Made by a program: the position numbers and the translations under genes. Of a DNA stretch of 61,408 nt, positions 1-61,408 are shown in pieces. How positions within the stretch are numbered: the first letter of the stretch is position 1; every line of letters begins with the position of its first letter. Source of the DNA: Desulfuromonadales bacterium (GTDB taxonomy: Bacteria > Desulfobacterota > Desulfuromonadia > Desulfuromonadales > BM103); assembly GCA_027065695.1 (NCBI GenBank), contig JAMONP010000105.1, positions 1-61,408 on the forward strand, given 5' to 3'. The notes under the pieces were generated by a model, which saw only the letters and a program-made list of their open reading frames with translations, made no database searches and was not told the DNA's origin.

Positions 1-720
1 GGCGCCTTGCCTGATGCAGAATCGAAGCCAGACGGACTCTTCCAGTAACCGTCGTAAGCGTAGAACTCAAGTTCGTAACCCTCGAAGTTACGTGAAACTC
101 GCAACGACCATTCATCATCACTGAACCAGTCATCGGGGCGATCAACCTTGATCACGGCATCGTCGCCAGCTAACTTGTTTAAGGCCGGGTTCCAGTAGGA
201 GAGACGTTCACCGCTGATAAACCGATCAGCATCAAAGCGTGGCGTATAAACCAGGTCGATGTTGGCCCACTCAGGAAAAAAACTTACGAAGATTGCATCG
301 GATGGGGCTTTGAGATAATCCACATCCCGACCGCTGAAAAAAGCCTGCCAGTCTTTGGGGAAGAGGTCGTTGATAAAGAGCAAGTCGCCTGTACCCCAAG
401 TCAGGATTTGCCGACCGAACTTGACATCAGCCTGATCATGCGGCGAAAAGCTCAGATTCGCCTCGCGCAGATCAAGCCAGCCGCTGCCGTCTTCCAGGTC
501 AATATCATCTTGATCAACGACATCATCGTAATAGATGTCTGTTTTCAGTTGCAGGGTCGCCCAGTCGCCCATACGGCTGAACTCAAGCTGCACCCATTTG
601 ATAGCGGCAATATCGGTACTGAAACGGTTCCAGGTCAAACCTTCTACTGATAAATAATTGATGGCATCGGCAAGTTTATACCAGGAGGAAAGCGTTTCAG
701 CATCGATCTCTGTAGCGACC
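1..720 (-). pseudogene. Outer-membrane beta-barrel protein, 5'-truncated and running off the window
   Basis: One minus-strand frame stays open from about position 760 to the window edge. It reads as alternating aromatic and polar residues typical of a porin-like barrel, for example FGRQILTWGTGDLLFIND, DIDLVYTPRF-like strands and ELEFYAYDGYW. No signal peptide or start codon precedes it. Instead the frame continues upstream, through a TAA at 762-764, into RND-exporter sequence. The barrel has therefore lost its N-terminus, apparently by a deletion that joined it to the neighbouring gene. RND exporters and DUF1302-like barrels are often adjacent, which would make such a fusion easy. The 3' end lies outside the window, so the full extent is unknown. 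The family assignment is by residue pattern only. Confidence 0.5.
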
Positions 721-1075
721 TGGGCCAGTTCGGCAAAGTCAGATTGACCGGGGTTGCTCGCTTACAGAGTCAGGTAGGCCGTATAGGTGCCACCGAAATG
801 CCGGTTGAGAACTTCATCGGCAACCCGCACCGGATGATCTGGAGTAAACCACTTGACGGGGTTATCATTGACGCGAATGGTGCTGATCCCATAGAGGGCT
901 ATAGCCATCAGCAGCAAAACTACGCCGACAGGCGCAATCAACTCCCGATTGATAATGACACTCTTGCCACGCTCATCGAATAAGCGATTCGGATCATGGC
1001 TGAAGGCGCTATTCAAGAGCCTCTGCCAGAGGCCAGGGCCGACGTATACTGAAGTCGGTAAGGAAATTTCATTTC
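721..1075 (-). pseudogene. RND-superfamily exporter fragment (start of the second half)
   Basis: The minus frame contains a transmembrane stretch (APVGVVLLLMAIALYGIST) followed by NDNPVKWF, HPVRVADEVLN and HFGGTYTAYL. This pattern is characteristic of the first periplasmic segment after a membrane helix in HpnN/MMPL-like RND exporters. An intact protein would be 750 residues or more. Here only about 110 residues remain, ended by TAA at 762-764, after which the same frame continues into barrel-like sequence. Upstream, the frame is closed by a TGA near 1070 and has no ribosome-binding site; a nominal TTG at 1014-1016 is not credible as a start. It is a remnant, not a functional gene. Confidence 0.6.
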
Positions 1076-1436
1076 ATAAATTCACCTGTTATACTTATTA
1101 GTCATATTCAAAAAAACACATATAACGTTTTTTTGATCAAGTTAACGCTTCTTGTATTAAATATGTATCAAAAAGCTTTCTTTTTCACCAGATTATTCAA
1201 AAAAAGCAAAAATACTTTTAACAGGTCATTTCCAATAATAATTTCAAAAAGGTTCAGGCTATGTTTGACGATTGATTTAAGATGTTGTAAGTGATAAATC
1301 AAGAGCTTAACTTACAAAGATGTTGCAGGGTTGGCCTGTTGGCATCAACAAAAAAAAATAAACAAAAAAGCTTTGACATACTTCGTGAGGATTCATTAGG
1401 ATAAGCGGTAATTCCTCCAGCGGATTCCCCATAATT
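1076..1436. other. AT-rich intergenic region upstream of the polyprenyl synthase gene
   Basis: About 360 bases without a gene. It is AT-rich with several A and T runs, and separates the decayed RND/barrel remnant from the isoprenoid gene. The only recognisable element is a sigma-70-like promoter near its right end, listed separately. Confidence 0.6.
1373..1402 (+). promoter_or_regulatory. Predicted sigma-70 promoter for the polyprenyl synthase gene
   Basis: TTGACA at 1373-1378, an 18-base spacer, and TAGGAT at 1397-1402. The predicted transcript would start about 28 bases before the ATG at 1437. The -35 is perfect and the -10 matches 4 of 6 bases. Confidence 0.5.
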
Positions 1437-2405
1437 ATGGACTTTGTACTTAATCTTTTAAATGACGAGATTCGTCGCGTCGAAGCACAGTTTCGTGAGG
1501 ATCTGACCTCACGCGTACCGTTGATCCGTAAGGTTGGCGAATATGTGCTGGCTAGCGGTGGCAAGCGTGTGCGTCCGATGATGTTGTTGCTCAGTGCCAG
1601 ACTTGCTGGTTATCAGGGTGACGCCCATATAGGTTTGGCCAGTGTTGTCGAGTTTATCCATACGGCAACTCTGTTGCATGATGACGTTGTTGATAGTGCT
1701 GTACTGCGACGTGGACAGGATTCCGCCAATGCTGTCTGGGGGAATGAAGCCAGTGTTCTGGTTGGTGATTTTCTCTTTGCCAAGTCGTTCTCCATCATGG
1801 TGCGTGCTGGCAACTTGAGTACTCTTAAAGCTCTCGCTGATGCTACCACCCATATGGCAGAAGGAGAGGTACTGCAACTGATCAGTACGAGTGACGTTGA
1901 AATTCAAGAAGAGCATTATGTTGAAGTTGTCCAGAACAAGACGGCGGTGCTGCTGTCAGCAGCTAGTCGTTGCGGGGCGATTCTTGGTGGTTGCTCTGTC
2001 GAGGATGAAGAGGCTTTAGCGGCTTTCGGTATGGACCTCGGCATCGCCTTTCAGTTTATGGATGACGCCCTTGATTATGTCGCCGACCAGACTGAATTTG
2101 GTAAAGAATGTGGCCATGATCTGCTGGAGGGCAAAGTTACACTTCCCCTGATTCACACCTTGAGTCGTTGCACTTCTGAAGAACATGAGAAGGTTACTGC
2201 CATTGTCGAGCAGGAAGTCCTGCCTGATGCAGATCTGCAGTATGTTGTCGCCCTGATTCATTCCTATGACGGTATCGACTACACCAGGAAAAAGGCAAAA
2301 ATTCTGGTTGAATCAGCCAAGAGTCATCTTGTTGCATTTGCTGAGTGCCCGGCCAAGGAAGCCCTGGTCAGACTGGCAGATTACGTTGTCAGTCGTACTC
2401 ATTAA
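1437..2405 (+). CDS. ispB: Polyprenyl diphosphate synthase (octaprenyl-type)
   Basis: 322 residues, normal for trans-isoprenyl diphosphate synthases. These soluble enzymes condense isopentenyl diphosphate onto an allylic primer to make quinone or carrier-lipid side chains. Visible hallmarks are GGKRVRP near residue 42 (substrate binding), the first aspartate-rich motif LLHDDVVD near residue 80, and the second Asp motif DDALDY near residue 210. The N-terminus LNLLNDEIRRVEAQF matches the usual start of long-chain synthases, which supports the ATG at 1437. The ribosome-binding site is weak. The gene stands alone, with its own predicted promoter. Chain length (octa-, nona- or decaprenyl) cannot be read from sequence. 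The gene symbol is a family-level assignment. Confidence 0.88.
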   Translation: MDFVLNLLNDEIRRVEAQFREDLTSRVPLIRKVGEYVLASGGKRVRPMMLLLSARLAGYQGDAHIGLASVVEFIHTATLLHDDVVDSAVLRRGQDSANAVWGNEASVLVGDFLFAKSFSIMVRAGNLSTLKALADATTHMAEGEVLQLISTSDVEIQEEHYVEVVQNKTAVLLSAASRCGAILGGCSVEDEEALAAFGMDLGIAFQFMDDALDYVADQTEFGKECGHDLLEGKVTLPLIHTLSRCTSEEHEKVTAIVEQEVLPDADLQYVVALIHSYDGIDYTRKKAKILVESAKSHLVAFAECPAKEALVRLADYVVSRTH

Positions 2406-2595
2406 ACGGTTAAGTTTCCACTTCAGCAGGTGCCCCGTTGTAACTCCGTCATATTCCCACCACAAATAACGTGTTTTAGCTTTTTTAACGTTATCCCCCC
2501 TGTTTAAAGCCATTAAAACGATGTTTTTTTTGGCGCGATATTTGCTCTGTCTTTGAATGTCACGTGTCTCCTTAATTTATAGAAGCAGGGATATC

Positions 2596-2832
2596 ATGGA
2601 GAATGTTCAACTTGTCCATCAACTTAAGTGTGCCTTTGCAGGTGACGAATACTTGATCGAGGTATTCAGTCGCCCCGATGGCAGTCACTTTGCACGCACA
2701 ATTTTCAGTCCTCAAGATGTTATCATCAGTGACGGTGTCACTCTGGAAGAAGTTCTTCTCAAACATCAGGATCTGTTGCCGCTTGCCATACATTCCAGAC
2801 GGATGCCTTTCTCGTCAAGACTGATCAACTGA
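2596..2832 (+). CDS. Small unknown protein, 78 residues
   Basis: I do not recognise this protein. Translation from the ATG at 2596 is preferred because CAGGG precedes it; an upstream in-frame start at 2557 lacks one. The product is soluble-looking, without a signal peptide or cysteine motif (one Cys only). It begins MENVQLVHQLKCAF and is rich in short beta-like stretches (YLIEVFSRPDG, DVIISDGVTLEEVLLKHQ). It lies 63 bases before the sensor kinase in the same direction, so it may be co-transcribed with it. An intervening GGTACC-N6-GGTACC hairpin at 2858-2875 could modulate read-through. No function is proposed. Confidence 0.5.
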   Translation: MENVQLVHQLKCAFAGDEYLIEVFSRPDGSHFARTIFSPQDVIISDGVTLEEVLLKHQDLLPLAIHSRRMPFSSRLIN

Positions 2833-2895
2833 TTCTGACTTCTTTTGTGAAAATCTTGGTACCCGATCAGGTACCCCTCCTGTTATACTGCCCAG

Positions 2896-5400
2896 ATGCC
2901 CCGCCTGTCTTTTCACAAGAAACTCCTCTATGTCTTTTGTAGCCTGACTTTGTTGCCGCTGATTCTGCTGGCACTTTTTGCCGGCCAGAGTCTGGATACA
3001 GTTGAAAAGATATTACGCGTCAGTGCTATCAAAGCCTTGGATAAACAAGCTTTGGAGACCCTTGAATTACGAGCCGTCATGGTTGCAGACGAGGTGCGTA
3101 CATTTCTGCGCAGGGTCGAGAGTGACCTGGGGACCCTGTCACAATTGCCCGTTGAGCCGGAGAAGTACCTCTGGTTTATTCAAAACCACCGTCGGCCGAT
3201 TTGGGTGCGTACAGGCACAGGAGCCAGTCCGGGCCCACATGAATTACGTCCACCTGTAAGTCTTTACAAGGAAATTGCTTTTATTGACCCGAATGGCACT
3301 GAGCGCCTGCGGATTGTTGACGGCGTCTTATCTGAAGATCTGCGTGATGTATCTGACCCTGCCAACACGACCTATCTGACGGAAACCTATTTTAACTCAG
3401 CGCGAAAGCTTCCGAAAGGTCAGATCTATGTTTCACATGTAACCGGCTGGCATGTCAGTAAACAGGCACAGCTTGCTGGAGCAGCGACCCCAGAAGAGGC
3501 CATTGGCGGGGCTTCTTATGAGGGGGTGGTTCGTTTTGCACAACCGGTTTTTGCGGAAGACGGCCAACTTCAAGGAGTAGTCGTTCTCTCACTGGATCAT
3601 CGCCACCTGATGGAGTTTACTCAGCACATTGCTCCTACAGAAGAGAGGTTTGTTACGTTTCCTTCTTATCAGAGTGGCAATTATGCCTTTATGTTTGATG
3701 ATGAAGGCTGGATCATTACTCATCCAAAATTCTGGGATATCAGAGGGCTTGATAAACAAGGTAACCTTGTGCCTCCATATACTAAGAATTCCAGCCCGGA
3801 GTCGATTGCCACTGGCGCTATCCCTTATAACCTGCGTGAAGCAGAGTTTATTCATCCCAATTACCCGGAGGTCCATCAATCTGTACTTGGTGGTCGTTCT
3901 GGTGTCGTGGATGTTACCAACGTTGGTGGGTCAAAGAAAATCATGGCGTTTGCACCAATTTTTTATGATACAGGTCCTTACGCAGAAACAGGAGTTTTTG
4001 GCGGTATAACGATTGGTGCCGAAGTGAAGCAGTTTCGTAAAATGGCCGAATCTGCTTCTGCGAATATCAGCCTGCTTTATAAGGCATTTTTGACCGGCGC
4101 CTGGGTGTTGATCGGGCTGACGGCTTTACTGGTAGTTTTTGTCGCTTATCGTCTGGCACAAAATATCACCAGCCCATTGTCAACTCTGATTGCCGGGACT
4201 CAGGAGATGGCACAAGGCAAGCTTGGGACGCAAGTGGAAATCGCCAGCCCGGTTGAAGTCGCTGAGCTAGCTGCAGCATTCAATACTATGGCAAGGCAGC
4301 TCAATGAACGTCGTGAGAGACTACTCAAGACGTTGGCAGTTTTGCGGCTTTCGCGTAAAGAGATCAAGCAGGAGAGGGATTTCAAACAGACGATTGTTGA
4401 AAATGTCGATGTTGGGATCTTGACACTAGACAGTACTCAATCTGTAACATCACTGAATGGTGCGGCACGAGCAATCCTGAAAATTAAAGATGAGACAAAA
4501 GGGCATTTACCGCTTAATGAGATTTTGCAGGATTTCCCGGAACTGCGCGAAGCCATTTCTCAGAGCATGGAAGTTGAGCGTTGGAGTGACTACGCTTCAC
4601 TGGAAAGAGCCGGCCGAATGTTGACTTATCGATTGGCTCTACATCAGCTTTCCTCCAGTGGGGAGGGCGGCCACATTCTGACCATTGAAGACTTGACGGA
4701 ACGGGTCAGCTTTCGTCAACAGATAGCTCGCTTTGAACGTCTTGCCTCACTAGGTCGCCTTTCTGCGAGAATTGCCCATGAAGTGCGTAATCCGCTGACC
4801 GGTATAAGTCTTTTACTCGATGAACTGCACGATCGCATGCTTGCCCACCCTGGAGATCAGGCTCTGATTCAGCGGGCGTTGCAAGAAATTGAACGACTGG
4901 AGGGATTGGTTAATGAACTCTTGAATTTCGCTTCTTTGCCTGATATTCGTATGACTCAGGGTGATTTTGCCGTGATTCTACGTGATACGCTCTTCCTGAT
5001 GGGTAAGCAGTTCCAGCAGCAGCAGATTCAACTCCACGAAGATATCCCCGAGACGTTGCTTTTGCCACGCATGGCTAGTGATAGGTTGAAACAGGCGATC
5101 TTGAATCTGCTGACCAATGCTTTGGATGCTATGCCGGATGGCGGTGAATTGTGGATCTCTGCAGAACGTATTACAGACGGTATCCTGATGACGATTCGTG
5201 ATACAGGGCAGGGGATCTCTGCTGATCGACTCGCTCTTATTTTCGAGCCTTTTTATACGACCAAAGGGGAAGGGACAGGTCTGGGACTCTCTATCACCCA
5301 CACTATTATCACCAGTCACGGCGGTCGTATAGAGGTACAGAGCCAGGTGGGAGAGGGCAGCGAATTTAAGGTCTATCTTGCTGATAGTGGCCAGAATTAG
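2896..5400 (+). CDS. Membrane-bound sensor histidine kinase
   Basis: 834 residues. In order: an N-terminal transmembrane helix (about residues 9-28), a long periplasmic sensor region of about 350 residues resembling a double-Cache fold, a second transmembrane helix (about 397-417), HAMP (about 418-470), a PAS-like segment (about 495-600), a HisKA dimerisation domain with the phospho-acceptor in ARIAHEVRNPLTG (about 630), and a HATPase domain with N-box NLLTNALDAM, DTGQGIS and GTGLGLSIT. It would autophosphorylate on His and pass phosphate to the regulator encoded 146 bases downstream. The ligand is unknown, though Cache sensors usually bind small organic molecules. The start at 2896 gives a sensible signal-anchor; no strong ribosome-binding site is visible. 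Confidence 0.85.
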   Translation: MPRLSFHKKLLYVFCSLTLLPLILLALFAGQSLDTVEKILRVSAIKALDKQALETLELRAVMVADEVRTFLRRVESDLGTLSQLPVEPEKYLWFIQNHRRPIWVRTGTGASPGPHELRPPVSLYKEIAFIDPNGTERLRIVDGVLSEDLRDVSDPANTTYLTETYFNSARKLPKGQIYVSHVTGWHVSKQAQLAGAATPEEAIGGASYEGVVRFAQPVFAEDGQLQGVVVLSLDHRHLMEFTQHIAPTEERFVTFPSYQSGNYAFMFDDEGWIITHPKFWDIRGLDKQGNLVPPYTKNSSPESIATGAIPYNLREAEFIHPNYPEVHQSVLGGRSGVVDVTNVGGSKKIMAFAPIFYDTGPYAETGVFGGITIGAEVKQFRKMAESASANISLLYKAFLTGAWVLIGLTALLVVFVAYRLAQNITSPLSTLIAGTQEMAQGKLGTQVEIASPVEVAELAAAFNTMARQLNERRERLLKTLAVLRLSRKEIKQERDFKQTIVENVDVGILTLDSTQSVTSLNGAARAILKIKDETKGHLPLNEILQDFPELREAISQSMEVERWSDYASLERAGRMLTYRLALHQLSSSGEGGHILTIEDLTERVSFRQQIARFERLASLGRLSARIAHEVRNPLTGISLLLDELHDRMLAHPGDQALIQRALQEIERLEGLVNELLNFASLPDIRMTQGDFAVILRDTLFLMGKQFQQQQIQLHEDIPETLLLPRMASDRLKQAILNLLTNALDAMPDGGELWISAERITDGILMTIRDTGQGISADRLALIFEPFYTTKGEGTGLGLSITHTIITSHGGRIEVQSQVGEGSEFKVYLADSGQN

Positions 5401-5546
5401 CCTTGCGGTGGATTTTTGCCTCTTCAGTTTGGGCCAAATTAGTAAAAAAGGCTACTTTCAGCCACTTTTCTTCTTGTCACCTATCATTAACGTCATTAAA
5501 ATACTTCCTAACTCTTTCGACAGTACCTAATCGAGGTTATTTCAAT

Positions 5547-6935
5547 ATGGAACGCATTCTGATCGTGGATGACGAAGCTTTTATCCGTGAGAATCTTGAA
5601 AGGATCCTCACGGATGATGGTTATCACCCTTACTCTACGGATAATGGTGATGACGCAATCAAGGAAGTCAGTGAAGCGGACGTCGATCTGGTCCTGCTCG
5701 ACTTGAACCTTGGTGCCCAGAGTGGCCTCGATGTACTACGAGCCATGCGTGAGATCGATCCCGGAGTTCTCGTGATCATTATCACAGGTTACGGCACCGT
5801 TGAAAGTGCTGTAGATGCACTGAAGCTTGGTGCTTATGATTACATCAAGAAACCTTTCAAGGCGGATGCCATCCGTCTGATTGTCCGTCTGGCTCTGGAG
5901 ACGCAGAACCTGCGTCGCGAAGTTCGCCAGTTGCGGCGTGGCAGTCAAACTCGAGAATTAGCCGGAGACAATGTTATGGTCGGCTCCAGCGAGCAGTTGA
6001 CACAGGTTTACCGGCAGATCCGTGAAGTTGCCAAACATGGAACATCCACGGTTCTTATTACTGGTGAGTCAGGCACCGGTAAAGAGCTGGTGGCCAGGGC
6101 TATTCACCAGATGTCGCCTCGCAAGGATCGGTCTTTTGTTGAAATCAACTGTGGATCATTGCCATTCAATTTACTGGAAACAGAACTCTTCGGGCACGAG
6201 CGGGGTGCGTTTACCGATGCAAAAAATCGTAAAATTGGTCTCTTTGAAGAAGCCAGTGGTGGCACAATCTTCCTTGATGAGATTGGTGAAATGGATCTGA
6301 ATCTTCAGGTCAAGCTCCTCAGAGTTCTCGAAGATCGCAGAATCCGCAGATTGGGTGGTAATCGAAATATCGACATTGATGTCCGGATTGTAGCGGCGAC
6401 TAATCTTGACCTTAAGGAGGCACTTGAACAGAAGCTCTTTCGTGAAGATCTTTTCTATCGACTCAATGTCTTTCCGATCCATGTACCACCTTTGCGTGAT
6501 CGTCGCGAGGATATCCCGCCGTTGCTGGAGTTTTTTCTCAAGCACTACAGTGAAGAGTTCAATAAGAATATTCGTGATATTTCTCGCGCCGCTCTAGATC
6601 TCCTGATGCGTTATCACTGGCCGGGGAATGTGCGTGAGCTGCGTAATGTTGTGGAGCGCATTTGCATTATGCACAACCAGGAGACAATCACGCCGGAATG
6701 TCTGCCTCGTGAAATCTGGGGCGACAAACCGCAGAATGAGGTGGCTTTTAATTACCAGATTCCTCCAGAAGGAATATTATTTGAGGAAATTGTCGGCCGC
6801 CTGGAGAAGGATCTGATCGCTCAGGCGGTTGGTATCACCGGTGGCAATGTTGCCAAAACGGCACGTATGCTCAGCTTACCTCGTGGGACTTTGCGTTATA
6901 AAATGGGGAAATATGGCTTAATAGAGGCTCCTTGA
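5547..6935 (+). CDS. NtrC-family sigma-54-dependent response regulator
   Basis: 462 residues from the ATG at 5547 (GAGG upstream at 5532-5535). An in-frame upstream extension back to 5403 has no family support. Receiver domain at residues 1-120: acidic pair IVDDE, phospho-acceptor in DLVLLDLNLG, and Lys in YIKKPF. AAA+ sigma-54 domain at about 145-380: Walker A GESGTGKE, GAFTDA loop, Walker B GGTIFLDEIGEM, and arginine-finger segment FREDLFYRLNVFPI. C-terminal Fis-type helix-turn-helix: GGNVAKTARMLSLPRGTLRYK. It would activate sigma-54 promoters when phosphorylated by the adjacent kinase. The sigma-54-contacting loop is GAFTDA rather than canonical GAFTGA. Target genes are not evident here. 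Confidence 0.9.
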   Translation: MERILIVDDEAFIRENLERILTDDGYHPYSTDNGDDAIKEVSEADVDLVLLDLNLGAQSGLDVLRAMREIDPGVLVIIITGYGTVESAVDALKLGAYDYIKKPFKADAIRLIVRLALETQNLRREVRQLRRGSQTRELAGDNVMVGSSEQLTQVYRQIREVAKHGTSTVLITGESGTGKELVARAIHQMSPRKDRSFVEINCGSLPFNLLETELFGHERGAFTDAKNRKIGLFEEASGGTIFLDEIGEMDLNLQVKLLRVLEDRRIRRLGGNRNIDIDVRIVAATNLDLKEALEQKLFREDLFYRLNVFPIHVPPLRDRREDIPPLLEFFLKHYSEEFNKNIRDISRAALDLLMRYHWPGNVRELRNVVERICIMHNQETITPECLPREIWGDKPQNEVAFNYQIPPEGILFEEIVGRLEKDLIAQAVGITGGNVAKTARMLSLPRGTLRYKMGKYGLIEAP

Positions 6936-6972
6936 GCGTTGTAGGTCTCAAACCCCATAACCTGGAATTGTT

Positions 6973-9249
6973 TTGCAACGACAGAAAATCATCATCGAAG
7001 GGATTGTACAGGGCGTCGGTTTCCGCCCATTCATTTATCAGTTGGCCAAACGCTTTGGGCTGACCGGATCGGTGTGCAACGATACCCGTGGGGTAATGAT
7101 CGAAGTTGAGGGGCAAGTCGGCGCCTTACATAAGTTTGGCACCGCCATCCGTAGCGAAAAACCACCACTGGCTGTTATTCAGTCTCTTAACACCCAAGAA
7201 ATCCCCATACACGGGACAACAGGTTTCGAGATATTGCAGAGTCGCGTTGACGAGACTCGCCGTGTGCAGATCGCACCGGACACCTTTGTCTGCGATGATT
7301 GTCTGCAAGAACTTTTCGACCCCGCTGATCGTCGCTATCATTATCCTTTTATCAACTGCACCAATTGCGGCCCACGTTACACAATTGTCACCGGCACTCC
7401 TTACGATCGATCACTGACGACTATGGCGGAATTCCAGCTTTGCGACGCTTGCCAGGCAGAATATGACGATCCGACATCACGCCGCTTCCACGCCCAGCCG
7501 AATGCCTGCTCTGACTGTGGTCCAGGATTGCGGTTGCTTGCTGCCAAGGGACAACCAGTCACCAGAGAAGATCCTCGGTTTGATCCACTCTCTGAAGCAA
7601 TCAGTCGACTCAAGAAGGGACAGATCCTGGCAATCAAGGGGTTGGGTGGTTACCATCTGGCGGTTGATGCTGGCAACCAGGATGCAGTACTTGAACTTCG
7701 CCGCCGTAAGCAGCGTGACGAAAAGCCTTTTGCCTTGATGACAGGTAATCTTGAGACGGTGCGACGTTTTGCTCGTGTCAGTAAAGATGAAGCTCGCCTG
7801 CTGCTGGGGGTAGAGCGTCCAATTGTGCTCCTGCAGAAGAGGGCAGATCACAAGCTTGCTGAAAGTATCTCACCGGCCAACCGCTATTTTGGGGTCATGC
7901 TCCCTTATACCCCGTTACATTTCCTGTTGTTGCAAGACGATTTTGAGGCTCTGGTGATGACCAGCGCCAACCTCTCTGATGAACCGATCGCCTTCGAGGA
8001 TGATGAAGCTTGTCAGCGCCTGGGAGAAATCGCTGATGCTTTCCTGATTCATAATCGCCGTATTCATACCCGTACTGATGATTCAATTGCACGGGTGATG
8101 GCTGATCGGCCGCTGTTGTTGCGCCGTTCGCGTGGCTTTGTGCCGCGTGCGGTGGCCTTGTCGGTGGAGAGCCGATCTGTCCTGGCAGTTGGTGCCGAGT
8201 TGAAAAATACCATCTGCCTGACCCGGGGCGATCGTGCTTTTTTGAGCCAGCATATCGGTGATCTGAAAAATCTCGAGGTCTATGATTCTTTTAAGCAAAC
8301 CATCAATCATCTGCAATCGATTCTAGAAGTTCGCCCGGAGCGGATCGCTCACGATCTTCACCCTGACTACTATTCAACCAGATATGCCATCGAGGAAAGT
8401 GGCTTGCCAACTGTTGCGGTGCAGCACCACCATGCTCATCTGGCCAGTTGCCTGGCCGAGCATGGCGTCGAAAACCCTGCCATTGGTGTCATTTTCGACG
8501 GTATTGGTTATGGAACAGACGGCAAAATCTGGGGTGGCGAATTTTTGGTTGGAGACATGAAGAGCTATGAGCGGGTTGGTCATTTTCGCTATCTGCCAAT
8601 GCCGGGAGGTGATCTGGCGACCAAGGAACCCTGGCGGATGGCTTTGAGTTGCCTGCTCTCGATCTATGGGGAGATACCGGACAACGTTAAGATCTTTGAC
8701 AGTATTGCCGAAACCGAGTTGCGTCTGGTTACTCAAGCGACCAGGAAAGGAATCAACGCACCGCTTAGCTCCAGTTGCGGCAGACTTTTCGATGCTGTCG
8801 CCTCCCTGCTCGATCTGCGTCAGAAGGTCTCCTTTGAGGGGCAGGCCGCAATGCAGTTGGAAATGGTTGCTGACCCGACCCAAACACAATCTTATACGTA
8901 TCTGTTGTCGCAAGACGCTGATCAGATCATCTTCGACCCGCGACCACTCGTTGCAGAGATTGTCGTCGATCTTGAAGCAGGTGTCTCAACAGCGTTGATT
9001 GCCGGTCGATTTCATGCCTCTCTGGCGGACATGATTAGAGATGTCTGTTGCCAGATCAGGCAGCAGACGGCTCTTTCCCAGGTTGTTCTTTCCGGCGGGG
9101 TTTTTCAAAATGCACTTTTGACCGAGATGACTTTGGAGCGTCTTGAAAGATCAGGTTTTAAAGTTTTTACCCATTCACTCGTTCCACCTAATGACGGTGG
9201 CATCTCTCTAGGGCAGGCGGTTGTTGCGGGCCTGCGCCATATCCAATGA
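6973..9249 (+). CDS. hypF: Carbamoyltransferase HypF, hydrogenase maturation
   Basis: 758 residues, the normal HypF length. HypF uses carbamoyl phosphate and ATP to make the thiocarbamate that becomes the cyanide ligands of [NiFe]-hydrogenase. Domains in order: acylphosphatase (IIIEGIVQGVGFRPFIYQL, residues 4-22); zinc-finger region with four CxxC pairs (FVCDDC, INCTNCG, LCDACQ, ACSDCG, about 107-185); YrdC-like domain (about 205-390); Kae1-like carbamoyltransferase domain with VQHHHAHLASC (about 480) and VLSGGVFQN near the end. TTG at 6973 is the only start that keeps the full acylphosphatase motif, and GGAA precedes it. No other hyp or hydrogenase genes occur in this window. Confidence 0.95.
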   Translation: MQRQKIIIEGIVQGVGFRPFIYQLAKRFGLTGSVCNDTRGVMIEVEGQVGALHKFGTAIRSEKPPLAVIQSLNTQEIPIHGTTGFEILQSRVDETRRVQIAPDTFVCDDCLQELFDPADRRYHYPFINCTNCGPRYTIVTGTPYDRSLTTMAEFQLCDACQAEYDDPTSRRFHAQPNACSDCGPGLRLLAAKGQPVTREDPRFDPLSEAISRLKKGQILAIKGLGGYHLAVDAGNQDAVLELRRRKQRDEKPFALMTGNLETVRRFARVSKDEARLLLGVERPIVLLQKRADHKLAESISPANRYFGVMLPYTPLHFLLLQDDFEALVMTSANLSDEPIAFEDDEACQRLGEIADAFLIHNRRIHTRTDDSIARVMADRPLLLRRSRGFVPRAVALSVESRSVLAVGAELKNTICLTRGDRAFLSQHIGDLKNLEVYDSFKQTINHLQSILEVRPERIAHDLHPDYYSTRYAIEESGLPTVAVQHHHAHLASCLAEHGVENPAIGVIFDGIGYGTDGKIWGGEFLVGDMKSYERVGHFRYLPMPGGDLATKEPWRMALSCLLSIYGEIPDNVKIFDSIAETELRLVTQATRKGINAPLSSSCGRLFDAVASLLDLRQKVSFEGQAAMQLEMVADPTQTQSYTYLLSQDADQIIFDPRPLVAEIVVDLEAGVSTALIAGRFHASLADMIRDVCCQIRQQTALSQVVLSGGVFQNALLTEMTLERLERSGFKVFTHSLVPPNDGGISLGQAVVAGLRHIQ

Positions 9250-9349
9250 GGGTCTTACTGCAGAACCTGAATCTCCAGAAATCCCTTGCAAAACTCCACG
9301 GAATGGAGGGAATCTGTAGGGCTAAGGAGTTCGGGTGCCTTTTTCTGCT

Positions 9350-9377
9350 GACTCTTTTGTGGCACGACAAAAGAGTC
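9350..9377. repeat. Perfect hairpin with 11 bp stem
   Basis: GACTCTTTTGT at 9350-9360 and its exact complement at 9367-9377 flank a 6-base loop. It lies in the 175 bp gap between hypF and the convergent toxin gene. It could terminate either transcript, but no U-run follows directly. It could equally be part of a small mobile or repeated palindrome. Confidence 0.5.
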
Positions 9378-9424
9378 AGGCGACGAGCAGGGGCGCAACC
9401 CTGCGGTCTTGGTCTCTTAGCGCG

Positions 9425-9826
9425 TTATTGTGATGCATCAAACTTCTGTTTCAACTGACTCCATTTAAGGATTTTTTTATCCGCAGTTATCAGTGTTGCC
9501 CCATTCTCAAGTGCTGTCGCAACAATCATACGATCAGCAGGATCACCGTGGAAATCTTTAAGTTGTCCCGCTTTAACTGCCGCAGAGCCGGTTAGCGGAA
9601 TTTCAATGACACCATCTCGCAACAGATCACGTCGCCAGGTATCGAGCTCAATATGAAATTCAAGTCGCTTTTTGTCGATCAACATTGCAATTTCCCAAAA
9701 GGTGATTGATGCTACGGCTAATTGACCCTCGGCAAGGGATTGATTGGTTTTTTTGAGTGATTGACTGCCAAGTTTTTGATTTCCCTCAACAATCCAGATC
9801 AGTACGTGGGTATCAAGCAGGACCAT
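9425..9826 (-). CDS. PIN-domain toxin (VapC type)
   Basis: 133 residues, typical for VapC ribonuclease toxins. The PIN fold is visible. The first acidic residue is in MVLLDTHVLIW, the central E is in ASITFWEIAML (about residue 45), the acidic pair is in DFHGDPADRMIVATALE (about 95-110), and a final D is in LITADKKI. Such enzymes cleave RNA and are held inactive by the antitoxin encoded immediately upstream. The two reading frames overlap by one base (TAATG), indicating translational coupling. All catalytic acids appear present, so the toxin should be active. The specific RNA target cannot be predicted. Confidence 0.85.
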   Translation of the reverse strand: MVLLDTHVLIWIVEGNQKLGSQSLKKTNQSLAEGQLAVASITFWEIAMLIDKKRLEFHIELDTWRRDLLRDGVIEIPLTGSAAVKAGQLKDFHGDPADRMIVATALENGATLITADKKILKWSQLKQKFDASQ

Positions 9827-10050
9827 TATTCTGCATCCCAGGAGACAGCAACGGGATCGATTAAATCATCCTTGCTGAAGACGGTATCCTTCTGTTGACC
9901 GAAAAGGGTTTGGGGTATTTTTTTATATGCTTTGAGGATAGAGACCGGTTTGCCATTTTTTGTAATGATAATTTCCTCCCCTGTTTCAGCGACTTCATCC
10001 ATTAAATGGAGGCATTTTGCTTTAAATTCTGATGCTTTGATTGTTTGCAT
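9826..10050 (-). CDS. Phd/YefM-family antitoxin
   Basis: 74 residues. The N-terminal Phd/YefM DNA-binding segment reads MQTIKASEFKAKCLHLMDEV and ITKNGKPVSIL. The C-terminal part is charged and probably folds on the toxin. GGAG lies eight bases before the ATG. It would both neutralise the PIN toxin and repress their joint promoter, and a perfect palindrome sits in the promoter spacer at the expected place. Pairing of a Phd-type antitoxin with a VapC-type toxin is a common combination. Confidence 0.85.
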   Translation of the reverse strand: MQTIKASEFKAKCLHLMDEVAETGEEIIITKNGKPVSILKAYKKIPQTLFGQQKDTVFSKDDLIDPVAVSWDAE

Positions 10051-10074
10051 ATCAATACTCCTATCGTTAAGCAG

Positions 10075-10103
10075 AGATTACCATGGTCATGACCATGGGT
10101 CAA
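10075..10103 (-). promoter_or_regulatory. Toxin-antitoxin promoter with palindromic operator in the spacer
   Basis: Reading the minus strand: -35 TTGACC (10098-10103), a 17-base spacer, and -10 TAATCT (10075-10080). CCATGGTCATGACCATGG (10081-10098) is a perfect 18 bp palindrome that fills the spacer and touches the -35. A Phd-family dimer bound here would block RNA polymerase, matching the known autoregulation of such operons. Confidence 0.65.
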
Positions 10104-10120
10104 CATTGAAGAGAGACAAA

Positions 10121-10132
10121 CTGTCGCGACAG
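10121..10132. promoter_or_regulatory. Perfect 12 bp palindrome between divergent promoters
   Basis: CTGTCGCGACAG lies between the toxin-antitoxin promoter and the predicted M16 promoter. It could be an operator for either transcription unit. The binding protein is unknown. Confidence 0.35.
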
Positions 10133-10171
10133 CCTGAGTACATGATATATCTAAAAAATGTAATGTCTCTC

Positions 10172-10200
10172 TCGACCGTCAGCCTGGTTGTGGTTATAAT
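10172..10200 (+). promoter_or_regulatory. Predicted sigma-70 promoter for the M16 peptidase genes
   Basis: TCGACC (10172-10177), a 17-base spacer, and perfect TATAAT (10195-10200). The -10 is strong and the -35 moderate. The predicted leader is about 75 bases long. Confidence 0.5.
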
Positions 10201-10282
10201 GAACTTTGTCATTTGGTTAGCTCCATAAACCTTCATCATGTTTATCCTCCGGACATGAATTTCGTCAGATAGGAAAATGATA

Positions 10283-11770
10283 ATGAAACGATTGTGTTAT
10301 TTGTTGATTTTATTGCTACTCTGTTTTACCGGAACAGTTCTGGGCAGCAGTACCCTTGAAGAGAAGGTTATTGAACATACGTTTGCCAACGGTTTGAAAC
10401 TTATGGTGGTTGAACGACATGATACGCCAATTGTTTCGGCCTATATCACTATCGGCGTCGGTTCGGTACATGAGACCAGTGAAACCCGTGGTGTGGCTCA
10501 TCTTCTTGAGCATATGTTGTTCAAGGGGACCAAAACCCTTGGGACCACCGATTATGTTAAAGAAAAGCCGATCCTTGAGAAGATCGAAAGGGTCGGTAGC
10601 AAGCTGGATGCTCTGCGCCTTCAGGTTGGTGCAGACCAGTCACAGGTCGTTGCCCTCGAAAAGGAATTGGCAGATCTGCAGGCAGAGCACAAGCAGTACG
10701 TGGTCAAGGATGTCTTCTCTAACATTTATTCTGAGAATGGCGGCTCCGGGTACAATGCTTTCACCAGTAAGGATTTGACCACTTACCTGATTTCCCTACC
10801 GTCGAACAAGATGGAGCTCTGGGCGCTGATCGAATCTGACCGGATGAAGAACCCCATATTACGAGAGTTCTACACCGAACGGGATGTGATTCGCGAGGAA
10901 CGGCGGCGTTCCTACGATACTAATCCGCGCCGGCGGCATTACGAGAGCATGATAAACAATGCTTTCAATGTGCACCCTTACCGCAATCCGATCATTGGCT
11001 GGCACTCGGATATTGCCAACCTGAGCCCACAAAAAACCCGCGAGTTCCTGCACAAATACTATGCGCCTGTAAATACCGTGATTGCCTTGGTCGGAGACAT
11101 CAAGGCGGCAGATGCCATCGCTTTGGTGGGTCGTTATTTTGGTGATATTGCACCTGGAACCCCGGTTCCTACCGTTACTGCCGTGGAGCCTGAGCAAAAC
11201 GGTGAAAAACGGATTGTCGATATCTTTGACGCTGAGCCGCGGCTGGCGATTGCCTACCATAAACCGACTATGCCGGATAAGGTTGACTATGTCTTTGATC
11301 TGATCGACCAGATTCTTGGCAACGGGCGTACCTCACGGCTCTATCGTTCGCTGGTGGAAGAACAGCAGCTGGCAACCTCGGTATCCGTCTACGGAGCTCC
11401 GGGTTCACGTTACCCCAACCTGTTTGTCATTGATGCTATTCCGCGTTATCCGCATACGACAGAGGAACTGGAAGTTGCTATTTACGCCGAGCTCGACAAG
11501 CTCAAGAAGGAGCTGGTCGATGAGACGGAGTTGACCAAAGTCAGGAATCGGCTGGTGACCGATCAACTACGGCAGCTCAAAAGTAACTCAGGTCTGGCCA
11601 GGCTGCTGACCAGCTATCAGTCGCTTCTGGGAGATTGGCACTACCTGGTCACTTATGCCGCTGAGATTGACAAAATCACTGCTGAAGATATCAAAAAGGT
11701 TGCCAATAAATACTTTACTTCAGCCAATCGCACCGTTGTTGTTCTAAAAAGGGAGGACGCATCATTATGA
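10283..11770 (+). CDS. Exported M16-family zinc metallopeptidase (catalytic subunit)
   Basis: 495 residues from the ATG at 10283, with AGGAAA eight bases upstream. A signal peptide (KRLCYLLILLLLCFTGTVLG) implies a periplasmic location. The inverted zinc motif HLLEH is present near residue 75, followed by GYNAFTSKDLTTYL and the distal glutamate region FYTERDVIREERRR. An extra charged segment of about 60 residues, coiled-coil-like (KIERVGSKLDALRLQV, VALEKELADLQAEHKQ), separates the zinc motif from NAFTSKD. Members degrade peptides or process precursors. The next gene overlaps by four bases and encodes a paralogue without the zinc motif, so the pair probably forms a heterodimer. Confidence 0.88.
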   Translation: MKRLCYLLILLLLCFTGTVLGSSTLEEKVIEHTFANGLKLMVVERHDTPIVSAYITIGVGSVHETSETRGVAHLLEHMLFKGTKTLGTTDYVKEKPILEKIERVGSKLDALRLQVGADQSQVVALEKELADLQAEHKQYVVKDVFSNIYSENGGSGYNAFTSKDLTTYLISLPSNKMELWALIESDRMKNPILREFYTERDVIREERRRSYDTNPRRRHYESMINNAFNVHPYRNPIIGWHSDIANLSPQKTREFLHKYYAPVNTVIALVGDIKAADAIALVGRYFGDIAPGTPVPTVTAVEPEQNGEKRIVDIFDAEPRLAIAYHKPTMPDKVDYVFDLIDQILGNGRTSRLYRSLVEEQQLATSVSVYGAPGSRYPNLFVIDAIPRYPHTTEELEVAIYAELDKLKKELVDETELTKVRNRLVTDQLRQLKSNSGLARLLTSYQSLLGDWHYLVTYAAEIDKITAEDIKKVANKYFTSANRTVVVLKREDASL

Positions 11771-13209
11771 TTTTCTCTCGTTGTCTGCGTGTTTTCCCTT
11801 CCTGTATTGTCACCCCGGTATTTCTGGTTGCACTGGTGTTTCTGGTCAGCTGCACGGCCCCATTGCCTGAGAGTCCTGATCAGCTCCACTACCCTGCTTT
11901 GGATTTCCAGCTGCCTGAAGTAGAAACACTGGTGCTTGACAACGGCATTCATCTGTATCTTAAGGAAGACAATGAGCTTCCCCTGGTGCAGATGACAGCC
12001 ATGATCGGATCCGGAGGCATAAGCACTCCAGCAAATAAGATCGGTTTTACCCGCCTGTTCGGTAGTACCTGGCGCACTGGTGGAGCCGGAGACCGGACTC
12101 CTGAAGAGCTGGATGAATACCTTGACCAATTGGCGGCTGACCTGAGTGCCAGTATGGGACCTTATACAGCACAGCTGGATATTTCCTTGCGCACGGAAGA
12201 TCTGCAGAAGGGAGTGGCCGTGCTGGGAGACCTGCTGCGCAGGCCGGGGTTTGCATCGGAACGACTTGAACTGGAGCGTTTGCAGGCACAGGAACACCTG
12301 CGCCGCCAGAATGATAGTCCTGGTGCTATTTCGAGACGCCTTATTATGGCAGCTCTTTATCCTGACCATTATCTAGGATATTCTCCAACCAAGGAAACCC
12401 TGTCGGCAGTTACAAGGCAGGATATGGTTGATTTTCATCAGCGATATTTTGCTCCTAACAATCTCTGGATAGCGGTGTCAGGCGACTTTGACCGTGAGAA
12501 CCTTTTGCAAGTTTTTGAGCAAACCTTTGGCGACTGGGGCAGACAAGAGGTTCCCGAACAACAAATACCGCCGATTGTGCAACCGGAATCTGGTTCAATA
12601 CAGGTGGCTACTAAAGATCTCTCACAGACCACGATCGTGATCGGCGATCTGGGACTGACCAAGGATCATCCTGATCAGTATGCTGTCCGTGTTCTCAACT
12701 ACATTCTCGGTGGCGGTGGCTTCAATTCACGCATGATGCGCGAAATCCGCTCGAACCGTGGTCTGGCTTATTCGGCCTACTCTTACTTCCAGGTAGGTCG
12801 TCGTCTGCCAGGTCCTTTTATCGCAGGGACTGAGACCAAGAATGTCTCCGTGATCCCGGCACTTAGCCTGACACGTGAAATTATGGTAGATTTACGTAAT
12901 AATTTGGTGACGGATGAGGAATTGCAGTTAGCGAAAGAAAGCCAGATCAACTCGTTCGTGTTCGGTTTTGAAAATACTCATTCTGTGGTCAACAGACAGA
13001 TGACCATGGCTTTTTACGATTATCCGCAAGATTACCTGGCTCGTTACCGTGATCGAATAGCTGCTGTGACGGCAGCTGATGTACAACGAGTGGCACGTGA
13101 ATTTATCGATCTCTCCCGGCAGCAGATTGTTCTGGTTGGTAATTCGAAAGAGTTCAGGAAGGGCCTTGCTGAGTTTGGTCTGCCGGTAGTTGATGTCAAT
13201 CTGGATTAA
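11767..13209 (+). CDS. M16-family lipoprotein, non-catalytic partner subunit
   Basis: 480 residues. The N-terminus ends in a lipobox, VFLVSC, so the product is probably lipid-anchored in the envelope. The overall M16 fold is recognisable (VAVSGDF-like LWIAVSGDFD, LGGGGFNSRMMREIR, GLAYSAYSYF), but HxxEH is replaced by GFTRLFGSTWRTGG, so zinc is not bound. ATGA overlap with the preceding catalytic-type gene indicates coupled expression, matching the alpha/beta arrangement of processing-peptidase-like pairs. GGAGG precedes the ATG by nine bases. Its final codons and stop are duplicated in tandem just downstream (13189-13234). Confidence 0.85.
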   Translation: MIFSRCLRVFPSCIVTPVFLVALVFLVSCTAPLPESPDQLHYPALDFQLPEVETLVLDNGIHLYLKEDNELPLVQMTAMIGSGGISTPANKIGFTRLFGSTWRTGGAGDRTPEELDEYLDQLAADLSASMGPYTAQLDISLRTEDLQKGVAVLGDLLRRPGFASERLELERLQAQEHLRRQNDSPGAISRRLIMAALYPDHYLGYSPTKETLSAVTRQDMVDFHQRYFAPNNLWIAVSGDFDRENLLQVFEQTFGDWGRQEVPEQQIPPIVQPESGSIQVATKDLSQTTIVIGDLGLTKDHPDQYAVRVLNYILGGGGFNSRMMREIRSNRGLAYSAYSYFQVGRRLPGPFIAGTETKNVSVIPALSLTREIMVDLRNNLVTDEELQLAKESQINSFVFGFENTHSVVNRQMTMAFYDYPQDYLARYRDRIAAVTAADVQRVAREFIDLSRQQIVLVGNSKEFRKGLAEFGLPVVDVNLD

Positions 13210-13234
13210 CGGTTGATGTTGATCTGGATTAACG
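13189..13234 (+). repeat. Tandem duplication spanning the M16 stop codon
   Basis: A 22-23 base unit (GTTGATGT..ATCTGGATTAACG) occurs twice head to tail. The first copy encodes the last residues and stop of the M16 protein. The second lies in the spacer before the next gene. It is a recent slippage-type duplication. Confidence 0.8.
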
Positions 13235-13249
13235 AATTGTGAGGTGCGT

Positions 13250-14650
13250 TTGAGTGTCCTGAGTACGATTATTGATCGTAGCCGAAGTTTTCTGGAACAT
13301 GACCTCTGGGAGATGGATACTTCTGACCGACGCTGGTGGCGGCGTTTCCTGCTCAACCAGGGACAAATTCTGACTCTGGTCGTGCGTGGTTTTCTTGCCG
13401 ATAGTTGCATGTTGCGCGCCTCGGCTCTTACTTTTACCACCCTGCTGTCCCTGGTGCCGCTGCTGGCGCTGATGTTTGCCGTCCTCAAAGGCTTTGGGGT
13501 CCAGAATGAGCTGGAACCGCTGTTACTTGAACAATTGGCAGTTGGTGGCAATGCGGCTGTTACCCAGATTGTCGAGTATATTAACAACACCAATGTCGCA
13601 CGTCTTGGCACCTACGGATTGCTCTTACTGATCATCACAGTACTAAACCTGCTTTCAAACATCGAAACATCATTCAACAGCATCTGGGACGTTGAGGAGA
13701 CCCGTCCGTTACTGCGCCGTTTTACTGACTATTTCTCAGTAGTAACCATAGGCCCGCTCTTCGTGGTACTGGCCATCTCCATGACCAGTACCTTGAAAAG
13801 CCAACAGCTTGTGCAAACACTGCTGGAGTACGAGTATGTCGGCGAAGTATTCCTGTCACTTTTTGAGGTTCTGCCGTTCATGGTGATGTGGCTGGTTTTT
13901 GCCGGACTTTACCTGTTCATGCCGAATGTCAAGGTCAGCCCACGGGCAGCTTTGATCGGTGGGGTTTTTGGCGGCACTCTCTGGCAACTCAGCCAGTGGG
14001 GTTATTTGAACTCTCAGGTTGGTGTAGCGCGTTACAACGCAATTTATGGGACTATGGCGGCCCTACCAATCCTGATGGTCTGGATTTATCTTTCATGGAT
14101 GATCGTTTTGCTTGGTGTGGAAATGACCTATGCTACCCAGAACCTTCAAGCTATCCGACAGGATATTCGCGGCGCGCGGGTGAATTTTGCCAGCCGTGAA
14201 TTTATTGCCCTGACTGTTTTGCTTTTTATCGGCCGTCGCTTCTATCATGGTCAGTCGGCGCTGGAGCGGGAAGGACTGGTATCACGTCTGGATGTTCCGC
14301 CGCGCCTGCTGCACTCTATTCTGGATGAGCTGGTCCGACTTGGGTATGTCGTGGCCACAGCGCAGAATGTCGATGATGTCGGCTATCAGCCAGCTCAGGC
14401 CCTGGAAAAGATCAATCTTTACGATGTGATCCGTGGTTTGGCTGCGGACGGCACAGATTACAGTAGTCTGTGTAAGACCCCTGAGCGTGGTGTCATCGCT
14501 GGGCTTGCTGAAACCTTGAAAGTAGCTGAGGAGCAGGCTCTTGCCGGTATGACATTACGAGATCTGGTGCTGCAGGTTGAAGAGAATGAGGGTCAGGAAA
14601 AGTATGATGATCGGGTTGAGGCGTCTGTGGAGACAGAGGCTGCCGAATAA
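13250..14650 (+). CDS. YihY/virulence factor BrkB-family membrane protein
   Basis: About 466 residues. TTG at 13250 is chosen because GAGG (13241-13244) is well placed; a GTG at 13244 is too close to it. The inner-membrane protein has roughly six hydrophobic helices between residues 50 and 290, and family signatures such as ASALTFTTLLSLVPLLAL, NIETSFNSIWDVE and YNAIYGTMAALPILMVWIYL. The family was once misnamed ribonuclease BN. Its true role, possibly transport, is uncertain. A C-terminal soluble extension of about 150 residues carries a winged-helix-like segment (LVSRLDVPPRLLHSILDELVRLGYV) found in larger members. Its 3' end overlaps convergent lpxH by 58 bases. Confidence 0.85.
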   Translation: MSVLSTIIDRSRSFLEHDLWEMDTSDRRWWRRFLLNQGQILTLVVRGFLADSCMLRASALTFTTLLSLVPLLALMFAVLKGFGVQNELEPLLLEQLAVGGNAAVTQIVEYINNTNVARLGTYGLLLLIITVLNLLSNIETSFNSIWDVEETRPLLRRFTDYFSVVTIGPLFVVLAISMTSTLKSQQLVQTLLEYEYVGEVFLSLFEVLPFMVMWLVFAGLYLFMPNVKVSPRAALIGGVFGGTLWQLSQWGYLNSQVGVARYNAIYGTMAALPILMVWIYLSWMIVLLGVEMTYATQNLQAIRQDIRGARVNFASREFIALTVLLFIGRRFYHGQSALEREGLVSRLDVPPRLLHSILDELVRLGYVVATAQNVDDVGYQPAQALEKINLYDVIRGLAADGTDYSSLCKTPERGVIAGLAETLKVAEEQALAGMTLRDLVLQVEENEGQEKYDDRVEASVETEAAE

Positions 14651-15351
14651 CTCTGCAAAGTAAAGGTGTGATCTTTATAGACTGCGTAAGAATATTGAGT
14701 GATCCAGTCACCTAGGGCGATGAGTTCTCCGTCGCCCAGTTTTTTGTAAAAAGGTTGATGATAGTGACCGGTGACGATAGCCTGATGTCCCTGGGCGAGA
14801 ATTGTCTCTGCATAGGGCTGCAAAATCTCGATGGCTGGTGAGTTGCGGCGTTGTTCCACTGAACTTTTACGACTTTCGTTGCCAGCTTGATCGCCAATCG
14901 CCATAAGTAGTTTGTTTGGCAGGGTGCGTATCAAGAAGCGAACCATGTTGCTGCGCAGGAACTTACGCAAATAACGATAGCCGGTATCGTCTGGGTTGGC
15001 CAGGTCGCCGTGGGCAAGGAAGACTTTTTTGCCATCGAGATCGATACTGCCGCCGTCGGGGAGAACCTGACAATTCAGCCTTTGGGTAAAAACCGGGCCC
15101 AGGTGAAAATCGTGGTTACCTTCGACATAAACCAGTTTTGTCCCCTGTTGGTGCATGCGTTCAAAAGCATCGACCAAGGGGGCATAGTTGTCGGTCACAG
15201 TTTCTTTGCCAATCCAGAATTCAAAAATATCCCCTAGCAGGACCAGCAGGTCCGTTTTACCACACTGCTCATCTAAAAAAGCCAGCAGGGCTAAATAATT
15301 CAGATCAGAAGGTTTACGAAGATGTGCGTCTGCAAGAAAGAGTGCTCTCAT
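14593..15351 (-). CDS. lpxH: UDP-2,3-diacylglucosamine hydrolase
   Basis: 252 residues from the ATG at 15351. A GTG nine bases upstream is an alternative; neither has a clear ribosome-binding site. Metallophosphoesterase motifs occur in order: DAHLRKPSD (FLADAHL), LLGDIFEFWIGK, GNHDFHLG, AHGD and TGHYHQP. The combination with FEFW matches LpxH, which cleaves UDP-2,3-diacylglucosamine to lipid X in lipid A synthesis at the inner membrane. It implies a lipopolysaccharide-producing Gram-negative. The gene is convergent with the YihY gene, and their last 58 bases overlap antisense, so the C-terminal tail (SVSTDASTRSSYFS) is encoded opposite the YihY C-terminus. Confidence 0.85.
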   Translation of the reverse strand: MRALFLADAHLRKPSDLNYLALLAFLDEQCGKTDLLVLLGDIFEFWIGKETVTDNYAPLVDAFERMHQQGTKLVYVEGNHDFHLGPVFTQRLNCQVLPDGGSIDLDGKKVFLAHGDLANPDDTGYRYLRKFLRSNMVRFLIRTLPNKLLMAIGDQAGNESRKSSVEQRRNSPAIEILQPYAETILAQGHQAIVTGHYHQPFYKKLGDGELIALGDWITQYSYAVYKDHTFTLQSYSAASVSTDASTRSSYFS

Positions 15352-15413
15352 GGGCGTCACTATAGGTATGGACTATCGATATGTCAACCGCGCCAAGAGT
15401 GAATAAAATATGG

Positions 15414-15444
15414 AAAGAACAGAGAAAGAACAGAGAACGAACAG
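15414..15444 (+). repeat. Short tandem repeat, 11 bp unit
   Basis: AAAGAACAGAG is repeated almost three times just upstream of the broken nucleoside-recognition gene. Confidence 0.7.
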
Positions 15445-15477
15445 CTTCCGCCAATCTCGCAGCGCGTCTGTTACGGA

Positions 15478-15883
15478 GTGGTTGAGGGTTGGCAGACTGT
15501 TTTTAAGATGATCAAATTTGTTCTGCCGCTCTACATTATTGTCGATATATGTAAAGCCTATGGTCTGCTCGACAGCTTGGGCACATGGTGTGCACCGCTC
15601 ATGGACTTGTTCGGTCTGCCTGGCGCAACGGCGTTTGCCTTTATTGCGGGGATTGATCAATCTTTATGCTGCAATAGCAATTCTGGCGACTCTGGATCTG
15701 ACACCATGGCAGGTCACTCAGTGTGGCATCATGATGGGTATCGCTAATAATCTGGTTCTCGAAGGTGGTGTCTTAAGCAGTACCGGTGCTCGTGGTGGAG
15801 TGCTGACTCTTTGTCGCATCCTGCTTGCTGCTGTTGCCGGCTGGCTGATGATGGGGCTGCAGGCATTGGGGGTGGCGGGATGA
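15478..15883 (+). pseudogene. Nucleoside-recognition (SpmA-like) membrane protein, frameshifted
   Basis: Two frames together encode one protein. The first frame runs MVEGWQTVFKMIKFVLPLYI to TAFAFIAG. It should continue as LINLYAAIAILATLDLTPWQ, but that sequence lies in the +1-shifted frame. One extra base at about 15649-15652 (GGGGATTGATC) breaks the gene. The combined product of about 134 residues has the hydrophobic, glycine-rich gate-domain character of SpmA/SpmB-type proteins. The restored frame ends with TGA at 15881-15883, overlapping the next start (ATGA). A sequencing error could mimic this, but the partner gene and following sequence are also damaged, so real decay is likely. Confidence 0.7.
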
Positions 15884-16158
15884 CTGTGCTTCTTGATGCC
15901 TGTCTCGGCGCCCTGATGTTATGCGGTAAACTGGTTATTATAGTCGTGCCGTTAGTGGTGATATTTGAAGTGCTGCGTTATGCTAAAGTGTTCCGTGATC
16001 TTGGCTCACGGATTGAACCGGCAATGCAGTGTCTGGGACTTGGGAAATCTGCTGTTCTGCCACTCTTTACCGGTATCTTTCTTGGCATTGCTTATGGTGC
16101 CGGCATCAGCGCATTTTATGAGTCCTGTGACGTCTTGAGTGGAGTCCGGAAAGGATGA
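15880..16158 (+). pseudogene. Nucleoside-recognition (SpmB-like) protein, C-terminally truncated
   Basis: 92 residues from an ATG that overlaps the preceding stop. The N-terminal part is a normal second member of the pair (LCGKLVIIVVPLVVIFEVLR, ALPLFTGIFLGIAYGAG-type gate motif). It stops at SGVRKG, where family proteins continue for roughly 40-60 more residues. What follows after 16158 is not the rest of this gene but P-type ATPase sequence. The gene has evidently been cut by a deletion and is unlikely to work. Confidence 0.65.
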
Positions 16159-16195
16159 GGGTAAGTCTGTCATTTGTATTGCCAGATGAGGGTAG

Positions 16196-16348
16196 GCCAT
16201 TGTCTGTCGTTACCAGGAGCAGGGCTGCTTTATCCTGTTTTCGGTATTGCTCTCAAGCCGGAATTTGCTGGCCTGGCGATGGCTTTTTCTAGCGTCTAGT
16301 GTGGTGACAAATAGTTTGTTGCTGAAGAGGTATGCGATAAAGCAATAA
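16196..16348 (+). pseudogene. C-terminal remnant of a copper-type P1B ATPase
   Basis: The plus frame reads SLPGAGLLYPVFGIALKPEF then AGLAMAFSSV. After a one-base shift at about 16296-16300 it reads VVTNSLLLKRYAIKQ and stops at 16346-16348. This is the conserved last membrane segment and tail of CopA-like ATPases (LYPVFG, MAFSSVSVVTNSLRLRR in intact members). Nothing else of the roughly 750-residue protein is present. It directly follows the truncated SpmB-like gene, so one deletion probably removed the space between them. Confidence 0.7.
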
Positions 16349-16361
16349 CGAGGCAGTCTCA

Positions 16362-16386
16362 ACATAAAGGCGACCATTCGGTCGCC
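16362..16386 (-). terminator. Rho-independent terminator following 6S RNA
   Basis: On the minus strand GGCGACC-GAAT-GGTCGCC, a 7 bp stem with tetraloop, is followed by TTTATGTT. It lies about 30 bases beyond the 3' end of the predicted 6S RNA and would end its precursor. Confidence 0.65.
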
Positions 16387-16416
16387 TTAGCTTGATTGTT
16401 GCTGCATATAATACAA

Positions 16417-16589
16417 CAGTGACGAAATTGCCGCTGGTGCCACCCTGAATCTTCTACCTTTTTAATGGTAGACTTTAACTGGTCAATCCAGGTCCTGTCG
16501 GGGCTGTCTGGCAATTGCCGCCAGGCGCTTGCCACGGGTTGCCCGCAGGTTTTTTAAGTGCTCCATGCTGACTTATTTCGCCACTGTTT
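16417..16589 (-). ncRNA. ssrS: 6S RNA (RNA polymerase regulator)
   Basis: About 173 nt. The two ends form a 12 bp closing stem: CAGTGGCGAAAT at the 5' end pairs with ATTTCGTCACTG at the 3' end, with one G-U pair. The 3' strand carries a small hairpin (TCTACC..GGTAGA) and then TTCAGGGTGGCACCAGCGGC. This resembles the 3' region of Escherichia coli 6S RNA (UUCAAGGGUUACAGCCUGCGGC). The apical part can fold as CCTG-CGGG..CCCG-CAGG with an inner CTGGC hairpin. Length, rod-like fold, promoter and terminator all fit 6S RNA, which binds housekeeping RNA polymerase holoenzyme in stationary phase. I could not run a covariance model. Confidence 0.75.
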
Positions 16590-16595
16590 AACCTA

Positions 16596-16623
16596 AGTCT
16601 ATCGGTTCTTTGATGGATGTCAA
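16596..16623 (-). promoter_or_regulatory. Predicted promoter of the 6S RNA
   Basis: On the minus strand TTGACA (16618-16623), a 16-base spacer, and TAGACT (16596-16601). A start seven bases downstream falls at about 16589, exactly at the first base of the closing stem. The match of promoter position to RNA structure supports both calls. Confidence 0.6.
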
Positions 16624-16753
16624 TACGGCGAAAAAAATATAATATCTGTTAAAAAACTCATGAAAAACTGCAAAACCTGTGGGTTGATTCAGGGTTGAAT
16701 CGTTTATCGTTAATGCCTGATAATGTTTTCAAGGTAAAGTTTTTGACAGATTT

Positions 16754-16780
16754 TTGTGACGAACATAGAAACCGTATAAT
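16754..16780 (+). promoter_or_regulatory. Predicted promoter upstream of repeat copy 1 and the spermidine-synthase-like gene
   Basis: TTGTGA (16754-16759), a 15-base spacer, and perfect TATAAT (16775-16780). A transcript from here would cross the whole 159 bp repeat at 16810-16968 before reaching the gene at 17009. Confidence 0.4.
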
Positions 16781-16809
16781 ATGCTACATTGTGGGCATGA
16801 AATTTTCAG

Positions 16810-16968
16810 GAGCTTGTCCGACAATCCATGATCGGCTACAAACCCAGTTGTTTGGCCCATATTTCAGCTCCTTTTCGATCAATAGCTATGGCTATTACTC
16901 TCAAACGAGCTAAAATCTGTTCTCAAACTTCTGGCTTTTCGCTTCGACCCTCATTGTCGGACAAGCTC
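16810..16968. repeat. Dispersed inverted-terminus repeat, copy 1 (complete)
   Basis: 159 bp bounded by perfect 16 bp terminal inverted repeats: GAGCTTGTCCGACAAT at 16810-16825 and its exact complement at 16953-16968. The interior has a central hairpin (AATAGC-TATG-GCTATT) flanked by AGCTC..GAGCT, so the whole unit can fold. About 85% or more of the interior matches copies 2 and 3 by eye. No transposase gene is inside, so it resembles a MITE or large palindromic element. It lies 40 bases upstream of a gene start. Confidence 0.9.
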
Positions 16969-17008
16969 TAGCCAGCTCATCTATAAATCAGACAGGTTGC
17001 TTGGTGTT

Positions 17009-17713
17009 ATGACTTTAAATGTTACAGATGAAACAATAGATGATGCAGAATTAGTTGATACAGCTCTGATCCCAGGTAGTGGTGGCAAGCTGCAACTATT
17101 CAAGTGTGATGCGGAATACTCCATCAGTATCGAAGGTTCAGGTGTCCTGATGAGTACGTGGGCTCATCAGTCTGAGGATGCGTTGGCAGAGCTTGCCTGC
17201 CGTAAAATATCCAGTCGTGCTCAACCTCGGGTACTGATTGGTGGTCTAGGCATGGGGTTTACGCTGGCTGCAGCTCTACGTTATCTTGGGGCCGATGCAG
17301 AAGTGGTGGTGGCCGAGCTGGTGCCGGGCGTGGTTGTCTGGAACCGGGGCGTTCTGGGGCCATACGCGGGACATCCTCTGCAGGATGAACGGACCAGGGT
17401 TCGCGAGGGAGACGTCGCCAAACTTCTGCGTTCGCAGCGGCAGAAATATGACGCGATCTTGCTCGATGTCGATAATGGCCCCAATGGCTTAACCCGCAAG
17501 AAGAATGATTGGTTGTATTCGACTGATGGCTTGACGGATGCTTATCGAGCATTGCGTCCAGAAGGGGTGTTGGCTGTGTGGTCGGCTGCAACGAGCCGTA
17601 ATTTTATGGGGCGTCTGCGCAAGGTTGGGTTCAAGGTGAAACAATCCCGCGTACCTGAACAAGATAATAAAGGTGATCTCCATGCGATCTGGATCGCTGA
17701 GCGAGGTCCTTAA
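17009..17713 (+). CDS. Spermidine-synthase-like SAM-dependent methyltransferase-fold protein
   Basis: 234 residues from the ATG at 17009. The upstream in-frame TTG at 16997 is less likely. The class I nucleotide-binding core is clear: VLIGGLGMGFTLAAALRYLG (glycine loop, about 75-95), VVVAELVPGVVVWNRGVLG (acidic residue after strand 2), DAILLDVDNGPNG (about 155) and GVLAVWSAA. These are shared with spermidine synthase homologues such as SpeE-like proteins of unknown substrate. The polyamine-binding residues cannot be verified by eye. It stands alone, followed by a strong bidirectional terminator. Confidence 0.75.
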   Translation: MTLNVTDETIDDAELVDTALIPGSGGKLQLFKCDAEYSISIEGSGVLMSTWAHQSEDALAELACRKISSRAQPRVLIGGLGMGFTLAAALRYLGADAEVVVAELVPGVVVWNRGVLGPYAGHPLQDERTRVREGDVAKLLRSQRQKYDAILLDVDNGPNGLTRKKNDWLYSTDGLTDAYRALRPEGVLAVWSAATSRNFMGRLRKVGFKVKQSRVPEQDNKGDLHAIWIAERGP

Positions 17714-17831
17714 TTCATAATGCAAGCGAATTTCCACAGCCACTTTATTTTTAGGGAAGCACGGTAGGTTAAAAGAGATGCTGGAGAAGTTTGCATCTTT
17801 GCACTCCGACCCTGCTCTCCAAAAACTATTA

Positions 17832-17856
17832 GGGGCAGCCTGCAACAGGCTGCCCC
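17832..17856. terminator. Bidirectional Rho-independent terminator
   Basis: GGGGCAGCCTG-CAA-CAGGCTGCCCC has a perfect 11 bp stem with a 3-base loop. It is followed by TTTACACTTTT on the plus strand and by TAATAGTTTTT on the minus strand. It lies between two convergent genes and can terminate both. Confidence 0.9.
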
Positions 17857-17894
17857 TTTACACTTTTGTTTTTTTGACCTTCGCGTCCCGGTTC

Positions 17895-20162
17895 CTATTT
17901 CTCTCTGGCAGCATACTCCTGAGCATCAACCACAGCAACCGCAGCCATGTTGATAATATCAGCAACTGCGTCACCGCGCTGCAGAATGTGAACCGGTTTC
18001 TTCATACCCATGAGGATTGGTCCGATCTGCTCGGCACCACCCAGTTTATGCAGCAGCTTGTAGGCAATGTTGCCTGATTGCAGGTCGGGGAAGATAAAGA
18101 CGTTGGCATCACCCTTGAGCTTCGAGAAGGGGTATTGGTTCTCGACCAACTCAGGATCAAGGGCGACGTTGGCCTGAATCTCACCGTCAACGACCAACTC
18201 CGGGTCAAAGTCTTTAACCAGTTGAGTGGCTTTTTTGACCTTGGTTGTCAGTGGATGTACCGCACTGCCAAAGTTGGAGAAGGATAACATGGCAACCTTG
18301 GGCTCGAAATCGAATTGACGGGCCTTCTGGGCGGTCAGAATAGCTGTTTCAGCCAGCTCTTCTGCTGTTGGTTCGATAGACACAGTGGTGTCGGCAAAGA
18401 AGGACGCTTCCTTCTTGGTGACCATCATGTACATGCCGTGCACCTTGGAGAGTTTTTCGTGCTTGCCGATAACTTCCAGAGCTGGGCGGATGGTTTCTGG
18501 GTAGTGATGGTTGATCCCCGAGAGCAGGGTGTCGGCGTCGCCCTTAAGGACCATCATCGAACCAAAATGATTGCGGCTCTTGTTCATGGTGCGATGGGCC
18601 TCTGCCAGGGTGACTCCCTTGCGTTGGCGCATGGTGAAGAATTCTGCAGTATAACTTTCTACCATGTCACTTTTGCTTGGGTCGATAATTGTGATCCCGG
18701 CAAGGTCGACATTTGCCTTGGCCGCATTGAGTTTGATCTCGGCTTCGTCACCAAGCAGGATCGGCTTGGCGATACCTTCTTCAACCAGGATGTGAGCTGC
18801 GCGCAGGATTTTTTCTTCTTCACCTTCCGGGAAGACGATCCGTTTCGGACAGGTCTTGGCCTTGTTAATCAGGGTGCGCATAATCTGTTTGGAGCGGCCC
18901 TGCATGGCTTCGAGACTCTCAATGTATTTTGCCATATCTTTGATAGGACGACGAGCGACCCCGGAGTCCATGGCCGCTTGTGCCACAGCCGGTGCAACAT
19001 GCAACAGCACGCGTGGGTCAAAAGGTTTGGGGATCAGGTATTCACGGCCGAATTCGATCGACTCACCTCTGTATGCCTTACGTACAGACTCGGGAACGTC
19101 CAACTTGCCAAGATCTGCGAGCGCCTTGACCGCGGCCAGTTTCATCTCGTCATTGATGGCGCTGGCACGGACATCGAGCGCGCCACGGAAGAGGAAGGGG
19201 AAGCAAAGCACGTTGTTGACCTGATTGTTGTAATCGGAACGGCCGGTGCCGATGATCACATCTTCACGTACAGCTTTAGCTTCTGGTGGAGTGATCTCCG
19301 GGTCAGGGTTGGCCATGGCAAAGACAATCGGATCTTTGGCCATTGAACGCAGCATATCGGCGGTCAGAGCCCCTTTGGCGGAAACGCCGAAGAAGATGTC
19401 GGCATCCTTCATGGCGTCTTCCAAGGTACGTGCTTCGGTCTCGGCGGCCAGACGTTCCTTGTAATCATTCATCCCAGCGGTACGGCCTTTGTAGATGACA
19501 CCTTTAGTGTCGCAGAGGATAACGTTGTTTTTGTTGATGCCCATGGTGATAGCGAGGTTTGCACAGGCGATGCCAGCGGCACCGGCACCGTTTATAACAA
19601 TCTTGCATTTGCCGACGTCCTTGCCGACAATCTCAAGAGCGTTGAGCATGCCAGCAGCAGAGATGATAGCGGTGCCGTGCTGGTCATCATGGAAGACCGG
19701 GATGTTCATAATCTTCTGCAGCTCTTCTTCGATGTAGAAGCACTCGGGACCCTTGATATCTTCGAGATTGATGCCGCCAAATGTTGGCTCAAGCAGCTTG
19801 ACGGTGCGGATCAGTTCATCGGAATCCTTGGTGTCGAGTTCAATATCAAAGACGTCGACGTCGGCGAAACTTTTAAACAGGACACCTTTTCCCTCCATAA
19901 CCGGTTTGCCGGCCAATGCGCCGATATCACCAAGACCGAGTACTGCTGTGCCGTTTGATACAACGGCGACCAGGTTGCCTTTTGCAGTATATTCATAAGC
20001 GTCATCAGGGTTCTTTTCAATGTCCAGGCAAGGTTCAGCGACACCCGGGCTATAAGCCAGAGAAAGGTCCCTGCTGGTTGCACATGGTTTGGTGGTAATA
20101 ACTTCAATTTTACCTTTACGCCCCATTGAGTGATAATCGAGCGCTTCCTGACGTTTTGACAT
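17895..20162 (-). CDS. maeB: Malic enzyme with C-terminal phosphotransacetylase domain (MaeB type)
   Basis: 755 residues. N-terminal malic domain (about 15-145) with [12 protein letters not shown] and [16 protein letters not shown](P)-binding domain (about 165-400) with [16 protein letters not shown] and [16 protein letters not shown]-terminal phosphate-acetyltransferase-like domain (about 430-750) with [19 protein letters not shown]. The enzyme decarboxylates malate to pyruvate and reduces NADP. The PTA-like half is thought to be regulatory (acetyl-CoA sensitive) rather than catalytic. AGGAGG precedes the ATG at 20162. It would link the TCA pool with pyruvate and gluconeogenesis and provide NADPH. 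Length and domain order are complete. Confidence 0.95.
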
Positions 20163-20248
20163 GTTTTGTGTCCTCCTGGCTTGTTGCTTGAAGCCAATAG
20201 TTCTTCCAGTTTTTGTTTCGGTAAATTTTTTTAGCTATAGTAAAATGT

Positions 20249-20278
20249 TAGATAAGGCTCATTGCAGTCTTTTGTCAA
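20249..20278 (-). promoter_or_regulatory. Predicted promoter for maeB
   Basis: On the minus strand TTGACA (20273-20278), an 18-base spacer, and TATCTA (20249-20254). The -35 is perfect and the -10 weak. Confidence 0.4.
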
Positions 20279-20432
20279 GGGAAAACGCCTTGGCCGATAA
20301 GAATTAAGGCACCTTTGTAAAGCAATGCTGATGCCAATAGATAAACACGAACAACAAAAGTATTGAGACAACACTAAGATAACGCTTTTATCTTGCGCGT
20401 CAAGCTACATAATGACTCAAATTAAGAGCTAG

Positions 20433-20591
20433 GAGCCTGTTCGACAATCCATGATCGGCTGCAAACCCAGCTGTTTGGCTCATATTTCAGCTCCTTGTCG
20501 ACCAATAGTTATGGCTATTACTTTCAAACGAGCCAAAATCTATTCTCAAACTTCTGGTTTTTCGCTTCGACCCTTATTGTCGGACAGGCTC
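20433..20591. repeat. Dispersed inverted-terminus repeat, copy 2 (complete)
   Basis: 159 bp, the same length as copy 1. Termini GAGCCTGTTCGACAAT (20433-20448) and ATTGTCGGACAGGCTC (20576-20591) are complementary with one mismatch. The interior aligns with copy 1 end to end with scattered substitutions and no evident indels. It sits between maeB and the phosphodiesterase gene, which are divergently transcribed. Confidence 0.9.
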
Positions 20592-20670
20592 ATGGCGGGT
20601 TGTTTGTGGCTGAAATTGGCCATGGCAGGTTGTTTTTGTGCATTTTTTTTGAAAGATTTTTTTAGAAGGA

Positions 20671-20697
20671 TTGACAGGTAGATTCGCTGACGATAAT
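20671..20697 (+). promoter_or_regulatory. Predicted promoter for the phosphodiesterase gene
   Basis: TTGACA (20671-20676), a 15-base spacer, and GATAAT (20692-20697). The spacer is short, so this is tentative. Confidence 0.35.
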
Positions 20698-20792
20698 TAT
20701 GGAGGGTCATCTTTTTTTCACAGAAAGCTTTTTGGCTACAATACAGGCTCCTGGTTCATTGACGGGCCGACAGACTGGAAGGATAATATTTG

Positions 20793-21305
20793 ATGAATAG
20801 TTCACCTGAATCTCCTTTAAGAGTAGGGGTCCTTGCAGACACTCATCTGTCTGATTCAGATGATGCACAGAGGTTTCTGCTGGATCTGATCGAAAATGTT
20901 CTCGCTCCAGTTGATCTGATCCTGCATGCAGGAGACCTGGTCGATCCTGATCTTTTGAGTGCTTTTGACGCTTATCCGTTCCATGCCGTCCGTGGTAACA
21001 TGGATCCGGCAATAGCGGGTGTCCCCTTGAAGAAAATAATTAATATCGGCGGCTTCACCATAGGCATGATTCACGGCTGGGGGGCTCCAGACGGCCTTGA
21101 GGAACGAGTCTATGCAGAGTTTTCTTCTGTATCGCTCGATTGCCTGGTTTATGGACATAGCCACCGATCCGCCTGTTATCGGCACGATGGCATGTTGTTC
21201 TTCAACCCTGGTAGTGCTACAGACATGCGTAGTATGGATTATCACAGCGTCGGTCTTTTGGAGATCGGCGATGATATTCAGGGGACAATCATCCGACTCG
21301 ACTGA
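20793..21305 (+). CDS. Small calcineurin-like phosphodiesterase (YfcE/MJ0936 family)
   Basis: 170 residues from the ATG at 20793, with GGAAGGA upstream. Binuclear-metal motifs occur in order: LADTHLSD (near residue 13), HAGDLVD (about 48), VRGNMD (about 67), IHGWG (about 92) and YGHSHR (about 120). The family hydrolyses phosphodiesters, but the physiological substrate is unknown. It is cytoplasmic, without a signal peptide. The next gene, of the HIT family, follows after 36 bases in the same direction, so the two may be co-transcribed. Confidence 0.85.
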   Translation: MNSSPESPLRVGVLADTHLSDSDDAQRFLLDLIENVLAPVDLILHAGDLVDPDLLSAFDAYPFHAVRGNMDPAIAGVPLKKIINIGGFTIGMIHGWGAPDGLEERVYAEFSSVSLDCLVYGHSHRSACYRHDGMLFFNPGSATDMRSMDYHSVGLLEIGDDIQGTIIRLD

Positions 21306-21341
21306 TGGCGTCGTAAAATTAAGTAAAGGAATAGGAAGAAA

Positions 21342-21842
21342 ATGATGGATCGACTGTGGGCACCCTGGAGGCTTGAATATATCCAGGGTCCGGAAGATGA
21401 TTGTTGTATATTCTGTGTTGATGAAGACCCTGCAGATGATCAATCGCGTCTAATTGTAATACGAGGGGAGTACAGCTATGTCATCATGAATCGCTATCCT
21501 TACTCCAATGGCCATCTGATGGTTTCCCCCTACCGTCATTTGTCTGATCCCTGCGAACTTGAAAAGCAGGAGGTTCTTGAAATCCACGAGTTTATGGTGC
21601 TCAGCCAGAGGGTGCTGCGTGAAGTCTGTGCCGCACAGGGGTTCAATGTCGGTTGGAATATAGGTCAGGCTGCTGGAGCAGGTATTGCTGATCACATCCA
21701 TATGCATATCGTTCCACGCTGGAGAGGAGATAGTAATTTTATGCCAATCCTTGCTGATACCAGAGTGATTCCTCAGCATATTGAGAGAACTTACACTTTG
21801 CTTGCCAAAGCTTTTCCGGGTTTTCATTGTAATCCAGCATAA
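21342..21842 (+). CDS. HIT-family nucleotide hydrolase or phosphorylase (Ap4A type)
   Basis: 166 residues; AGGAAG precedes the ATG at 21342. The N-terminus DRLWAPWRLEYI is the standard opening of the Ap4A-phosphorylase-like HIT subfamily. A CIFC motif follows near residue 25. The catalytic histidine triad is HIHMHIVPRW (about 137-146), with the adenylate-binding segment NGHLMVSPYRH upstream. Such enzymes cleave dinucleoside polyphosphates or adenylated substrates in the cytoplasm. Exact substrate is unresolved. Confidence 0.88.
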   Translation: MMDRLWAPWRLEYIQGPEDDCCIFCVDEDPADDQSRLIVIRGEYSYVIMNRYPYSNGHLMVSPYRHLSDPCELEKQEVLEIHEFMVLSQRVLREVCAAQGFNVGWNIGQAAGAGIADHIHMHIVPRWRGDSNFMPILADTRVIPQHIERTYTLLAKAFPGFHCNPA

Positions 21843-21949
21843 AAACCAATAAAATTGTTCGAATGTTATGAATAATGTCTATCGACTCATTCAGGCGACT
21901 CACACAATCGGCTATCACGGCCCTTAAATCCAAGGAACTTTGATTAATT

Positions 21950-22549
21950 ATGTGGCTTGTTATTCAAAAAGGCGGATACTTAATGTATCCGATTGCACTC
22001 TGTTCTATCTTCGCCCTCGGAATTTTCCTGGAACGTCTCTGGACCTACATTAAGGTTAGACGGGAATTCAGGGAACTCGCCCATAAGGTTGAGCCGTTAG
22101 TTTCCAAACATTTACACGAAGAAGCTGTGGCTACCTGTCACCAGGCGGACTCCCCACTGGCACAGGTTTTTCTTGCCGCACTGCGTGTCGCCGGACGCAA
22201 CCGGGAGCAGATCAAGGCTGTTGTTGAAGAAACCGGGCGTAGAGAGGCTGCTCCTTTACAACGTTTTTTGGGGCTTTTGAGTACTATTGCAACGATTTCC
22301 CCGCTGCTGGGATTACTTGGTACTGTACTCGGCATGATCAGGGCTTTCAATGTGATCGCAAGTCAGGGAATGGGTACGCCGGCCACTCTCGGTGGTGGTA
22401 TTTCCGAAGCTTTGATAACCACTGCGGCAGGTATGACAGTTGCTATCCCGGTTATCCTCGCGCATCGTTATCTTTCCGGGCGTCTCGACCAATTAATTAT
22501 TGAAATGGAAGAATATTCACTTCGTCTGGTTGACCTGCTGGAGGAGTAA
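21950..22549 (+). CDS. ExbB/TolQ/MotA-family proton channel protein
   Basis: 199 residues with three transmembrane segments: one near residues 10-28 (MYPIALCSIFALGIFLERLW) and two around 105-130 and 150-175. Family motifs are GLLSTIATISPLLGLLGTVLGMI and TAAGMTVAIPVI. It forms the pentameric inner-membrane channel that uses proton flux to power TonB- or TolA-linked envelope processes. The stop codon immediately precedes the start of the ExbD/TolR partner. No tonB, tolA, tolB or pal follows, so whether this is an Exb or a Tol motor cannot be decided here. Confidence 0.88.
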   Translation: MWLVIQKGGYLMYPIALCSIFALGIFLERLWTYIKVRREFRELAHKVEPLVSKHLHEEAVATCHQADSPLAQVFLAALRVAGRNREQIKAVVEETGRREAAPLQRFLGLLSTIATISPLLGLLGTVLGMIRAFNVIASQGMGTPATLGGGISEALITTAAGMTVAIPVILAHRYLSGRLDQLIIEMEEYSLRLVDLLEE

Positions 22550-22957
22550 ATGGGCTTTCTACGCAAGCAAAATGATGAGCCACGAATCGACATGACACCC
22601 ATGGTCGATGTGGTTTTTCTTCTGTTGATTTTCTTCATGATCTCTACAACTTTTGTGGAAAGCCCTGGAATTTCCATCAAACTTCCCGAGACTTCTGCCC
22701 AGACGATTGATCGTGAGCCGAAAGAGATCAAAATTACACTTTCTCGAGAAGGTGTAATTTATTACCACAACAAAAAAATCTCTCTTGATGATTTTAAAGG
22801 GGTTCTCGCCGAACATCAGTCTGACGCCAAGCTGACAACTGTCCTGTTGATGGCAGACCAGGATTCAAAACACGGTAAAGTTGTTACTTTAATGGATTTG
22901 GCCAGAGATGCTGGTTTTACCAAACTGGCGATAGCGACAGAACAGCGTAAGAAGTGA
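22550..22957 (+). CDS. ExbD/TolR-family protein
   Basis: 135 residues, with GAGGAG just before the ATG. It has a short cytoplasmic N-terminus (RIDMTPMVDVVFLLLIFFMI), and the single transmembrane helix carries the essential Asp of the ExbD/TolR proton path in MVDVVF. The remainder is a periplasmic domain (SIKLPETSA, EIKITLSREGVIYY). It is co-transcribed with, and functions inside, the ExbB/TolQ pentamer. The usual third partner is missing from this locus. Confidence 0.88.
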   Translation: MGFLRKQNDEPRIDMTPMVDVVFLLLIFFMISTTFVESPGISIKLPETSAQTIDREPKEIKITLSREGVIYYHNKKISLDDFKGVLAEHQSDAKLTTVLLMADQDSKHGKVVTLMDLARDAGFTKLAIATEQRKK

Positions 22958-23045
22958 TAATTTTGGGACTGAAGCTGGATTTTTTGCAAGCGATCACTGC
23001 TTGGTATTTTGACAAATTGTTGGTACTAAACAGAGAGAGTCACTT

Positions 23046-24146
23046 ATGAATCGAACAATTGCGATATTGACCGGTGGTGGAGATTGCCCTGGTTTGAATG
23101 CTGTTATTCGCGGTGTTGTGCGTAGTGCAACCATGGCGCGTGACTGGCGTGTGATTGGTATTGAAGACGGTTTTGACGGACTGGTTGGAGAGCCGCGCTG
23201 GCGCGAACTGCCCCTTGACTCTGTGCGTGGTCTTCTGCCGCGTGGCGGGACGATACTGGGAACTAGTAATCGTGGCAATCCGCTCGCTTATCCTGTCGAG
23301 GAAAATGGCGAGACACGTCTGGTAGATATCTCCGCTGAAGTTGTTGCTAATTTTCATCGTCTTGGTGCTGATGCGTTGATTGCTGTTGGTGGAGATGGCA
23401 CCCTGAAGATTGCTCGCGCTTTACAGGAAAAGGGTATCCCGATGGTTGGTGTGCCGAAGACGATCGATAACGATCTACGCGGTACAGATGTTACTTTTGG
23501 CTACAACACTGCTGTAGGTATTGTTACCGAGGCACTGGACAGGTTACACAGCACAGCGGAGAGCCATCACCGGGTTATGGTGGTCGAGGTTATGGGGCGT
23601 GATGCAGGTTGGATCGCTCTCGAGTCCGGCCTTGCCGGATCTGCCGACGTTATTCTTATACCGGAGATACCTTTTGATCTGGACGCTGTGTGCACTGCCA
23701 TAGATCAGCGTAAAGTGCGTGGCAGCAAGTTTTCAATTGTGGTTGTTGCAGAGGGTGCTTTTCCCGCTGATGGCCAAAAGATCATTCAACTTACAGGGCC
23801 TGAGAATCAGGGTGTTGAGCGTCTGGGTGGTATAGCCGTCTTTGTTGCCGATGAAATCGCAGAGCGGATGCAGGTCGAAACCAGAGTTGTGGTGCTTGGT
23901 CATGTGCAGCGTGGTGGCACACCTTCGCCTTTTGACAGGATTCTTGCCTCCAGATTTGGTGTCAAAGCAGTTGAATTGATCGAACAGGGTCGATATGGCC
24001 GGATGGTTTCGTTGCGGGGGCGTGAGGTGTGTGATGTTGATATTGTCGAGGCCGTTGATTCTCTGAATCGCATTGATCCAGATGGTGATCTGGTTAAGAC
24101 TGCCGAGACCCTGGGTGTCATGCTTGGGCGCTCAAGGCCTCTATAA
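23046..24146 (+). CDS. pfkA: 6-phosphofructokinase
   Basis: 366 residues, in the size range of group III PFKs. Motifs are LTGGGDCPGLNAVIRGVV, the phosphate-donor loop AVGGDGTLKIA (about 103), VPKTIDNDLRGTD (about 125), MGRDAGWIAL, and the fructose-6-phosphate arginine region VLGHVQRGGTPSPFDR. The donor position is GGDG, as in ATP-dependent enzymes, while the lysine in PKTIDND is the residue seen in PPi-type enzymes, so donor specificity is not certain. AGAGAG precedes the ATG. It catalyses the committed glycolytic step in the cytoplasm. Confidence 0.9.
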   Translation: MNRTIAILTGGGDCPGLNAVIRGVVRSATMARDWRVIGIEDGFDGLVGEPRWRELPLDSVRGLLPRGGTILGTSNRGNPLAYPVEENGETRLVDISAEVVANFHRLGADALIAVGGDGTLKIARALQEKGIPMVGVPKTIDNDLRGTDVTFGYNTAVGIVTEALDRLHSTAESHHRVMVVEVMGRDAGWIALESGLAGSADVILIPEIPFDLDAVCTAIDQRKVRGSKFSIVVVAEGAFPADGQKIIQLTGPENQGVERLGGIAVFVADEIAERMQVETRVVVLGHVQRGGTPSPFDRILASRFGVKAVELIEQGRYGRMVSLRGREVCDVDIVEAVDSLNRIDPDGDLVKTAETLGVMLGRSRPL

Positions 24147-24199
24147 GAGACCACTTTGCTGCCCCTAAGTATTCTGAAATGAGGTTAAGGAGAGAGGCT

Positions 24200-26206
24200 G
24201 TGACGGTCACCGAAAATTTTAATGGCGGTGGTAGCAAACGCGAGGTCATTTTTGCAGGCTATGGCATATTATTGGGTGTCATGGCGCCGCTTGGCTGGAT
24301 TGTCCTGCGCTTGATGTTGTTCTGGGATGATAGCAGCTCTCTACTTGACCAGGTGTTTCAGGACATCATGGGGTCCGAGCAGAACAGCTACATGTACGCT
24401 TATATGTGTGGCGGCACCATGATGGTCCTTGGCTCCTTCGGTTTCTTTATCGGACGGTCGTCACAGCAAATTCATGATCGGGCAGTAAAGCTGGACCATC
24501 TTAATCATGAAATTGCTGAACAGAAAAGCACCTTTGAGCGCCGTTTTACCGATCTGGATCGTAGTATCAAGAATTTTCATACGATTAACGCCGATCTGCA
24601 GAAAAGCGTCGACAGACAGGACGTTCTGCGTTTAACAGCCGATGGTTTGCATGAGGTCATCGGTTTTGATCGCGTCAATGTCCTGATGGTGGATGAAACT
24701 GAGAAACAACTCTATTTTGCCGTGAGTCGCGGAGCCAATCTGGGTAGTGACAGGGCGAAGAGAAAGCTACCCCTCGACGAAAGGGCCGGTTGCCTTTACA
24801 AGTCTATCAATGACCGTCAGGTCCTGTTGATCGATGATATTACCAAAATGCCAGAAGAGTATCATCTGCAACCGCCATGTGACGCTGTCCCGCAGTTGCG
24901 ATCGCGTAACTTTATTCTCTGTCCAATCATTGTACGCAACCAATCGATCGGCCTGCTGGCTGTTGATAATAAATATAAGCGTGGCAAGCTGACCGATACC
25001 GATGTCGACACGGTCAAGCTGTTTGCCGACCAGATCTCCTCGTCCTTGATGCGTATCAATTTGCTCGATGCCGTTGAATCCCTGACCAGGCAGCTTGAGC
25101 ATACCTTCAATGAATTCCTTAAATATCGTGATGAACATGCCGAATTAATAACATCTTTACGTATGGCTACAGCATCAACGACCAGTGCCACAGCTTATAT
25201 CTCTGGTGGTGCCGGGGTTATTCAAGAGTCGGTCAATTCAACACGCTCAGCTGTTGGTCAGATTTCCGTATCTATCGATCAAGTGTCCAACAATCTGAAA
25301 ACTCTCAACGAGTTTATGGAGGGTTCGATTGCGTCGATGACTGAAATCCAATACACCATCGGTGCTGTCGAGGAGAACAGTGTTCGTTCACATGCCATGT
25401 CGGAAACAGTTAAGGAACGTGCTGAACATGGTGTCGAGACAGCTGGGCAGGTTCTCGATGGTATGCGTGGGATTGTAACTGCTGTAGAACAGGCCGAAGG
25501 AGTCATTACCAATCTTTCGACCAAGGGAGATGAAGTCGGTACGATTACCTCGGTCGTCACAGATTTAACCAGGAAAACCAGTTTGCTGGCGTTGAATGCT
25601 GCGATTATTGCCTCCCAGGCCGGTGAGCATGGGCGTTCATTTGCGGTTGTTGCTGACGAAATCAGGACTCTGGCACAGGAAGCTGCTTCTTCGACGGATC
25701 AGATTAATGAGATTATCGAAGAAATCCAGAAGTACACCCGGGAGACAGTTGACCATATCCATAGCACGCACCAACTGGTCAACGATGGCATGAAGCAGGG
25801 AGAGGAGATGGCTGATGTGCTTTCCCAGATACTGGGGAGCTCCCAGGAGGCCATGGAAATGGCTCACGATATCCGCAAATCAACCCAGGAAATTTCCCAG
25901 TCAGTGATCGGGGTCAATAAATCAGTAGAAGAGTTGGGTGAGATGTCCGCGCAAGTTTCCAGGGCCTCTCGTGAAGAAGCCAGTGGTGCGAAAAATATCG
26001 TTACCTCTGTTGAGGAAATCAGATCAATGACTCAAGATATGGTTTCTGCAACCTCCAGCCAGGCCGATAATACCAGCCAGATAGAGATCTCTGTGAACCG
26101 TGTCAGTGATATGGCTCAGCGGATTTTCGATGAGATGGATGATCGCCGTAAAGGGAGTCTTCAGGTTATTGAAGATTTGCGCAGGTTGAAGGAGAAGACG
26201 GACTGA
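24200..26206 (+). CDS. Methyl-accepting chemotaxis-like protein with GAF domain
   Basis: 668 residues from GTG at 24200, preceded by AAGGAGAG at five bases; the upstream ATG at 24179 has none. Two hydrophobic helices lie near residues 15-36 and 60-80 with a very short loop. A GAF domain follows (about 135-290), then a long helical signalling region ending in the hairpin tip SLLALNAAIIASQAGEHGRS and FAVVADEIRTLAQEAASST. No periplasmic ligand domain is present, so sensing is probably cytoplasmic through GAF. In most receptors the tip reads NAAIEAARAGE; here Glu is replaced by Ile. It may act on a non-flagellar chemosensory-like pathway. Confidence 0.85.
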   Translation: MTVTENFNGGGSKREVIFAGYGILLGVMAPLGWIVLRLMLFWDDSSSLLDQVFQDIMGSEQNSYMYAYMCGGTMMVLGSFGFFIGRSSQQIHDRAVKLDHLNHEIAEQKSTFERRFTDLDRSIKNFHTINADLQKSVDRQDVLRLTADGLHEVIGFDRVNVLMVDETEKQLYFAVSRGANLGSDRAKRKLPLDERAGCLYKSINDRQVLLIDDITKMPEEYHLQPPCDAVPQLRSRNFILCPIIVRNQSIGLLAVDNKYKRGKLTDTDVDTVKLFADQISSSLMRINLLDAVESLTRQLEHTFNEFLKYRDEHAELITSLRMATASTTSATAYISGGAGVIQESVNSTRSAVGQISVSIDQVSNNLKTLNEFMEGSIASMTEIQYTIGAVEENSVRSHAMSETVKERAEHGVETAGQVLDGMRGIVTAVEQAEGVITNLSTKGDEVGTITSVVTDLTRKTSLLALNAAIIASQAGEHGRSFAVVADEIRTLAQEAASSTDQINEIIEEIQKYTRETVDHIHSTHQLVNDGMKQGEEMADVLSQILGSSQEAMEMAHDIRKSTQEISQSVIGVNKSVEELGEMSAQVSRASREEASGAKNIVTSVEEIRSMTQDMVSATSSQADNTSQIEISVNRVSDMAQRIFDEMDDRRKGSLQVIEDLRRLKEKTD

Positions 26207-26213
26207 GGGTTGT

Positions 26214-26253
26214 TACCGCGTTCGCAAACGGTGGGTCTGTTTGCAAACCCTAC
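26214..26253. repeat. 40 bp two-copy repeat, copy A
   Basis: TACCGCGTTCGCAAAC..GTTTGCAAACCCTAC recurs nearly unchanged at 38329-38368. GCAAAC and GTTTGC form a 6 bp stem. Copy A lies in the 43 bp gap between two convergent genes and overlaps the last codons of the metal transporter gene, so it may act in termination. Confidence 0.75.
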
Positions 26254-27188
26254 AGTTCCTCCTTTGAATGACGAACAAACTGAACCGGACACTCCTCACG
26301 CCCCGGGCAATCATGCCGCCGACAGGGCTCGACATGGATGGTGACATCCGTTCCTTTAATCTTCTCGCCAATCTTTTTTTCGATATATTCAGTAACGTCG
26401 TGGGCATCTTCGACCGAGAGGTGCTTGCAGACGGTTAAGTGGAAATCAATCAGTTTCTGTGATCCGGCACGACGAGTACGGAGATTGTGGAAGTCGAACA
26501 GCTCATCTTTGTGATCGTTGATCAACTCTTCTATTTCATGGCGAACTGCTTCGGGGAGTTGTTCATCAAGGATATCGCGCATAGCGTGGCGTAACAGACG
26601 AAGCGATTCATAAAGGATATAGACAGCAACCAGAATCGACATGACTGGATCGAGCCAGGGTAGATCAAACTGGCTGATGAGGATCAGTCCGATCAACAGC
26701 GCCAGGTTGGTGTAGACATCCATCGAAAAATGCAGGGAATCAGCTTCAAGGGCGGAAGAATCAGTTTTTTTGGCAATCCGGCGCAAGTGACGACTGATCA
26801 TGAATGAGGCGACCGTGCTGATGGACATTACTGCGATGCCTATGCCGGTTTGTTTGATAGGGCTGGCCTCGATCATACGTTGCATTGCTTCGTATATGAT
26901 CCAGACACCGGAAGCCGCTATGATGATGGACTGAAAGATCGTCGCCAGGGTCTCAAACTTGCCGTGACCGTAGGGATGTTGCTCGTCAGCCGGTTGTTCA
27001 GCATGGCGTATCGCCATGAAGTTGATGCCTGACATGAGTATGTCAAGCAGTGAGTCAATTGCGGAGGTGAAAACGGCAAGGCTACCGGTAAACAGACCGG
27101 TGATGAGTTTGAGTATGGCCAGACCCAGTGCGGTGATTATGGAGAGGCTGGCTGCTGCCAGTTTTGGTGATTTATTGACTTGTGTCAT
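26250..27188 (-). CDS. Cation diffusion facilitator (CDF) metal efflux transporter
   Basis: 312 residues, six transmembrane helices, then a cytoplasmic domain. Metal-binding residues characteristic of FieF-like CDFs are visible: SAIDSLLDILMSG in helix 2 and LHFSMDVYTN in helix 5, with the inter-helix motif HPYGHGKFETLA. The C-terminal domain (about 210-290) is followed by a Cys/His-rich tail, EPCRRHDCPGREECPVQF, that could bind metal and is not universal in the family. It exports divalent ions such as Zn or Fe by proton exchange. The ATG follows the stop of the upstream unknown gene by six bases, suggesting an operon. Confidence 0.9.
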   Translation of the reverse strand: MTQVNKSPKLAAASLSIITALGLAILKLITGLFTGSLAVFTSAIDSLLDILMSGINFMAIRHAEQPADEQHPYGHGKFETLATIFQSIIIAASGVWIIYEAMQRMIEASPIKQTGIGIAVMSISTVASFMISRHLRRIAKKTDSSALEADSLHFSMDVYTNLALLIGLILISQFDLPWLDPVMSILVAVYILYESLRLLRHAMRDILDEQLPEAVRHEIEELINDHKDELFDFHNLRTRRAGSQKLIDFHLTVCKHLSVEDAHDVTEYIEKKIGEKIKGTDVTIHVEPCRRHDCPGREECPVQFVRHSKEEL

Positions 27189-27194
27189 AGTGGA

Positions 27195-27722
27195 TCAGTT
27201 GTCGTTTATAGGTTCGAGAGGGCAGGATTGTTGCCAGGCAATGTAACCGTTATCCTCAATAGCCCAGAAGTCGTCTATTCTCTGCTGGTAATAGTCGAGT
27301 TCCCGGCACTGAGAAGTAATCTCGTTGGCTGCGACTTCAGTAACCAGCCTCTGTCTGGCAAGAAAAGCATAAAATTCTGCTGTCCCGGTGAGAATTTTTG
27401 TTAGCTCAGTGAGGTTGGGTTCCGGTGTACGGATGATGTACCAGTGTCCTGCAAATTGACGGACGTGCAACGCTGCCACGGCAAACAGGTTTTCACAGCG
27501 ATCAGCAACGATGAATTCGCGCAGAAAATAATCGGCTCCCTGACAAAATTCGCCGGCCTGTTCAGGTGGCACACTCCTCTGTTGAGTCAGATCCTGGTAG
27601 AGATGCCGCAACAGGTCAACGGATAGCTTGTCGACGCGAATTTCGTCGTCAAGGTTCTCTAGGTTGTAATCTTTTTTGTTCAACCCCTGTAGCAGAGGGT
27701 GAAGCTTTGCTGAAGGTGTCAT
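27195..27722 (-). CDS. Unknown soluble protein, 175 residues, upstream of the CDF gene
   Basis: I do not recognise this family. The protein is acidic and soluble-looking. It has no signal peptide or obvious catalytic motif, and is predicted to be mostly helical: LHPLLQGLNKKDYNLENLDD, VDLLRHLYQDLTQ, EFYAFLARQRLV, CRELDYYQQRIDDFWAIED. It contains five Cys but no CxxC pair. It begins the same transcription unit as the metal transporter, six bases upstream of it. A role in metal handling is only suggested by that position. Confidence 0.6.
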   Translation of the reverse strand: MTPSAKLHPLLQGLNKKDYNLENLDDEIRVDKLSVDLLRHLYQDLTQQRSVPPEQAGEFCQGADYFLREFIVADRCENLFAVAALHVRQFAGHWYIIRTPEPNLTELTKILTGTAEFYAFLARQRLVTEVAANEITSQCRELDYYQQRIDDFWAIEDNGYIAWQQSCPLEPINDN

Positions 27723-27848
27723 GACGATATTGAATCTCCTCTGGTGAACCTCATGTGGTCCTTACCATAATGCACTTTGTGGTATGTTTGCAACCGTCAG
27801 AATTACTTAGTTTTAACCTGAAAATTACCTGCAATCGGGTCTTTGCTG

Positions 27849-27878
27849 TTTACAGTCAACTTGCTGTTTTGTTAACAT
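27849..27878 (+). promoter_or_regulatory. Predicted promoter for mutS
   Basis: TTTACA (27849-27854), an 18-base spacer, and TAACAT (27873-27878) in the intergenic region between the divergent unknown gene and mutS. Moderate match only. Confidence 0.35.
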
Positions 27879-27957
27879 AATGAAGTTCTGAATCAAGAGT
27901 TTGAAAATCTCATTCCGACCCTCTAACGGGTTGTTTTTTTTAGGGTTATGGAGTCCA

Positions 27958-30567
27958 ATGGCGAAAACAACACCCATGATGCAGCAGTATCTGGAGATCA
28001 AGTCTGATTATCCGGATGCAATCCTCTTCTTTCGCCTGGGTGATTTTTACGAAATGTTCATGGAAGATGCTGTGGTTGCTTCGCGGGTACTCAACATTAC
28101 CTTGACCGCACGTAACAAAGGTGCCGCTGCAGAAATACCTCTATGTGGGATTCCTTTTCACAGTTGTCAGCCATACATCGCCAAACTTGTCCAGCATGGC
28201 CACAATGTCGCAATCTGCGAACAGGTTGAAGATCCCAAAACGGCCAAAGGTATCGTCAAACGCGCTGTTGTCAGGGTCGTGACTCCTGGACTGGTTGTCG
28301 ATACTGACACCCTGGATCCTCGTCGCAATAATTATCTTATGGCCATCAGCCATGTCGATGATGAGCGTTATGGTGTTGCCTATGTTGATATTACCACTGG
28401 CGAATTCCGGGTGACCGAACTTCTTGACCCCGAGAGCACTGCTGGTGAGATCATCTCCAGGGATCCGGCCGAAGTGCTTATTGCTGACGGCAGTATCGGT
28501 GATCAACTGATCAATGCTCTGCAGAGTCCCTTACATGGGCGCATCATCAATCGTCCACCGGATTGGGCCGCTGCCGAGGATCGTGCTCGGCAGGTGCTGC
28601 TGGAATTTTTCCCGGGCAGTTCCCTTGAGGGCTTTGGCTGTCACGACATGCCTGCTGCAATCCAAGCTGCCGGAATGGTTCTTTACTATCTTGAAGAAAC
28701 CCAGAAGGGAGCCGCTTCTCACCTGCAAACCCTGCAGACTTACTATGTGTGCGATCACATGGTCCTCGATGACTTTACGCGCCGCAATCTGGAACTGACA
28801 GGGTCGCTGCATGATGGTGGTCGTCGCGGTTCACTGATCGGTGTCATGGATCGCACTGTAACGGCTATGGGCGCGCGTAAGCTGCGGCAATGGATGACCC
28901 ATCCGTTAGTCGATTTGCAAAGTATCGAAGCACGCCACAGTGCAGTTGAAGAGTTTGTACGGGAAAGTCTTTGCCGTGATGACCTGCGTCGCACGCTTGA
29001 CGATGTTTATGACCTGGAACGGCTCAATGGCCGGATCGCCATGGCAACAGGCAATGCTAAAGATCTGGCTGCCCTGCGAACATCACTTGAGAAGCTGCCA
29101 CAAATCATCGACTTGCTCAAGCAGAGTGAAGGCCCGTTGCTGAGCGATCTGCGAGAGAGTCTGGACCCCATGCCGGACATGGTTGAACTGATCGCAAGTG
29201 CCATTGTCGACGATCCTCCTTTTGTGATGCGCGAGGGTGGCTTGATCCGTGAGGGTTATAATGCCGAGCTGGATGAGCTGCGCAGTATAAGTCGCGAGGG
29301 CAAGGGCTGGATCGCCAGCCTTGAACGGGAAGAAAAAGAGCGCACGGGAATCCCGTCACTCAAGGTCAGATATAACAAGGTGTTCGGCTATTATATTGAA
29401 GTGACCAAGTCGTATCTGGAGCGTGTCCCGGAGGATTACCAGCGTAAGCAGACATTGGCCAACGCCGAAAGATTTATTACGCCGACTTTGAAGGGATATG
29501 AAGAAAAAGTTCTCGGTGCCGAAGAACGGGTGGTCGTGATCGAGTATGATCTCTTTCAGGAGGTGCGGCAGCAGGTCGCCCGACAGGGCCGGCGTATTCA
29601 GGAAACTGCTGATAAGGTTGCAACTCTGGATGTACTGCTTGGTCTTGCCGACCTGGCTCATGAACGCAACTACTGCTGTCCTGTGATGAACGAATCGACG
29701 GAACTCCTGATCGAGGATGGGCGTCATCCGGTTATTGAAACCATGGACCTGGGTGAGCGTTTTGTTGCCAACGATGTCCATATGGATACTGTGGAGAGAC
29801 AGATTTTGATCATTACCGGCCCGAATATGGCTGGTAAATCGACGTTTATGCGTCAAGTCGCTCTACTGGTCTTGATGGCGCAGATGGGCAGTCTGGTACC
29901 GGCAAAAAACGCTAAGATCGGCATCGTTGATCGAATCTTCACCAGGGTTGGTGCCAGTGATAACCTGGCACGGGGCCAGTCAACATTTATGGTTGAGATG
30001 ACAGAAGCCGCTAATATCCTCAACCATGCCACGCCCCGCAGCCTGATCGTGCTCGACGAGATTGGTCGCGGTACCTCTACTTTTGATGGGGTCAGCATCG
30101 CCTGGGCGGTGGCTGAATATTTGCATGACAATGCCAAGGTAGCAGCCAAAACACTTTTTGCCACTCATTACCATGAATTGACCGATCTGGCTCAGACCCG
30201 TGAGAGGGTGCAGAATTACAACGTTGCTGTCAAGGAATGGAACGATCAGATTATTTTTCTGCGGCGCATCGTCAAGGGTGGTGCCAGCCACTCCTACGGC
30301 ATTCAGGTCGCGCGTCTGGCAGGTTTGCCGAGTGCGGTTATAGAACGTGCCAAGGAAGTTTTACGTAACTTGGAATCTGGTGAATACGAGTCTGGTGCAC
30401 CACGTCTAGCGCGTAGCAAATATGCCAAAAAGAGGACTGAAACACCGCAACTTGGCCTGTTTGAACAGCCAGATCTCGTCAGGCAGCGTATCGAAGAGAT
30501 TGATGTTTCTGTTCTGACGCCGCTTGAGGCACTCAACATGCTTGACGAACTCAAAAAGTTGCTATGA
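27958..30567 (+). CDS. mutS: DNA mismatch repair protein MutS
   Basis: 869 residues from the ATG at 27958, with GGAG upstream; a longer frame back to 27901 is rejected. The N-terminal mismatch-reading motif GDFYEMF (about 28) has the Phe that stacks on mispairs. The connector and lever domains follow, then the clamp segment [12 protein letters not shown] (about 480). The ATPase domain has Walker [15 protein letters not shown] (about 620), the GQSTFMVEM signature, Walker [17 protein letters not shown] and the C-terminal helix-turn-helix. It recognises mispairs in newly replicated DNA. No mutL is adjacent. Confidence 0.97.
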
Positions 30568-30592
30568 ACTGTACACTTGTTTACAAAAACGG

Positions 30593-30669
30593 CTGTCATC
30601 CCCGAATGATTCTATCGGGGATCCACGTTTTGAAATCTGGATTACCGATGACACCCTCGGGAATGACAG
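30593..30669. repeat. REP-like imperfect palindrome between mutS and the amidase gene
   Basis: CTGTCATCCCCGAATGATTC at the left end and GGGAATGACAG at the right end are parts of an imperfect inverted pair with ATCCA..TGGAT in the middle. This resembles the widespread 'TCATTCCCGC..GCGGGAATGA' class of bacterial intergenic palindromes. A single copy was noticed in this window. Confidence 0.6.
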
Positions 30670-30698
30670 TATTTTATAATGCTGAATATTTGCAAGTT

Positions 30699-32534
30699 AT
30701 GAAATATATGGTTGTTTGTTTACTGACCTTTCTTTGCCTCATTTCGCCAACCAGTGTTTTTGCCGAAAGCACAGAACGGGCATATCAGAAGGCGCGAGAT
30801 TCTTATTATTCGCTACAGAATTCATCGCGCAAGCAGATGTATCGTGAGCAGTGGGAAAAGGTTTATAACCAATTTGAATTGGTATATAAACGTTTCCCGA
30901 AATCAAAACGAGGTGCTGACTCTCTGTACATGTGTGGCAAGACAATTTCGGGACTCTATGGCATCAGTCGAATCAAACCGGACGCCAAGCGGGCGGTAGA
31001 AATTTTTGAGCAAATGGCAGAGCAATACCCGGAGAGTTCTCTTGCTGATGACGCCTTACTGAAGGCCGGTATACTGCTTGAGCAAGCCCTAAATAATAAG
31101 CAGCGTGCCTACATTATTTATAAGCGTCTGGTAAATACCGCACCGCACGGTGATATGTTCGGTAAAGCTAGGGCTCGCCTGCAAGCACTGGCCGCGTATG
31201 CACCGCCACCGGAAAAATCTGTGGTTAAAAAGCCTGCGCAAACAGCTTATCAACCTGCGAAGAAGTCATCGTATGGAACGCAGGCTTCGGGAAGGACCAA
31301 AGCATCTACAGGAGAGGGACGTCTGACTGCGATTCGTTATTGGTCGAACCCCGGTTATACCCGAATTGTTCTGGATGTCTCCAGTGAGACCAGCTTTTCA
31401 ACTCATTACCTTGTGCCTGAACCAGGCAATGGCAATCCTCCGCGTCTCTACGTCGATATTGAAAAAACAGGTCTGGATAAAGCCCTGCAAGAGCCGACGA
31501 TCGTTGAAGATGGTCTGTTGCGCCGGATTCGTACCGGTCATCCACAGTCCGATACAGTTCGTGTCGTTTTGGACCTGGGTAGCGTCGGCGATTATAAGGT
31601 TTTTCCATTAAATGATCCATGGCGCATTGTTATTGATATTGCCGGGGGCATTGATATTACCGGAGAAATTGACAACACTGAGAGCTCCAAAGTGACTGAC
31701 ATTGGCGGGGACAGGGGCCCCACAAAACGTCGTGAAGCTGAAATAAGAGCGCTTCCAGACACCGGAAACGATGCTATCGCCAAGGTCCTCAAGGCCACAC
31801 CCAAAGGGCAACAGCCGCTGCACATTCCCAAGGTGCCAGCGGCATCGGCCCTGCGCCGGATTGTTGTCGACGCCGGGCACGGTGGTAAGGACCCCGGAGC
31901 TGTCGGCCCGAGTAATGTTTATGAAAAAACCGTTACGCTTAAGCTGGCCAAGGCTTTGGCAAAAGAACTGAGGAAGTTACTGCATTGTGAAGTTATTTTG
32001 ACCCGTAGTGCTGACGTTTACCTGCCGCTTGAAGAACGCACTGCTATCGCCAACAAAGTTGGCGCTGATCTGTTTATATCGCTCCACGCCAATGCCAACA
32101 AGAGCCGTAAGCCCTACGGTATAGAGACTTACTACCTAAACTTTTCCAAGAACGACAAGGCGGCAGCCGTCGCTGCGCGTGAGAACGGTACCACACTCAA
32201 GCAGGTTTCAGATCTCGAGCTGATTCTGTTTGATCTGATGGCGAATGCCAAGATTAATGAATCGAGTCGCTTGGCAACAGAAATTCAAAGGACTCTGGTA
32301 CACCAACTCAGTAAAAAATACAGTAACATAAAAAATCTGGGTGTTCGACAGGGCCCTTTTTATGTGCTGCTCGGTGCAACAATGCCTTCTGTTCTGGTGG
32401 AAACAGCTTTTCTCAGCAACCCTCGTGAAGAAAAGCGTCTGAAAAGCAGTGCTTACCAAAAAGCATCAGCCAAAGCTATTGCCATGGCGGTTAAAAAATA
32501 TGCAGTCAACAACAAACTGATAGCGGCCCGTTAA
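30699..32534 (+). CDS. N-acetylmuramoyl-L-alanine amidase with AMIN domain (AmiC-like)
   Basis: 611 residues from the ATG at 30699, which gives a clean signal peptide (MKYMVVCLLTFLCLISPTSV, cut after FA). Earlier in-frame starts fall in the upstream repeat. Next come a tetratricopeptide-like helical region (about 30-170), a linker, an AMIN domain (about 245-355) that targets the septum or peptidoglycan, and a zinc amidase_3 domain (about 420-605) with IVVDAGHGGKDPGAVG, EKTVTLKLAKAL, LFISLHANA and VLVETAFLSNPREE. It cleaves the stem peptide from muramic acid and so helps separate daughter cells. The TPR-like N-terminus is an addition relative to E. coli AmiC. Confidence 0.92.
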   Translation: MKYMVVCLLTFLCLISPTSVFAESTERAYQKARDSYYSLQNSSRKQMYREQWEKVYNQFELVYKRFPKSKRGADSLYMCGKTISGLYGISRIKPDAKRAVEIFEQMAEQYPESSLADDALLKAGILLEQALNNKQRAYIIYKRLVNTAPHGDMFGKARARLQALAAYAPPPEKSVVKKPAQTAYQPAKKSSYGTQASGRTKASTGEGRLTAIRYWSNPGYTRIVLDVSSETSFSTHYLVPEPGNGNPPRLYVDIEKTGLDKALQEPTIVEDGLLRRIRTGHPQSDTVRVVLDLGSVGDYKVFPLNDPWRIVIDIAGGIDITGEIDNTESSKVTDIGGDRGPTKRREAEIRALPDTGNDAIAKVLKATPKGQQPLHIPKVPAASALRRIVVDAGHGGKDPGAVGPSNVYEKTVTLKLAKALAKELRKLLHCEVILTRSADVYLPLEERTAIANKVGADLFISLHANANKSRKPYGIETYYLNFSKNDKAAAVAARENGTTLKQVSDLELILFDLMANAKINESSRLATEIQRTLVHQLSKKYSNIKNLGVRQGPFYVLLGATMPSVLVETAFLSNPREEKRLKSSAYQKASAKAIAMAVKKYAVNNKLIAAR

Positions 32535-32549
32535 AATGACATCCCCGTT

Positions 32550-32713
32550 AACAGCCTGTCGGGCAATCAATAAACTGGCTGCAAATTCGTCTGTTTGGTT
32601 CATATCTCAGCTCCTTTTCGACCAATAGCTACGGCTATTACTCTCAAATGAGCTAAAAGCTGTCCTCAAACATTCAAATTTTCGCTTCAGCCCTGATTGT
32701 CCGACAGGCTGTT
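32550..32713. repeat. Dispersed inverted-terminus repeat, copy 3 (complete)
   Basis: About 160 bp. Termini AACAGCCTGTCGGGCAAT (32550-32567) and ATTGTCCGACAGGCTGTT (32696-32713) are complementary over 18 bp with one mismatch. The interior aligns with copies 1 and 2 but is the most diverged. The right end stops one base before AGGAT, the glnD ribosome-binding site (32714-32718). Confidence 0.88.
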
Positions 32714-32724
32714 AGGATAAAACA

Positions 32725-35430
32725 TTGCAAACTCAAGACGATTTTTTTGCCACAGAACTGATGATGGCCGGGGATATCTCTTTTGAAAAGAGACGTTCCT
32801 TTCTTCTGGAAGCGGCACGTCATTATCTGGAGTATCATCGCAATCGTTGCCACGAAATGCACAATGCTGGTGGCACAGGCAGTGAGGTTACTCAATGTAT
32901 TTCGGCCATGGACGATGAGTTGATTCGCAATCTTTATCGTTGTGCTGCTGCTGAGTTTCCTACTGCGGGCAAGGTTTGTGCTGCCGTCATTGCCATTGGC
33001 GGTTATGGCCGTGGCGAAATGAATCCGCTCTCTGATATTGACGTGATGTTCTACTGCAGTGATAAGAACAAGGACCTGGCAGAAAAAATTGCTGAACGGG
33101 TTCTTTATTTATTGTGGGATCTCAACCTCGATGTTGGTTACAGTGTCCGCACATCATCAAACTGTCTGACGCTGGCTCAGCAGGATATTACCATACGTAC
33201 GGCTCTGTTGGATGGCCGTTTTCTGGTGGGTGATGAAGTGCTTTTTCATGAGTTCGAGCGCCAGGTTCTACAGTCAATAATGAATCGTAACAGCCAGAAC
33301 TTTTTGAAGGAAAAATACGAAGAGCATAAAGTCCGACTCGCCAAGTACGGTTCGTCAGTCTATATGCTGGAGCCGAATATCAAGGAAGGCGAGGGAGGTT
33401 TGCGCGACCTGCATACGGCAATATGGATGGCACGGGTCAAGTTCAAAGCCAAGGGGTTGCGCGACCTGTTGAAGAAAGGGGTTATCTCAGAGCGGGAAAT
33501 GGGGGAAATCGAAGGGGCTTTCGACTACCTCTGGCGGATTCGAAATGAACTGCATTTTCAATCCAAGCGTAAAACCGACCAGATTCAGTATGACAAGCAG
33601 GAGCAGATAGCTTTATTTTTAGGTTATCGGGATAGTAAAACGGCTCTTTCTGTAGAGCAATTCATGCAAGACTATTATGCCCACGCGACCAGGACCGAAC
33701 ACCTGGCGTCTACTTTAATAGTCAGAGCTTTCAAGGACAAAGAATCATCAACAGGGATTCTCGGTTATCTTGGCCGGCGTAGTCTTGGCAGTGATTTCTT
33801 CAGCTATCGTGGTGAGCTGAAAACGGCTCGTAAAAATCTCTTTAAAAGTCGTCCGGAAGCAATGATGCAGGCTTTTCTGCTGGCCAAGCAGAACAACCTT
33901 GCTTTGAGCTCGGATGTAAAGGGCCAGCTTCGAGACAACCTGTCGCTGGTTAACGACAGTTTCCGACGTAATCGTGAAGTGTCCGAGATGTTCCTGGAGA
34001 TTATGCGTGGCCCAACTGGTGTTGCCCATAGTCTGCGCGATATGCACCATCTCACTTTTCTGAACAAGTATATCCCCGAATTCAAGAGGATTTACTGCCA
34101 GGTCCAGCACGATGCCTACCATGTTTATACAGTCGATATCCATTCGATCTTTGCAGTTGAGGAGATCGAGAAGCTCTGGTCAGGAGTCTATAAGGAGCGT
34201 AAGCCGTTATTGACCCGCTTAGCCACTGATATTGGCAAGCCGGAGTTGATTGTGCTAGCTGTGCTTTTTCATGATATCGGCAAAGGGGAGGGTAAGGATC
34301 ATTCTAACAAGGGCGCAGACATGATGCCCAAGATTGCTCGTCGCTTGCATCTGAGCAAGGAGAGCAGTCAGCGTCTTGAGTTCCTGGTACGTCACCATCT
34401 TGATATGGCGCATATCTCACAACGTCGCGATTTGAATGATATTCGTTTGATTCAGGACTTCGCCAATACCATGGAAATGGTCGAAACCCTGAAAATGCTC
34501 TATATGCTGACTTTTGCTGATCTTAAGGCGGTTGGACCTGATGTCTGGTCCGAATGGAAGGGGCATCTACTTCAAGATCTTTACGAGAAAACTTACGAGA
34601 CTCTCGAACGCGGCAACTTTATCAGTGGTCTGCGTTCCGAAAGAATTCGTAATCGCAAACGTAAGGTTTTAGCTGCCCTGAAAGAGGACTTTGGGGAAAA
34701 ACGGGTTAAAGACCGCCTGCGTTCAATGACCCTGCGCTACCTGTTAACTCACCGTTCATGGGAAATACAGGATCATGTTGCTCTTGAGTTGTCACGTGGC
34801 AATGACACCGTCGCCATGCAGGTGACCCACGATGTTGATTCAGAATACACCAGTGTGACAATTTCCGCCCTGGACGTGCCCGGTCTCTTCAGTATGATCA
34901 CCGGAGTTATGGCTGCCAACGGTATCAATATCCTCGGTGCGCAAATCTATACTCGCAACAACGGTTTTGCCTTGGATATCCTGCACGTCAATAAGTCCGT
35001 GGGTGGTGTCATTGACCTCCCGGCGAAATGGGAGAAAGTCCAGTCTGATCTGACCGCTGTTCTTGAGGGACGCGTGAAAGTCTCGAGTCTGGTCGAAAAA
35101 CGAGAGAAAGGCAGTTCCTTACTCAGTCAGAAGTTGCCGCGTTTCCCGAACCGTGTTGATTTTGATTGTGATGTTTCCAGAGAGCACACGGTTATTGATA
35201 TCTTTGCGCACGATGAGGTTGGTTTACTTTACAGAATCACCCGGACCCTTGCCGATATGGGCCTCTATATCCACGTTGCGAAAATTTCTACCAAGGTCGA
35301 TCAGGTTGCTGATACCTTCTATGTTAAAGATATTTTTGGCCAGACAATCAGCAGTAAAGCTAGGCGTGAGGATATTCGTAAGGCGCTTCTCGATTGCATG
35401 AAAGTGTATGCAAAAACAGACGGCACATAA
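32725..35430 (+). CDS. glnD: Bifunctional [protein-PII] uridylyltransferase/uridylyl-removing enzyme
   Basis: 901 residues. Nucleotidyltransferase domain with GGYGRGEMNPLSDIDVMF (about 93-110). Linker helical domain. HD hydrolase domain with AVLFHDIGKGEGKDHSNKGA (about 512-530). Two C-terminal ACT domains (about 710-790 and 820-895) that sense glutamine. It uridylylates PII when nitrogen is short and de-uridylylates it when glutamine is plentiful. TTG at 32725 is the only start that fits, with AGGAT six bases upstream directly abutting repeat copy 3. The recombinase gene follows after eight bases. No glnB or glnA is in the window. Confidence 0.95.
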   Translation: MQTQDDFFATELMMAGDISFEKRRSFLLEAARHYLEYHRNRCHEMHNAGGTGSEVTQCISAMDDELIRNLYRCAAAEFPTAGKVCAAVIAIGGYGRGEMNPLSDIDVMFYCSDKNKDLAEKIAERVLYLLWDLNLDVGYSVRTSSNCLTLAQQDITIRTALLDGRFLVGDEVLFHEFERQVLQSIMNRNSQNFLKEKYEEHKVRLAKYGSSVYMLEPNIKEGEGGLRDLHTAIWMARVKFKAKGLRDLLKKGVISEREMGEIEGAFDYLWRIRNELHFQSKRKTDQIQYDKQEQIALFLGYRDSKTALSVEQFMQDYYAHATRTEHLASTLIVRAFKDKESSTGILGYLGRRSLGSDFFSYRGELKTARKNLFKSRPEAMMQAFLLAKQNNLALSSDVKGQLRDNLSLVNDSFRRNREVSEMFLEIMRGPTGVAHSLRDMHHLTFLNKYIPEFKRIYCQVQHDAYHVYTVDIHSIFAVEEIEKLWSGVYKERKPLLTRLATDIGKPELIVLAVLFHDIGKGEGKDHSNKGADMMPKIARRLHLSKESSQRLEFLVRHHLDMAHISQRRDLNDIRLIQDFANTMEMVETLKMLYMLTFADLKAVGPDVWSEWKGHLLQDLYEKTYETLERGNFISGLRSERIRNRKRKVLAALKEDFGEKRVKDRLRSMTLRYLLTHRSWEIQDHVALELSRGNDTVAMQVTHDVDSEYTSVTISALDVPGLFSMITGVMAANGINILGAQIYTRNNGFALDILHVNKSVGGVIDLPAKWEKVQSDLTAVLEGRVKVSSLVEKREKGSSLLSQKLPRFPNRVDFDCDVSREHTVIDIFAHDEVGLLYRITRTLADMGLYIHVAKISTKVDQVADTFYVKDIFGQTISSKARREDIRKALLDCMKVYAKTDGT

Positions 35431-35438
35431 TATAAGTT

Positions 35439-36326
35439 ATGAATCGTTACCTCGACTATTATCTTAACTATCTGGCTGTTGAGCGTGGCCTGGCTCGCAA
35501 TACGCTTGATGCCTACGGTCGAGATCTGGCGCGTTACCTGGACTACCTGGAGGAGGTGGAGATTACGACCCTGGAGAGTATAACGCCAGCTGTTGTATTG
35601 CGTTTTCTCAGTCATCGGAAGGATGCCGGGCTGTCAGCCAGAAGCAGGGCACGTACCCTGGCGGCACTGAGGACTTTTCATAAATTCCTGGTCCGGGAGA
35701 AGATGGCCGCAAATAACCCAACAGACCAGGTCATCTCTCCTAAAAGTCTCACCGCTTTGCCGCACACTCTGTCAACGTTTGACGTGGATAACCTCCTGGC
35801 CAGTCCGAAGGGAGAATCTTCGCTGGCCTGGCGGGATCGGGCCATGCTTGAGGTCCTCTATGCGACCGGCTTACGTGTTTCTGAACTGGTCTCGCTGCAG
35901 CTGAGTGATTTGCAGATGGATGTCGGTTATCTGACCGCTTTTGGCAAGCGCAGTAAGCAGCGTATTGTACCTTTGGGATTAGCTGCAGTTGATGCCCTGT
36001 GCGCATATCTGGATTATGGTCGGCCGGGGCTCGACAAACAACGTGGATCACACCACCTGTTCCTTAATCGTTCCGGCGAAGGCTTGACACGTCAGGGTTT
36101 CTGGAAGATTATTAAGCGCCGTGCCCTGGAGGCTGGAATCACACAAAGTGTTACGCCGCATATGATGCGGCATTCGTTTGCAACGCATCTTCTGGAAAAC
36201 GGTGCTGATCTGCGCTCTGTACAGGCAATGCTCGGGCATGCAGATATCTCTACAACGCAGATTTATACTCACGTTACCCGCGAACGTTTGAAGAAACTGC
36301 ATACCCAGCATCATCCCAGAGGGTGA
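35439..36326 (+). CDS. xerD: Tyrosine site-specific recombinase, XerD/XerC type
   Basis: 295 residues. N-terminal SAM-like DNA-binding domain (YLNYLAVERGLARNTLDAYG). Catalytic residues are in order: Arg in ATGLRVSELVSL (about 150), Lys in GKRSKQRIVPL, HMMRHSFATHLLENGADLRS with the His/Arg pair (about 242), GHADISTTQIYTHV with the second His and the nucleophilic Tyr (about 278). Length and motifs fit Xer recombinases, which resolve chromosome dimers at dif. It is closest in style to XerD, but XerC cannot be excluded. It is tightly linked to glnD, eight bases apart. Confidence 0.9.
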   Translation: MNRYLDYYLNYLAVERGLARNTLDAYGRDLARYLDYLEEVEITTLESITPAVVLRFLSHRKDAGLSARSRARTLAALRTFHKFLVREKMAANNPTDQVISPKSLTALPHTLSTFDVDNLLASPKGESSLAWRDRAMLEVLYATGLRVSELVSLQLSDLQMDVGYLTAFGKRSKQRIVPLGLAAVDALCAYLDYGRPGLDKQRGSHHLFLNRSGEGLTRQGFWKIIKRRALEAGITQSVTPHMMRHSFATHLLENGADLRSVQAMLGHADISTTQIYTHVTRERLKKLHTQHHPRG

Positions 36327-36330
36327 AACC

Positions 36331-36364
36331 AGTAATCAGTAATCAGTGACCCTTAACCCTTAAT
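36331..36364 (+). repeat. Short 7-base tandem repeats between xerD and apgM
   Basis: AGTAATC occurs twice, followed by a partial copy, then CCCTTAA twice. Low-complexity spacer; no function is evident. Confidence 0.7.
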
Positions 36365-36380
36365 CCTTTATCTGGATCCC

Positions 36381-37595
36381 ATGAAATACATTATTTTACT
36401 TGGTGACGGCATGTCCGATGAGCCGATTGAAGAGCTTGATGGCAAAACGCCTCTGCAGGCAGCGGTTACCCCTAACATGGATAAACTTGCTCAGCAGGGC
36501 ATTATCGGTCTTGCAGCAACGGTCCCCACTGAATTTCATCCTGGTTCTGATGTCGCCAACCTGTCAGTTTTTGGCTACGATCCGGCCACATGCTATACCG
36601 GACGCTCGCCATTGGAAGCGGCCAGTATGGGGGTTGAACTTGGCCCTGACGATGTCGCTTTTCGGCTTAATCTGGTCACTCTTGGCTTGGCTGGTGGTGA
36701 TGTGCTCATGCAAGACTTTTCAGCTGGACATATTACAACAGCGGAAGCGCGTGAACTGATCGAGTGTCTCCAGGAGGAACTGGGTGATGATGAGTTCCAG
36801 TTTTACCCTGGTGTTTCCTACCGTCATCTGATGGTCTGGAAAGGTGGACGGGATGATTTCAATGTCCTGCCACCACATGATTTAACCGGCAAGAGTATTC
36901 TGGATCATGTGTCGCGTTCAAAAGAGTCTATGCCGCTGATGCAGATTGTCAATGCCGCACAACTCCTCTTCAAGCGCCATCCGGTTAATCTCAAACGCGA
37001 GAGTGAAGGCAAGTCTGCCGCCAACTCCATCTGGCTTTGGGGACAAGGCCGTCGCCCGCAAATGCCGACCCTACAGGAGAAATTCAGTTTGAGCGGAGCA
37101 GTGATCTCGGCGGTTGATTTGATCAAAGGCATTGGTATCTATGCTGGCCTGGACGTCATCAACGTACCGGGAGCCACCGGCTACCTAGATACCAATTATC
37201 GAGGCAAAGCCGAGGCTGCTCTGGAAGCACTGCAGACCAGGGACTTTGTTTATCTGCATGTAGAGGCACCTGATGAGGCCGCTCATGGCGGCAGCTTGAG
37301 TGATAAAATCGAGGCGATCGAACGTTTTGATGAAGATGTTGTTGGTACGGTCATGAATGGTATCGATGCGTTGGGTGACTATCGTGTCCTTCTGCTCCCT
37401 GATCATCCTACCCCGGTGGCCAAAATGACACATACCAAGGATCCTGTACCATTTGTTCTCGCTGGGTCCGGCAGCGAGTTTGTCTCGAAAAAGGCTGTTG
37501 CAGAGTACTCTGAATCTGCTGCCCAGGAATCAGGTGTTGTTGTTGACCCTGGACACCAGATGATGGAGATTCTGGTGAGTGGTAAGTTGCTGTAA
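36381..37595 (+). CDS. apgM: 2,3-bisphosphoglycerate-independent phosphoglycerate mutase, archaeal type
   Basis: 404 residues. The start KYIILLGDGMSDEPIEELDG carries the first metal-binding Asp. The catalytic Ser is in FHPGSDVANLSVFGYDP (about 57-65), and later metal ligands are in VEAPDEAAHGG (about 300), FDEDV and LLPDHPTP. It interconverts 3- and 2-phosphoglycerate using two divalent metals. It belongs to the ApgM branch common in archaea and in deltaproteobacteria and related lineages, rather than GpmI. GGAT upstream of the ATG is a weak ribosome-binding site. With pfkA in the same window it adds a second glycolytic gene, but they are 12 kb apart. Confidence 0.93.
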   Translation: MKYIILLGDGMSDEPIEELDGKTPLQAAVTPNMDKLAQQGIIGLAATVPTEFHPGSDVANLSVFGYDPATCYTGRSPLEAASMGVELGPDDVAFRLNLVTLGLAGGDVLMQDFSAGHITTAEARELIECLQEELGDDEFQFYPGVSYRHLMVWKGGRDDFNVLPPHDLTGKSILDHVSRSKESMPLMQIVNAAQLLFKRHPVNLKRESEGKSAANSIWLWGQGRRPQMPTLQEKFSLSGAVISAVDLIKGIGIYAGLDVINVPGATGYLDTNYRGKAEAALEALQTRDFVYLHVEAPDEAAHGGSLSDKIEAIERFDEDVVGTVMNGIDALGDYRVLLLPDHPTPVAKMTHTKDPVPFVLAGSGSEFVSKKAVAEYSESAAQESGVVVDPGHQMMEILVSGKLL

Positions 37596-37625
37596 CTGGG
37601 ATAATCTTGATCAAGTGGAGAAGGA

Positions 37626-38135
37626 ATGATGACACAGGAACGCGCAGTGCTTGCCGGTGGCTGCTTTTGGGGTATGCAAGATCTGATACGTAAGTTGCCA
37701 GGGGTCGAGGCTACCCGGGTGGGCTACACTGGTGGTGATGTGGCCAACGCCACCTATCGCAACCATGGATCGCATGCCGAGGGTATTGAGATTTTGTTCG
37801 ATGCGGAAAGGATCTCGTACCGCCTTCTATTGGAGTATTACTTTCAGATCCACGACCCCACCACTCTCAATCGTCAAGGTAATGACCGGGGCACGTCCTA
37901 TCGTTCAGCAATCTATTATGTCAGCGAGGCGCAGAAACAAACAGCTTTAGAAACGATTGCCGATGTCGACGCTTCGGGTCTGTGGCCTGGCAAGGTCATC
38001 ACGCAGGTCGTGCCCGTCGGCTCTTTCTGGGAGGCGGAATCCGAGCACCAAGACTACCTGGAGCGATTACCTCACGGTTACACCTGCCATTATCCTCGCC
38101 CAGGTTGGGAGTTGCCCCGGCGAACGCCGAAGTGA
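37626..38135 (+). CDS. msrA: Peptide methionine sulfoxide reductase MsrA (cytoplasmic)
   Basis: 169 residues; GGAG lies five bases before the ATG. The catalytic cysteine is in [13 protein letters not shown] (about residue 14). The family signatures are [43 protein letters not shown] and [13 protein letters not shown]. It has no signal peptide, so it acts in the cytoplasm, unlike the second MsrA at 57732-58322. It reduces the S-epimer of methionine sulfoxide. It has CFWG rather than CFWC and one further Cys near the C-terminus ([10 protein letters not shown]), which probably serves as the resolving cysteine. Confidence 0.93.
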
Positions 38136-38562
38136 TGGACTGAGCGTAGTCCCTCTGCCCCTTCACCGTTGTTGATGAATGATTGCTACGGTAGGGTGTG
38201 CATAGCCCCACCATGCGCACGCTGTCAAAAAGCTTCAATTGCTTGCGGCAATTTCAATAAGGGCTGGCTTTTGTTTGGCTTTTGGGGTGGTTTTTTTGGG
38301 TTTGTGGCTGGCTTTTTTGTTGGTTGGGTACCGCGTTCGCAAACGATGGGGCTGTTTGCAAACCCTACGGTTGATTGGTTTTTTACGATTTTGGTGATAC
38401 AAGCGTAGGGTCAAGCGTAGGGTCAGGCCTGAAAGACTGCAAGTTGTTGTCGTTGTTAAGGCAATAAGCAGGAACGTCCCTTAGTGCCTTAGCGCTGCAT
38501 CCTGACCTGACGGTTCTTGCGATCCTGAAAGATCTCTTTCTGGGAGAATGGGAATGGAGCAG
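38136..38562. other. Intergenic region with hairpin, T/G-rich tract and 40 bp repeat
   Basis: 427 bases without a credible gene. It contains GTGTGCAT..ATGCGCAC able to form an 8 bp stem (38196-38220), a strand-asymmetric T/G-rich tract at about 38260-38330, copy B of the 40 bp repeat at 38329-38368, and a short tandem GCGTAGGGTCA at about 38404-38425. An open frame at 38169-38408 is composed of the T/G tract and has no coding signs. Confidence 0.6.
38329..38368. repeat. 40 bp two-copy repeat, copy B
   Basis: Nearly identical to copy A at 26214-26253, with differences only in the loop region. Here it lies in open intergenic space 194 bases after msrA. Confidence 0.75.
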
Positions 38563-38853
38563 TCAAACTCTGCTTGTCGTACAATCTTTGAGTAATCCAT
38601 AAAGAATATTTACTGGACGTGATTGTCTGTGTTGCACTAAAGGTTCGATCAGCATGAGCCGACAGGATTCTGTGGCAGTGATGATCAGTTGCCCGTTGGC
38701 GCTGACCATAAAGCTGTTACCAGCTCTCAGAATATGGTCGCGACTGTCACCTGCCTGAGTGAGCCAGCACCTGCCTTGACGACAGACAATCCTTACACCG
38801 CGCAGATTCTCGCCAAGATCAAGCAGTTCCCGTTCGTTCAGTAAGAGTTCCAT
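38563..38853 (-). CDS. DUF2917 family protein
   Basis: 96 residues from the ATG at 38853, preceded by AGGAAAGGAA; upstream starts are rejected. The DUF2917 signature is clear: IVCRQGRCWLTQAGDSRDHI and RAGNSFMVSANGQLII, a small cupin-like beta protein. Its function is undescribed to my knowledge. It is divergent from a MocR-type regulator gene, with 218 bases between, so the two may share a control region. It has no signal peptide. Confidence 0.75.
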   Translation of the reverse strand: MELLLNERELLDLGENLRGVRIVCRQGRCWLTQAGDSRDHILRAGNSFMVSANGQLIITATESCRLMLIEPLVQHRQSRPVNILYGLLKDCTTSRV

Positions 38854-38944
38854 GTCAAATTCCTTTCCTCTGTTATGCCAAGTTTTTCTCATTTGTTGAT
38901 ATATATTCAAGCGCACTTCAACTTCCGGTACCAGATACAATCCT

Positions 38945-38956
38945 TTACAATTGTAA
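38945..38956. promoter_or_regulatory. Perfect palindrome in the DUF2917/MocR divergent region
   Basis: TTACAATTGTAA is a 12 bp perfect palindrome. The same region contains two AACTGT half-sites (about 38979 and 39004) in direct orientation. MocR-type regulators often bind direct or inverted repeats in such divergent spacers, so these are operator candidates. Confidence 0.4.
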
Positions 38957-39071
38957 CCATCACAGATAGGTTGTCTCGAAACTGTGACCGTTAACGAATG
39001 CGGTAACTGTATCTGTCGGGATATGTGACAAGCTGTTAGAAATACAGGCGAGTGAGTTTGAGGAGACTGTC

Positions 39072-40538
39072 ATGATTGACATCAGCGGCCGACCAGGTGA
39101 GAAAATCCCGCTTTATGAGGAAGTCGCTGGCAAGATCAACTATCTGGTTGAGCAGGGTACCCTGCGTCCCGGTGATCGTGTGCCGTCGATTCGCAACTTG
39201 AGCAAGCAGCTGCAGGTCAGTATCAATACAGTCAAGGAAGCTTATAACCTGCTTGAGGATCGCTGTTTGCTCGAAGCCCGTCCACAATCAGGTTATTATG
39301 TGCGCGCCCGCCTGCCGGAACTTCCTGCTGAGCCAGTGGTCGATCGTCCGGCAATCAATCCTTCCGAGGTCAGCCTTTCCAGTATCTATCAGGTTGTCAT
39401 GCGCGACCTTCTCGATCCGAAGCTGCTGCAACTTGGTATCGCGGTTCCGAATCCCGAATTGCTGCCGATTGAAAAACTCAACCGTATGCTGGCGCGCGAA
39501 ATGCGACGTTTTCCCACTCAGGCTGTTTCTTACTCACTTCCGCCGGGGAATTTACGGTTGCGCAAACAGATTGCGCAACGCTTGTTGCTGTCTGGTTGCA
39601 CTCTCAGTCCTGATCAAATCGTGATTACATCAGGTTGTGTTGAAGCTGTCGTCCTGGCACTGCGGGTTCTCTGTAAGCCGGGTGATGCTGTGGCGATAGA
39701 GACGCCGGTCTACTTTAATTTCCTACAGATGATTCAGGATCTCGGCCTTAAAGCACTTGAGATTCCCGCTTCACCGCGTGGTGGCATCAGTCTGGAGGCG
39801 CTTGAATATGCTCTTGAGGGCAATTCGGGTGAAGTTAAGGCGTGTATAGTTATTTCTAATTTCAATAATCCACTCGGTGGCCGGATGTCTGATGAAGATA
39901 AACTGCGCCTGGTGAAGATGCTTGAAGAGCATCAGGTGCCGTTGATCGAAGATGACATTTACGGAGATCTTTCCTATCGCGATGACCGGCCTTCCGTAGC
40001 CAAATCCTTTGACAAAACCGGCAATGTACTGCTCTGCTCATCCTTCAGTAAAACGCTGGCTCCAGGATACAGAGTTGGCTGGGTTGCCGCCGGCCGTTAC
40101 CAGGAGCAGATTGAGCGCGGTAAGATGCTTGCCAATATTGCTTCAGCAAGTCCGCCCCAGCTTGCCATTGCGGAATTTCTCGCCAACGGTGGTTACGAGC
40201 ATCATCTTCGTTCTATCCGCAGGGTCTACGCTCGCCAGACAGCTCAGATGGGGGATGCTATTGGCTGCACCTTTCCTGTTGGCACACGGGTTTCACGCCC
40301 CCAGGGTGGTTTTGTTCTCTGGGTGGAGATGCCGGAAGGAGTCGACTCTCTGGTCCTCTATAAGAAAGCTAAAGTGCAGGGGATAACGATTGCCCCTGGG
40401 CCGATATTTTCAGTTGACGGCAGATACCGTAACTCTATTCGTCTCAATGCTGCTTGCTGGAATCCAGCAGTCGAAGTCGCTATTGAAACTCTCGGTCGAC
40501 TGGCCAAAGAGCAACTGACAGCATCACAGGAAAGTTAA
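39072..40538 (+). CDS. MocR-type GntR-family regulator with aminotransferase-like domain
   Basis: 488 residues; GAGGAG precedes the ATG. N-terminal winged helix (about 1-75): PLYEEVAGKINYLVEQGTLR, GDRVPSIRNLSKQLQVSINT. C-terminal fold-type I PLP domain (about 100-480) with the PLP-binding Lys in SSFSKTLAPGYRVGW, FNNPLGGRMS and the aspartate in LIEDDIYGDLSY. MocR proteins use PLP or an aminated ligand to control adjacent genes. The EamA transporter gene starts two bases after its stop and is the obvious target, with DUF2917 divergent. Confidence 0.92.
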   Translation: MIDISGRPGEKIPLYEEVAGKINYLVEQGTLRPGDRVPSIRNLSKQLQVSINTVKEAYNLLEDRCLLEARPQSGYYVRARLPELPAEPVVDRPAINPSEVSLSSIYQVVMRDLLDPKLLQLGIAVPNPELLPIEKLNRMLAREMRRFPTQAVSYSLPPGNLRLRKQIAQRLLLSGCTLSPDQIVITSGCVEAVVLALRVLCKPGDAVAIETPVYFNFLQMIQDLGLKALEIPASPRGGISLEALEYALEGNSGEVKACIVISNFNNPLGGRMSDEDKLRLVKMLEEHQVPLIEDDIYGDLSYRDDRPSVAKSFDKTGNVLLCSSFSKTLAPGYRVGWVAAGRYQEQIERGKMLANIASASPPQLAIAEFLANGGYEHHLRSIRRVYARQTAQMGDAIGCTFPVGTRVSRPQGGFVLWVEMPEGVDSLVLYKKAKVQGITIAPGPIFSVDGRYRNSIRLNAACWNPAVEVAIETLGRLAKEQLTASQES

Positions 40539-40540
40539 GC

Positions 40541-41464
40541 ATGGCCAACATTCTTTTTTATACGATCACAATCTTGATCTGGGGTTCCACCTGGCTGGGG
40601 ATCAAGTTCCAACTCGGTATGGTTGATCCGGCGCAGTCGGTAGCCTATCGTTTTGCTCTGGCCGCAATGATCCTGTTCAGCTGGTGCCTGGTGCGGCGCT
40701 TGCCACTGCGATTCTCTCGTAGCGAACATTTCTATATTGTCATGCAAGGGGTTTTCCTCTTTTCCGTGAATTATCTGCTCTTCTATCTGGCTGAACTGCA
40801 GATAACCAGCGGCCTGGCCGCAGTGGTTTTCTCTACAATCGTTGTCATGAACCTGCTTAATGGACGGCTATTTCTCGGCACGCCGATAGATCTGAAAGTT
40901 CTTATGGGGGGGGCACTGGGGATGGTTGGACTGGTTTTGTTGTTCTGGCCTGAGATGGCGGCAGTTAATTTTTCCGGTCCGGTGATCGTTGGTATGTTGC
41001 TCAGTTTTGCTGCGACTTATCTGGCCTCACTTGGCAATATTATCTCGGCACGCAACCAGCGTCGCAAACTGCCTGTGGTGCAGACCAATGCCTTCGGCAT
41101 GGCTTATGGCTCACTCTGTATGGCTCTGGTTGTAATCATCAGTGGCACGCCCTTAACCATTGATCTCACGGCACCTTATCTGATTTCTCTCGCTTACTTG
41201 GCGCTGTTCGGTTCGGTGATTGCATTCGGCTGCTATCTCAGCCTGGTTGGCAGAATCGGGCCAGGACGCGCTGCCTATGCCACGTTGCTCTTTCCGGTCG
41301 TCGCCCTTGCTCTCTCAACTATCTGGGAGGATTATCAATGGTCACTGTCTGCAGTGTCCGGTGTTCTCTTTATCCTCTGTGGAAACTATCTGGCACTGGC
41401 GAAGAAAAAACAGAGTGAGTTGCAAAGGGTTCCTCAATTAACCAAGATGCCAGTAGACGTCTGA
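40541..41464 (+). CDS. EamA-family (DMT) membrane transporter
   Basis: 307 residues with about ten hydrophobic helices in two EamA repeats. The first half opens ITILIWGSTWLGIKFQLGMV with the RFALAAMILFSWC pattern, and the second half has FAATYLASLGNIISARNQRR and YLALFGSVIAFGCYLSLVGR. Members export amino acids, metabolites or drugs, but the substrate cannot be read from sequence. The start is two bases after the MocR regulator stop, so the two genes are translationally linked. The C-terminus has a short basic cytoplasmic tail. Confidence 0.9.
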   Translation: MANILFYTITILIWGSTWLGIKFQLGMVDPAQSVAYRFALAAMILFSWCLVRRLPLRFSRSEHFYIVMQGVFLFSVNYLLFYLAELQITSGLAAVVFSTIVVMNLLNGRLFLGTPIDLKVLMGGALGMVGLVLLFWPEMAAVNFSGPVIVGMLLSFAATYLASLGNIISARNQRRKLPVVQTNAFGMAYGSLCMALVVIISGTPLTIDLTAPYLISLAYLALFGSVIAFGCYLSLVGRIGPGRAAYATLLFPVVALALSTIWEDYQWSLSAVSGVLFILCGNYLALAKKKQSELQRVPQLTKMPVDV

Positions 41465-41515
41465 AGCCCATAGAGTGCTGAACACAGGACGGCTGGGGAG
41501 AGAATCCGTGCGGGT

Positions 41516-42412
41516 TCACCTGAATACAGGTTGGGCCAAGGTGCCTGTCATACGGAGCTTGCGGCTGCCGTTTGCCTGAGAAGTCCCGACGAGTTCAAGG
41601 AGACTGGCCAGCGTCGGGTCGGCCTGGTTGCCGGCGCGGACCGAGAAATTGAGATTGATACGGCTGTTTTGTGGCTTTGCCGTCGCCAGAATCAGGGTCC
41701 CATTACCTGAGACCAGCAAATCACCTCCGCTTATTTTTAACTGTTTTATAGAAAACGATGTTCCCTGACCAGTTATCTGCAGAGAGATATCGCCGAGTCG
41801 TAAACCAGTCGCGTTTGCAGTCAAAGCTTCGAGGCCCTTGACAAGGATCTGATCAAGATAGATGTCGATTCGACTTCTGGTCTCACTTTGCAGAGGAGCT
41901 GTTGTCGCCACTTCTGCCGTACTGATATTGCCGGAAATACGCATTGCCTGGCGGGTCGCCAACGGAATGTCGAAGGGCAAGGTGGTGCCGTTTATGGCTA
42001 GCGGTCCGCTTTGTTGCCAGGAAAAAGAAAGTTTGCCTGTCGATGACCTGAATTCGCCTTCTAACCCGGGATCGCCAATGAGCAATTTACTCCAGCGGGG
42101 GCTGACCTGGAAAGTGTCAACTTGAAAGAGAGCTTCAGGTTGGCCAGATAAGTGGATTGTCATCTGCTCACCAGCCAGAGTCAGTAGCGGTTGCAAAGTG
42201 GCTTCGGTAAGATCAACCTGAATCGGTAGCCGGGTTTCAAGCTCGTAGACTAACCGTTGTCTGAGGATCTTATCAGGAAAAGTCAGGTAAAAACTGCCAA
42301 GGAGGCCGAGGAGGAAAAGGCAAACTCCAGTAGCGAGGTAACGTCCCCGGGAGAACCTGGTTACTGTAGTTTCCCCTGTGACCTTGCGTCGAATGGGTTT
42401 CGAAAACCACAT
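41516..42412 (-). CDS. gspN: Type II secretion system protein GspN
   Basis: 298 residues, the last gene of the gsp operon. It has a basic cytoplasmic N-terminus, one transmembrane helix (YLATGVCLFLLGLLGSFYLT, about 26-46) and a large periplasmic beta-rich domain that includes LGDISLQITGQGTSFSIKQL and FRSSTGKLSFSW. This is the pattern of GspN, an optional T2SS component common in deltaproteobacteria. Its role in the machine is poorly known. Its ATG overlaps the gspM stop by one base (TGATG), showing tight coupling. Confidence 0.8.
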   Translation of the reverse strand: MWFSKPIRRKVTGETTVTRFSRGRYLATGVCLFLLGLLGSFYLTFPDKILRQRLVYELETRLPIQVDLTEATLQPLLTLAGEQMTIHLSGQPEALFQVDTFQVSPRWSKLLIGDPGLEGEFRSSTGKLSFSWQQSGPLAINGTTLPFDIPLATRQAMRISGNISTAEVATTAPLQSETRSRIDIYLDQILVKGLEALTANATGLRLGDISLQITGQGTSFSIKQLKISGGDLLVSGNGTLILATAKPQNSRINLNFSVRAGNQADPTLASLLELVGTSQANGSRKLRMTGTLAQPVFR

Positions 42413-42936
42413 CAGTTTCTCCGTGTCGAGCTGACCGTAACAGTCATGTCAAGTTGTGCGGCGTTGTCAAAGCGTTGTTTGAGGTGTAGTCGATCAACTC
42501 TCATCGGTGGTCGGGCCTGCTCGACTTTCTGCAAAATCCGCAAAGCCTGTTCCAGACCGATCCGTTCCAGCTTAAATTCGATAGTTTCGATGCGCAACTG
42601 GCCTTGCGTGACCGCTGGCAGTGGCCTCATTAGAACAAGATTTTCACGTCCGGCAATCCGGCTGGCGGTCTCCTCGAGAAAGGTCAAAGGTGGAGTGGCT
42701 TTGCTTCGGCCCAGGTCACGTTGCAACTGGCCTGCCTGTTTCTTTAGAACCTGGTAGTCAGTCTGTAATTGTCTGACCTCTGCCAGTTGTCCCTGACGGG
42801 AACGGATTGTTTTGTCGAGACGTTCAATGGCTGTTCCGTAAGGGAGCACCACACCAAAGGCAACCAGTAAAAGGCCGAGTACCACTGCTCCACCCGCCAG
42901 CACATAACGTTCTCTCTGATTCAAGGATTTGATCAT
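42412..42936 (-). CDS. gspM: Type II secretion system protein GspM
   Basis: 174 residues. A short cytoplasmic N-terminus (IKSLNQRERYVLAGG), one transmembrane helix (about 12-32), a coiled-coil (about 35-85: RLDKTIRSRQGQLAEVRQLQ) and a small ferredoxin-like periplasmic domain. GspM links GspL in the inner-membrane platform. The position between gspL and gspN and the four-base ATGA overlap with gspL support the call. Sequence identity in this family is always low. Confidence 0.85.
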   Translation of the reverse strand: MIKSLNQRERYVLAGGAVVLGLLLVAFGVVLPYGTAIERLDKTIRSRQGQLAEVRQLQTDYQVLKKQAGQLQRDLGRSKATPPLTFLEETASRIAGRENLVLMRPLPAVTQGQLRIETIEFKLERIGLEQALRILQKVEQARPPMRVDRLHLKQRFDNAAQLDMTVTVSSTRRN

Positions 42937-44327
42937 GATGACGCACCCTTCCCACTCAAGGTCATGCGCATGCGGTAGCTGACCTGCTTGCCAGCCAGGT
43001 CCATCTTCGATTCAGCAACCTCAACTTTTTTAAAGTAGGCAGATTTACGAAAAGTCTCGGCCATGCGGTTGACTGCTTCGAAAGTACTGGTGCGCCCGGA
43101 AATTCGCACTTCGTTGCGTTCCATGGTGAATTCATCAATATCAACAGTAAGTGACTCTGGTAAATCGGAGAGTGCTCGCAGTAGATGCAATGATGAAGGC
43201 TGGTCGTGAGCAATCATGCCGACATCCTCCTGCAACTGGCGGATTGCACTTTTCATCTGTAGAGGAACATCAACGATCGTGGTCGCTTGTGGAAATGTCT
43301 CTTTATAAAGTGAGACTATCTGTTGCTGCAGGATGTCAGCCTGCTGCTGTTTATCGAAGTAACTCAATCCCATGCTGGCAGCAACGGTAACCAGAGTGAG
43401 CCCAGCCAGACAGGCAGCCAACACCAGGGTTTTGCGTAAGCCGACCCATTCTCCTTTGAGAGCGAAGGCTCCCTGGCGCAGGTTGAAGGCCTGGCCTTTG
43501 CCGGTATCCGCGGCTCTTAGAGCGAGGGCTACGGCTGGCAGCAACGTTGCCTCAATGATCTGGCCGTTAATATCGATAGAGAGTAGTTCCACATGATCCC
43601 GCAAAGCACTGAGGCCCGTAACCAGTCCCCGGGTGGCCAGAGGTCCCATCAGCTGCAGTGTCATGCCATCCAACGACTGCGTTCGACTCAGGGCGATCGC
43701 TTCCCGGTGGATGGCACGGGCCTGGTCGGCAACCGACGTTTCCGGGCCAAGGGGTAATTGTCGATAATCGAGAACCTCTCCTGCACTTATCAAGGCCAGA
43801 CTTGTGCTCTGTTCCATAGCGCAGACCAGAAGACCATCGGTCAGGAAATCTTTAAGACCGGCAACATAGGCGTGCGGAGCCAGATCCATAACATGTAAAG
43901 GGATGCCCGATGCGTCAAAGGGTTCCAGAGCTTCTGCCAACTGAGTCGTTTTCACCGCTGCAGCAACGACAACGGCCCCCTCCGGAGTTTTGACTGGCGG
44001 TTGCAAAACCGTGGTGTAGCCGTCAAGTGTGACCGGTAATTGAGATGCCATCTCAAAAGAAAGCGCGGCTGTTATCTTTTTGCGTTCACTGAAGGGAAAA
44101 GTCAGTCTCCTGATGAACGCAGCACCGCCAGGTAAACAGGCAGCCAAACGGTCACCAAGATGAAAGTCACTGTTCAGGAAGCTCTGCAGGATAGCCCTTT
44201 GGTCGGCCGTCTCTTCGTGAGGGCTTTCCGTAACCGAAGCGACCGAGATGACGCCTTGCTCGCGGGTGAGGATCGCCAGTCGCAGACTTCTCTGGCCAAG
44301 ATCAATGCCGATCAATCGTTTTGTCAT
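42933..44327 (-). CDS. gspL: Type II secretion system protein GspL
   Basis: 464 residues. The N-terminal cytoplasmic domain has an actin-like (PilM-type) fold, opening RLIGIDLGQRSLRLAIL. A single transmembrane helix near residue 290 (TLVLAACLAGLTLVTVAASM) is followed by a PilN-like periplasmic domain (LTVDIDEFTMERNEVRISGR). GspL recruits the GspE ATPase to the membrane. The gene starts five bases after gspK. Length is slightly above that of the E. coli protein, within the family range. Confidence 0.9.
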   Translation of the reverse strand: MTKRLIGIDLGQRSLRLAILTREQGVISVASVTESPHEETADQRAILQSFLNSDFHLGDRLAACLPGGAAFIRRLTFPFSERKKITAALSFEMASQLPVTLDGYTTVLQPPVKTPEGAVVVAAAVKTTQLAEALEPFDASGIPLHVMDLAPHAYVAGLKDFLTDGLLVCAMEQSTSLALISAGEVLDYRQLPLGPETSVADQARAIHREAIALSRTQSLDGMTLQLMGPLATRGLVTGLSALRDHVELLSIDINGQIIEATLLPAVALALRAADTGKGQAFNLRQGAFALKGEWVGLRKTLVLAACLAGLTLVTVAASMGLSYFDKQQQADILQQQIVSLYKETFPQATTIVDVPLQMKSAIRQLQEDVGMIAHDQPSSLHLLRALSDLPESLTVDIDEFTMERNEVRISGRTSTFEAVNRMAETFRKSAYFKKVEVAESKMDLAGKQVSYRMRMTLSGKGASS

Positions 44328-44332
44328 AGCAG

Positions 44333-45289
44333 TCAGTTTACCTTGAAAAACAATAATTGGTTGCCTTGTTTATCCACTTCGGCCAGAAGACGCCGCCGGC
44401 CGTCGTTGACCACGGCATCTGCCTCGATCCGATAGTGGCGACTTAATACTCCCAGATGCTTCAGGTTGCCAAGAGTTTTCAGGACGCTGTAGGCAACCGT
44501 AGGGATCTCATCTTCAAGTTGTTGCAAATGTTCAATGGGCGTCTCCCGACGATAGCTGATCAGATCTTTAACCACTCCGGTGTCAATTTCCAGATCGAGA
44601 GCCATGAGTACCTCTGCACTGGCGGTGTTGATATTCACCATAGTCTGATCACGCAGACTGACATGCGGCAGAACCCGACGTATGACTTCCGGGGTAAATC
44701 CCTTGACCAAGGACAGCTCTTCAAGGGTCTCCAGACGACCGTTCTTGACCGGATAAGGATGCGGCAGTCCCTGGTAATAAGCGCTCTCAGCGCCAGCGAC
44801 AGGGAGGTCAGCACCGTCAGTGAGAATTGTCTGGTATGGGGTGTCACCACTATCGAGCCAGTCGATCAGAGCGGCGGTTAACTCGGCCGGATCATCGAGA
44901 CCCAGGGTTGTGAACAGACGATAGAATCGATCAACCATCAGGGTTGTCGGTGTGTTATCGTCGACCAGCGTATTGATCCCCAGTTTGCCGTCCTGATCGT
45001 AAATACGCACAGTGACGGCACCGTCAGCGACCGGGTAATTAATGACCCCCTGGTTCCAGAGTTCGTCGAAACCATCGTAACCATTGCGATCATCCTGGAT
45101 GATCATACGACCGGCATTGATACCACCTTTGGCCAGGTAGTAGGCCCGGGTGGTATCGCGAAACGTTTCGGTCAGCCGTAAGTCAACCAGGGTTGAAAAA
45201 GCCAGTTCAGTCAAAAGGGAGGTCAGCAGGGCGATTACGACCAGCACCACCAGCAGCGCCATCCCTCGATTACTCCTGGACTTTTTCAT
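44333..45289 (-). CDS. gspK: Type II secretion minor pseudopilin GspK
   Basis: 318 residues. Prepilin-like N-terminus KKSRSNRG|MALLVVLVVIALLTSLLT, to be cut after Gly. As usual for GspK, the glutamate at position 5 of the mature protein is absent, consistent with its placement at the pseudopilus tip. The large globular domain contains DRNGYDGFDELWNQGVINYP, ALIDWLDSGDTPY and VNINTASAEVLMAL. It overlaps gspJ by four bases. Confidence 0.92.
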   Translation of the reverse strand: MKKSRSNRGMALLVVLVVIALLTSLLTELAFSTLVDLRLTETFRDTTRAYYLAKGGINAGRMIIQDDRNGYDGFDELWNQGVINYPVADGAVTVRIYDQDGKLGINTLVDDNTPTTLMVDRFYRLFTTLGLDDPAELTAALIDWLDSGDTPYQTILTDGADLPVAGAESAYYQGLPHPYPVKNGRLETLEELSLVKGFTPEVIRRVLPHVSLRDQTMVNINTASAEVLMALDLEIDTGVVKDLISYRRETPIEHLQQLEDEIPTVAYSVLKTLGNLKHLGVLSRHYRIEADAVVNDGRRRLLAEVDKQGNQLLFFKVN

Positions 45290-45936
45290 TGTGCGCTGAT
45301 GTCCGGAATGTCAAAAGTTGTGGCGAATGGAATCTGCCGTTGCTCATCATGGCCAACCACCAGGGCGATTTCCACCAGTTGTGGCAGCCCATCCTGCCGG
45401 GCATCCCACTCATTCTGCCAGCTTCCGTTGCTATAGAAACGCAGAGACAGGCTGGCAACATCCGGTGCAAATCGCATCATGCGATCATCAACAGCGATCG
45501 TCGCAGACTGCCGGGGGCGCTCACCACGCAGCAACACCTGGCGACCCCCCTGTGACTCATTATCAGCTGTCAAACGATAGCGAACCTCGGCAATTCCTGT
45601 ACCTGTGGCACTTAAGGGCGTCACCGCTGTGGTCGTCAACTCCAGGAACGATTCGCCCTGGGCATTGACACCGCCGCGAAACAGGGTGCTCTGATCGCCG
45701 CGCCGGTAGTAGGCACCATGCAGTTCCCGACCGAGACGGTCAAAGACCACGCGTGCCAGATGATACTCGGCACTATCGCTGTCGAGACGTACTTTGGTTG
45801 CATTGATACTGCTGAAGATTCCGTAAATCGAGGTCATGACAATAGCCAGCAGGCTGATAGAAACCAGCACTTCGATCAGAGTGAAGCCACGCAGACCCCG
45901 CCGCTGCCTCAGATTAGAAGAGGAAAGAGGTGACAT
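45286..45936 (-). CDS. gspJ: Type II secretion minor pseudopilin GspJ
   Basis: 216 residues from the ATG at 45936, chosen because GAGG lies six bases upstream; much longer upstream starts run inside gspI. The prepilin leader ends RRGLRG|FTLIEVLVSISLLAIVM, with Gly at -1 and Glu at +5. The body contains LARVVFDRLGRELHGAYYRR. GspJ, GspI and GspK form the tip complex of the pseudopilus. The start lies within the end of gspI and its stop overlaps gspK, so translation is coupled both ways. Confidence 0.9.
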   Translation of the reverse strand: MSPLSSSNLRQRRGLRGFTLIEVLVSISLLAIVMTSIYGIFSSINATKVRLDSDSAEYHLARVVFDRLGRELHGAYYRRGDQSTLFRGGVNAQGESFLELTTTAVTPLSATGTGIAEVRYRLTADNESQGGRQVLLRGERPRQSATIAVDDRMMRFAPDVASLSLRFYSNGSWQNEWDARQDGLPQLVEIALVVGHDEQRQIPFATTFDIPDISAQ

Positions 45937-46357
45937 CGACTGCCTCATTACGTTCTTCCTCGCCCCAGAGGACCGTGACCGTGACCATCTGCACCGCTGG
46001 TAGCGGAGTGTTGTTGATCTCGATACGCCATTGGTAATCAGTGAACGGCTCGGCAAATGCTCCGGCGCTATCAGCCATTTGCGCCACGCCGTCACGACGG
46101 GCTTCGAGTTCACTCTCCGCCATTTTCTGTTGTGCCAGCAGGGTCGCCTGAGTCAAATGTTGCAAACGATCATGCACACCAATAGAGCGATTACCAAGAC
46201 TCAACAAAGCCACCATGGCAACGCCGACAATAGCCAGCGCAATCATAATTTCCAGCAGGGTGAAGGCCCGCTGTTCTGACCCCTTAAGTTGCCCAGAACC
46301 CCTGAATTGGGCAGAGATCTTAAGTCGCCCGCAAGCTTTAATGGTTGTAGCCATCAT
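45914..46357 (-). CDS. gspI: Type II secretion minor pseudopilin GspI
   Basis: 147 residues. The mature N-terminus FTLLEIMIALAIVGVAMVAL is typical with Glu at +5, but the residue before the cleavage point is Ala (EQRA|F) rather than Gly, and the leader is unusually long (about 31 residues from the ATG at 46357). The tandem ATG ATG overlaps the gspH stop. The body includes LAQQKMAESELEARRDG and YQWRIEINN, normal GspI features. A shorter start is possible, but no ribosome-binding site marks one. Confidence 0.85.
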   Translation of the reverse strand: MMATTIKACGRLKISAQFRGSGQLKGSEQRAFTLLEIMIALAIVGVAMVALLSLGNRSIGVHDRLQHLTQATLLAQQKMAESELEARRDGVAQMADSAGAFAEPFTDYQWRIEINNTPLPAVQMVTVTVLWGEEERNEAVDVTSFLF

Positions 46358-46959
46358 AGCGTCTTGTAGCCCTCGAATACCTCGCTGGTTCCGGTCAGCG
46401 GCATGATATGCAGAGTCAGTATGTCTCCGGAGCCACCTTCAAAATGCACACCAGTTTCCTCGATCCAACCACTCGGGTAAATCCGCACCGTTACTTCTCC
46501 AGAGGTAAAAGTGCCCCGGCCTGGCAATTGCACATCACGGAAGCTGACATCACCAGTCAGCGAGGTCTCCTTACCAAATCCGGGAAGATCAACGATTTCG
46601 CCGTCTGCCTCAACAATTCTGGCCCGATAGGTGCCCCGGTCCAGATTGTAAATCAGGCGATGCTCCCTGCCGGTCAGAGCTGATTCATTAAACAGATATT
46701 TGATCGTACCACCCAGGCGACGAGCAGAGTAACCGAGGTCACTGGTCCCGGTTGTGCTAAAGAGTGGAATTGTAAAGATGGCGAATAGAGCTATCAGTAC
46801 GACCACCACCCCCAATTCAATCAGGGTGAACCCGGCCTGTTCTGAGGCCCTGTGGACTTCTTGCCCTGAGACCTTGTGGTTTCTTTGTCCTGGTAGCAGT
46901 CGGATTACTAATGGGACAGTCAGATTGCTAGTCAAGTTCCCAACTATTAATGTCGGCAT
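46354..46959 (-). CDS. gspH: Type II secretion minor pseudopilin GspH
   Basis: About 201 residues if translation begins at the ATG at 46959, inside gspG. TTG at 46935 and the track-length start at 46992 are alternatives, and none has a good ribosome-binding site. The prepilin motif ASEQAG|FTLIELGVVVVLIALFAI lies behind a leader of some 40 residues, longer than the normal 6-15. The body contains ARRLGGTIKYLFNESALTGR and HRLIYNLDRGTY, typical of GspH. It joins the main pseudopilus to the tip complex. The true start needs experimental support. Confidence 0.82.
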   Translation of the reverse strand: MPTLIVGNLTSNLTVPLVIRLLPGQRNHKVSGQEVHRASEQAGFTLIELGVVVVLIALFAIFTIPLFSTTGTSDLGYSARRLGGTIKYLFNESALTGREHRLIYNLDRGTYRARIVEADGEIVDLPGFGKETSLTGDVSFRDVQLPGRGTFTSGEVTVRIYPSGWIEETGVHFEGGSGDILTLHIMPLTGTSEVFEGYKTL

Positions 46960-47371
46960 CAAATTCTTCGCCGCCAGGTTCGCCGTCAGCACCGTAACTG
47001 ATCATGTCGAAATCGCGGCTATGCACTCCCGGAGAGATATAGAGATACGGCTTATTCCACGGATCGACAGGCACTTTTTTCAGGTAGCCATCAACCGAAT
47101 ATTTGGCCGGGATACGGCCGGTCTCCGGCTTGTTGACCAAGGCCTTGAGTCCCTGTTCCGTAGAAGGGTAGAATCCATTATCGAGCTTAAACAGGCCAAG
47201 CGACTCTTCGATACTTTTCATATCCACCTTGGCCTTGGTGACCTTGGCCTCATCTGGGCGGCTTAGCAACCGCGGCACGACGATTGCGGCCAGGATACCG
47301 AGGATCACCACAACCACCATAATTTCTATCAAAGTAAAACCACGGCAGGAACGATTATTCATTGATGACAT
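46928..47371 (-). CDS. gspG: Type II secretion major pseudopilin GspG
   Basis: 147 residues from the ATG at 47371, with AAGGAG eight bases upstream. Short leader MSSMNNRSCRG, cleavage before FTLIEIMVVVVILGILAAIV, and Glu at +5. The conserved GspG C-terminal part has GFYPSTEQGLKALVNKP, YLKKVPVDPWNKPYLY and FDMISYGADGEPGGE, a calcium-binding loop in the family. It polymerises into the pseudopilus that pushes substrates through the secretin. It is the best-conserved subunit and fixes the identity of the operon. Confidence 0.96.
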   Translation of the reverse strand: MSSMNNRSCRGFTLIEIMVVVVILGILAAIVVPRLLSRPDEAKVTKAKVDMKSIEESLGLFKLDNGFYPSTEQGLKALVNKPETGRIPAKYSVDGYLKKVPVDPWNKPYLYISPGVHSRDFDMISYGADGEPGGEEFDADINSWELD

Positions 47372-47398
47372 ATACAACACTCCTTTTATAAATTCAAA

Positions 47399-48616
47399 TC
47401 ACCCGAACCCCTGGCTCGCCTGAAAGATCGGCAGCAGTATGGCCAGCACCGCGAAGCCTACCACGCCACCCATGAAGAGAATCATCAGAGGTTCGAGCAG
47501 GGAGAGCATGCCGGTGATTGACAGGTCGGACTGGTGTTCGTAAGTATCAGCGACCCGAAACAACATTTCTTCCAGCTTACCACTCTGTTCACCAGCAGCC
47601 GTCACCTGAATAAGCATCGGAGGAAAGACTGCACTTTCCCGCAAGGCCTCGGCCAGGCTGCCGCCTTCCTGCACCTGCACTATGGCGCTCTCCACTGCCA
47701 GGCTCAACACACGATTAGTAAGCAGGTTGCGGGAGATGTCGAGGGCCTTGATCAGCGGCACTCCGCTCTGCAGCAGTGTGCCAAGGGTGCGAGAGAAACG
47801 TGATGTTGCAATCAGCAGCAGTAGACGACCGAACAGTGGTGTCTTAAGCAGCATCTGGTCGGTGCGCAAGCGTCCGTTTTCAGTCCGTCGATAACGCAGC
47901 AGGAGTGTAATAGTGGCCACCAGGCCAATGGTCAGTAACCACCACCAAGATGTCAGAAAATCGACCAGATTGATCAGAAACAAGGTCGGCCATGGTAGAG
48001 CCATCTCCATTTCCTGCAACATGCGGGTGATCTTTGGCACCACAAACACGAACAGAAATGCCAGTACACCGCTGCCAACCAGGGTCATCAGCACCGGGTA
48101 GGCAAGGGCAGCCTGGATGCGCGCACGAGTTCGGGCCTGGTTCTCGAGAAAATCAGCCAGACGCTGTAAAGCCTCATCAAGTGTACCGCTGTTTTCACCG
48201 ACCTGAACCATATTGATAAAGAGGTCTGGAAAGACTGCCCGATGTTTGGCTAATGCCTGGTGCAGCGGGTTTCCCTGGATGATCTCTTCGCGAACATCAG
48301 CCAGGACACGACCAATCATCGGTTGATCGGTTTGTTCGGCAACGGTGCTCAGAGCTACGTCGAGAGACAGCCCTGCACCGAGCAGGGTGGCGAGCTGGCG
48401 GGTTGCCGAGGCGAGCTCTGCTGTTGAGCGTTGCAGACTGACCAGCAGGTTCGACCAGCGACGGCGTGTGTGTGGGCTGGAACTTTCGTGGAGTTCAGTC
48501 GGAAAGATGCCCTGCTCGCGCAACTGTTGAGATACCAGACTACGTCCGGTCCCATCGATCCGCCCGGAAACCTTGCGGCCCTGACCATCCAGCCCGGTGT
48601 ATTCGAACAGCGGCAC
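47399..48616 (-). CDS. gspF: Type II secretion inner-membrane platform protein GspF
   Basis: 405 residues starting at GTG 48616, directly after the gspE stop, with GGAGGAGGG upstream inside the gspE end. The N-terminal motif PLFEYTGLDGQGRKVSG is standard. Two GspF domains (about 70-195 and 275-395) each precede transmembrane helices, with VQVGENSGTLDEALQRLADF and TAAGEQSGKLEEMLFRVADT as the repeated signature. It spans the inner membrane about three times and works with GspE to assemble pseudopilins. Confidence 0.95.
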   Translation of the reverse strand: MPLFEYTGLDGQGRKVSGRIDGTGRSLVSQQLREQGIFPTELHESSSPHTRRRWSNLLVSLQRSTAELASATRQLATLLGAGLSLDVALSTVAEQTDQPMIGRVLADVREEIIQGNPLHQALAKHRAVFPDLFINMVQVGENSGTLDEALQRLADFLENQARTRARIQAALAYPVLMTLVGSGVLAFLFVFVVPKITRMLQEMEMALPWPTLFLINLVDFLTSWWWLLTIGLVATITLLLRYRRTENGRLRTDQMLLKTPLFGRLLLLIATSRFSRTLGTLLQSGVPLIKALDISRNLLTNRVLSLAVESAIVQVQEGGSLAEALRESAVFPPMLIQVTAAGEQSGKLEEMLFRVADTYEHQSDLSITGMLSLLEPLMILFMGGVVGFAVLAILLPIFQASQGFG

Positions 48617-50317
48617 CTAACCCTCCTCCTGAGTGACGCGCATCACTTCCTCAAGAGTTGTCATGCCCTGCAGCGCTTTGGCAAGACCGGCACTCCGCAG
48701 AGAAAGCATGCCTCCTGCAATCGCGGCTTTCTTGATCGAAGCGGCGTCTTTATCCTGTAACAGTAGTTCGCGTATGTTGTCATCCACTTTTAGTAATTCG
48801 TAGATACCGGTCCGTCCCCAATAGCCGATTTGCATACACTTGTCACAGCCTGTGCCACGATAGAAGGTGGTTCCGGCTGGCAGAGGGCTCTCACTGGCGA
48901 TCTCACGTAGCAGTTCCTCAGGTGGCTGGTGATGCTCCTTGCAGTGTGGACAGATCGATCTCACCAGACGCTGAGCAAAGATGCCGACAATACTTGAAGC
49001 CGCCAGAAACGGTTCAATCCCCATCTCAACCAGGCGGGTCAAGGCACCAGCTGCGTCATTAGTATGCAGAGTTGAAAAGACCATGTGCCCGGTCAAAGCC
49101 GATTGCACGGCAATCTCAGCGGTTTCACGATCACGAATTTCACCGACCATGATGATGTCTGGATCCTGGCGCAGAATCGAGCGCAAGCCATTGGCGAAGG
49201 TTAAGTCAATCTTCGGGTTGACCTGGATCTGGCCAACACCCGGCAGCTGGTACTCAATCGGGTCTTCAACGGTTATGATATTCTTCTCACGGTTGTTAAG
49301 ACGGGTCAGGGCTGCGTACAGGGTGGTGGTTTTGCCGGATCCGGTCGGACCGGTGACCAGGAAAATCCCGTGGTTCTTGTTAATCATCGCCTCGAAGGGC
49401 TTCAATAGATCGCTATCCAGGCCGATCTCCTCAAGACTGAGGACACTTGAGGCTTTATCGAGTAGACGCAGGACCACGCGTTCGCCAAAAGCTGTGGGCA
49501 GCGTTGATACGCGGATATCCATATCTCGGCCACCCATACGCACGCGGAAACGACCGTCCTGCGGCAACCGTTTTTCGGCGATATCCAGTTGGGCGACGAT
49601 CTTGATGCGGGAGACAATTCCGGCGTGGGCTTTAAGCGGTGGCTTATTGACTTCGTAGAGCAGGCCGTCAATCCGGTAGCGGACGATGAGCTCCTGTTCG
49701 AAGGGCTCGATATGGATATCACTGGCCCGCTCCTTGAAACCCTGGGTGATCAGGCTGTTGACGAAACGGATGATCGGCGCCTCGTCGGAGCTGTCAAGGA
49801 GGTCACGAGGTTCAAGATTGCCGGAGAGCCCATCGGCACTGCCTTCTTCGATCTCCTCAATCACGTCACCGGTCCCGCCCGCCTGCTTTTCATAAGCCCG
49901 GTTGATTGCCAGCAGAATTTCTTCCGGGGTGGCAAGGCAAGGTTCGATCAAAGCTCCGGTCAGGGTGTTTAGATCGTTGATCGGACGACTGTCGCCGGGG
50001 TCACAGATTGCAACTTGTAAGCGATTTGCACTTCGGGAGAGCGGGAAGATGAGATATTGCTTGGCAAACCCGATTGGAATCAATGTATGCAGGTCATCAA
50101 CAGTTGTTTCGGCCGGGATTGAATCAACGAATTCCAAATCGTGCTGGATCGCCAGAGCACGAGCCAGGAGAGTTGCATCGATCGCCTGACGTGTTTGCAG
50201 TAGTTCGCCGAGTCGTTTCGGTGTTTGCTGCTGCTCAGTCAGGGCCGCATCAACCTGATCCCGTGCCAGAGCGAAATCTTCAACTAGTATGTCACCGATT
50301 AATCGCCAGCTATGCAT
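48617..50317 (-). CDS. gspE: Type II secretion ATPase GspE
   Basis: 566 residues. The N-terminal T2SSE_N domain (about 20-160) is followed by the ATPase domain with Walker A GPTGSGKTTTLYAAL (about 325), Asp box IITVEDPIEYQLPG, Walker B IMVGEIRDRETAEIA and the His box STLHTNDAAGALTRLVEMG. A zinc-binding tetracysteine cluster, ICPHC and CDKC (about 465-505), is complete. The hexamer powers pseudopilus growth from the cytoplasm. Its stop is adjacent to the gspF start. Confidence 0.96.
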   Translation of the reverse strand: MHSWRLIGDILVEDFALARDQVDAALTEQQQTPKRLGELLQTRQAIDATLLARALAIQHDLEFVDSIPAETTVDDLHTLIPIGFAKQYLIFPLSRSANRLQVAICDPGDSRPINDLNTLTGALIEPCLATPEEILLAINRAYEKQAGGTGDVIEEIEEGSADGLSGNLEPRDLLDSSDEAPIIRFVNSLITQGFKERASDIHIEPFEQELIVRYRIDGLLYEVNKPPLKAHAGIVSRIKIVAQLDIAEKRLPQDGRFRVRMGGRDMDIRVSTLPTAFGERVVLRLLDKASSVLSLEEIGLDSDLLKPFEAMINKNHGIFLVTGPTGSGKTTTLYAALTRLNNREKNIITVEDPIEYQLPGVGQIQVNPKIDLTFANGLRSILRQDPDIIMVGEIRDRETAEIAVQSALTGHMVFSTLHTNDAAGALTRLVEMGIEPFLAASSIVGIFAQRLVRSICPHCKEHHQPPEELLREIASESPLPAGTTFYRGTGCDKCMQIGYWGRTGIYELLKVDDNIRELLLQDKDAASIKKAAIAGGMLSLRSAGLAKALQGMTTLEEVMRVTQEEG

Positions 50318-50351
50318 CTTTGGACTGCCCCATCTTAATGATTGGCAAGAG

Positions 50352-52547
50352 TTATTGGTCGGAGTTCCGCCGTGGAGCCGGGGTTACCCATTGGTCACTG
50401 CCTGCAGAGCTGTTCTCGTCGGCTGGAGTCGTTGTTTCACTATCAATTTCATAAGTCTTCAGACCTGCTTCTGCAGGATCCTGTGCTTCTGGTGTCCCGC
50501 CTAGTTTGCCAAAGAAGTTTTCCGGCAATGACTCAACCATTTCACTGGTTAAAAAACCACTGGCTGCCTGGCGATTGCGCCCGGTTATCTGCTCCAGGTC
50601 ACCAGAGTTCTTGACAATGGTCGGGTTAATAAAAATCAGCAGATTAGTTTTCTTCTCCTCGGAGGAGGTGCGCCGAAAGAGCCAGCCGATGAAAGGCAGG
50701 TCGCCGAGGATTGGTACCTTGGTCACTGACTCGGTGATATTACTGTCGATCAGACCGCCAAGGACCACGGTCTTGCCATTCTCTACTAATACCGTGTTAC
50801 GCAGTACGCGTTTGGTAAAAGTCGGTCCGACTTCGTTGGGATCGCCGACGCTGGCGCTTAAGGCCGCACTCGCCGGGACAATGTCAGTCAGCTCTTGATA
50901 AATTGTCAGACGGACCAGATCGCCCTCGGTTACCTGCGGAGTAAAGCGCAGGATCAAGGCAACATCCTGACGTTCAACAGTAACGCTCTGGGCAAGACCT
51001 GTGCTGCCGGAGTCTGTTAATCGTCCTGTGATTACCGGCACATTGGCACCAACGATGATTTCTGCTTCCTCATTGTCCGAGGTCAGCAGTCGCGGTGCCG
51101 AGAGGATATTTATATCGCTATCGGTTTGCGAGAGGTCAATCAGCACAGAAAGACTTGGTACCGTAATTTTGTTACCATTCGGGCCGTCAATTGTTATCGG
51201 GTTAAAAAAACCGCCAGCCAACAAACCATCAATAGCCTGGGTCAACATCGACGGCAATCCACCGTCCTCATTGTCCATAGCATTAGCGATACCAACTGGC
51301 CCGGTGTTCTGGTTGCTGCCACCTAAAATCACACTATGACCGTTAATCGTAGCGGCACCTTGCAGGGAAACACCCAGACGTTGCGTGGCATCCATCGAGA
51401 GTTCCATGATGAGGACCTCGACGTAGACCTGCTTGCGCTTGATATCAAGCTGTTTGATGATCCCTTGCAGGGTTATGTAATCCTCATGGCTGGCATTGAT
51501 GATCAACGAGTTGGTTGGTTTGTCAGCGGTAATGGTCACCGGCCCTGAGGAAAGGGGACTTTTGTTGCCCCGATTCTTGCCGATAGCCTGAGCCTGAGTC
51601 TTGATACCGGTCAGTATCTCGTTTAAGGTTGATGCCAGAGTTTCAGCATCGGCATTTTCCAGATAATAGAGATTGATATTCGCGCGTTTGCTCTCTGATT
51701 CCTTATCCACGATCAGGATCAAGCCTTTGATTTTCTTCATGTCATCAGCATTAGCCATGACGATCAGGGAGTTAGTCCGCGTGTAAGGAATCACCTTGCT
51801 GACTCCTTTCTGACTGGCTGGCGTACTCTTTTTGCGGACGCGGTTAGTAGTTGGCTGAGCAATGATCTCGGTGCAGATTTTGGCAATTTCCTCGGCATCT
51901 GAATTTTGCAGAGGGATCACCTCGAGAAGGCTGGCTGAACCGGGCAAGTCGAGTTCACGGATGATGCGAAGCAGGCGTTCGATATTCGCGCCGCTATCTG
52001 TGATAATCAGGGTATTGGTTGGTGGATAGGCAAGGAGATGACCTGTAGCTGCCACCAGCGGCTGCAGTACGGTCCTGGCAATAGTTGCTGCATCGAGGTA
52101 TTCCAGGCGCACCAAACGGGTGATAAACTGTTCTGTACTATGTCGATAACCATCGACTATGGTCGGCAGGCCTTCACTTCGGACCCCTTTTATCGGCACG
52201 ATCTTGTTAACCTTGCCAGATGGCACGATGGTGTAACCTTTGACGTAGAGCACCGAAAGAAAGAGCTGGTATGCTTCTTCGAGAGTCATGCTCTCCGGGG
52301 AGACAATCGTAACCTTGCCTTTGACCTTCTCGTCGTAAAGGAAGTTCTTCCCGGTCAGCTCGCTGATGGTATTGATCAGGTCGGTTAGTTCCACAGCTCT
52401 GAAGTCGAGTGTGACCTGCCCTTCAGCCATGCCGCTCTGTTGCTTCCGGCTCTGGGCAAACGACGGCAACGGTAGCACCAGGGCCAGCAGCAGCAATCCA
52501 ATCAGATAGTGGCCGCCCAACAATCGGTACTTGCTCGCAGTTTTCAC
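50352..52547 (-). CDS. gspD: Type II secretion secretin GspD
   Basis: About 731 residues. GTG at 52547 (or TTG three bases earlier) is chosen because AAGGAG overlaps the gspC stop just upstream, and because it gives a compact signal peptide (KTASKYRLLGGHYLIGLLLL..FAQS). N0-N3 ring-building domains (about 45-390) include LDFRAVELTDLINTISELTG and repeated TNSLI(I/V) segments. The secretin barrel (about 430-640) includes VPVITGR, VGPTFTKRVLRNTVLVENGK and VPILGDLPFIGWLFRR. It forms the outer-membrane gate for folded substrates. No pilotin gene was seen. Confidence 0.96.
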   Translation of the reverse strand: MKTASKYRLLGGHYLIGLLLLALVLPLPSFAQSRKQQSGMAEGQVTLDFRAVELTDLINTISELTGKNFLYDEKVKGKVTIVSPESMTLEEAYQLFLSVLYVKGYTIVPSGKVNKIVPIKGVRSEGLPTIVDGYRHSTEQFITRLVRLEYLDAATIARTVLQPLVAATGHLLAYPPTNTLIITDSGANIERLLRIIRELDLPGSASLLEVIPLQNSDAEEIAKICTEIIAQPTTNRVRKKSTPASQKGVSKVIPYTRTNSLIVMANADDMKKIKGLILIVDKESESKRANINLYYLENADAETLASTLNEILTGIKTQAQAIGKNRGNKSPLSSGPVTITADKPTNSLIINASHEDYITLQGIIKQLDIKRKQVYVEVLIMELSMDATQRLGVSLQGAATINGHSVILGGSNQNTGPVGIANAMDNEDGGLPSMLTQAIDGLLAGGFFNPITIDGPNGNKITVPSLSVLIDLSQTDSDINILSAPRLLTSDNEEAEIIVGANVPVITGRLTDSGSTGLAQSVTVERQDVALILRFTPQVTEGDLVRLTIYQELTDIVPASAALSASVGDPNEVGPTFTKRVLRNTVLVENGKTVVLGGLIDSNITESVTKVPILGDLPFIGWLFRRTSSEEKKTNLLIFINPTIVKNSGDLEQITGRNRQAASGFLTSEMVESLPENFFGKLGGTPEAQDPAEAGLKTYEIDSETTTPADENSSAGSDQWVTPAPRRNSDQ

Positions 52548-52560
52548 CAAGAGGTTCTCC

Positions 52561-53463
52561 TTAGTTGATTTCATAAGCAAATGTCATCGGTTTGTCTTTA
52601 CGTTCCAGATCGACTGTCAACTGACGAGCTTCCCGAAGCTGTTGCAGAATTTGCAGTGCTTTTTCCGGACTATCGAGGGCCATATTGTTGACCCGCAGAA
52701 TCACATCGCCAGGTTTGATGCCCATCTGAGTAAGCAGAGAACTACGATTAAGTTTCCGGACCAGAAAACCGTCTGTGCGGCCGTTGATAATCCGGGGTTC
52801 CAGCTGTGCCAGTCGCAGTTGTACAGCAATATTGGTCCTGGTTGAATCGGCTGTGGTCCGGGAGATTGCCCAGCGATTTTCCCCTATGGAGCGGATTCCT
52901 GAGCCGGACGCTGAATTCCCTATGGCCCTTCTCTGGTTAGCTGTCACTTTGTGCAGGGTCAGGTCGGTGGTTGAATTGTCCTGGTTACGGATTGACACCC
53001 GGTTACGGTGGATCTCCTCGATGCTACCACCGCCAGGTATCGGATCTCCAAGATGAAACAACTTGATTTTTTTGCTGACTTCAACCAGAGCCGTGGATTC
53101 GGTGCCAGCAACCAGAGTGCCAACCAAAGTCAGGTTTTTGCGGGTTGACGTTTTAGCACTGTTGTCAACGCTTAAAGATTTTAAAACGGGGGAACGTTGC
53201 CCCCGTGAGGCCGGGTCGAAAATGTTCTGTTGCAGGATCCGGCTTATGTCATGGTTAGAAATCTGTGTGCTAGTGGTGCGCGAGGCAGGCTGGCTGGTAG
53301 GTTCCTTATAGGCGTCCATATGCAGGAATGTTTCGACAATTGTTGTCGCCAGCTGGCCGCAGGCCAAGCCAAAGATGACCAGTAGCAGCAGGCAGAGCTG
53401 GCGATGGAATTTTTGAAATAAGGCCAGGATTGTTGCTGTATGCAATCGAAAAACCCCCTGCAT
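52561..53463 (-). CDS. gspC: Type II secretion protein GspC with PDZ domain
   Basis: About 300 residues from the ATG at 53463; another ATG at 53469 and a TTG at 53481 are also in frame. Short cytoplasmic N-terminus, one transmembrane helix (LCLLLLVIFGLACGQLATTI), a proline-rich linker, a homology region (about 100-165: LTLVGTLVAGTESTALVEVS) and a C-terminal PDZ domain with LTQMGIKPGDVILRVNNMAL. GspC connects the inner platform to the GspD secretin and is thought to select substrates. It is the first gene of the gsp operon. Confidence 0.92.
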   Translation of the reverse strand: MQGVFRLHTATILALFQKFHRQLCLLLLVIFGLACGQLATTIVETFLHMDAYKEPTSQPASRTTSTQISNHDISRILQQNIFDPASRGQRSPVLKSLSVDNSAKTSTRKNLTLVGTLVAGTESTALVEVSKKIKLFHLGDPIPGGGSIEEIHRNRVSIRNQDNSTTDLTLHKVTANQRRAIGNSASGSGIRSIGENRWAISRTTADSTRTNIAVQLRLAQLEPRIINGRTDGFLVRKLNRSSLLTQMGIKPGDVILRVNNMALDSPEKALQILQQLREARQLTVDLERKDKPMTFAYEIN

Positions 53464-53486
53464 AATCATTAAAATAAGCAAGGGAC

Positions 53487-53515
53487 ATTGTATTGTGCTG
53501 CTAGTGTTAAATCAA
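53487..53515 (-). promoter_or_regulatory. Predicted promoter of the gsp operon
   Basis: On the minus strand TTGATT (53510-53515), a 17-base spacer, and TACAAT (53487-53492). The predicted start at about 53480 leaves only a short leader before gspC. No other promoter was noticed in the spacer before gspC. Confidence 0.5.
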
Positions 53516-53578
53516 AGAAAATTCGTAACTTTATAAACCTGCTGTTAATAAAGGTTTGAAAGAGCTATTATTTGACCT

Positions 53579-54382
53579 ATGTCAATATTAAATCCCCCAC
53601 TATCCAACTATAAAGTAACCCTCTCCTACGATGGCCGTTCTTTTCTCGGATGGCAGCGGCATGGAGATAAACCGACCATTCAGTTCGCTCTTGAGCAGGC
53701 AGTGACGAAAGCGTTTGCTGTCCGTGTTGCGGTGCAAGGCTCCGGTCGTACAGATCGCGGAGCTCATGCCCATGGTCAGGTTGCGAGTTTTCAACTACCG
53801 ACCGGAACGCAGCCCGAGCTCATCAAGGAGAAACTCAACCAGATCTTGCCGGTGGAGGTGCGTATCGTTGCTGTGAGTTGCGCCGCAGTAGACTTTCACG
53901 CCTGCGACTCAGCCATCGCTAAACACTATCGCTACCTTATCTGGAACAACCGCGTGTTACCTGCAGAGCACGATGGTAGAGTCTGGCACATCAAAGGGCC
54001 TCTTGATGTACAGGCGATGGCTGATGCCTGTTCTATTTTCGTGGGTGAGCAGGACTTTGCTTCGTTTGCAACGAAAACAAACTTCAAGCAAAAGTCAACG
54101 CGCCGCACCGTTACAAAGGCTGTTCTCAGCCACGAACTCCCAATGATTACTTTCGATATCTGTGCGGACGGGTTCCTGTATAAAATGGTGCGCAACATTG
54201 TCCGTGCGATTGTCAAGGTAGGGGAGGGACGTTACACTCGTGAGGATCTCTGCCGTATCTTGGTGGCAAAGGATCGTCAGGCCGCCCCTGGTACCGCTCC
54301 TGCCTCCGGTCTCTATCTGGAACAAGTATTCTATTCACAAGATGAACTTTTAGATAAAACCGGAAAAGGGATTCTTCGATGA
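53579..54382 (+). CDS. truA: tRNA pseudouridine synthase A
   Basis: 267 residues. Hallmarks: LSYDGRSFLGWQRHGDKPTI, the catalytic Asp in VQGSGRTDRGAHAHGQVASF (about 62), KHYRYLIWN and the closing FLYKMVRNIVRAIVKVGEGR. It isomerises uridines 38-40 in tRNA anticodon arms. It is divergent from the gsp operon with 97 bases between. The SpoU-family gene overlaps its end by four bases, making a two-gene RNA-modification operon. Confidence 0.95.
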   Translation: MSILNPPLSNYKVTLSYDGRSFLGWQRHGDKPTIQFALEQAVTKAFAVRVAVQGSGRTDRGAHAHGQVASFQLPTGTQPELIKEKLNQILPVEVRIVAVSCAAVDFHACDSAIAKHYRYLIWNNRVLPAEHDGRVWHIKGPLDVQAMADACSIFVGEQDFASFATKTNFKQKSTRRTVTKAVLSHELPMITFDICADGFLYKMVRNIVRAIVKVGEGRYTREDLCRILVAKDRQAAPGTAPASGLYLEQVFYSQDELLDKTGKGILR

Positions 54383-54879
54383 ATCAATTTGAACATCTAC
54401 GTCACAAGGATGGCTCTTCGCTTACACGTGCACGCGAGCTTGTTGTCGCTTGCGCTCCCATGCGCAGCAACGTCAATATTTCGAGTGTCGCCAGAACTGC
54501 GAGCGCCTGTGCTGTGGAGCGACTTATCCTGACTGGCAATCCAACCCTTATCTCAAAGATTGCTCGTGATGGGGCTGATGAACTCAACATCTCGATGCAC
54601 CGCAGTTTAGCCCCGGTCCTTCGGAAGCTGCATAGCGACGGTTATCGCCTGGTGGGCCTCGAACAGACCACCAATTCAACGAGTATGCACAGCTATACTT
54701 TTATGCGTCGCACGGTTCTGGTTGTTGGTAATGAGCGTATCGGGTTAACACCAGAAATCCTGGAGCTTCTGGACGATGTCGTTGAGATCCCGGTCTACGG
54801 CCTTCCTCACAGCTTCAACGCCGCAACCGCTGCCAGCATGGCGCTATATGAATACTGTCGGCAGTTTCCTCAAGGATGA
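54379..54879 (+). CDS. SpoU/TrmH-family RNA methyltransferase
   Basis: 166 residues with an ATGA overlap with truA. SPOUT-family motifs are MRSNVNISSVARTASACAVE (motif 1, Asn/Arg), VLVVGNERIGLTPEILELLD (motif 2, Glu/Gly) and IPVYGLPHSFNAATAASMAL (motif 3). It transfers methyl from SAM to a ribose 2'-OH in tRNA or rRNA. The minimal size without an N-terminal extension resembles TrmL/TrmH-like enzymes, but the target site cannot be inferred. Confidence 0.88.
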   Translation: MNQFEHLRHKDGSSLTRARELVVACAPMRSNVNISSVARTASACAVERLILTGNPTLISKIARDGADELNISMHRSLAPVLRKLHSDGYRLVGLEQTTNSTSMHSYTFMRRTVLVVGNERIGLTPEILELLDDVVEIPVYGLPHSFNAATAASMALYEYCRQFPQG

Positions 54880-54914
54880 GTTCTCCTCCAATGGATGTGT
54901 TGTTTCAATGAGTA

Positions 54915-54942
54915 AGAGCCCACCGATTGCTTGGCGGGCTCT
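54915..54942 (+). terminator. Predicted terminator after the truA/SpoU pair
   Basis: AGAGCCCACC..GGCGGGCTCT forms a 7 bp outer stem plus 2 inner pairs. The following tract is only weakly T-rich, so strength is uncertain. Confidence 0.5.
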
Positions 54943-55014
54943 CTATACAGCATGGCCACCAGGGCCTGATCACATTTGTTTAATGTGCGGGTATACCGTC
55001 TTTTTCACAAAACC

Positions 55015-55170
55015 TCATATTTTTATAAAAGGACTTGGGTTGCAGAGATTTTTAGCGTGTTTGGCGACAGCATTACAATTATGACAGGTATGGCCGGGAT
55101 CATCCATAAGGTCTGTTAATTCCTTTTGCTTGTTCTCTTTCCGCAATTGGCAGATATGCAGCCAGCTCAT
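55015..55170 (-). CDS. Small Cys-rich protein, 51 residues
   Basis: The minus frame encodes 51 residues from the ATG at 55170 to TGA at 55015-55017. The C-terminal half is DPGHTCHNCNAVAKHAKNLC followed by NPSPFIKI. CxxC plus a third Cys 13 residues on and two histidines suggests a small zinc or metal site. An alternative start is an internal ATG giving 30 residues (MDDPGHTCHNC), with AAGGA about 14 bases upstream. I do not know its function. It lies between a terminator and the CBS-domain gene on the same strand, 59 bases downstream of the CBS stop. Confidence 0.6.
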   Translation of the reverse strand: MSWLHICQLRKENKQKELTDLMDDPGHTCHNCNAVAKHAKNLCNPSPFIKI

Positions 55171-55229
55171 TGATTGTTTGACATGACACTAGCATGCAGT
55201 GGTTGCCAGTGTGGGACGTTCCCGTTCAT

Positions 55230-55664
55230 TTAACCACCAAGTATGTAGTGCTCCAGCTGGTTGATCATAAAGTCCTTTTCGGCTACATGTGCATTGACCA
55301 GGTCACCGATGGAAACCATTCCAATCAGTTTCTTGTCCTCCAAAACGGGCAGGTGGCGGCAGCGCTTGTCGGACATCAGGGCCAGACCCTCTTCAACACT
55401 CTTATCCTTGGTAATGTAGAGGACTTTGGTGGCCATGATATTTTCGACAGACGTCTTGAGAGACGAGCGCCCTTCGAGGATCACTTTCCGTGCGTAGTCG
55501 CGTTCAGAGATGATACCGACAACCTGCTGACCTTTCATGACGAGCAGAGCGCCGACATTTTTGGCGGCCATTAACTCCAATGCGCTATAAACAGTTGCAT
55601 CAGGGCTGATATTGATTACAGAGTCGCCCTTTTTCTTCAGTACGTCTCGGATTGATTTGATCAT
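55230..55664 (-). CDS. Paired CBS-domain protein
   Basis: 144 residues comprising two CBS domains (about 8-62 and 75-130): ATVYSALELMAAKNVGALLV, VGIISERDYARKVILEGRSS, VEEGLALMSDKRCRHLPVLE and LIGMVSIGDLVNAHVAEKDF. AAAGGAGG precedes the ATG by five bases. Stand-alone CBS pairs bind adenosine nucleotides and act as energy sensors or regulators; the partner is unknown. A structured intergenic segment with a strong terminator lies just upstream on the same strand. Confidence 0.92.
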   Translation of the reverse strand: MIKSIRDVLKKKGDSVINISPDATVYSALELMAAKNVGALLVMKGQQVVGIISERDYARKVILEGRSSLKTSVENIMATKVLYITKDKSVEEGLALMSDKRCRHLPVLEDKKLIGMVSIGDLVNAHVAEKDFMINQLEHYILGG

Positions 55665-55795
55665 ACGGGCCTCCTTTATGAGTTCGGGGGAGAATTCTGT
55701 TCCCTTAACTCTAGCGGAGGCGTATGGGTTGTCAATCGGCGAATAGACCGGGTCGGCTATTTAATGCCTTTGTGAGGGTTATACAAATAAAAAAA

Positions 55796-55817
55796 GGGCC
55801 TCATAACATCAAGGCCC
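55796..55817 (-). terminator. Strong Rho-independent terminator
   Basis: On the minus strand GGGCCT, a 10-base loop, AGGCCC, then a run of eight T (55788-55795). It ends a minus-strand transcript that comes either from glpD or from the structured region just upstream. Confidence 0.85.
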
Positions 55818-55960
55818 AGGAGGTAACTTTTAACTAGCAGGTGGAAAGATCTTTGTGTTGTTCGCTAAACTTAAGTGTCCAATCTGCGTCATCCCAGTGT
55901 GGTGGTGCCGTTTGAACGGGTCAGGATCCCGTCCAAAGGCTCTGGGGTCGGCAACGTGTA
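55818..55960 (-). ncRNA. Candidate structured non-coding RNA
   Basis: Between glpD and the CBS gene, the minus strand holds a nested hairpin. CCCAG (55942-55946) pairs with CTGGG (55893-55897), enclosing GCC-TTTG-ACGGG..CCCGT-CAAA-GGC (55907-55940). It is followed within 100 bases by the terminator at 55796-55817. No credible start codon serves the overlapping open frames. It could be an independent small RNA, a 3'-UTR-derived RNA of glpD or a cis-regulatory element. I do not recognise a known family. The 5' end is arbitrary. Confidence 0.4.
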
Positions 55961-56099
55961 ATTCTTGATCAACACTATAGGGGGCAGGGTGTGACAGGAG
56001 CGTAGGGAAAATGTGAAAAAAACGTGAAAATTTATTTATTTGTAGGAATGAGGGACCATTATTAACGTCTTTGGTTACTACAATTATGTGTCAACGTAA

Positions 56100-57716
56100 C
56101 TAAAGACCCTCGCTTAAGAGTTGTTCTGTAATTTGACGCTCATCCTTGCAGCGTTGTAGATCCCAGCTCAACTCCTTCGCCATGATCTCCAGCACCCTGG
56201 GGGCTGCCGTCCTGGCTGCTGCAATATCAAGCCGTGCCAAAGGCGTTCGACGGGCCAGAACATCAATCACCCGCTCGGCCATTTCATAACGCACTGCATA
56301 GATAACCTCCGCTTCGAGAATCGGATGATCCTTTACCAGGCGTATGGCCTTGTGCGGCGAGGTTAACCGGGCAACCTGTTCCGCCTGGTCACCGTAAGTT
56401 CGATGTAGATATGCAGCAATGTCGGCAGCAAAGCCATATTTTTTAACCAGGGCCTGGTCGCCATGCGCATGGTAGTTGGCCCCACCGAGGATCGGCAGAT
56501 GCTTGGTTTGACAGCCCGGATTTGGTGTTTCAAGGCGAAAGCTTATTAATGCCTGATCTATGGTGTCCATTGCCATTTCCCGGTAGGTTGTCCATTTACC
56601 TCCGGCAATTGTCAGCAGGCCGTCTGTACTCACCTCGATCACGTGATCTCTGGCCAGGCTGGCGGTGTCCACTGCTTCTGGATCGCGAACCAGTGGCCTT
56701 AAACCGGACCAGGTGGCCTTGATATCAGATCTCTCAACCTTCAGATTGAAATAGCGGGTGACGTGACGCAGCAGATAGTCGATTTCCTCTTCGAGGGGCC
56801 TGGGATGCTCGGTGATTGCTGCCGGTTCGTCCGTAGTACCGATCAGGGCATGATCTTCCCATGGAAGCACAAACAGGACGCGGCCATCATCGGTTTCAGG
56901 AATCATCAGGCCCGTGTCTGCTGGTGCAAAACGTTTATCGAGCACGATGTGAATGCCCGTGCTGGCGGAGATGATTTCACTCGCGGCAGGGTTATCCATC
57001 TTCCTGATGCTGTCGGCAAAAGGGCCGGTCGCATTGATCACGCCTCTAGCGTGTAGCGGCCAGCTTTCACCAGTTAGCGAATCAGTCAACTCAGCGCCAC
57101 TGATCTGGCCTTCTTCTTTGAGCAACATGGTAACGGCAACGTGGTTGCTAATGCTTGCGCCATGGCATTCTGCAGTTAAAGCCAGAGACAAGGCCATGCG
57201 GGCATCATGGAATTGACCGTCGTAATAGAGGACCCCGGCTTTAAGGCCTGCCGGTTTCAACATCGGGAAGCGGCGCAGGGCTTGTTTGCGACTCAGCAGG
57301 CGGCTGTGACCAATATGGCGCTTGCCGGAAAGGAAGTCGTAGAGTTTGAGACCGGCAAAAACATAAGGGACATCGATCCATCGGTAGAGCGGGGTGACCA
57401 GCGGCAGGCGATTGGAAAGATGCGGCGCATTTTTCAAGAGCAGGTAGCGTTCTTTGAGACCATCCTTGACCAGATGGTACTGGACACGGTCCAGCTTCTT
57501 GATCGCAGCCTCAAGGTAACGTACACCACCGTGAACCAACTTGGTGCTGCGGCTGCTGGTCCCTTCAGCGAAGTCGTTCTTTTCAATCAGGGCAACTTTC
57601 AGGCCGCGGGTTACCGCATCAAGTGCGACCCCGCAGCCGGTTGCGCCGCCGCCGATGATGAGCAGGTCAAACGTCTGCCCGGTTTTTAATTGCTCCAGAT
57701 GCTGCTCTCTTGTCAC
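56100..57716 (-). CDS. glpD: Glycerol-3-phosphate dehydrogenase (FAD-dependent, GlpD/GlpA type)
   Basis: 538 residues starting at GTG 57716, with GGAGGG upstream. FAD-binding Rossmann motif FDLLIIGGGATGCGVALDAV (about 16-36), then EKNDFAEGTSSRSTKLVHGG and VRYLEAAI. Later segments are VINATGPFADSIRK, IPETDDGRVLFVLPWEDHAL and the C-terminal domain with IVEVSTDGLLTIAGGKWTTY-type sequence. It oxidises glycerol-3-phosphate to dihydroxyacetone phosphate and feeds electrons to quinone at the membrane. It starts 15 bases after the exported msrA, so it is read with the msr genes. No glpF or glpK is here. Confidence 0.92.
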   Translation of the reverse strand: MTREQHLEQLKTGQTFDLLIIGGGATGCGVALDAVTRGLKVALIEKNDFAEGTSSRSTKLVHGGVRYLEAAIKKLDRVQYHLVKDGLKERYLLLKNAPHLSNRLPLVTPLYRWIDVPYVFAGLKLYDFLSGKRHIGHSRLLSRKQALRRFPMLKPAGLKAGVLYYDGQFHDARMALSLALTAECHGASISNHVAVTMLLKEEGQISGAELTDSLTGESWPLHARGVINATGPFADSIRKMDNPAASEIISASTGIHIVLDKRFAPADTGLMIPETDDGRVLFVLPWEDHALIGTTDEPAAITEHPRPLEEEIDYLLRHVTRYFNLKVERSDIKATWSGLRPLVRDPEAVDTASLARDHVIEVSTDGLLTIAGGKWTTYREMAMDTIDQALISFRLETPNPGCQTKHLPILGGANYHAHGDQALVKKYGFAADIAAYLHRTYGDQAEQVARLTSPHKAIRLVKDHPILEAEVIYAVRYEMAERVIDVLARRTPLARLDIAAARTAAPRVLEIMAKELSWDLQRCKDERQITEQLLSEGL

Positions 57717-57731
57717 GTGCCCCCTCCTTCC

Positions 57732-58322
57732 TCAATGAGTTGCCTTATCGCCCCAGATAGCTTTTAAACGTTGATCGCGACCACAGTTCCACCGATAAGC
57801 ATTGTAGCGAATGGGGTTGTTCTTGTAATAATCCTGGTGGTAACTTTCGTCTCCCTTGATTGGGTAGAAGATTGTCGCATCCAGGATGGGTGTGACCACT
57901 GTCTGGTCTGGGAACATCGCGACAACGCGTCGCTTCGATTTTTCGGCAAGGTCCCTTTCCGATTTATTGGCGACGAAAATTGCTGCCAGGTAACTGTACC
58001 CTTTATCACAGAATTGCCCGCGATCATCAAAGGGGTCAATATTTACCCAGTAATGATCAAGCAGCTGCTGGTAGCTCACCTGGTTTGGGTCATAGGTGAT
58101 TTCGACCGCTTCATAGTGCCCTTCATGGTTGCCGTTGTAGGTCGGGTCTTGCAACGTGCCGCCGGTAAATCCGGAGACTACATCGGTAACACCATCAAGT
58201 TTTTCAAAATCTGATTCCATGCACCAGAAGCAGCCTCCAGCCAGGATCGTTTTGTCGGCCAGGGCATTTGTAGCAAAAATGAGCATGATGGTTAAGAGGA
58301 AAAGGGTTCGTTTGTATTTCAT
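57732..58322 (-). CDS. msrA: Exported peptide methionine sulfoxide reductase MsrA
   Basis: 196 residues with a signal peptide (KYKRTLFLLTIMLIFATNALA), so the enzyme acts in the periplasm. The catalytic motif is LAGGCFWCMESDFEKLDGV (about 29). Also GFTGGTLQDPTYNGNHEGH, DPFDDRGQFCDKGYSYLAAI and YHQDYYKNNPIRYNAYRWNC. Extra cysteines (CFWC, FCDKG, C-terminal WNCGRD) could provide resolving thiols. It lies between msrB and glpD on the same strand. Together with MsrB it can repair both sulfoxide epimers in envelope proteins. Confidence 0.93.
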   Translation of the reverse strand: MKYKRTLFLLTIMLIFATNALADKTILAGGCFWCMESDFEKLDGVTDVVSGFTGGTLQDPTYNGNHEGHYEAVEITYDPNQVSYQQLLDHYWVNIDPFDDRGQFCDKGYSYLAAIFVANKSERDLAEKSKRRVVAMFPDQTVVTPILDATIFYPIKGDESYHQDYYKNNPIRYNAYRWNCGRDQRLKAIWGDKATH

Positions 58323-58406
58323 TACGACCTCCCGGTATGTAGAAATTTGTTGATAAATATGAGTTGAGTCGTTCGGCCATCAAGCCGTGGACAGGCTCCT
58401 CGCTTG

Positions 58407-59021
58407 TTATTTGAACAACGTTGTGTATTCTTCGTAACCTTCTTTCTCTAAATCTGCTTGAGGGATGAAACGCAGTGCCGCCGAATTCATGCAGTAGCGC
58501 AACCCGGTTGGAGCTGGTCCATCATTGAAAACATGACCAAGGTGCGAGTCGGCGTCTTTGCTGCGGATTTCGGTACGGACAGAGAAGAAACTGCGGTCCT
58601 GCTTCTCAACGATTTGGTCAGGATCCAAAGGCTTGGTGAAGCTTGGCCATCCGGTCCCGGATTCATACTTGTCAGTGGAACTGAAAAGCGGTGCGCCGGA
58701 GATGACATCGACATAGATCCCCGGTCTGTGATTATCCCAGTAGGCATTGGAGAAAGGCGGCTCGGTGCCATCCTGCTGGGTGACTTTGTACTGCAACGGG
58801 GTAAGACGACTGCGGAGTTCTCGATCGTTGGGAATCATAGTCTGGCCTTCCTTCTTTTCCCCCTCAGCTTTCTTCATGTTCATATTGTCGTGCTTAATTA
58901 ATTGAGACACTGTCATGTCATTGGCCTTGTCCATCTTCTCGTCCATACTCTTGCTTTGTACCTGGACAAACCCTATCATAACCAAGGTTAAGCTGAGGAT
59001 TGTTATCGTCAAAATTTTCAT
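58407..59021 (-). CDS. msrB: Exported peptide methionine sulfoxide reductase MsrB
   Basis: 204 residues from the ATG at 59021, which has GGAG six bases upstream; longer starts lack one. Signal peptide [20 protein letters not shown], then a Met/Lys/Asp-rich linker (about 25-65). The MsrB domain runs from about 70 to 200: [52 protein letters not shown] and MNSAALRF with the catalytic Cys. The zinc-site cysteines of many MsrBs are missing ([13 protein letters not shown] in place of CxxC). It precedes exported msrA by 84 bases, suggesting an msrB-msrA-glpD unit. Confidence 0.92.
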
Positions 59022-59156
59022 GGTGTTCTCCATTTGTTGTTCAGCAGTTACGCTGGCTTTCTTTTCTATAGCCAAAGTATAGCAGGGCTGAGGATTGTCT
59101 GCATACATAGAGCAGTGTCATCACCGATAAATAGATGTTGTGTCGGCAGAGCCTGA

Positions 59157-59262
59157 GAGGCTGTCCGACAATGAGTGATTGGCTGCAAACCCAGCTGTTT
59201 GGCCCATATTTCAACTCCTCTTCAGCCCATAACGACAGCTATGAGCAATCAAACGAGTCAAA
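59157..59262. repeat. Dispersed inverted-terminus repeat, copy 4 (3'-truncated)
   Basis: The left terminus GAGGCTGTCCGACAAT (59157-59172) and about two-thirds of the interior match copies 1-3, ending at AAACGAGTCAAA near 59262. The remaining third and the right terminus are missing. The U32 peptidase start codon follows four bases later (59266). The interior is more diverged than in the other copies around the central hairpin. Confidence 0.8.
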
Positions 59263-59265
59263 CCT

Positions 59266-61251
59266 ATGGAAAGAAAAATTGAGCTACTCGCACCAGGTGG
59301 GGACATTGAGTCGGTAAAGGCTGCCATTGCGGCTGGTGCCGATGCAATATACCTCGGGCTGAATACTTTTAACGCCAGAATGCGGGCAACCAATATCGAA
59401 TTTGATGACTTAGACGGTATTGTCACTCTTGCCCACAGAAACAACTGCGAAATCTTTATAACGATCAACATCCTTATCGTTGAAAGTGAAATTCGGGCCT
59501 TAATCAACCTACTGAACAAACTTGTAAATTCAAAAATCGATGGTGTGATTGTTCAGGACCTGGGCTTGCTCTACCTGTTGTCGAGATATTTTAAAAATCT
59601 TAAAATACATGCATCAACCCAACTGACAACACACAATGAAGGTCAGATAAAATTTCTAAATAAACTCTCGGTAACACGAGTCAATTTATCGAGAGAACTA
59701 AATCTCGATGAGTTAAAAACCCTCACCAGAGTTGGCCATGAAAAAAACATTCTAAGTGAAGTATTTGTGCATGGTTCCAACTGCCTCTCTTTTTCGGGGC
59801 TTTGCTATATAAGCTCTGTCCTTGAAGGGAAATCGGCAAATCGCGGTCGCTGCAACCAATCCTGCCGAGAGCAATACGTGACCACCCCTGAGAGGAAAGA
59901 CTTCCCCCTCAACCTTAAAGACAATTCGGCCTTTAACGATCTTAAGGCACTCTCTGACGCTGGCGTTGATTCCGTAAAGATAGAAGGGAGAATGAAGAAG
60001 TTTCATTACGTCTATACGGTTGTGAGTGCCTGGCGCAACCTGCTCAACAATTTCTACAGTCACAATCAAGCAAGCGGCGATGATTCCGCCCTTTATCAGG
60101 TGTTTAACCGGGATTTCACCAATGCTTTTCTACTGGGGCATCTCAATAAAGATCTGTTTACCGACAATCCTCGGGATCATTCCGCCCATTATTTTCATGA
60201 AGCAAATAAACGCTCCCCTGATAAAGGCATTGGACTCACGAAGACCGAACTTAAGGATATGAGAGCTGGGATTGTCACGAATGTAAAAGCAAAGATTGCC
60301 ACATTAGACGTCGAAAAAACTCCCATTGTTCTAAATGGCTCACAAGAGAATATTGCCCCGATTGAGACCCCGCGCTTAGAAAAGCAGAAGAAGTTAAAAA
60401 CTAACCCCCATCTCTCTGTATTGATTTCTTCCAGTCAGCAACTTGAGCAATGTCGGCAGACCTCTGCTGAGCTATTTTTTCAAATCCCCAATTGCGTTCC
60501 TGATGACTCTTCTGCGTATGTAAGGCTTTTTCTGGAAAACCAGGCCTTAACCCCATGGTTCCCTTCAGTCTTGATTGGCAAGGACTATACTGCCGCAATT
60601 GATATCCTTGATCAGGTGAGGCCAGGGCGAATTGTAACCAACAACACCGGTATCGCTTACGAGGCATATAAGAAGGGGATTCCATGGATCGCAGGTCCCT
60701 ATCTGAATATCGTTAATTCCTTCAGTCTTTTATGCTTAAAGGAAAGATTCAACTGTTCTGGTTCATTCATATCCAATGAAATCAGCCGGAAGCAGATGAT
60801 GACAATCATCGCACCCAAAGATTTTGAACTCTACTACAGTATTTATCATCCGATTTTGCTCATGACGAGTCGGCAATGTTTACTTTACCCGATTGAAGGC
60901 TGCTCTAAAAGTATTGTGGATGATAAATGTGCGCTGGATTGCAATAAGTCTTCTTCAATTACGAACTTGAAGGATGTTGCTCTTTTTGTTGATAAATCGA
61001 AAGGTTATTATCATCGCATCTATAATAACCATAACTTTCTGAATACAGATATAGCTACTGATTTGCCGGACAGGTTCTCCAGCTTTTTTATTAATTTAAC
61101 GGCTGTGCAAACTGCAACGCAAGTAGAGATGAATGAAGCTCACATAATCAGGATTACTGAGGATCTGTTAAATAAAAAGCCAGGGGCCAAAGAAGCACTC
61201 AAAAAAGCCATACATCCCTGCTCGAACATCCAATATCAAAGAGGCATCTAA
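59266..61251 (+). CDS. U32-family peptidase (RlhA/YegQ-like)
   Basis: 661 residues, close to E. coli RlhA in length. N-terminal barrel: KIELLAPGGDIESVKAAIAA, GADAIYLGLNTFNAR. The U32 signature region VFVHGSNCLSFSGLCYISSV and SANRGRCNQSCREQY (about 165-205) has four cysteines, proposed in this family to bind an iron-sulfur cluster. DSVKIEGRMKKFHYVYTVVS follows. A long C-terminal part resembles the DUF3656 and second U32 half. Such proteins act in RNA hydroxylation (RlhA) or as putative collagenases. The gene is AT-rich relative to its neighbours, and its start abuts a truncated repeat, suggesting acquisition or rearrangement. No good ribosome-binding site is visible. Confidence 0.85.
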   Translation: MERKIELLAPGGDIESVKAAIAAGADAIYLGLNTFNARMRATNIEFDDLDGIVTLAHRNNCEIFITINILIVESEIRALINLLNKLVNSKIDGVIVQDLGLLYLLSRYFKNLKIHASTQLTTHNEGQIKFLNKLSVTRVNLSRELNLDELKTLTRVGHEKNILSEVFVHGSNCLSFSGLCYISSVLEGKSANRGRCNQSCREQYVTTPERKDFPLNLKDNSAFNDLKALSDAGVDSVKIEGRMKKFHYVYTVVSAWRNLLNNFYSHNQASGDDSALYQVFNRDFTNAFLLGHLNKDLFTDNPRDHSAHYFHEANKRSPDKGIGLTKTELKDMRAGIVTNVKAKIATLDVEKTPIVLNGSQENIAPIETPRLEKQKKLKTNPHLSVLISSSQQLEQCRQTSAELFFQIPNCVPDDSSAYVRLFLENQALTPWFPSVLIGKDYTAAIDILDQVRPGRIVTNNTGIAYEAYKKGIPWIAGPYLNIVNSFSLLCLKERFNCSGSFISNEISRKQMMTIIAPKDFELYYSIYHPILLMTSRQCLLYPIEGCSKSIVDDKCALDCNKSSSITNLKDVALFVDKSKGYYHRIYNNHNFLNTDIATDLPDRFSSFFINLTAVQTATQVEMNEAHIIRITEDLLNKKPGAKEALKKAIHPCSNIQYQRGI

Positions 61252-61257
61252 TTTTTT

Positions 61258-61408
61258 ATGCAAGACTTGATACTCTTTATTGATGGCAGTGTGCACGCTC
61301 AGTCTCATGTTGGCTATGGGGCTTACCTGACAGTGCTTGAACCAGGGCTTTCGTTGGCGGAGTTGATAGCTCACGTGCGTGTAAGACGCTTCACACAAAC
61401 TTCTTCAA
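61258..61408 (+). CDS. RNase H-like protein, N-terminal part, cut by the window edge
   Basis: 50 codons are visible from the ATG at 61258. LILFIDGSVHAQSHVGYGAY contains the DGS motif with the first catalytic Asp of ribonuclease H, and VRRFTQTSS matches the position just before the second acidic residue in the family. It begins seven bases after the U32 stop, in the same direction and with similar AT-rich composition, so the two are probably co-transcribed. The rest is outside the window. Confidence 0.7.
   Translation, partial: MQDLILFIDGSVHAQSHVGYGAYLTVLEPGLSLAELIAHVRVRRFTQTSS

Follow-up and report, generated by a model that had tools for sequence, protein, structure and literature searches.

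RsmY and RsmZ sequester RsmA/CsrA through GGA motifs, and sponge RNAs of this kind carry repeated, conserved GGA triplets in their loops. The GacS/GacA system of Pseudomonas is said to act exclusively through these two sRNAs (PMC4132741). The csRNAs of the CiaRH system of Streptococcus are described as sibling RNAs whose promoters consist of the regulator's direct repeat and a spaced -10 box, followed by a terminator; CiaR is described as controlling 15 promoters, not those of sRNAs alone (PMC3091779). Similarly, LhrC1-5 of Listeria are portrayed as multicopy, strictly LisRK-dependent, Hfq-binding RNAs with C-rich motifs, and no LisR consensus was known at the date of that report (PMC4132741). 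On two-component-controlled sRNAs of Desulfuromonadales or Geobacter we found no paper, as judged by titles and abstracts, nor one describing the RNA family presented below.

Could a spacer in a Desulfuromonadales genome hold an RNA of this kind? The stretch of DNA that we analysed, called the window below, is 61,408 nucleotides long. A gap of 435 bp, the length given in an earlier note on this DNA, separates a glpD-like ORF from the ORF of a CBS-domain gene in it, and most likely, judging from its sequence, this gap contains the gene of an apparently new small regulatory RNA. The features of the locus are as follows.

55230-55664, minus strand: CBS ORF (CBS-domain gene), one flank of the gap
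55789-55966, minus strand: predicted small RNA of ~178 nt, with its start set 7 nt past the -10 box and its end at the U tract
55789-55817, minus strand: intrinsic terminator, stem GGGCCUUG...GAGGCCC (55817-55796) and U7, from the terminator scan, the R2 model and covariation
55819-55826, minus strand: anti-Shine-Dalgarno motif UUACCUCC, directly 5' of the terminator; UUGCCUCC in most relatives
55893-55946, minus strand: 5'-domain hairpin in two parts; a single bulged base (C55910) and a conserved 3' bulge; covariation
55899-55906, minus strand: conserved 3' bulge ACCACCAC, which relatives mostly have as ACUACCAC or AUUACCAC; G002 and G003 lack one base of it
55974-55979, minus strand: -10 box TATAGT; the fourth half-site occupies the place of a -35 hexamer, of which no separate copy was seen
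55991-56028, minus strand: predicted response-regulator binding site, four half-sites TTCACGTTTTT TTCACATTTTC CCTACGCTCCT GTCAC at 11-bp steps, ending 11 nt 5' of the -10 box
56100-57716, minus strand: glpD-like ORF, the other flank of the gap

The earlier note had read this spacer as a candidate for a structured RNA on the minus strand, 100-200 nt long and of no recognised class, and the sequence evidence supports an RNA gene of this description. The nested hairpin that it described is present on the minus strand at 55946-55893, with an outer stem CCCAG/CTGGG and an inner stem GCC/GGC plus TTTGGACGGG/CCCGTTCAAA, and so is its terminator, a stem at 55817-55796 followed by seven T. The unit that it delimited, 55796-55960, is too short, as the RNA spans about 55966-55789 and the promoter reaches 56028; the note makes no mention of the promoter and its regulator repeats, nor of the CCUCC motif, a sibling RNA or a linked two-component system. 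Its remark that open frames across the gap have no start codons holds in part: on the minus strand, two frames with starts overlap the unit, one of 20 aa (ATG) and one of 28 aa (GTG), but no start-bearing frame is conserved among relatives. The Rfam scan that it had suggested gave no match in the window at the gathering threshold, and the same threshold returned only tRNAs for 20 loci with homologues or siblings. Matches to neisseria_FSE, suhB and ZNRD1-AS1_2 at relaxed thresholds were rejected, as they lie far below the cut-offs of their own families. Among the neighbouring ORFs, those at 57732-58322 and 58407-59108 (minus strand) resemble, by eye, MsrA-/MsrB-type methionine sulfoxide reductases.

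On one sequence alone, the fold is barely above chance (z = -1.79, with 10 of 200 shuffles folding equally well), and a terminator scan of 2 kb gave 2 sites, compared with 2.3 expected from shuffles. The case for a real RNA element is therefore made by homology, not by single-sequence signal. Of 58 related genomes searched at the nucleotide level, 8 gave a match, and 7 of these, including the genome of the window, were kept; G035 was dropped as a chance match, its first matching stretch looking like coding sequence by eye. We then ran a covariance model of the hairpin (R1, built from 13 sequences) on 136 genomes of the order, and it matched 14 of them: all 11 genomes of the genus and 2 of the 11 other family members, with one copy each, and G088, which was dropped as a chance match in a stretch judged by eye to be coding. 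The 13 real matches are the model's own building sequences, matched by construction, and include the hairpin of the window (55883-55956, 88 bits, its sequence being part of the model); no further real member emerged among the 136 genomes, a search in which only the best candidates were scored and which may lose some weak matches.

The genes around the RNA change from one homologue to the next. Neither CBS nor GlpD is encoded at the 12 other hairpin loci or at 9 other sibling loci (flanks of at most 1.5 kb, less where a contig ends). The hairpin RNA of G008 neighbours a TadA-like and a transhydrogenase-like gene, and those of G002, G003, G009 and G010 neighbour a kinase gene and an MFS or beta-barrel-like gene (all by eye). 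Since the flanking genes differ among homologues, we do not regard the RNA unit as a cis element.

The earlier note had also suggested looking for compensatory changes among relatives, and these are found in both the hairpin and the terminator stem. Across 13 genomes, five hairpin pairs changed on both sides, in 11 such cells, with 88.2% of the cells paired; none of 500 shuffles reached the covariation score, although the shuffle controls, here and for the terminator, ignore the kinship of the sequences. Two weaker hairpin measures are only moderate, as 38 and 98 of 500 shuffles attained them. The ACCAC of the 3' bulge is kept in 13 of 13 hairpin RNAs; the extraction pattern required ACCAC, and none of the 13 was lost by this requirement. 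In the terminator stem, compared over 20 RNAs, four pairs changed on both sides in 16 cells. No shuffle of 500 reached the covariation score of this stem, while 36 reached its number of both-side-changed pairs and 390 its number of further pair types.

Directly 5' of the terminator, the CCUCC of the window's RNA is predicted to be unpaired with a probability of 0.67, compared with a mean of 0.86 over 20 RNAs, and it is less accessible than in 18 of the 19 other folded RNAs. Medium-length forms of the family have two or three CCTCC motifs each, which would suit a pairing RNA.

Half-sites at 11-bp steps are the layout bound by OmpR/PhoB-type regulators, and from its sequence the box is predicted to be bound in this way. 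The box stands 5' of all seven homologues that had been found by RNA similarity alone. Searched with up to two mismatches in the 22 genomes of the family, the box pattern gave 24 sites in 14 genomes, two of them in the window's own genome, and none in the reversed control. CCTCC lies downstream of 22 of the 24, which lead into a family RNA with T(G/A)CCTCC. The box matches G007-C38 and G008-C149, which have neither T-rich repeats nor CCTCC downstream, were dropped as chance. An earlier, differently registered pattern with three mismatches recovered both sites of the window's genome together with one control match. Furthermore, a strict two-repeat core gave 20 sites in the 22 family genomes and none in the control, all 20 before a family RNA; these sites were already within the box-pattern set, and weaker repeats elsewhere are outside the reach of the pattern. 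The -10 box starts with TA and has T as its sixth base in 22 of 22 promoters, always with the 11-nt spacing. It was outside the search pattern, and the conservation of the half-sites is partly due to the pattern itself.

In a named collection of 84,980 species genomes, the box pattern matched 33 stretches. CCTCC follows within ~260 bases in 17 of these, and 16 of the 17 records are named Deltaproteobacteria, Desulfuromonadales or Geobacteraceae, many being the same contigs as in our own genome set; the remaining record bears the name Shewanella and is probably misbinned. The 16 stretches not followed by CCTCC are largely simple repeats, two of them in records named Deltaproteobacteria or Desulfobacterales.

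The second box of the window's own genome (G000:C43:23332-23369) is followed by a short RNA of ~71 nt, which has the same 3' module as the long copy, without the hairpin domain. This short sibling lies behind the genes of an OmpR-type regulator (domains Response_reg and Trans_reg_C) and a kinase (HAMP, HisKA and HATPase). The kinase was found at E < 1e-40 in 15 of the 22 family genomes: it is encoded in all 14 box-bearing genomes and in 1 of the 8 genomes without a box (G020). In 13 of 13 genomes with kinase and box on one contig, a family promoter starts 12-182 bp past the kinase match and in the same orientation, distances that were computed from match coordinates and leave out G005, whose contigs are broken there. 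The sibling behind the kinase is a hairpin form in 8 of these 13 genomes and a short form in 5, and 4 of the 5 short-form genomes have a hairpin copy elsewhere, as in our window; in the remaining one, G017, there are two copies, neither matched by the hairpin model.

Across the family, 20 of the 22 box-driven RNAs have an intact module and terminator, and two copies in G004 are degenerate. The module alignment and the accessibility folds comprise 20 RNAs, leaving out G004 C19 and C444, one of which was missed by the extraction pattern while the other has a degenerate terminator. G004 has three extra box-driven short copies; two of these have decayed terminators, and those two precede near-identical gene starts.

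Around the short sibling (G000:C43:19000-26500), the order is gltB-like, gltD-like, OmpR-type regulator, kinase, short sRNA (names partly by eye), and then a beta-barrel-like secreted protein without a Pfam or NCBIfam match and an MFS (YbfB-like) transporter; parts of this order recur beside the RNA in relatives. At G020:C105, a kinase 55% identical to the linked one is followed by degenerate TTCAC-N6-TTGAC-N6-TTCAC repeats (by eye) and then by a gene resembling a methyltransferase (by eye); no family RNA lies there.

Is the 3' module confined to this family? A model of the module (R2, 20 sequences) matches the terminator module of the window at 55787-55829 with 55.3 bits, this sequence being part of the model. 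Against 277 genomes of the class, it gave 23 places in 17 genomes at E <= 5e-4, of which 20 are the model's own sequences (14 genomes) and 3 are new. All three new matches (G026, G133 and G046) fall in a single genus, which belongs to a different family of the order and in which a short RNA ends in UUUGCCUC(C/U)GGGG and a terminator. Their promoters have GG-N10-GC in all three, which is of the sigma-54 type, with GTACAAATTT-type inverted repeats upstream (by eye). In G046, and by eye likewise in G133, the short RNA lies behind an NtrC-type sigma-54 activator with a receiver domain. The placement of the module beside an NtrC-type regulator hints at rewiring, and the likeness may stem either from shared ancestry followed by a change of promoter or from convergence, the motif being short. 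In all three genomes, the short RNA precedes an LTA-synthase-like gene (by eye). Five weaker R2 matches in G028, G051, G074 and G075 (E 0.0018 to 0.0065) were rejected, being terminators without CCTCC before the stem.

How might the RNA act? The gene limits (as far as sequence gives them), the conservation, the covariation, the shared box, the linkage and the presence of Hfq come from sequence comparison, and from these we infer transcription, activation, regulator binding, Hfq binding, mode of action and targets. The RNA is probably an Hfq-assisted, trans-acting sRNA that is switched on by the linked system and blocks Shine-Dalgarno sequences. The OmpR-type regulator, made with the histidine kinase beside the short sibling, would bind the 11-bp direct repeats, as the linkage and the repeat spacing suggest, and in its phosphorylated form it would recruit RNA polymerase, standing in for the missing -35 contact. 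The RNA of ~178 nt would end at a U-rich intrinsic terminator suited to Hfq, which would hold the U tail, and the single-stranded CCUCC would pair with the Shine-Dalgarno sequences of target mRNAs, so that translation is blocked. The 5' hairpin with its ACYACCAC bulge might be a second contact site of the long sibling. Hfq was found in the window's own genome, in 17 of the 22 family genomes and in 11 of the 11 high-quality family genomes; it was not found in 5 of the 22, none of which is of high quality.

A search of four genomes for the target pattern GGAGGCAAC-N1-9-ATG gave 18 matches, compared with 6 in the controls together. Few of them are at real gene starts, and one is the reverse strand of the G002 sRNA itself. 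Genes whose real starts were matched include one for a TAXI-type binding protein, one for an amino-acid binding protein and that of HemE, all named by eye. In 4 of 8 loci (one start window, in G005, is misplaced), the TAXI gene carries AGGAGG(C/T)AA(A/C) 5' of its start, but this motif is an ordinary strong Shine-Dalgarno sequence and no proof of a target. Neither the four-genome pattern search nor the 8 TAXI loci brought out a conserved target beyond ordinary strong Shine-Dalgarno sequences.

Could a different regulator switch on the RNA? A real sRNA driven by a regulator of the same fold, e.g., PhoB, with the linked pair a mere neighbour, is unlikely. The linked regulator does match the PhoB model too, below the cut-off, as it matches many models of its class, and the box repeats resemble a pho box in layout. 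On the other hand, the upstream regions of phoB and pstS in the same genome carry CTAAC-type repeats, not TTCAC (by eye), the box is confined to genomes with the linked kinase, and the G020 kinase is followed by degenerate TTCAC-type repeats even though no family RNA comes after them. Control by PhoB, a first reading of the repeats, was set aside after the phoB and pstS upstream regions had been inspected by eye; their CTAAC-type direct repeats (G000:C32) may be the organism's pho box (by eye). Titration of a protein, as by a CsrA sponge or a 6S-like RNA, in place of mRNA pairing would fit a structured RNA that has several GGA triplets in the window's copy. We consider it quite improbable, given that GGA is unconserved across homologues (the hairpin domains of G001 and G004, for example, have none) and that there is neither an end-to-end 6S-like fold nor an Rfam 6S match.

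A dual-function RNA or the mRNA of a small protein seems very improbable to us. One frame through the hairpin (55883-55956, minus strand, and its homologues) gives a similar peptide, xxFKRHYHSx (FKRHYHSG-like), in most homologues, but the window's RNA has no upstream start codon in that frame (by eye), the frame has a stop in G005, and net indels shift it in G002 and G003; the similarity is possibly a by-product of RNA conservation. The position of the RNA, with glpD on one side, the CBS gene on the other and all three on the minus strand, would be expected of a riboswitch or attenuator of the CBS gene or of the 3' end of the glpD mRNA; yet the 12 other hairpin homologues have neither CBS nor GlpD nearby, the RNA has its own conserved promoter, and ~124 bp separate its U tract from the CBS start, which leaves such a cis element little room for belief. 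As for a hairpin and terminator that arose by chance and have no function, the weak single-sequence fold score agrees with it, and the conservation, the covariation and the shared promoter linkage contradict it to the point where we regard it as almost negligible.

A trans-acting sRNA under the linked two-component system is thus the reading that we compare with the known families. The locus has the features of two-component-regulated trans-acting sRNAs in general, namely regulator repeats in the promoter, an independent terminator and linkage to the regulator. With the csRNAs, as described in PMC3091779, it shares several siblings per genome, a repeat-driven promoter, a terminator and a sequence complementary to the Shine-Dalgarno that is predicted to be unpaired. 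On the other hand, the CiaR repeat TTTAAG-N5-TTTAAG is replaced here and in the relatives by TTCAC-N6-TTCAC, and the csRNAs are reported also to carry an anti-start-codon sequence and to belong to Gram-positive hosts (PMC3091779). The LhrC RNAs resemble it as multicopy, two-component sRNAs, one C-rich motif of which is described as covering the lapB Shine-Dalgarno (PMC4132741). They differ in having UCCC motifs in two loops and a linker, under a regulator, LisR, that is reported to control many other genes (PMC4132741); of the LhrC pattern of UCCC in loop A, linker and terminator loop, the aligned terminator loops here carry no UCCC. In its wiring the family is reminiscent of GacA and RsmY/Z, but unlike these sponges of the CsrB type it has no GGA conserved in the hairpin or module alignments. 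We place the RNA outside the csRNAs, LhrC and RsmY/Z because it lacks one defining feature of each. By analogy, the family most likely works like the csRNAs and LhrC, yet belongs to neither.

Two further comparisons concern the anti-Shine-Dalgarno sequence and the wiring. The aSD RNAs SmelA075 and SmelA099 of Rhizobiales likewise have an anti-Shine-Dalgarno in an unpaired part of a trans-acting sRNA, but in theirs three or four hairpin loops are described as each carrying CCUCCUCCC (PMC3927594), whereas here CCUCC lies in the linker before the terminator. NfeR1 of Sinorhizobium meliloti, whose description contains the terms anti-Shine-Dalgarno and CCUCCUCCC, is similarly a trans-acting sRNA wired to a two-component system, though with the opposite sign: NtrC is reported to repress NfeR1, LsrB to activate it, and NfeR1 to silence ntrBC (PMC10746234).

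As far as the strict pattern tells, the full box stands before sibling anti-Shine-Dalgarno RNAs and nowhere else. It is possible, although we would lean against the combination as a whole, that a two-component system of one Desulfuromonadales family has sRNAs as its only direct output, that the 3' module of these sRNAs is portable, and that the 5' hairpin is a second functional domain, which siblings have gained or lost. The RNA family, with its box, its presumed cognate regulator and kinase, its two siblings and its motif, is defined enough to be probed directly. If the box truly serves sRNAs only, it would add a further layout, besides GacA-RsmY/Z, in which a sensor speaks through RNA alone, and it would do so by blocking ribosome-binding sites, not by sequestering a protein.
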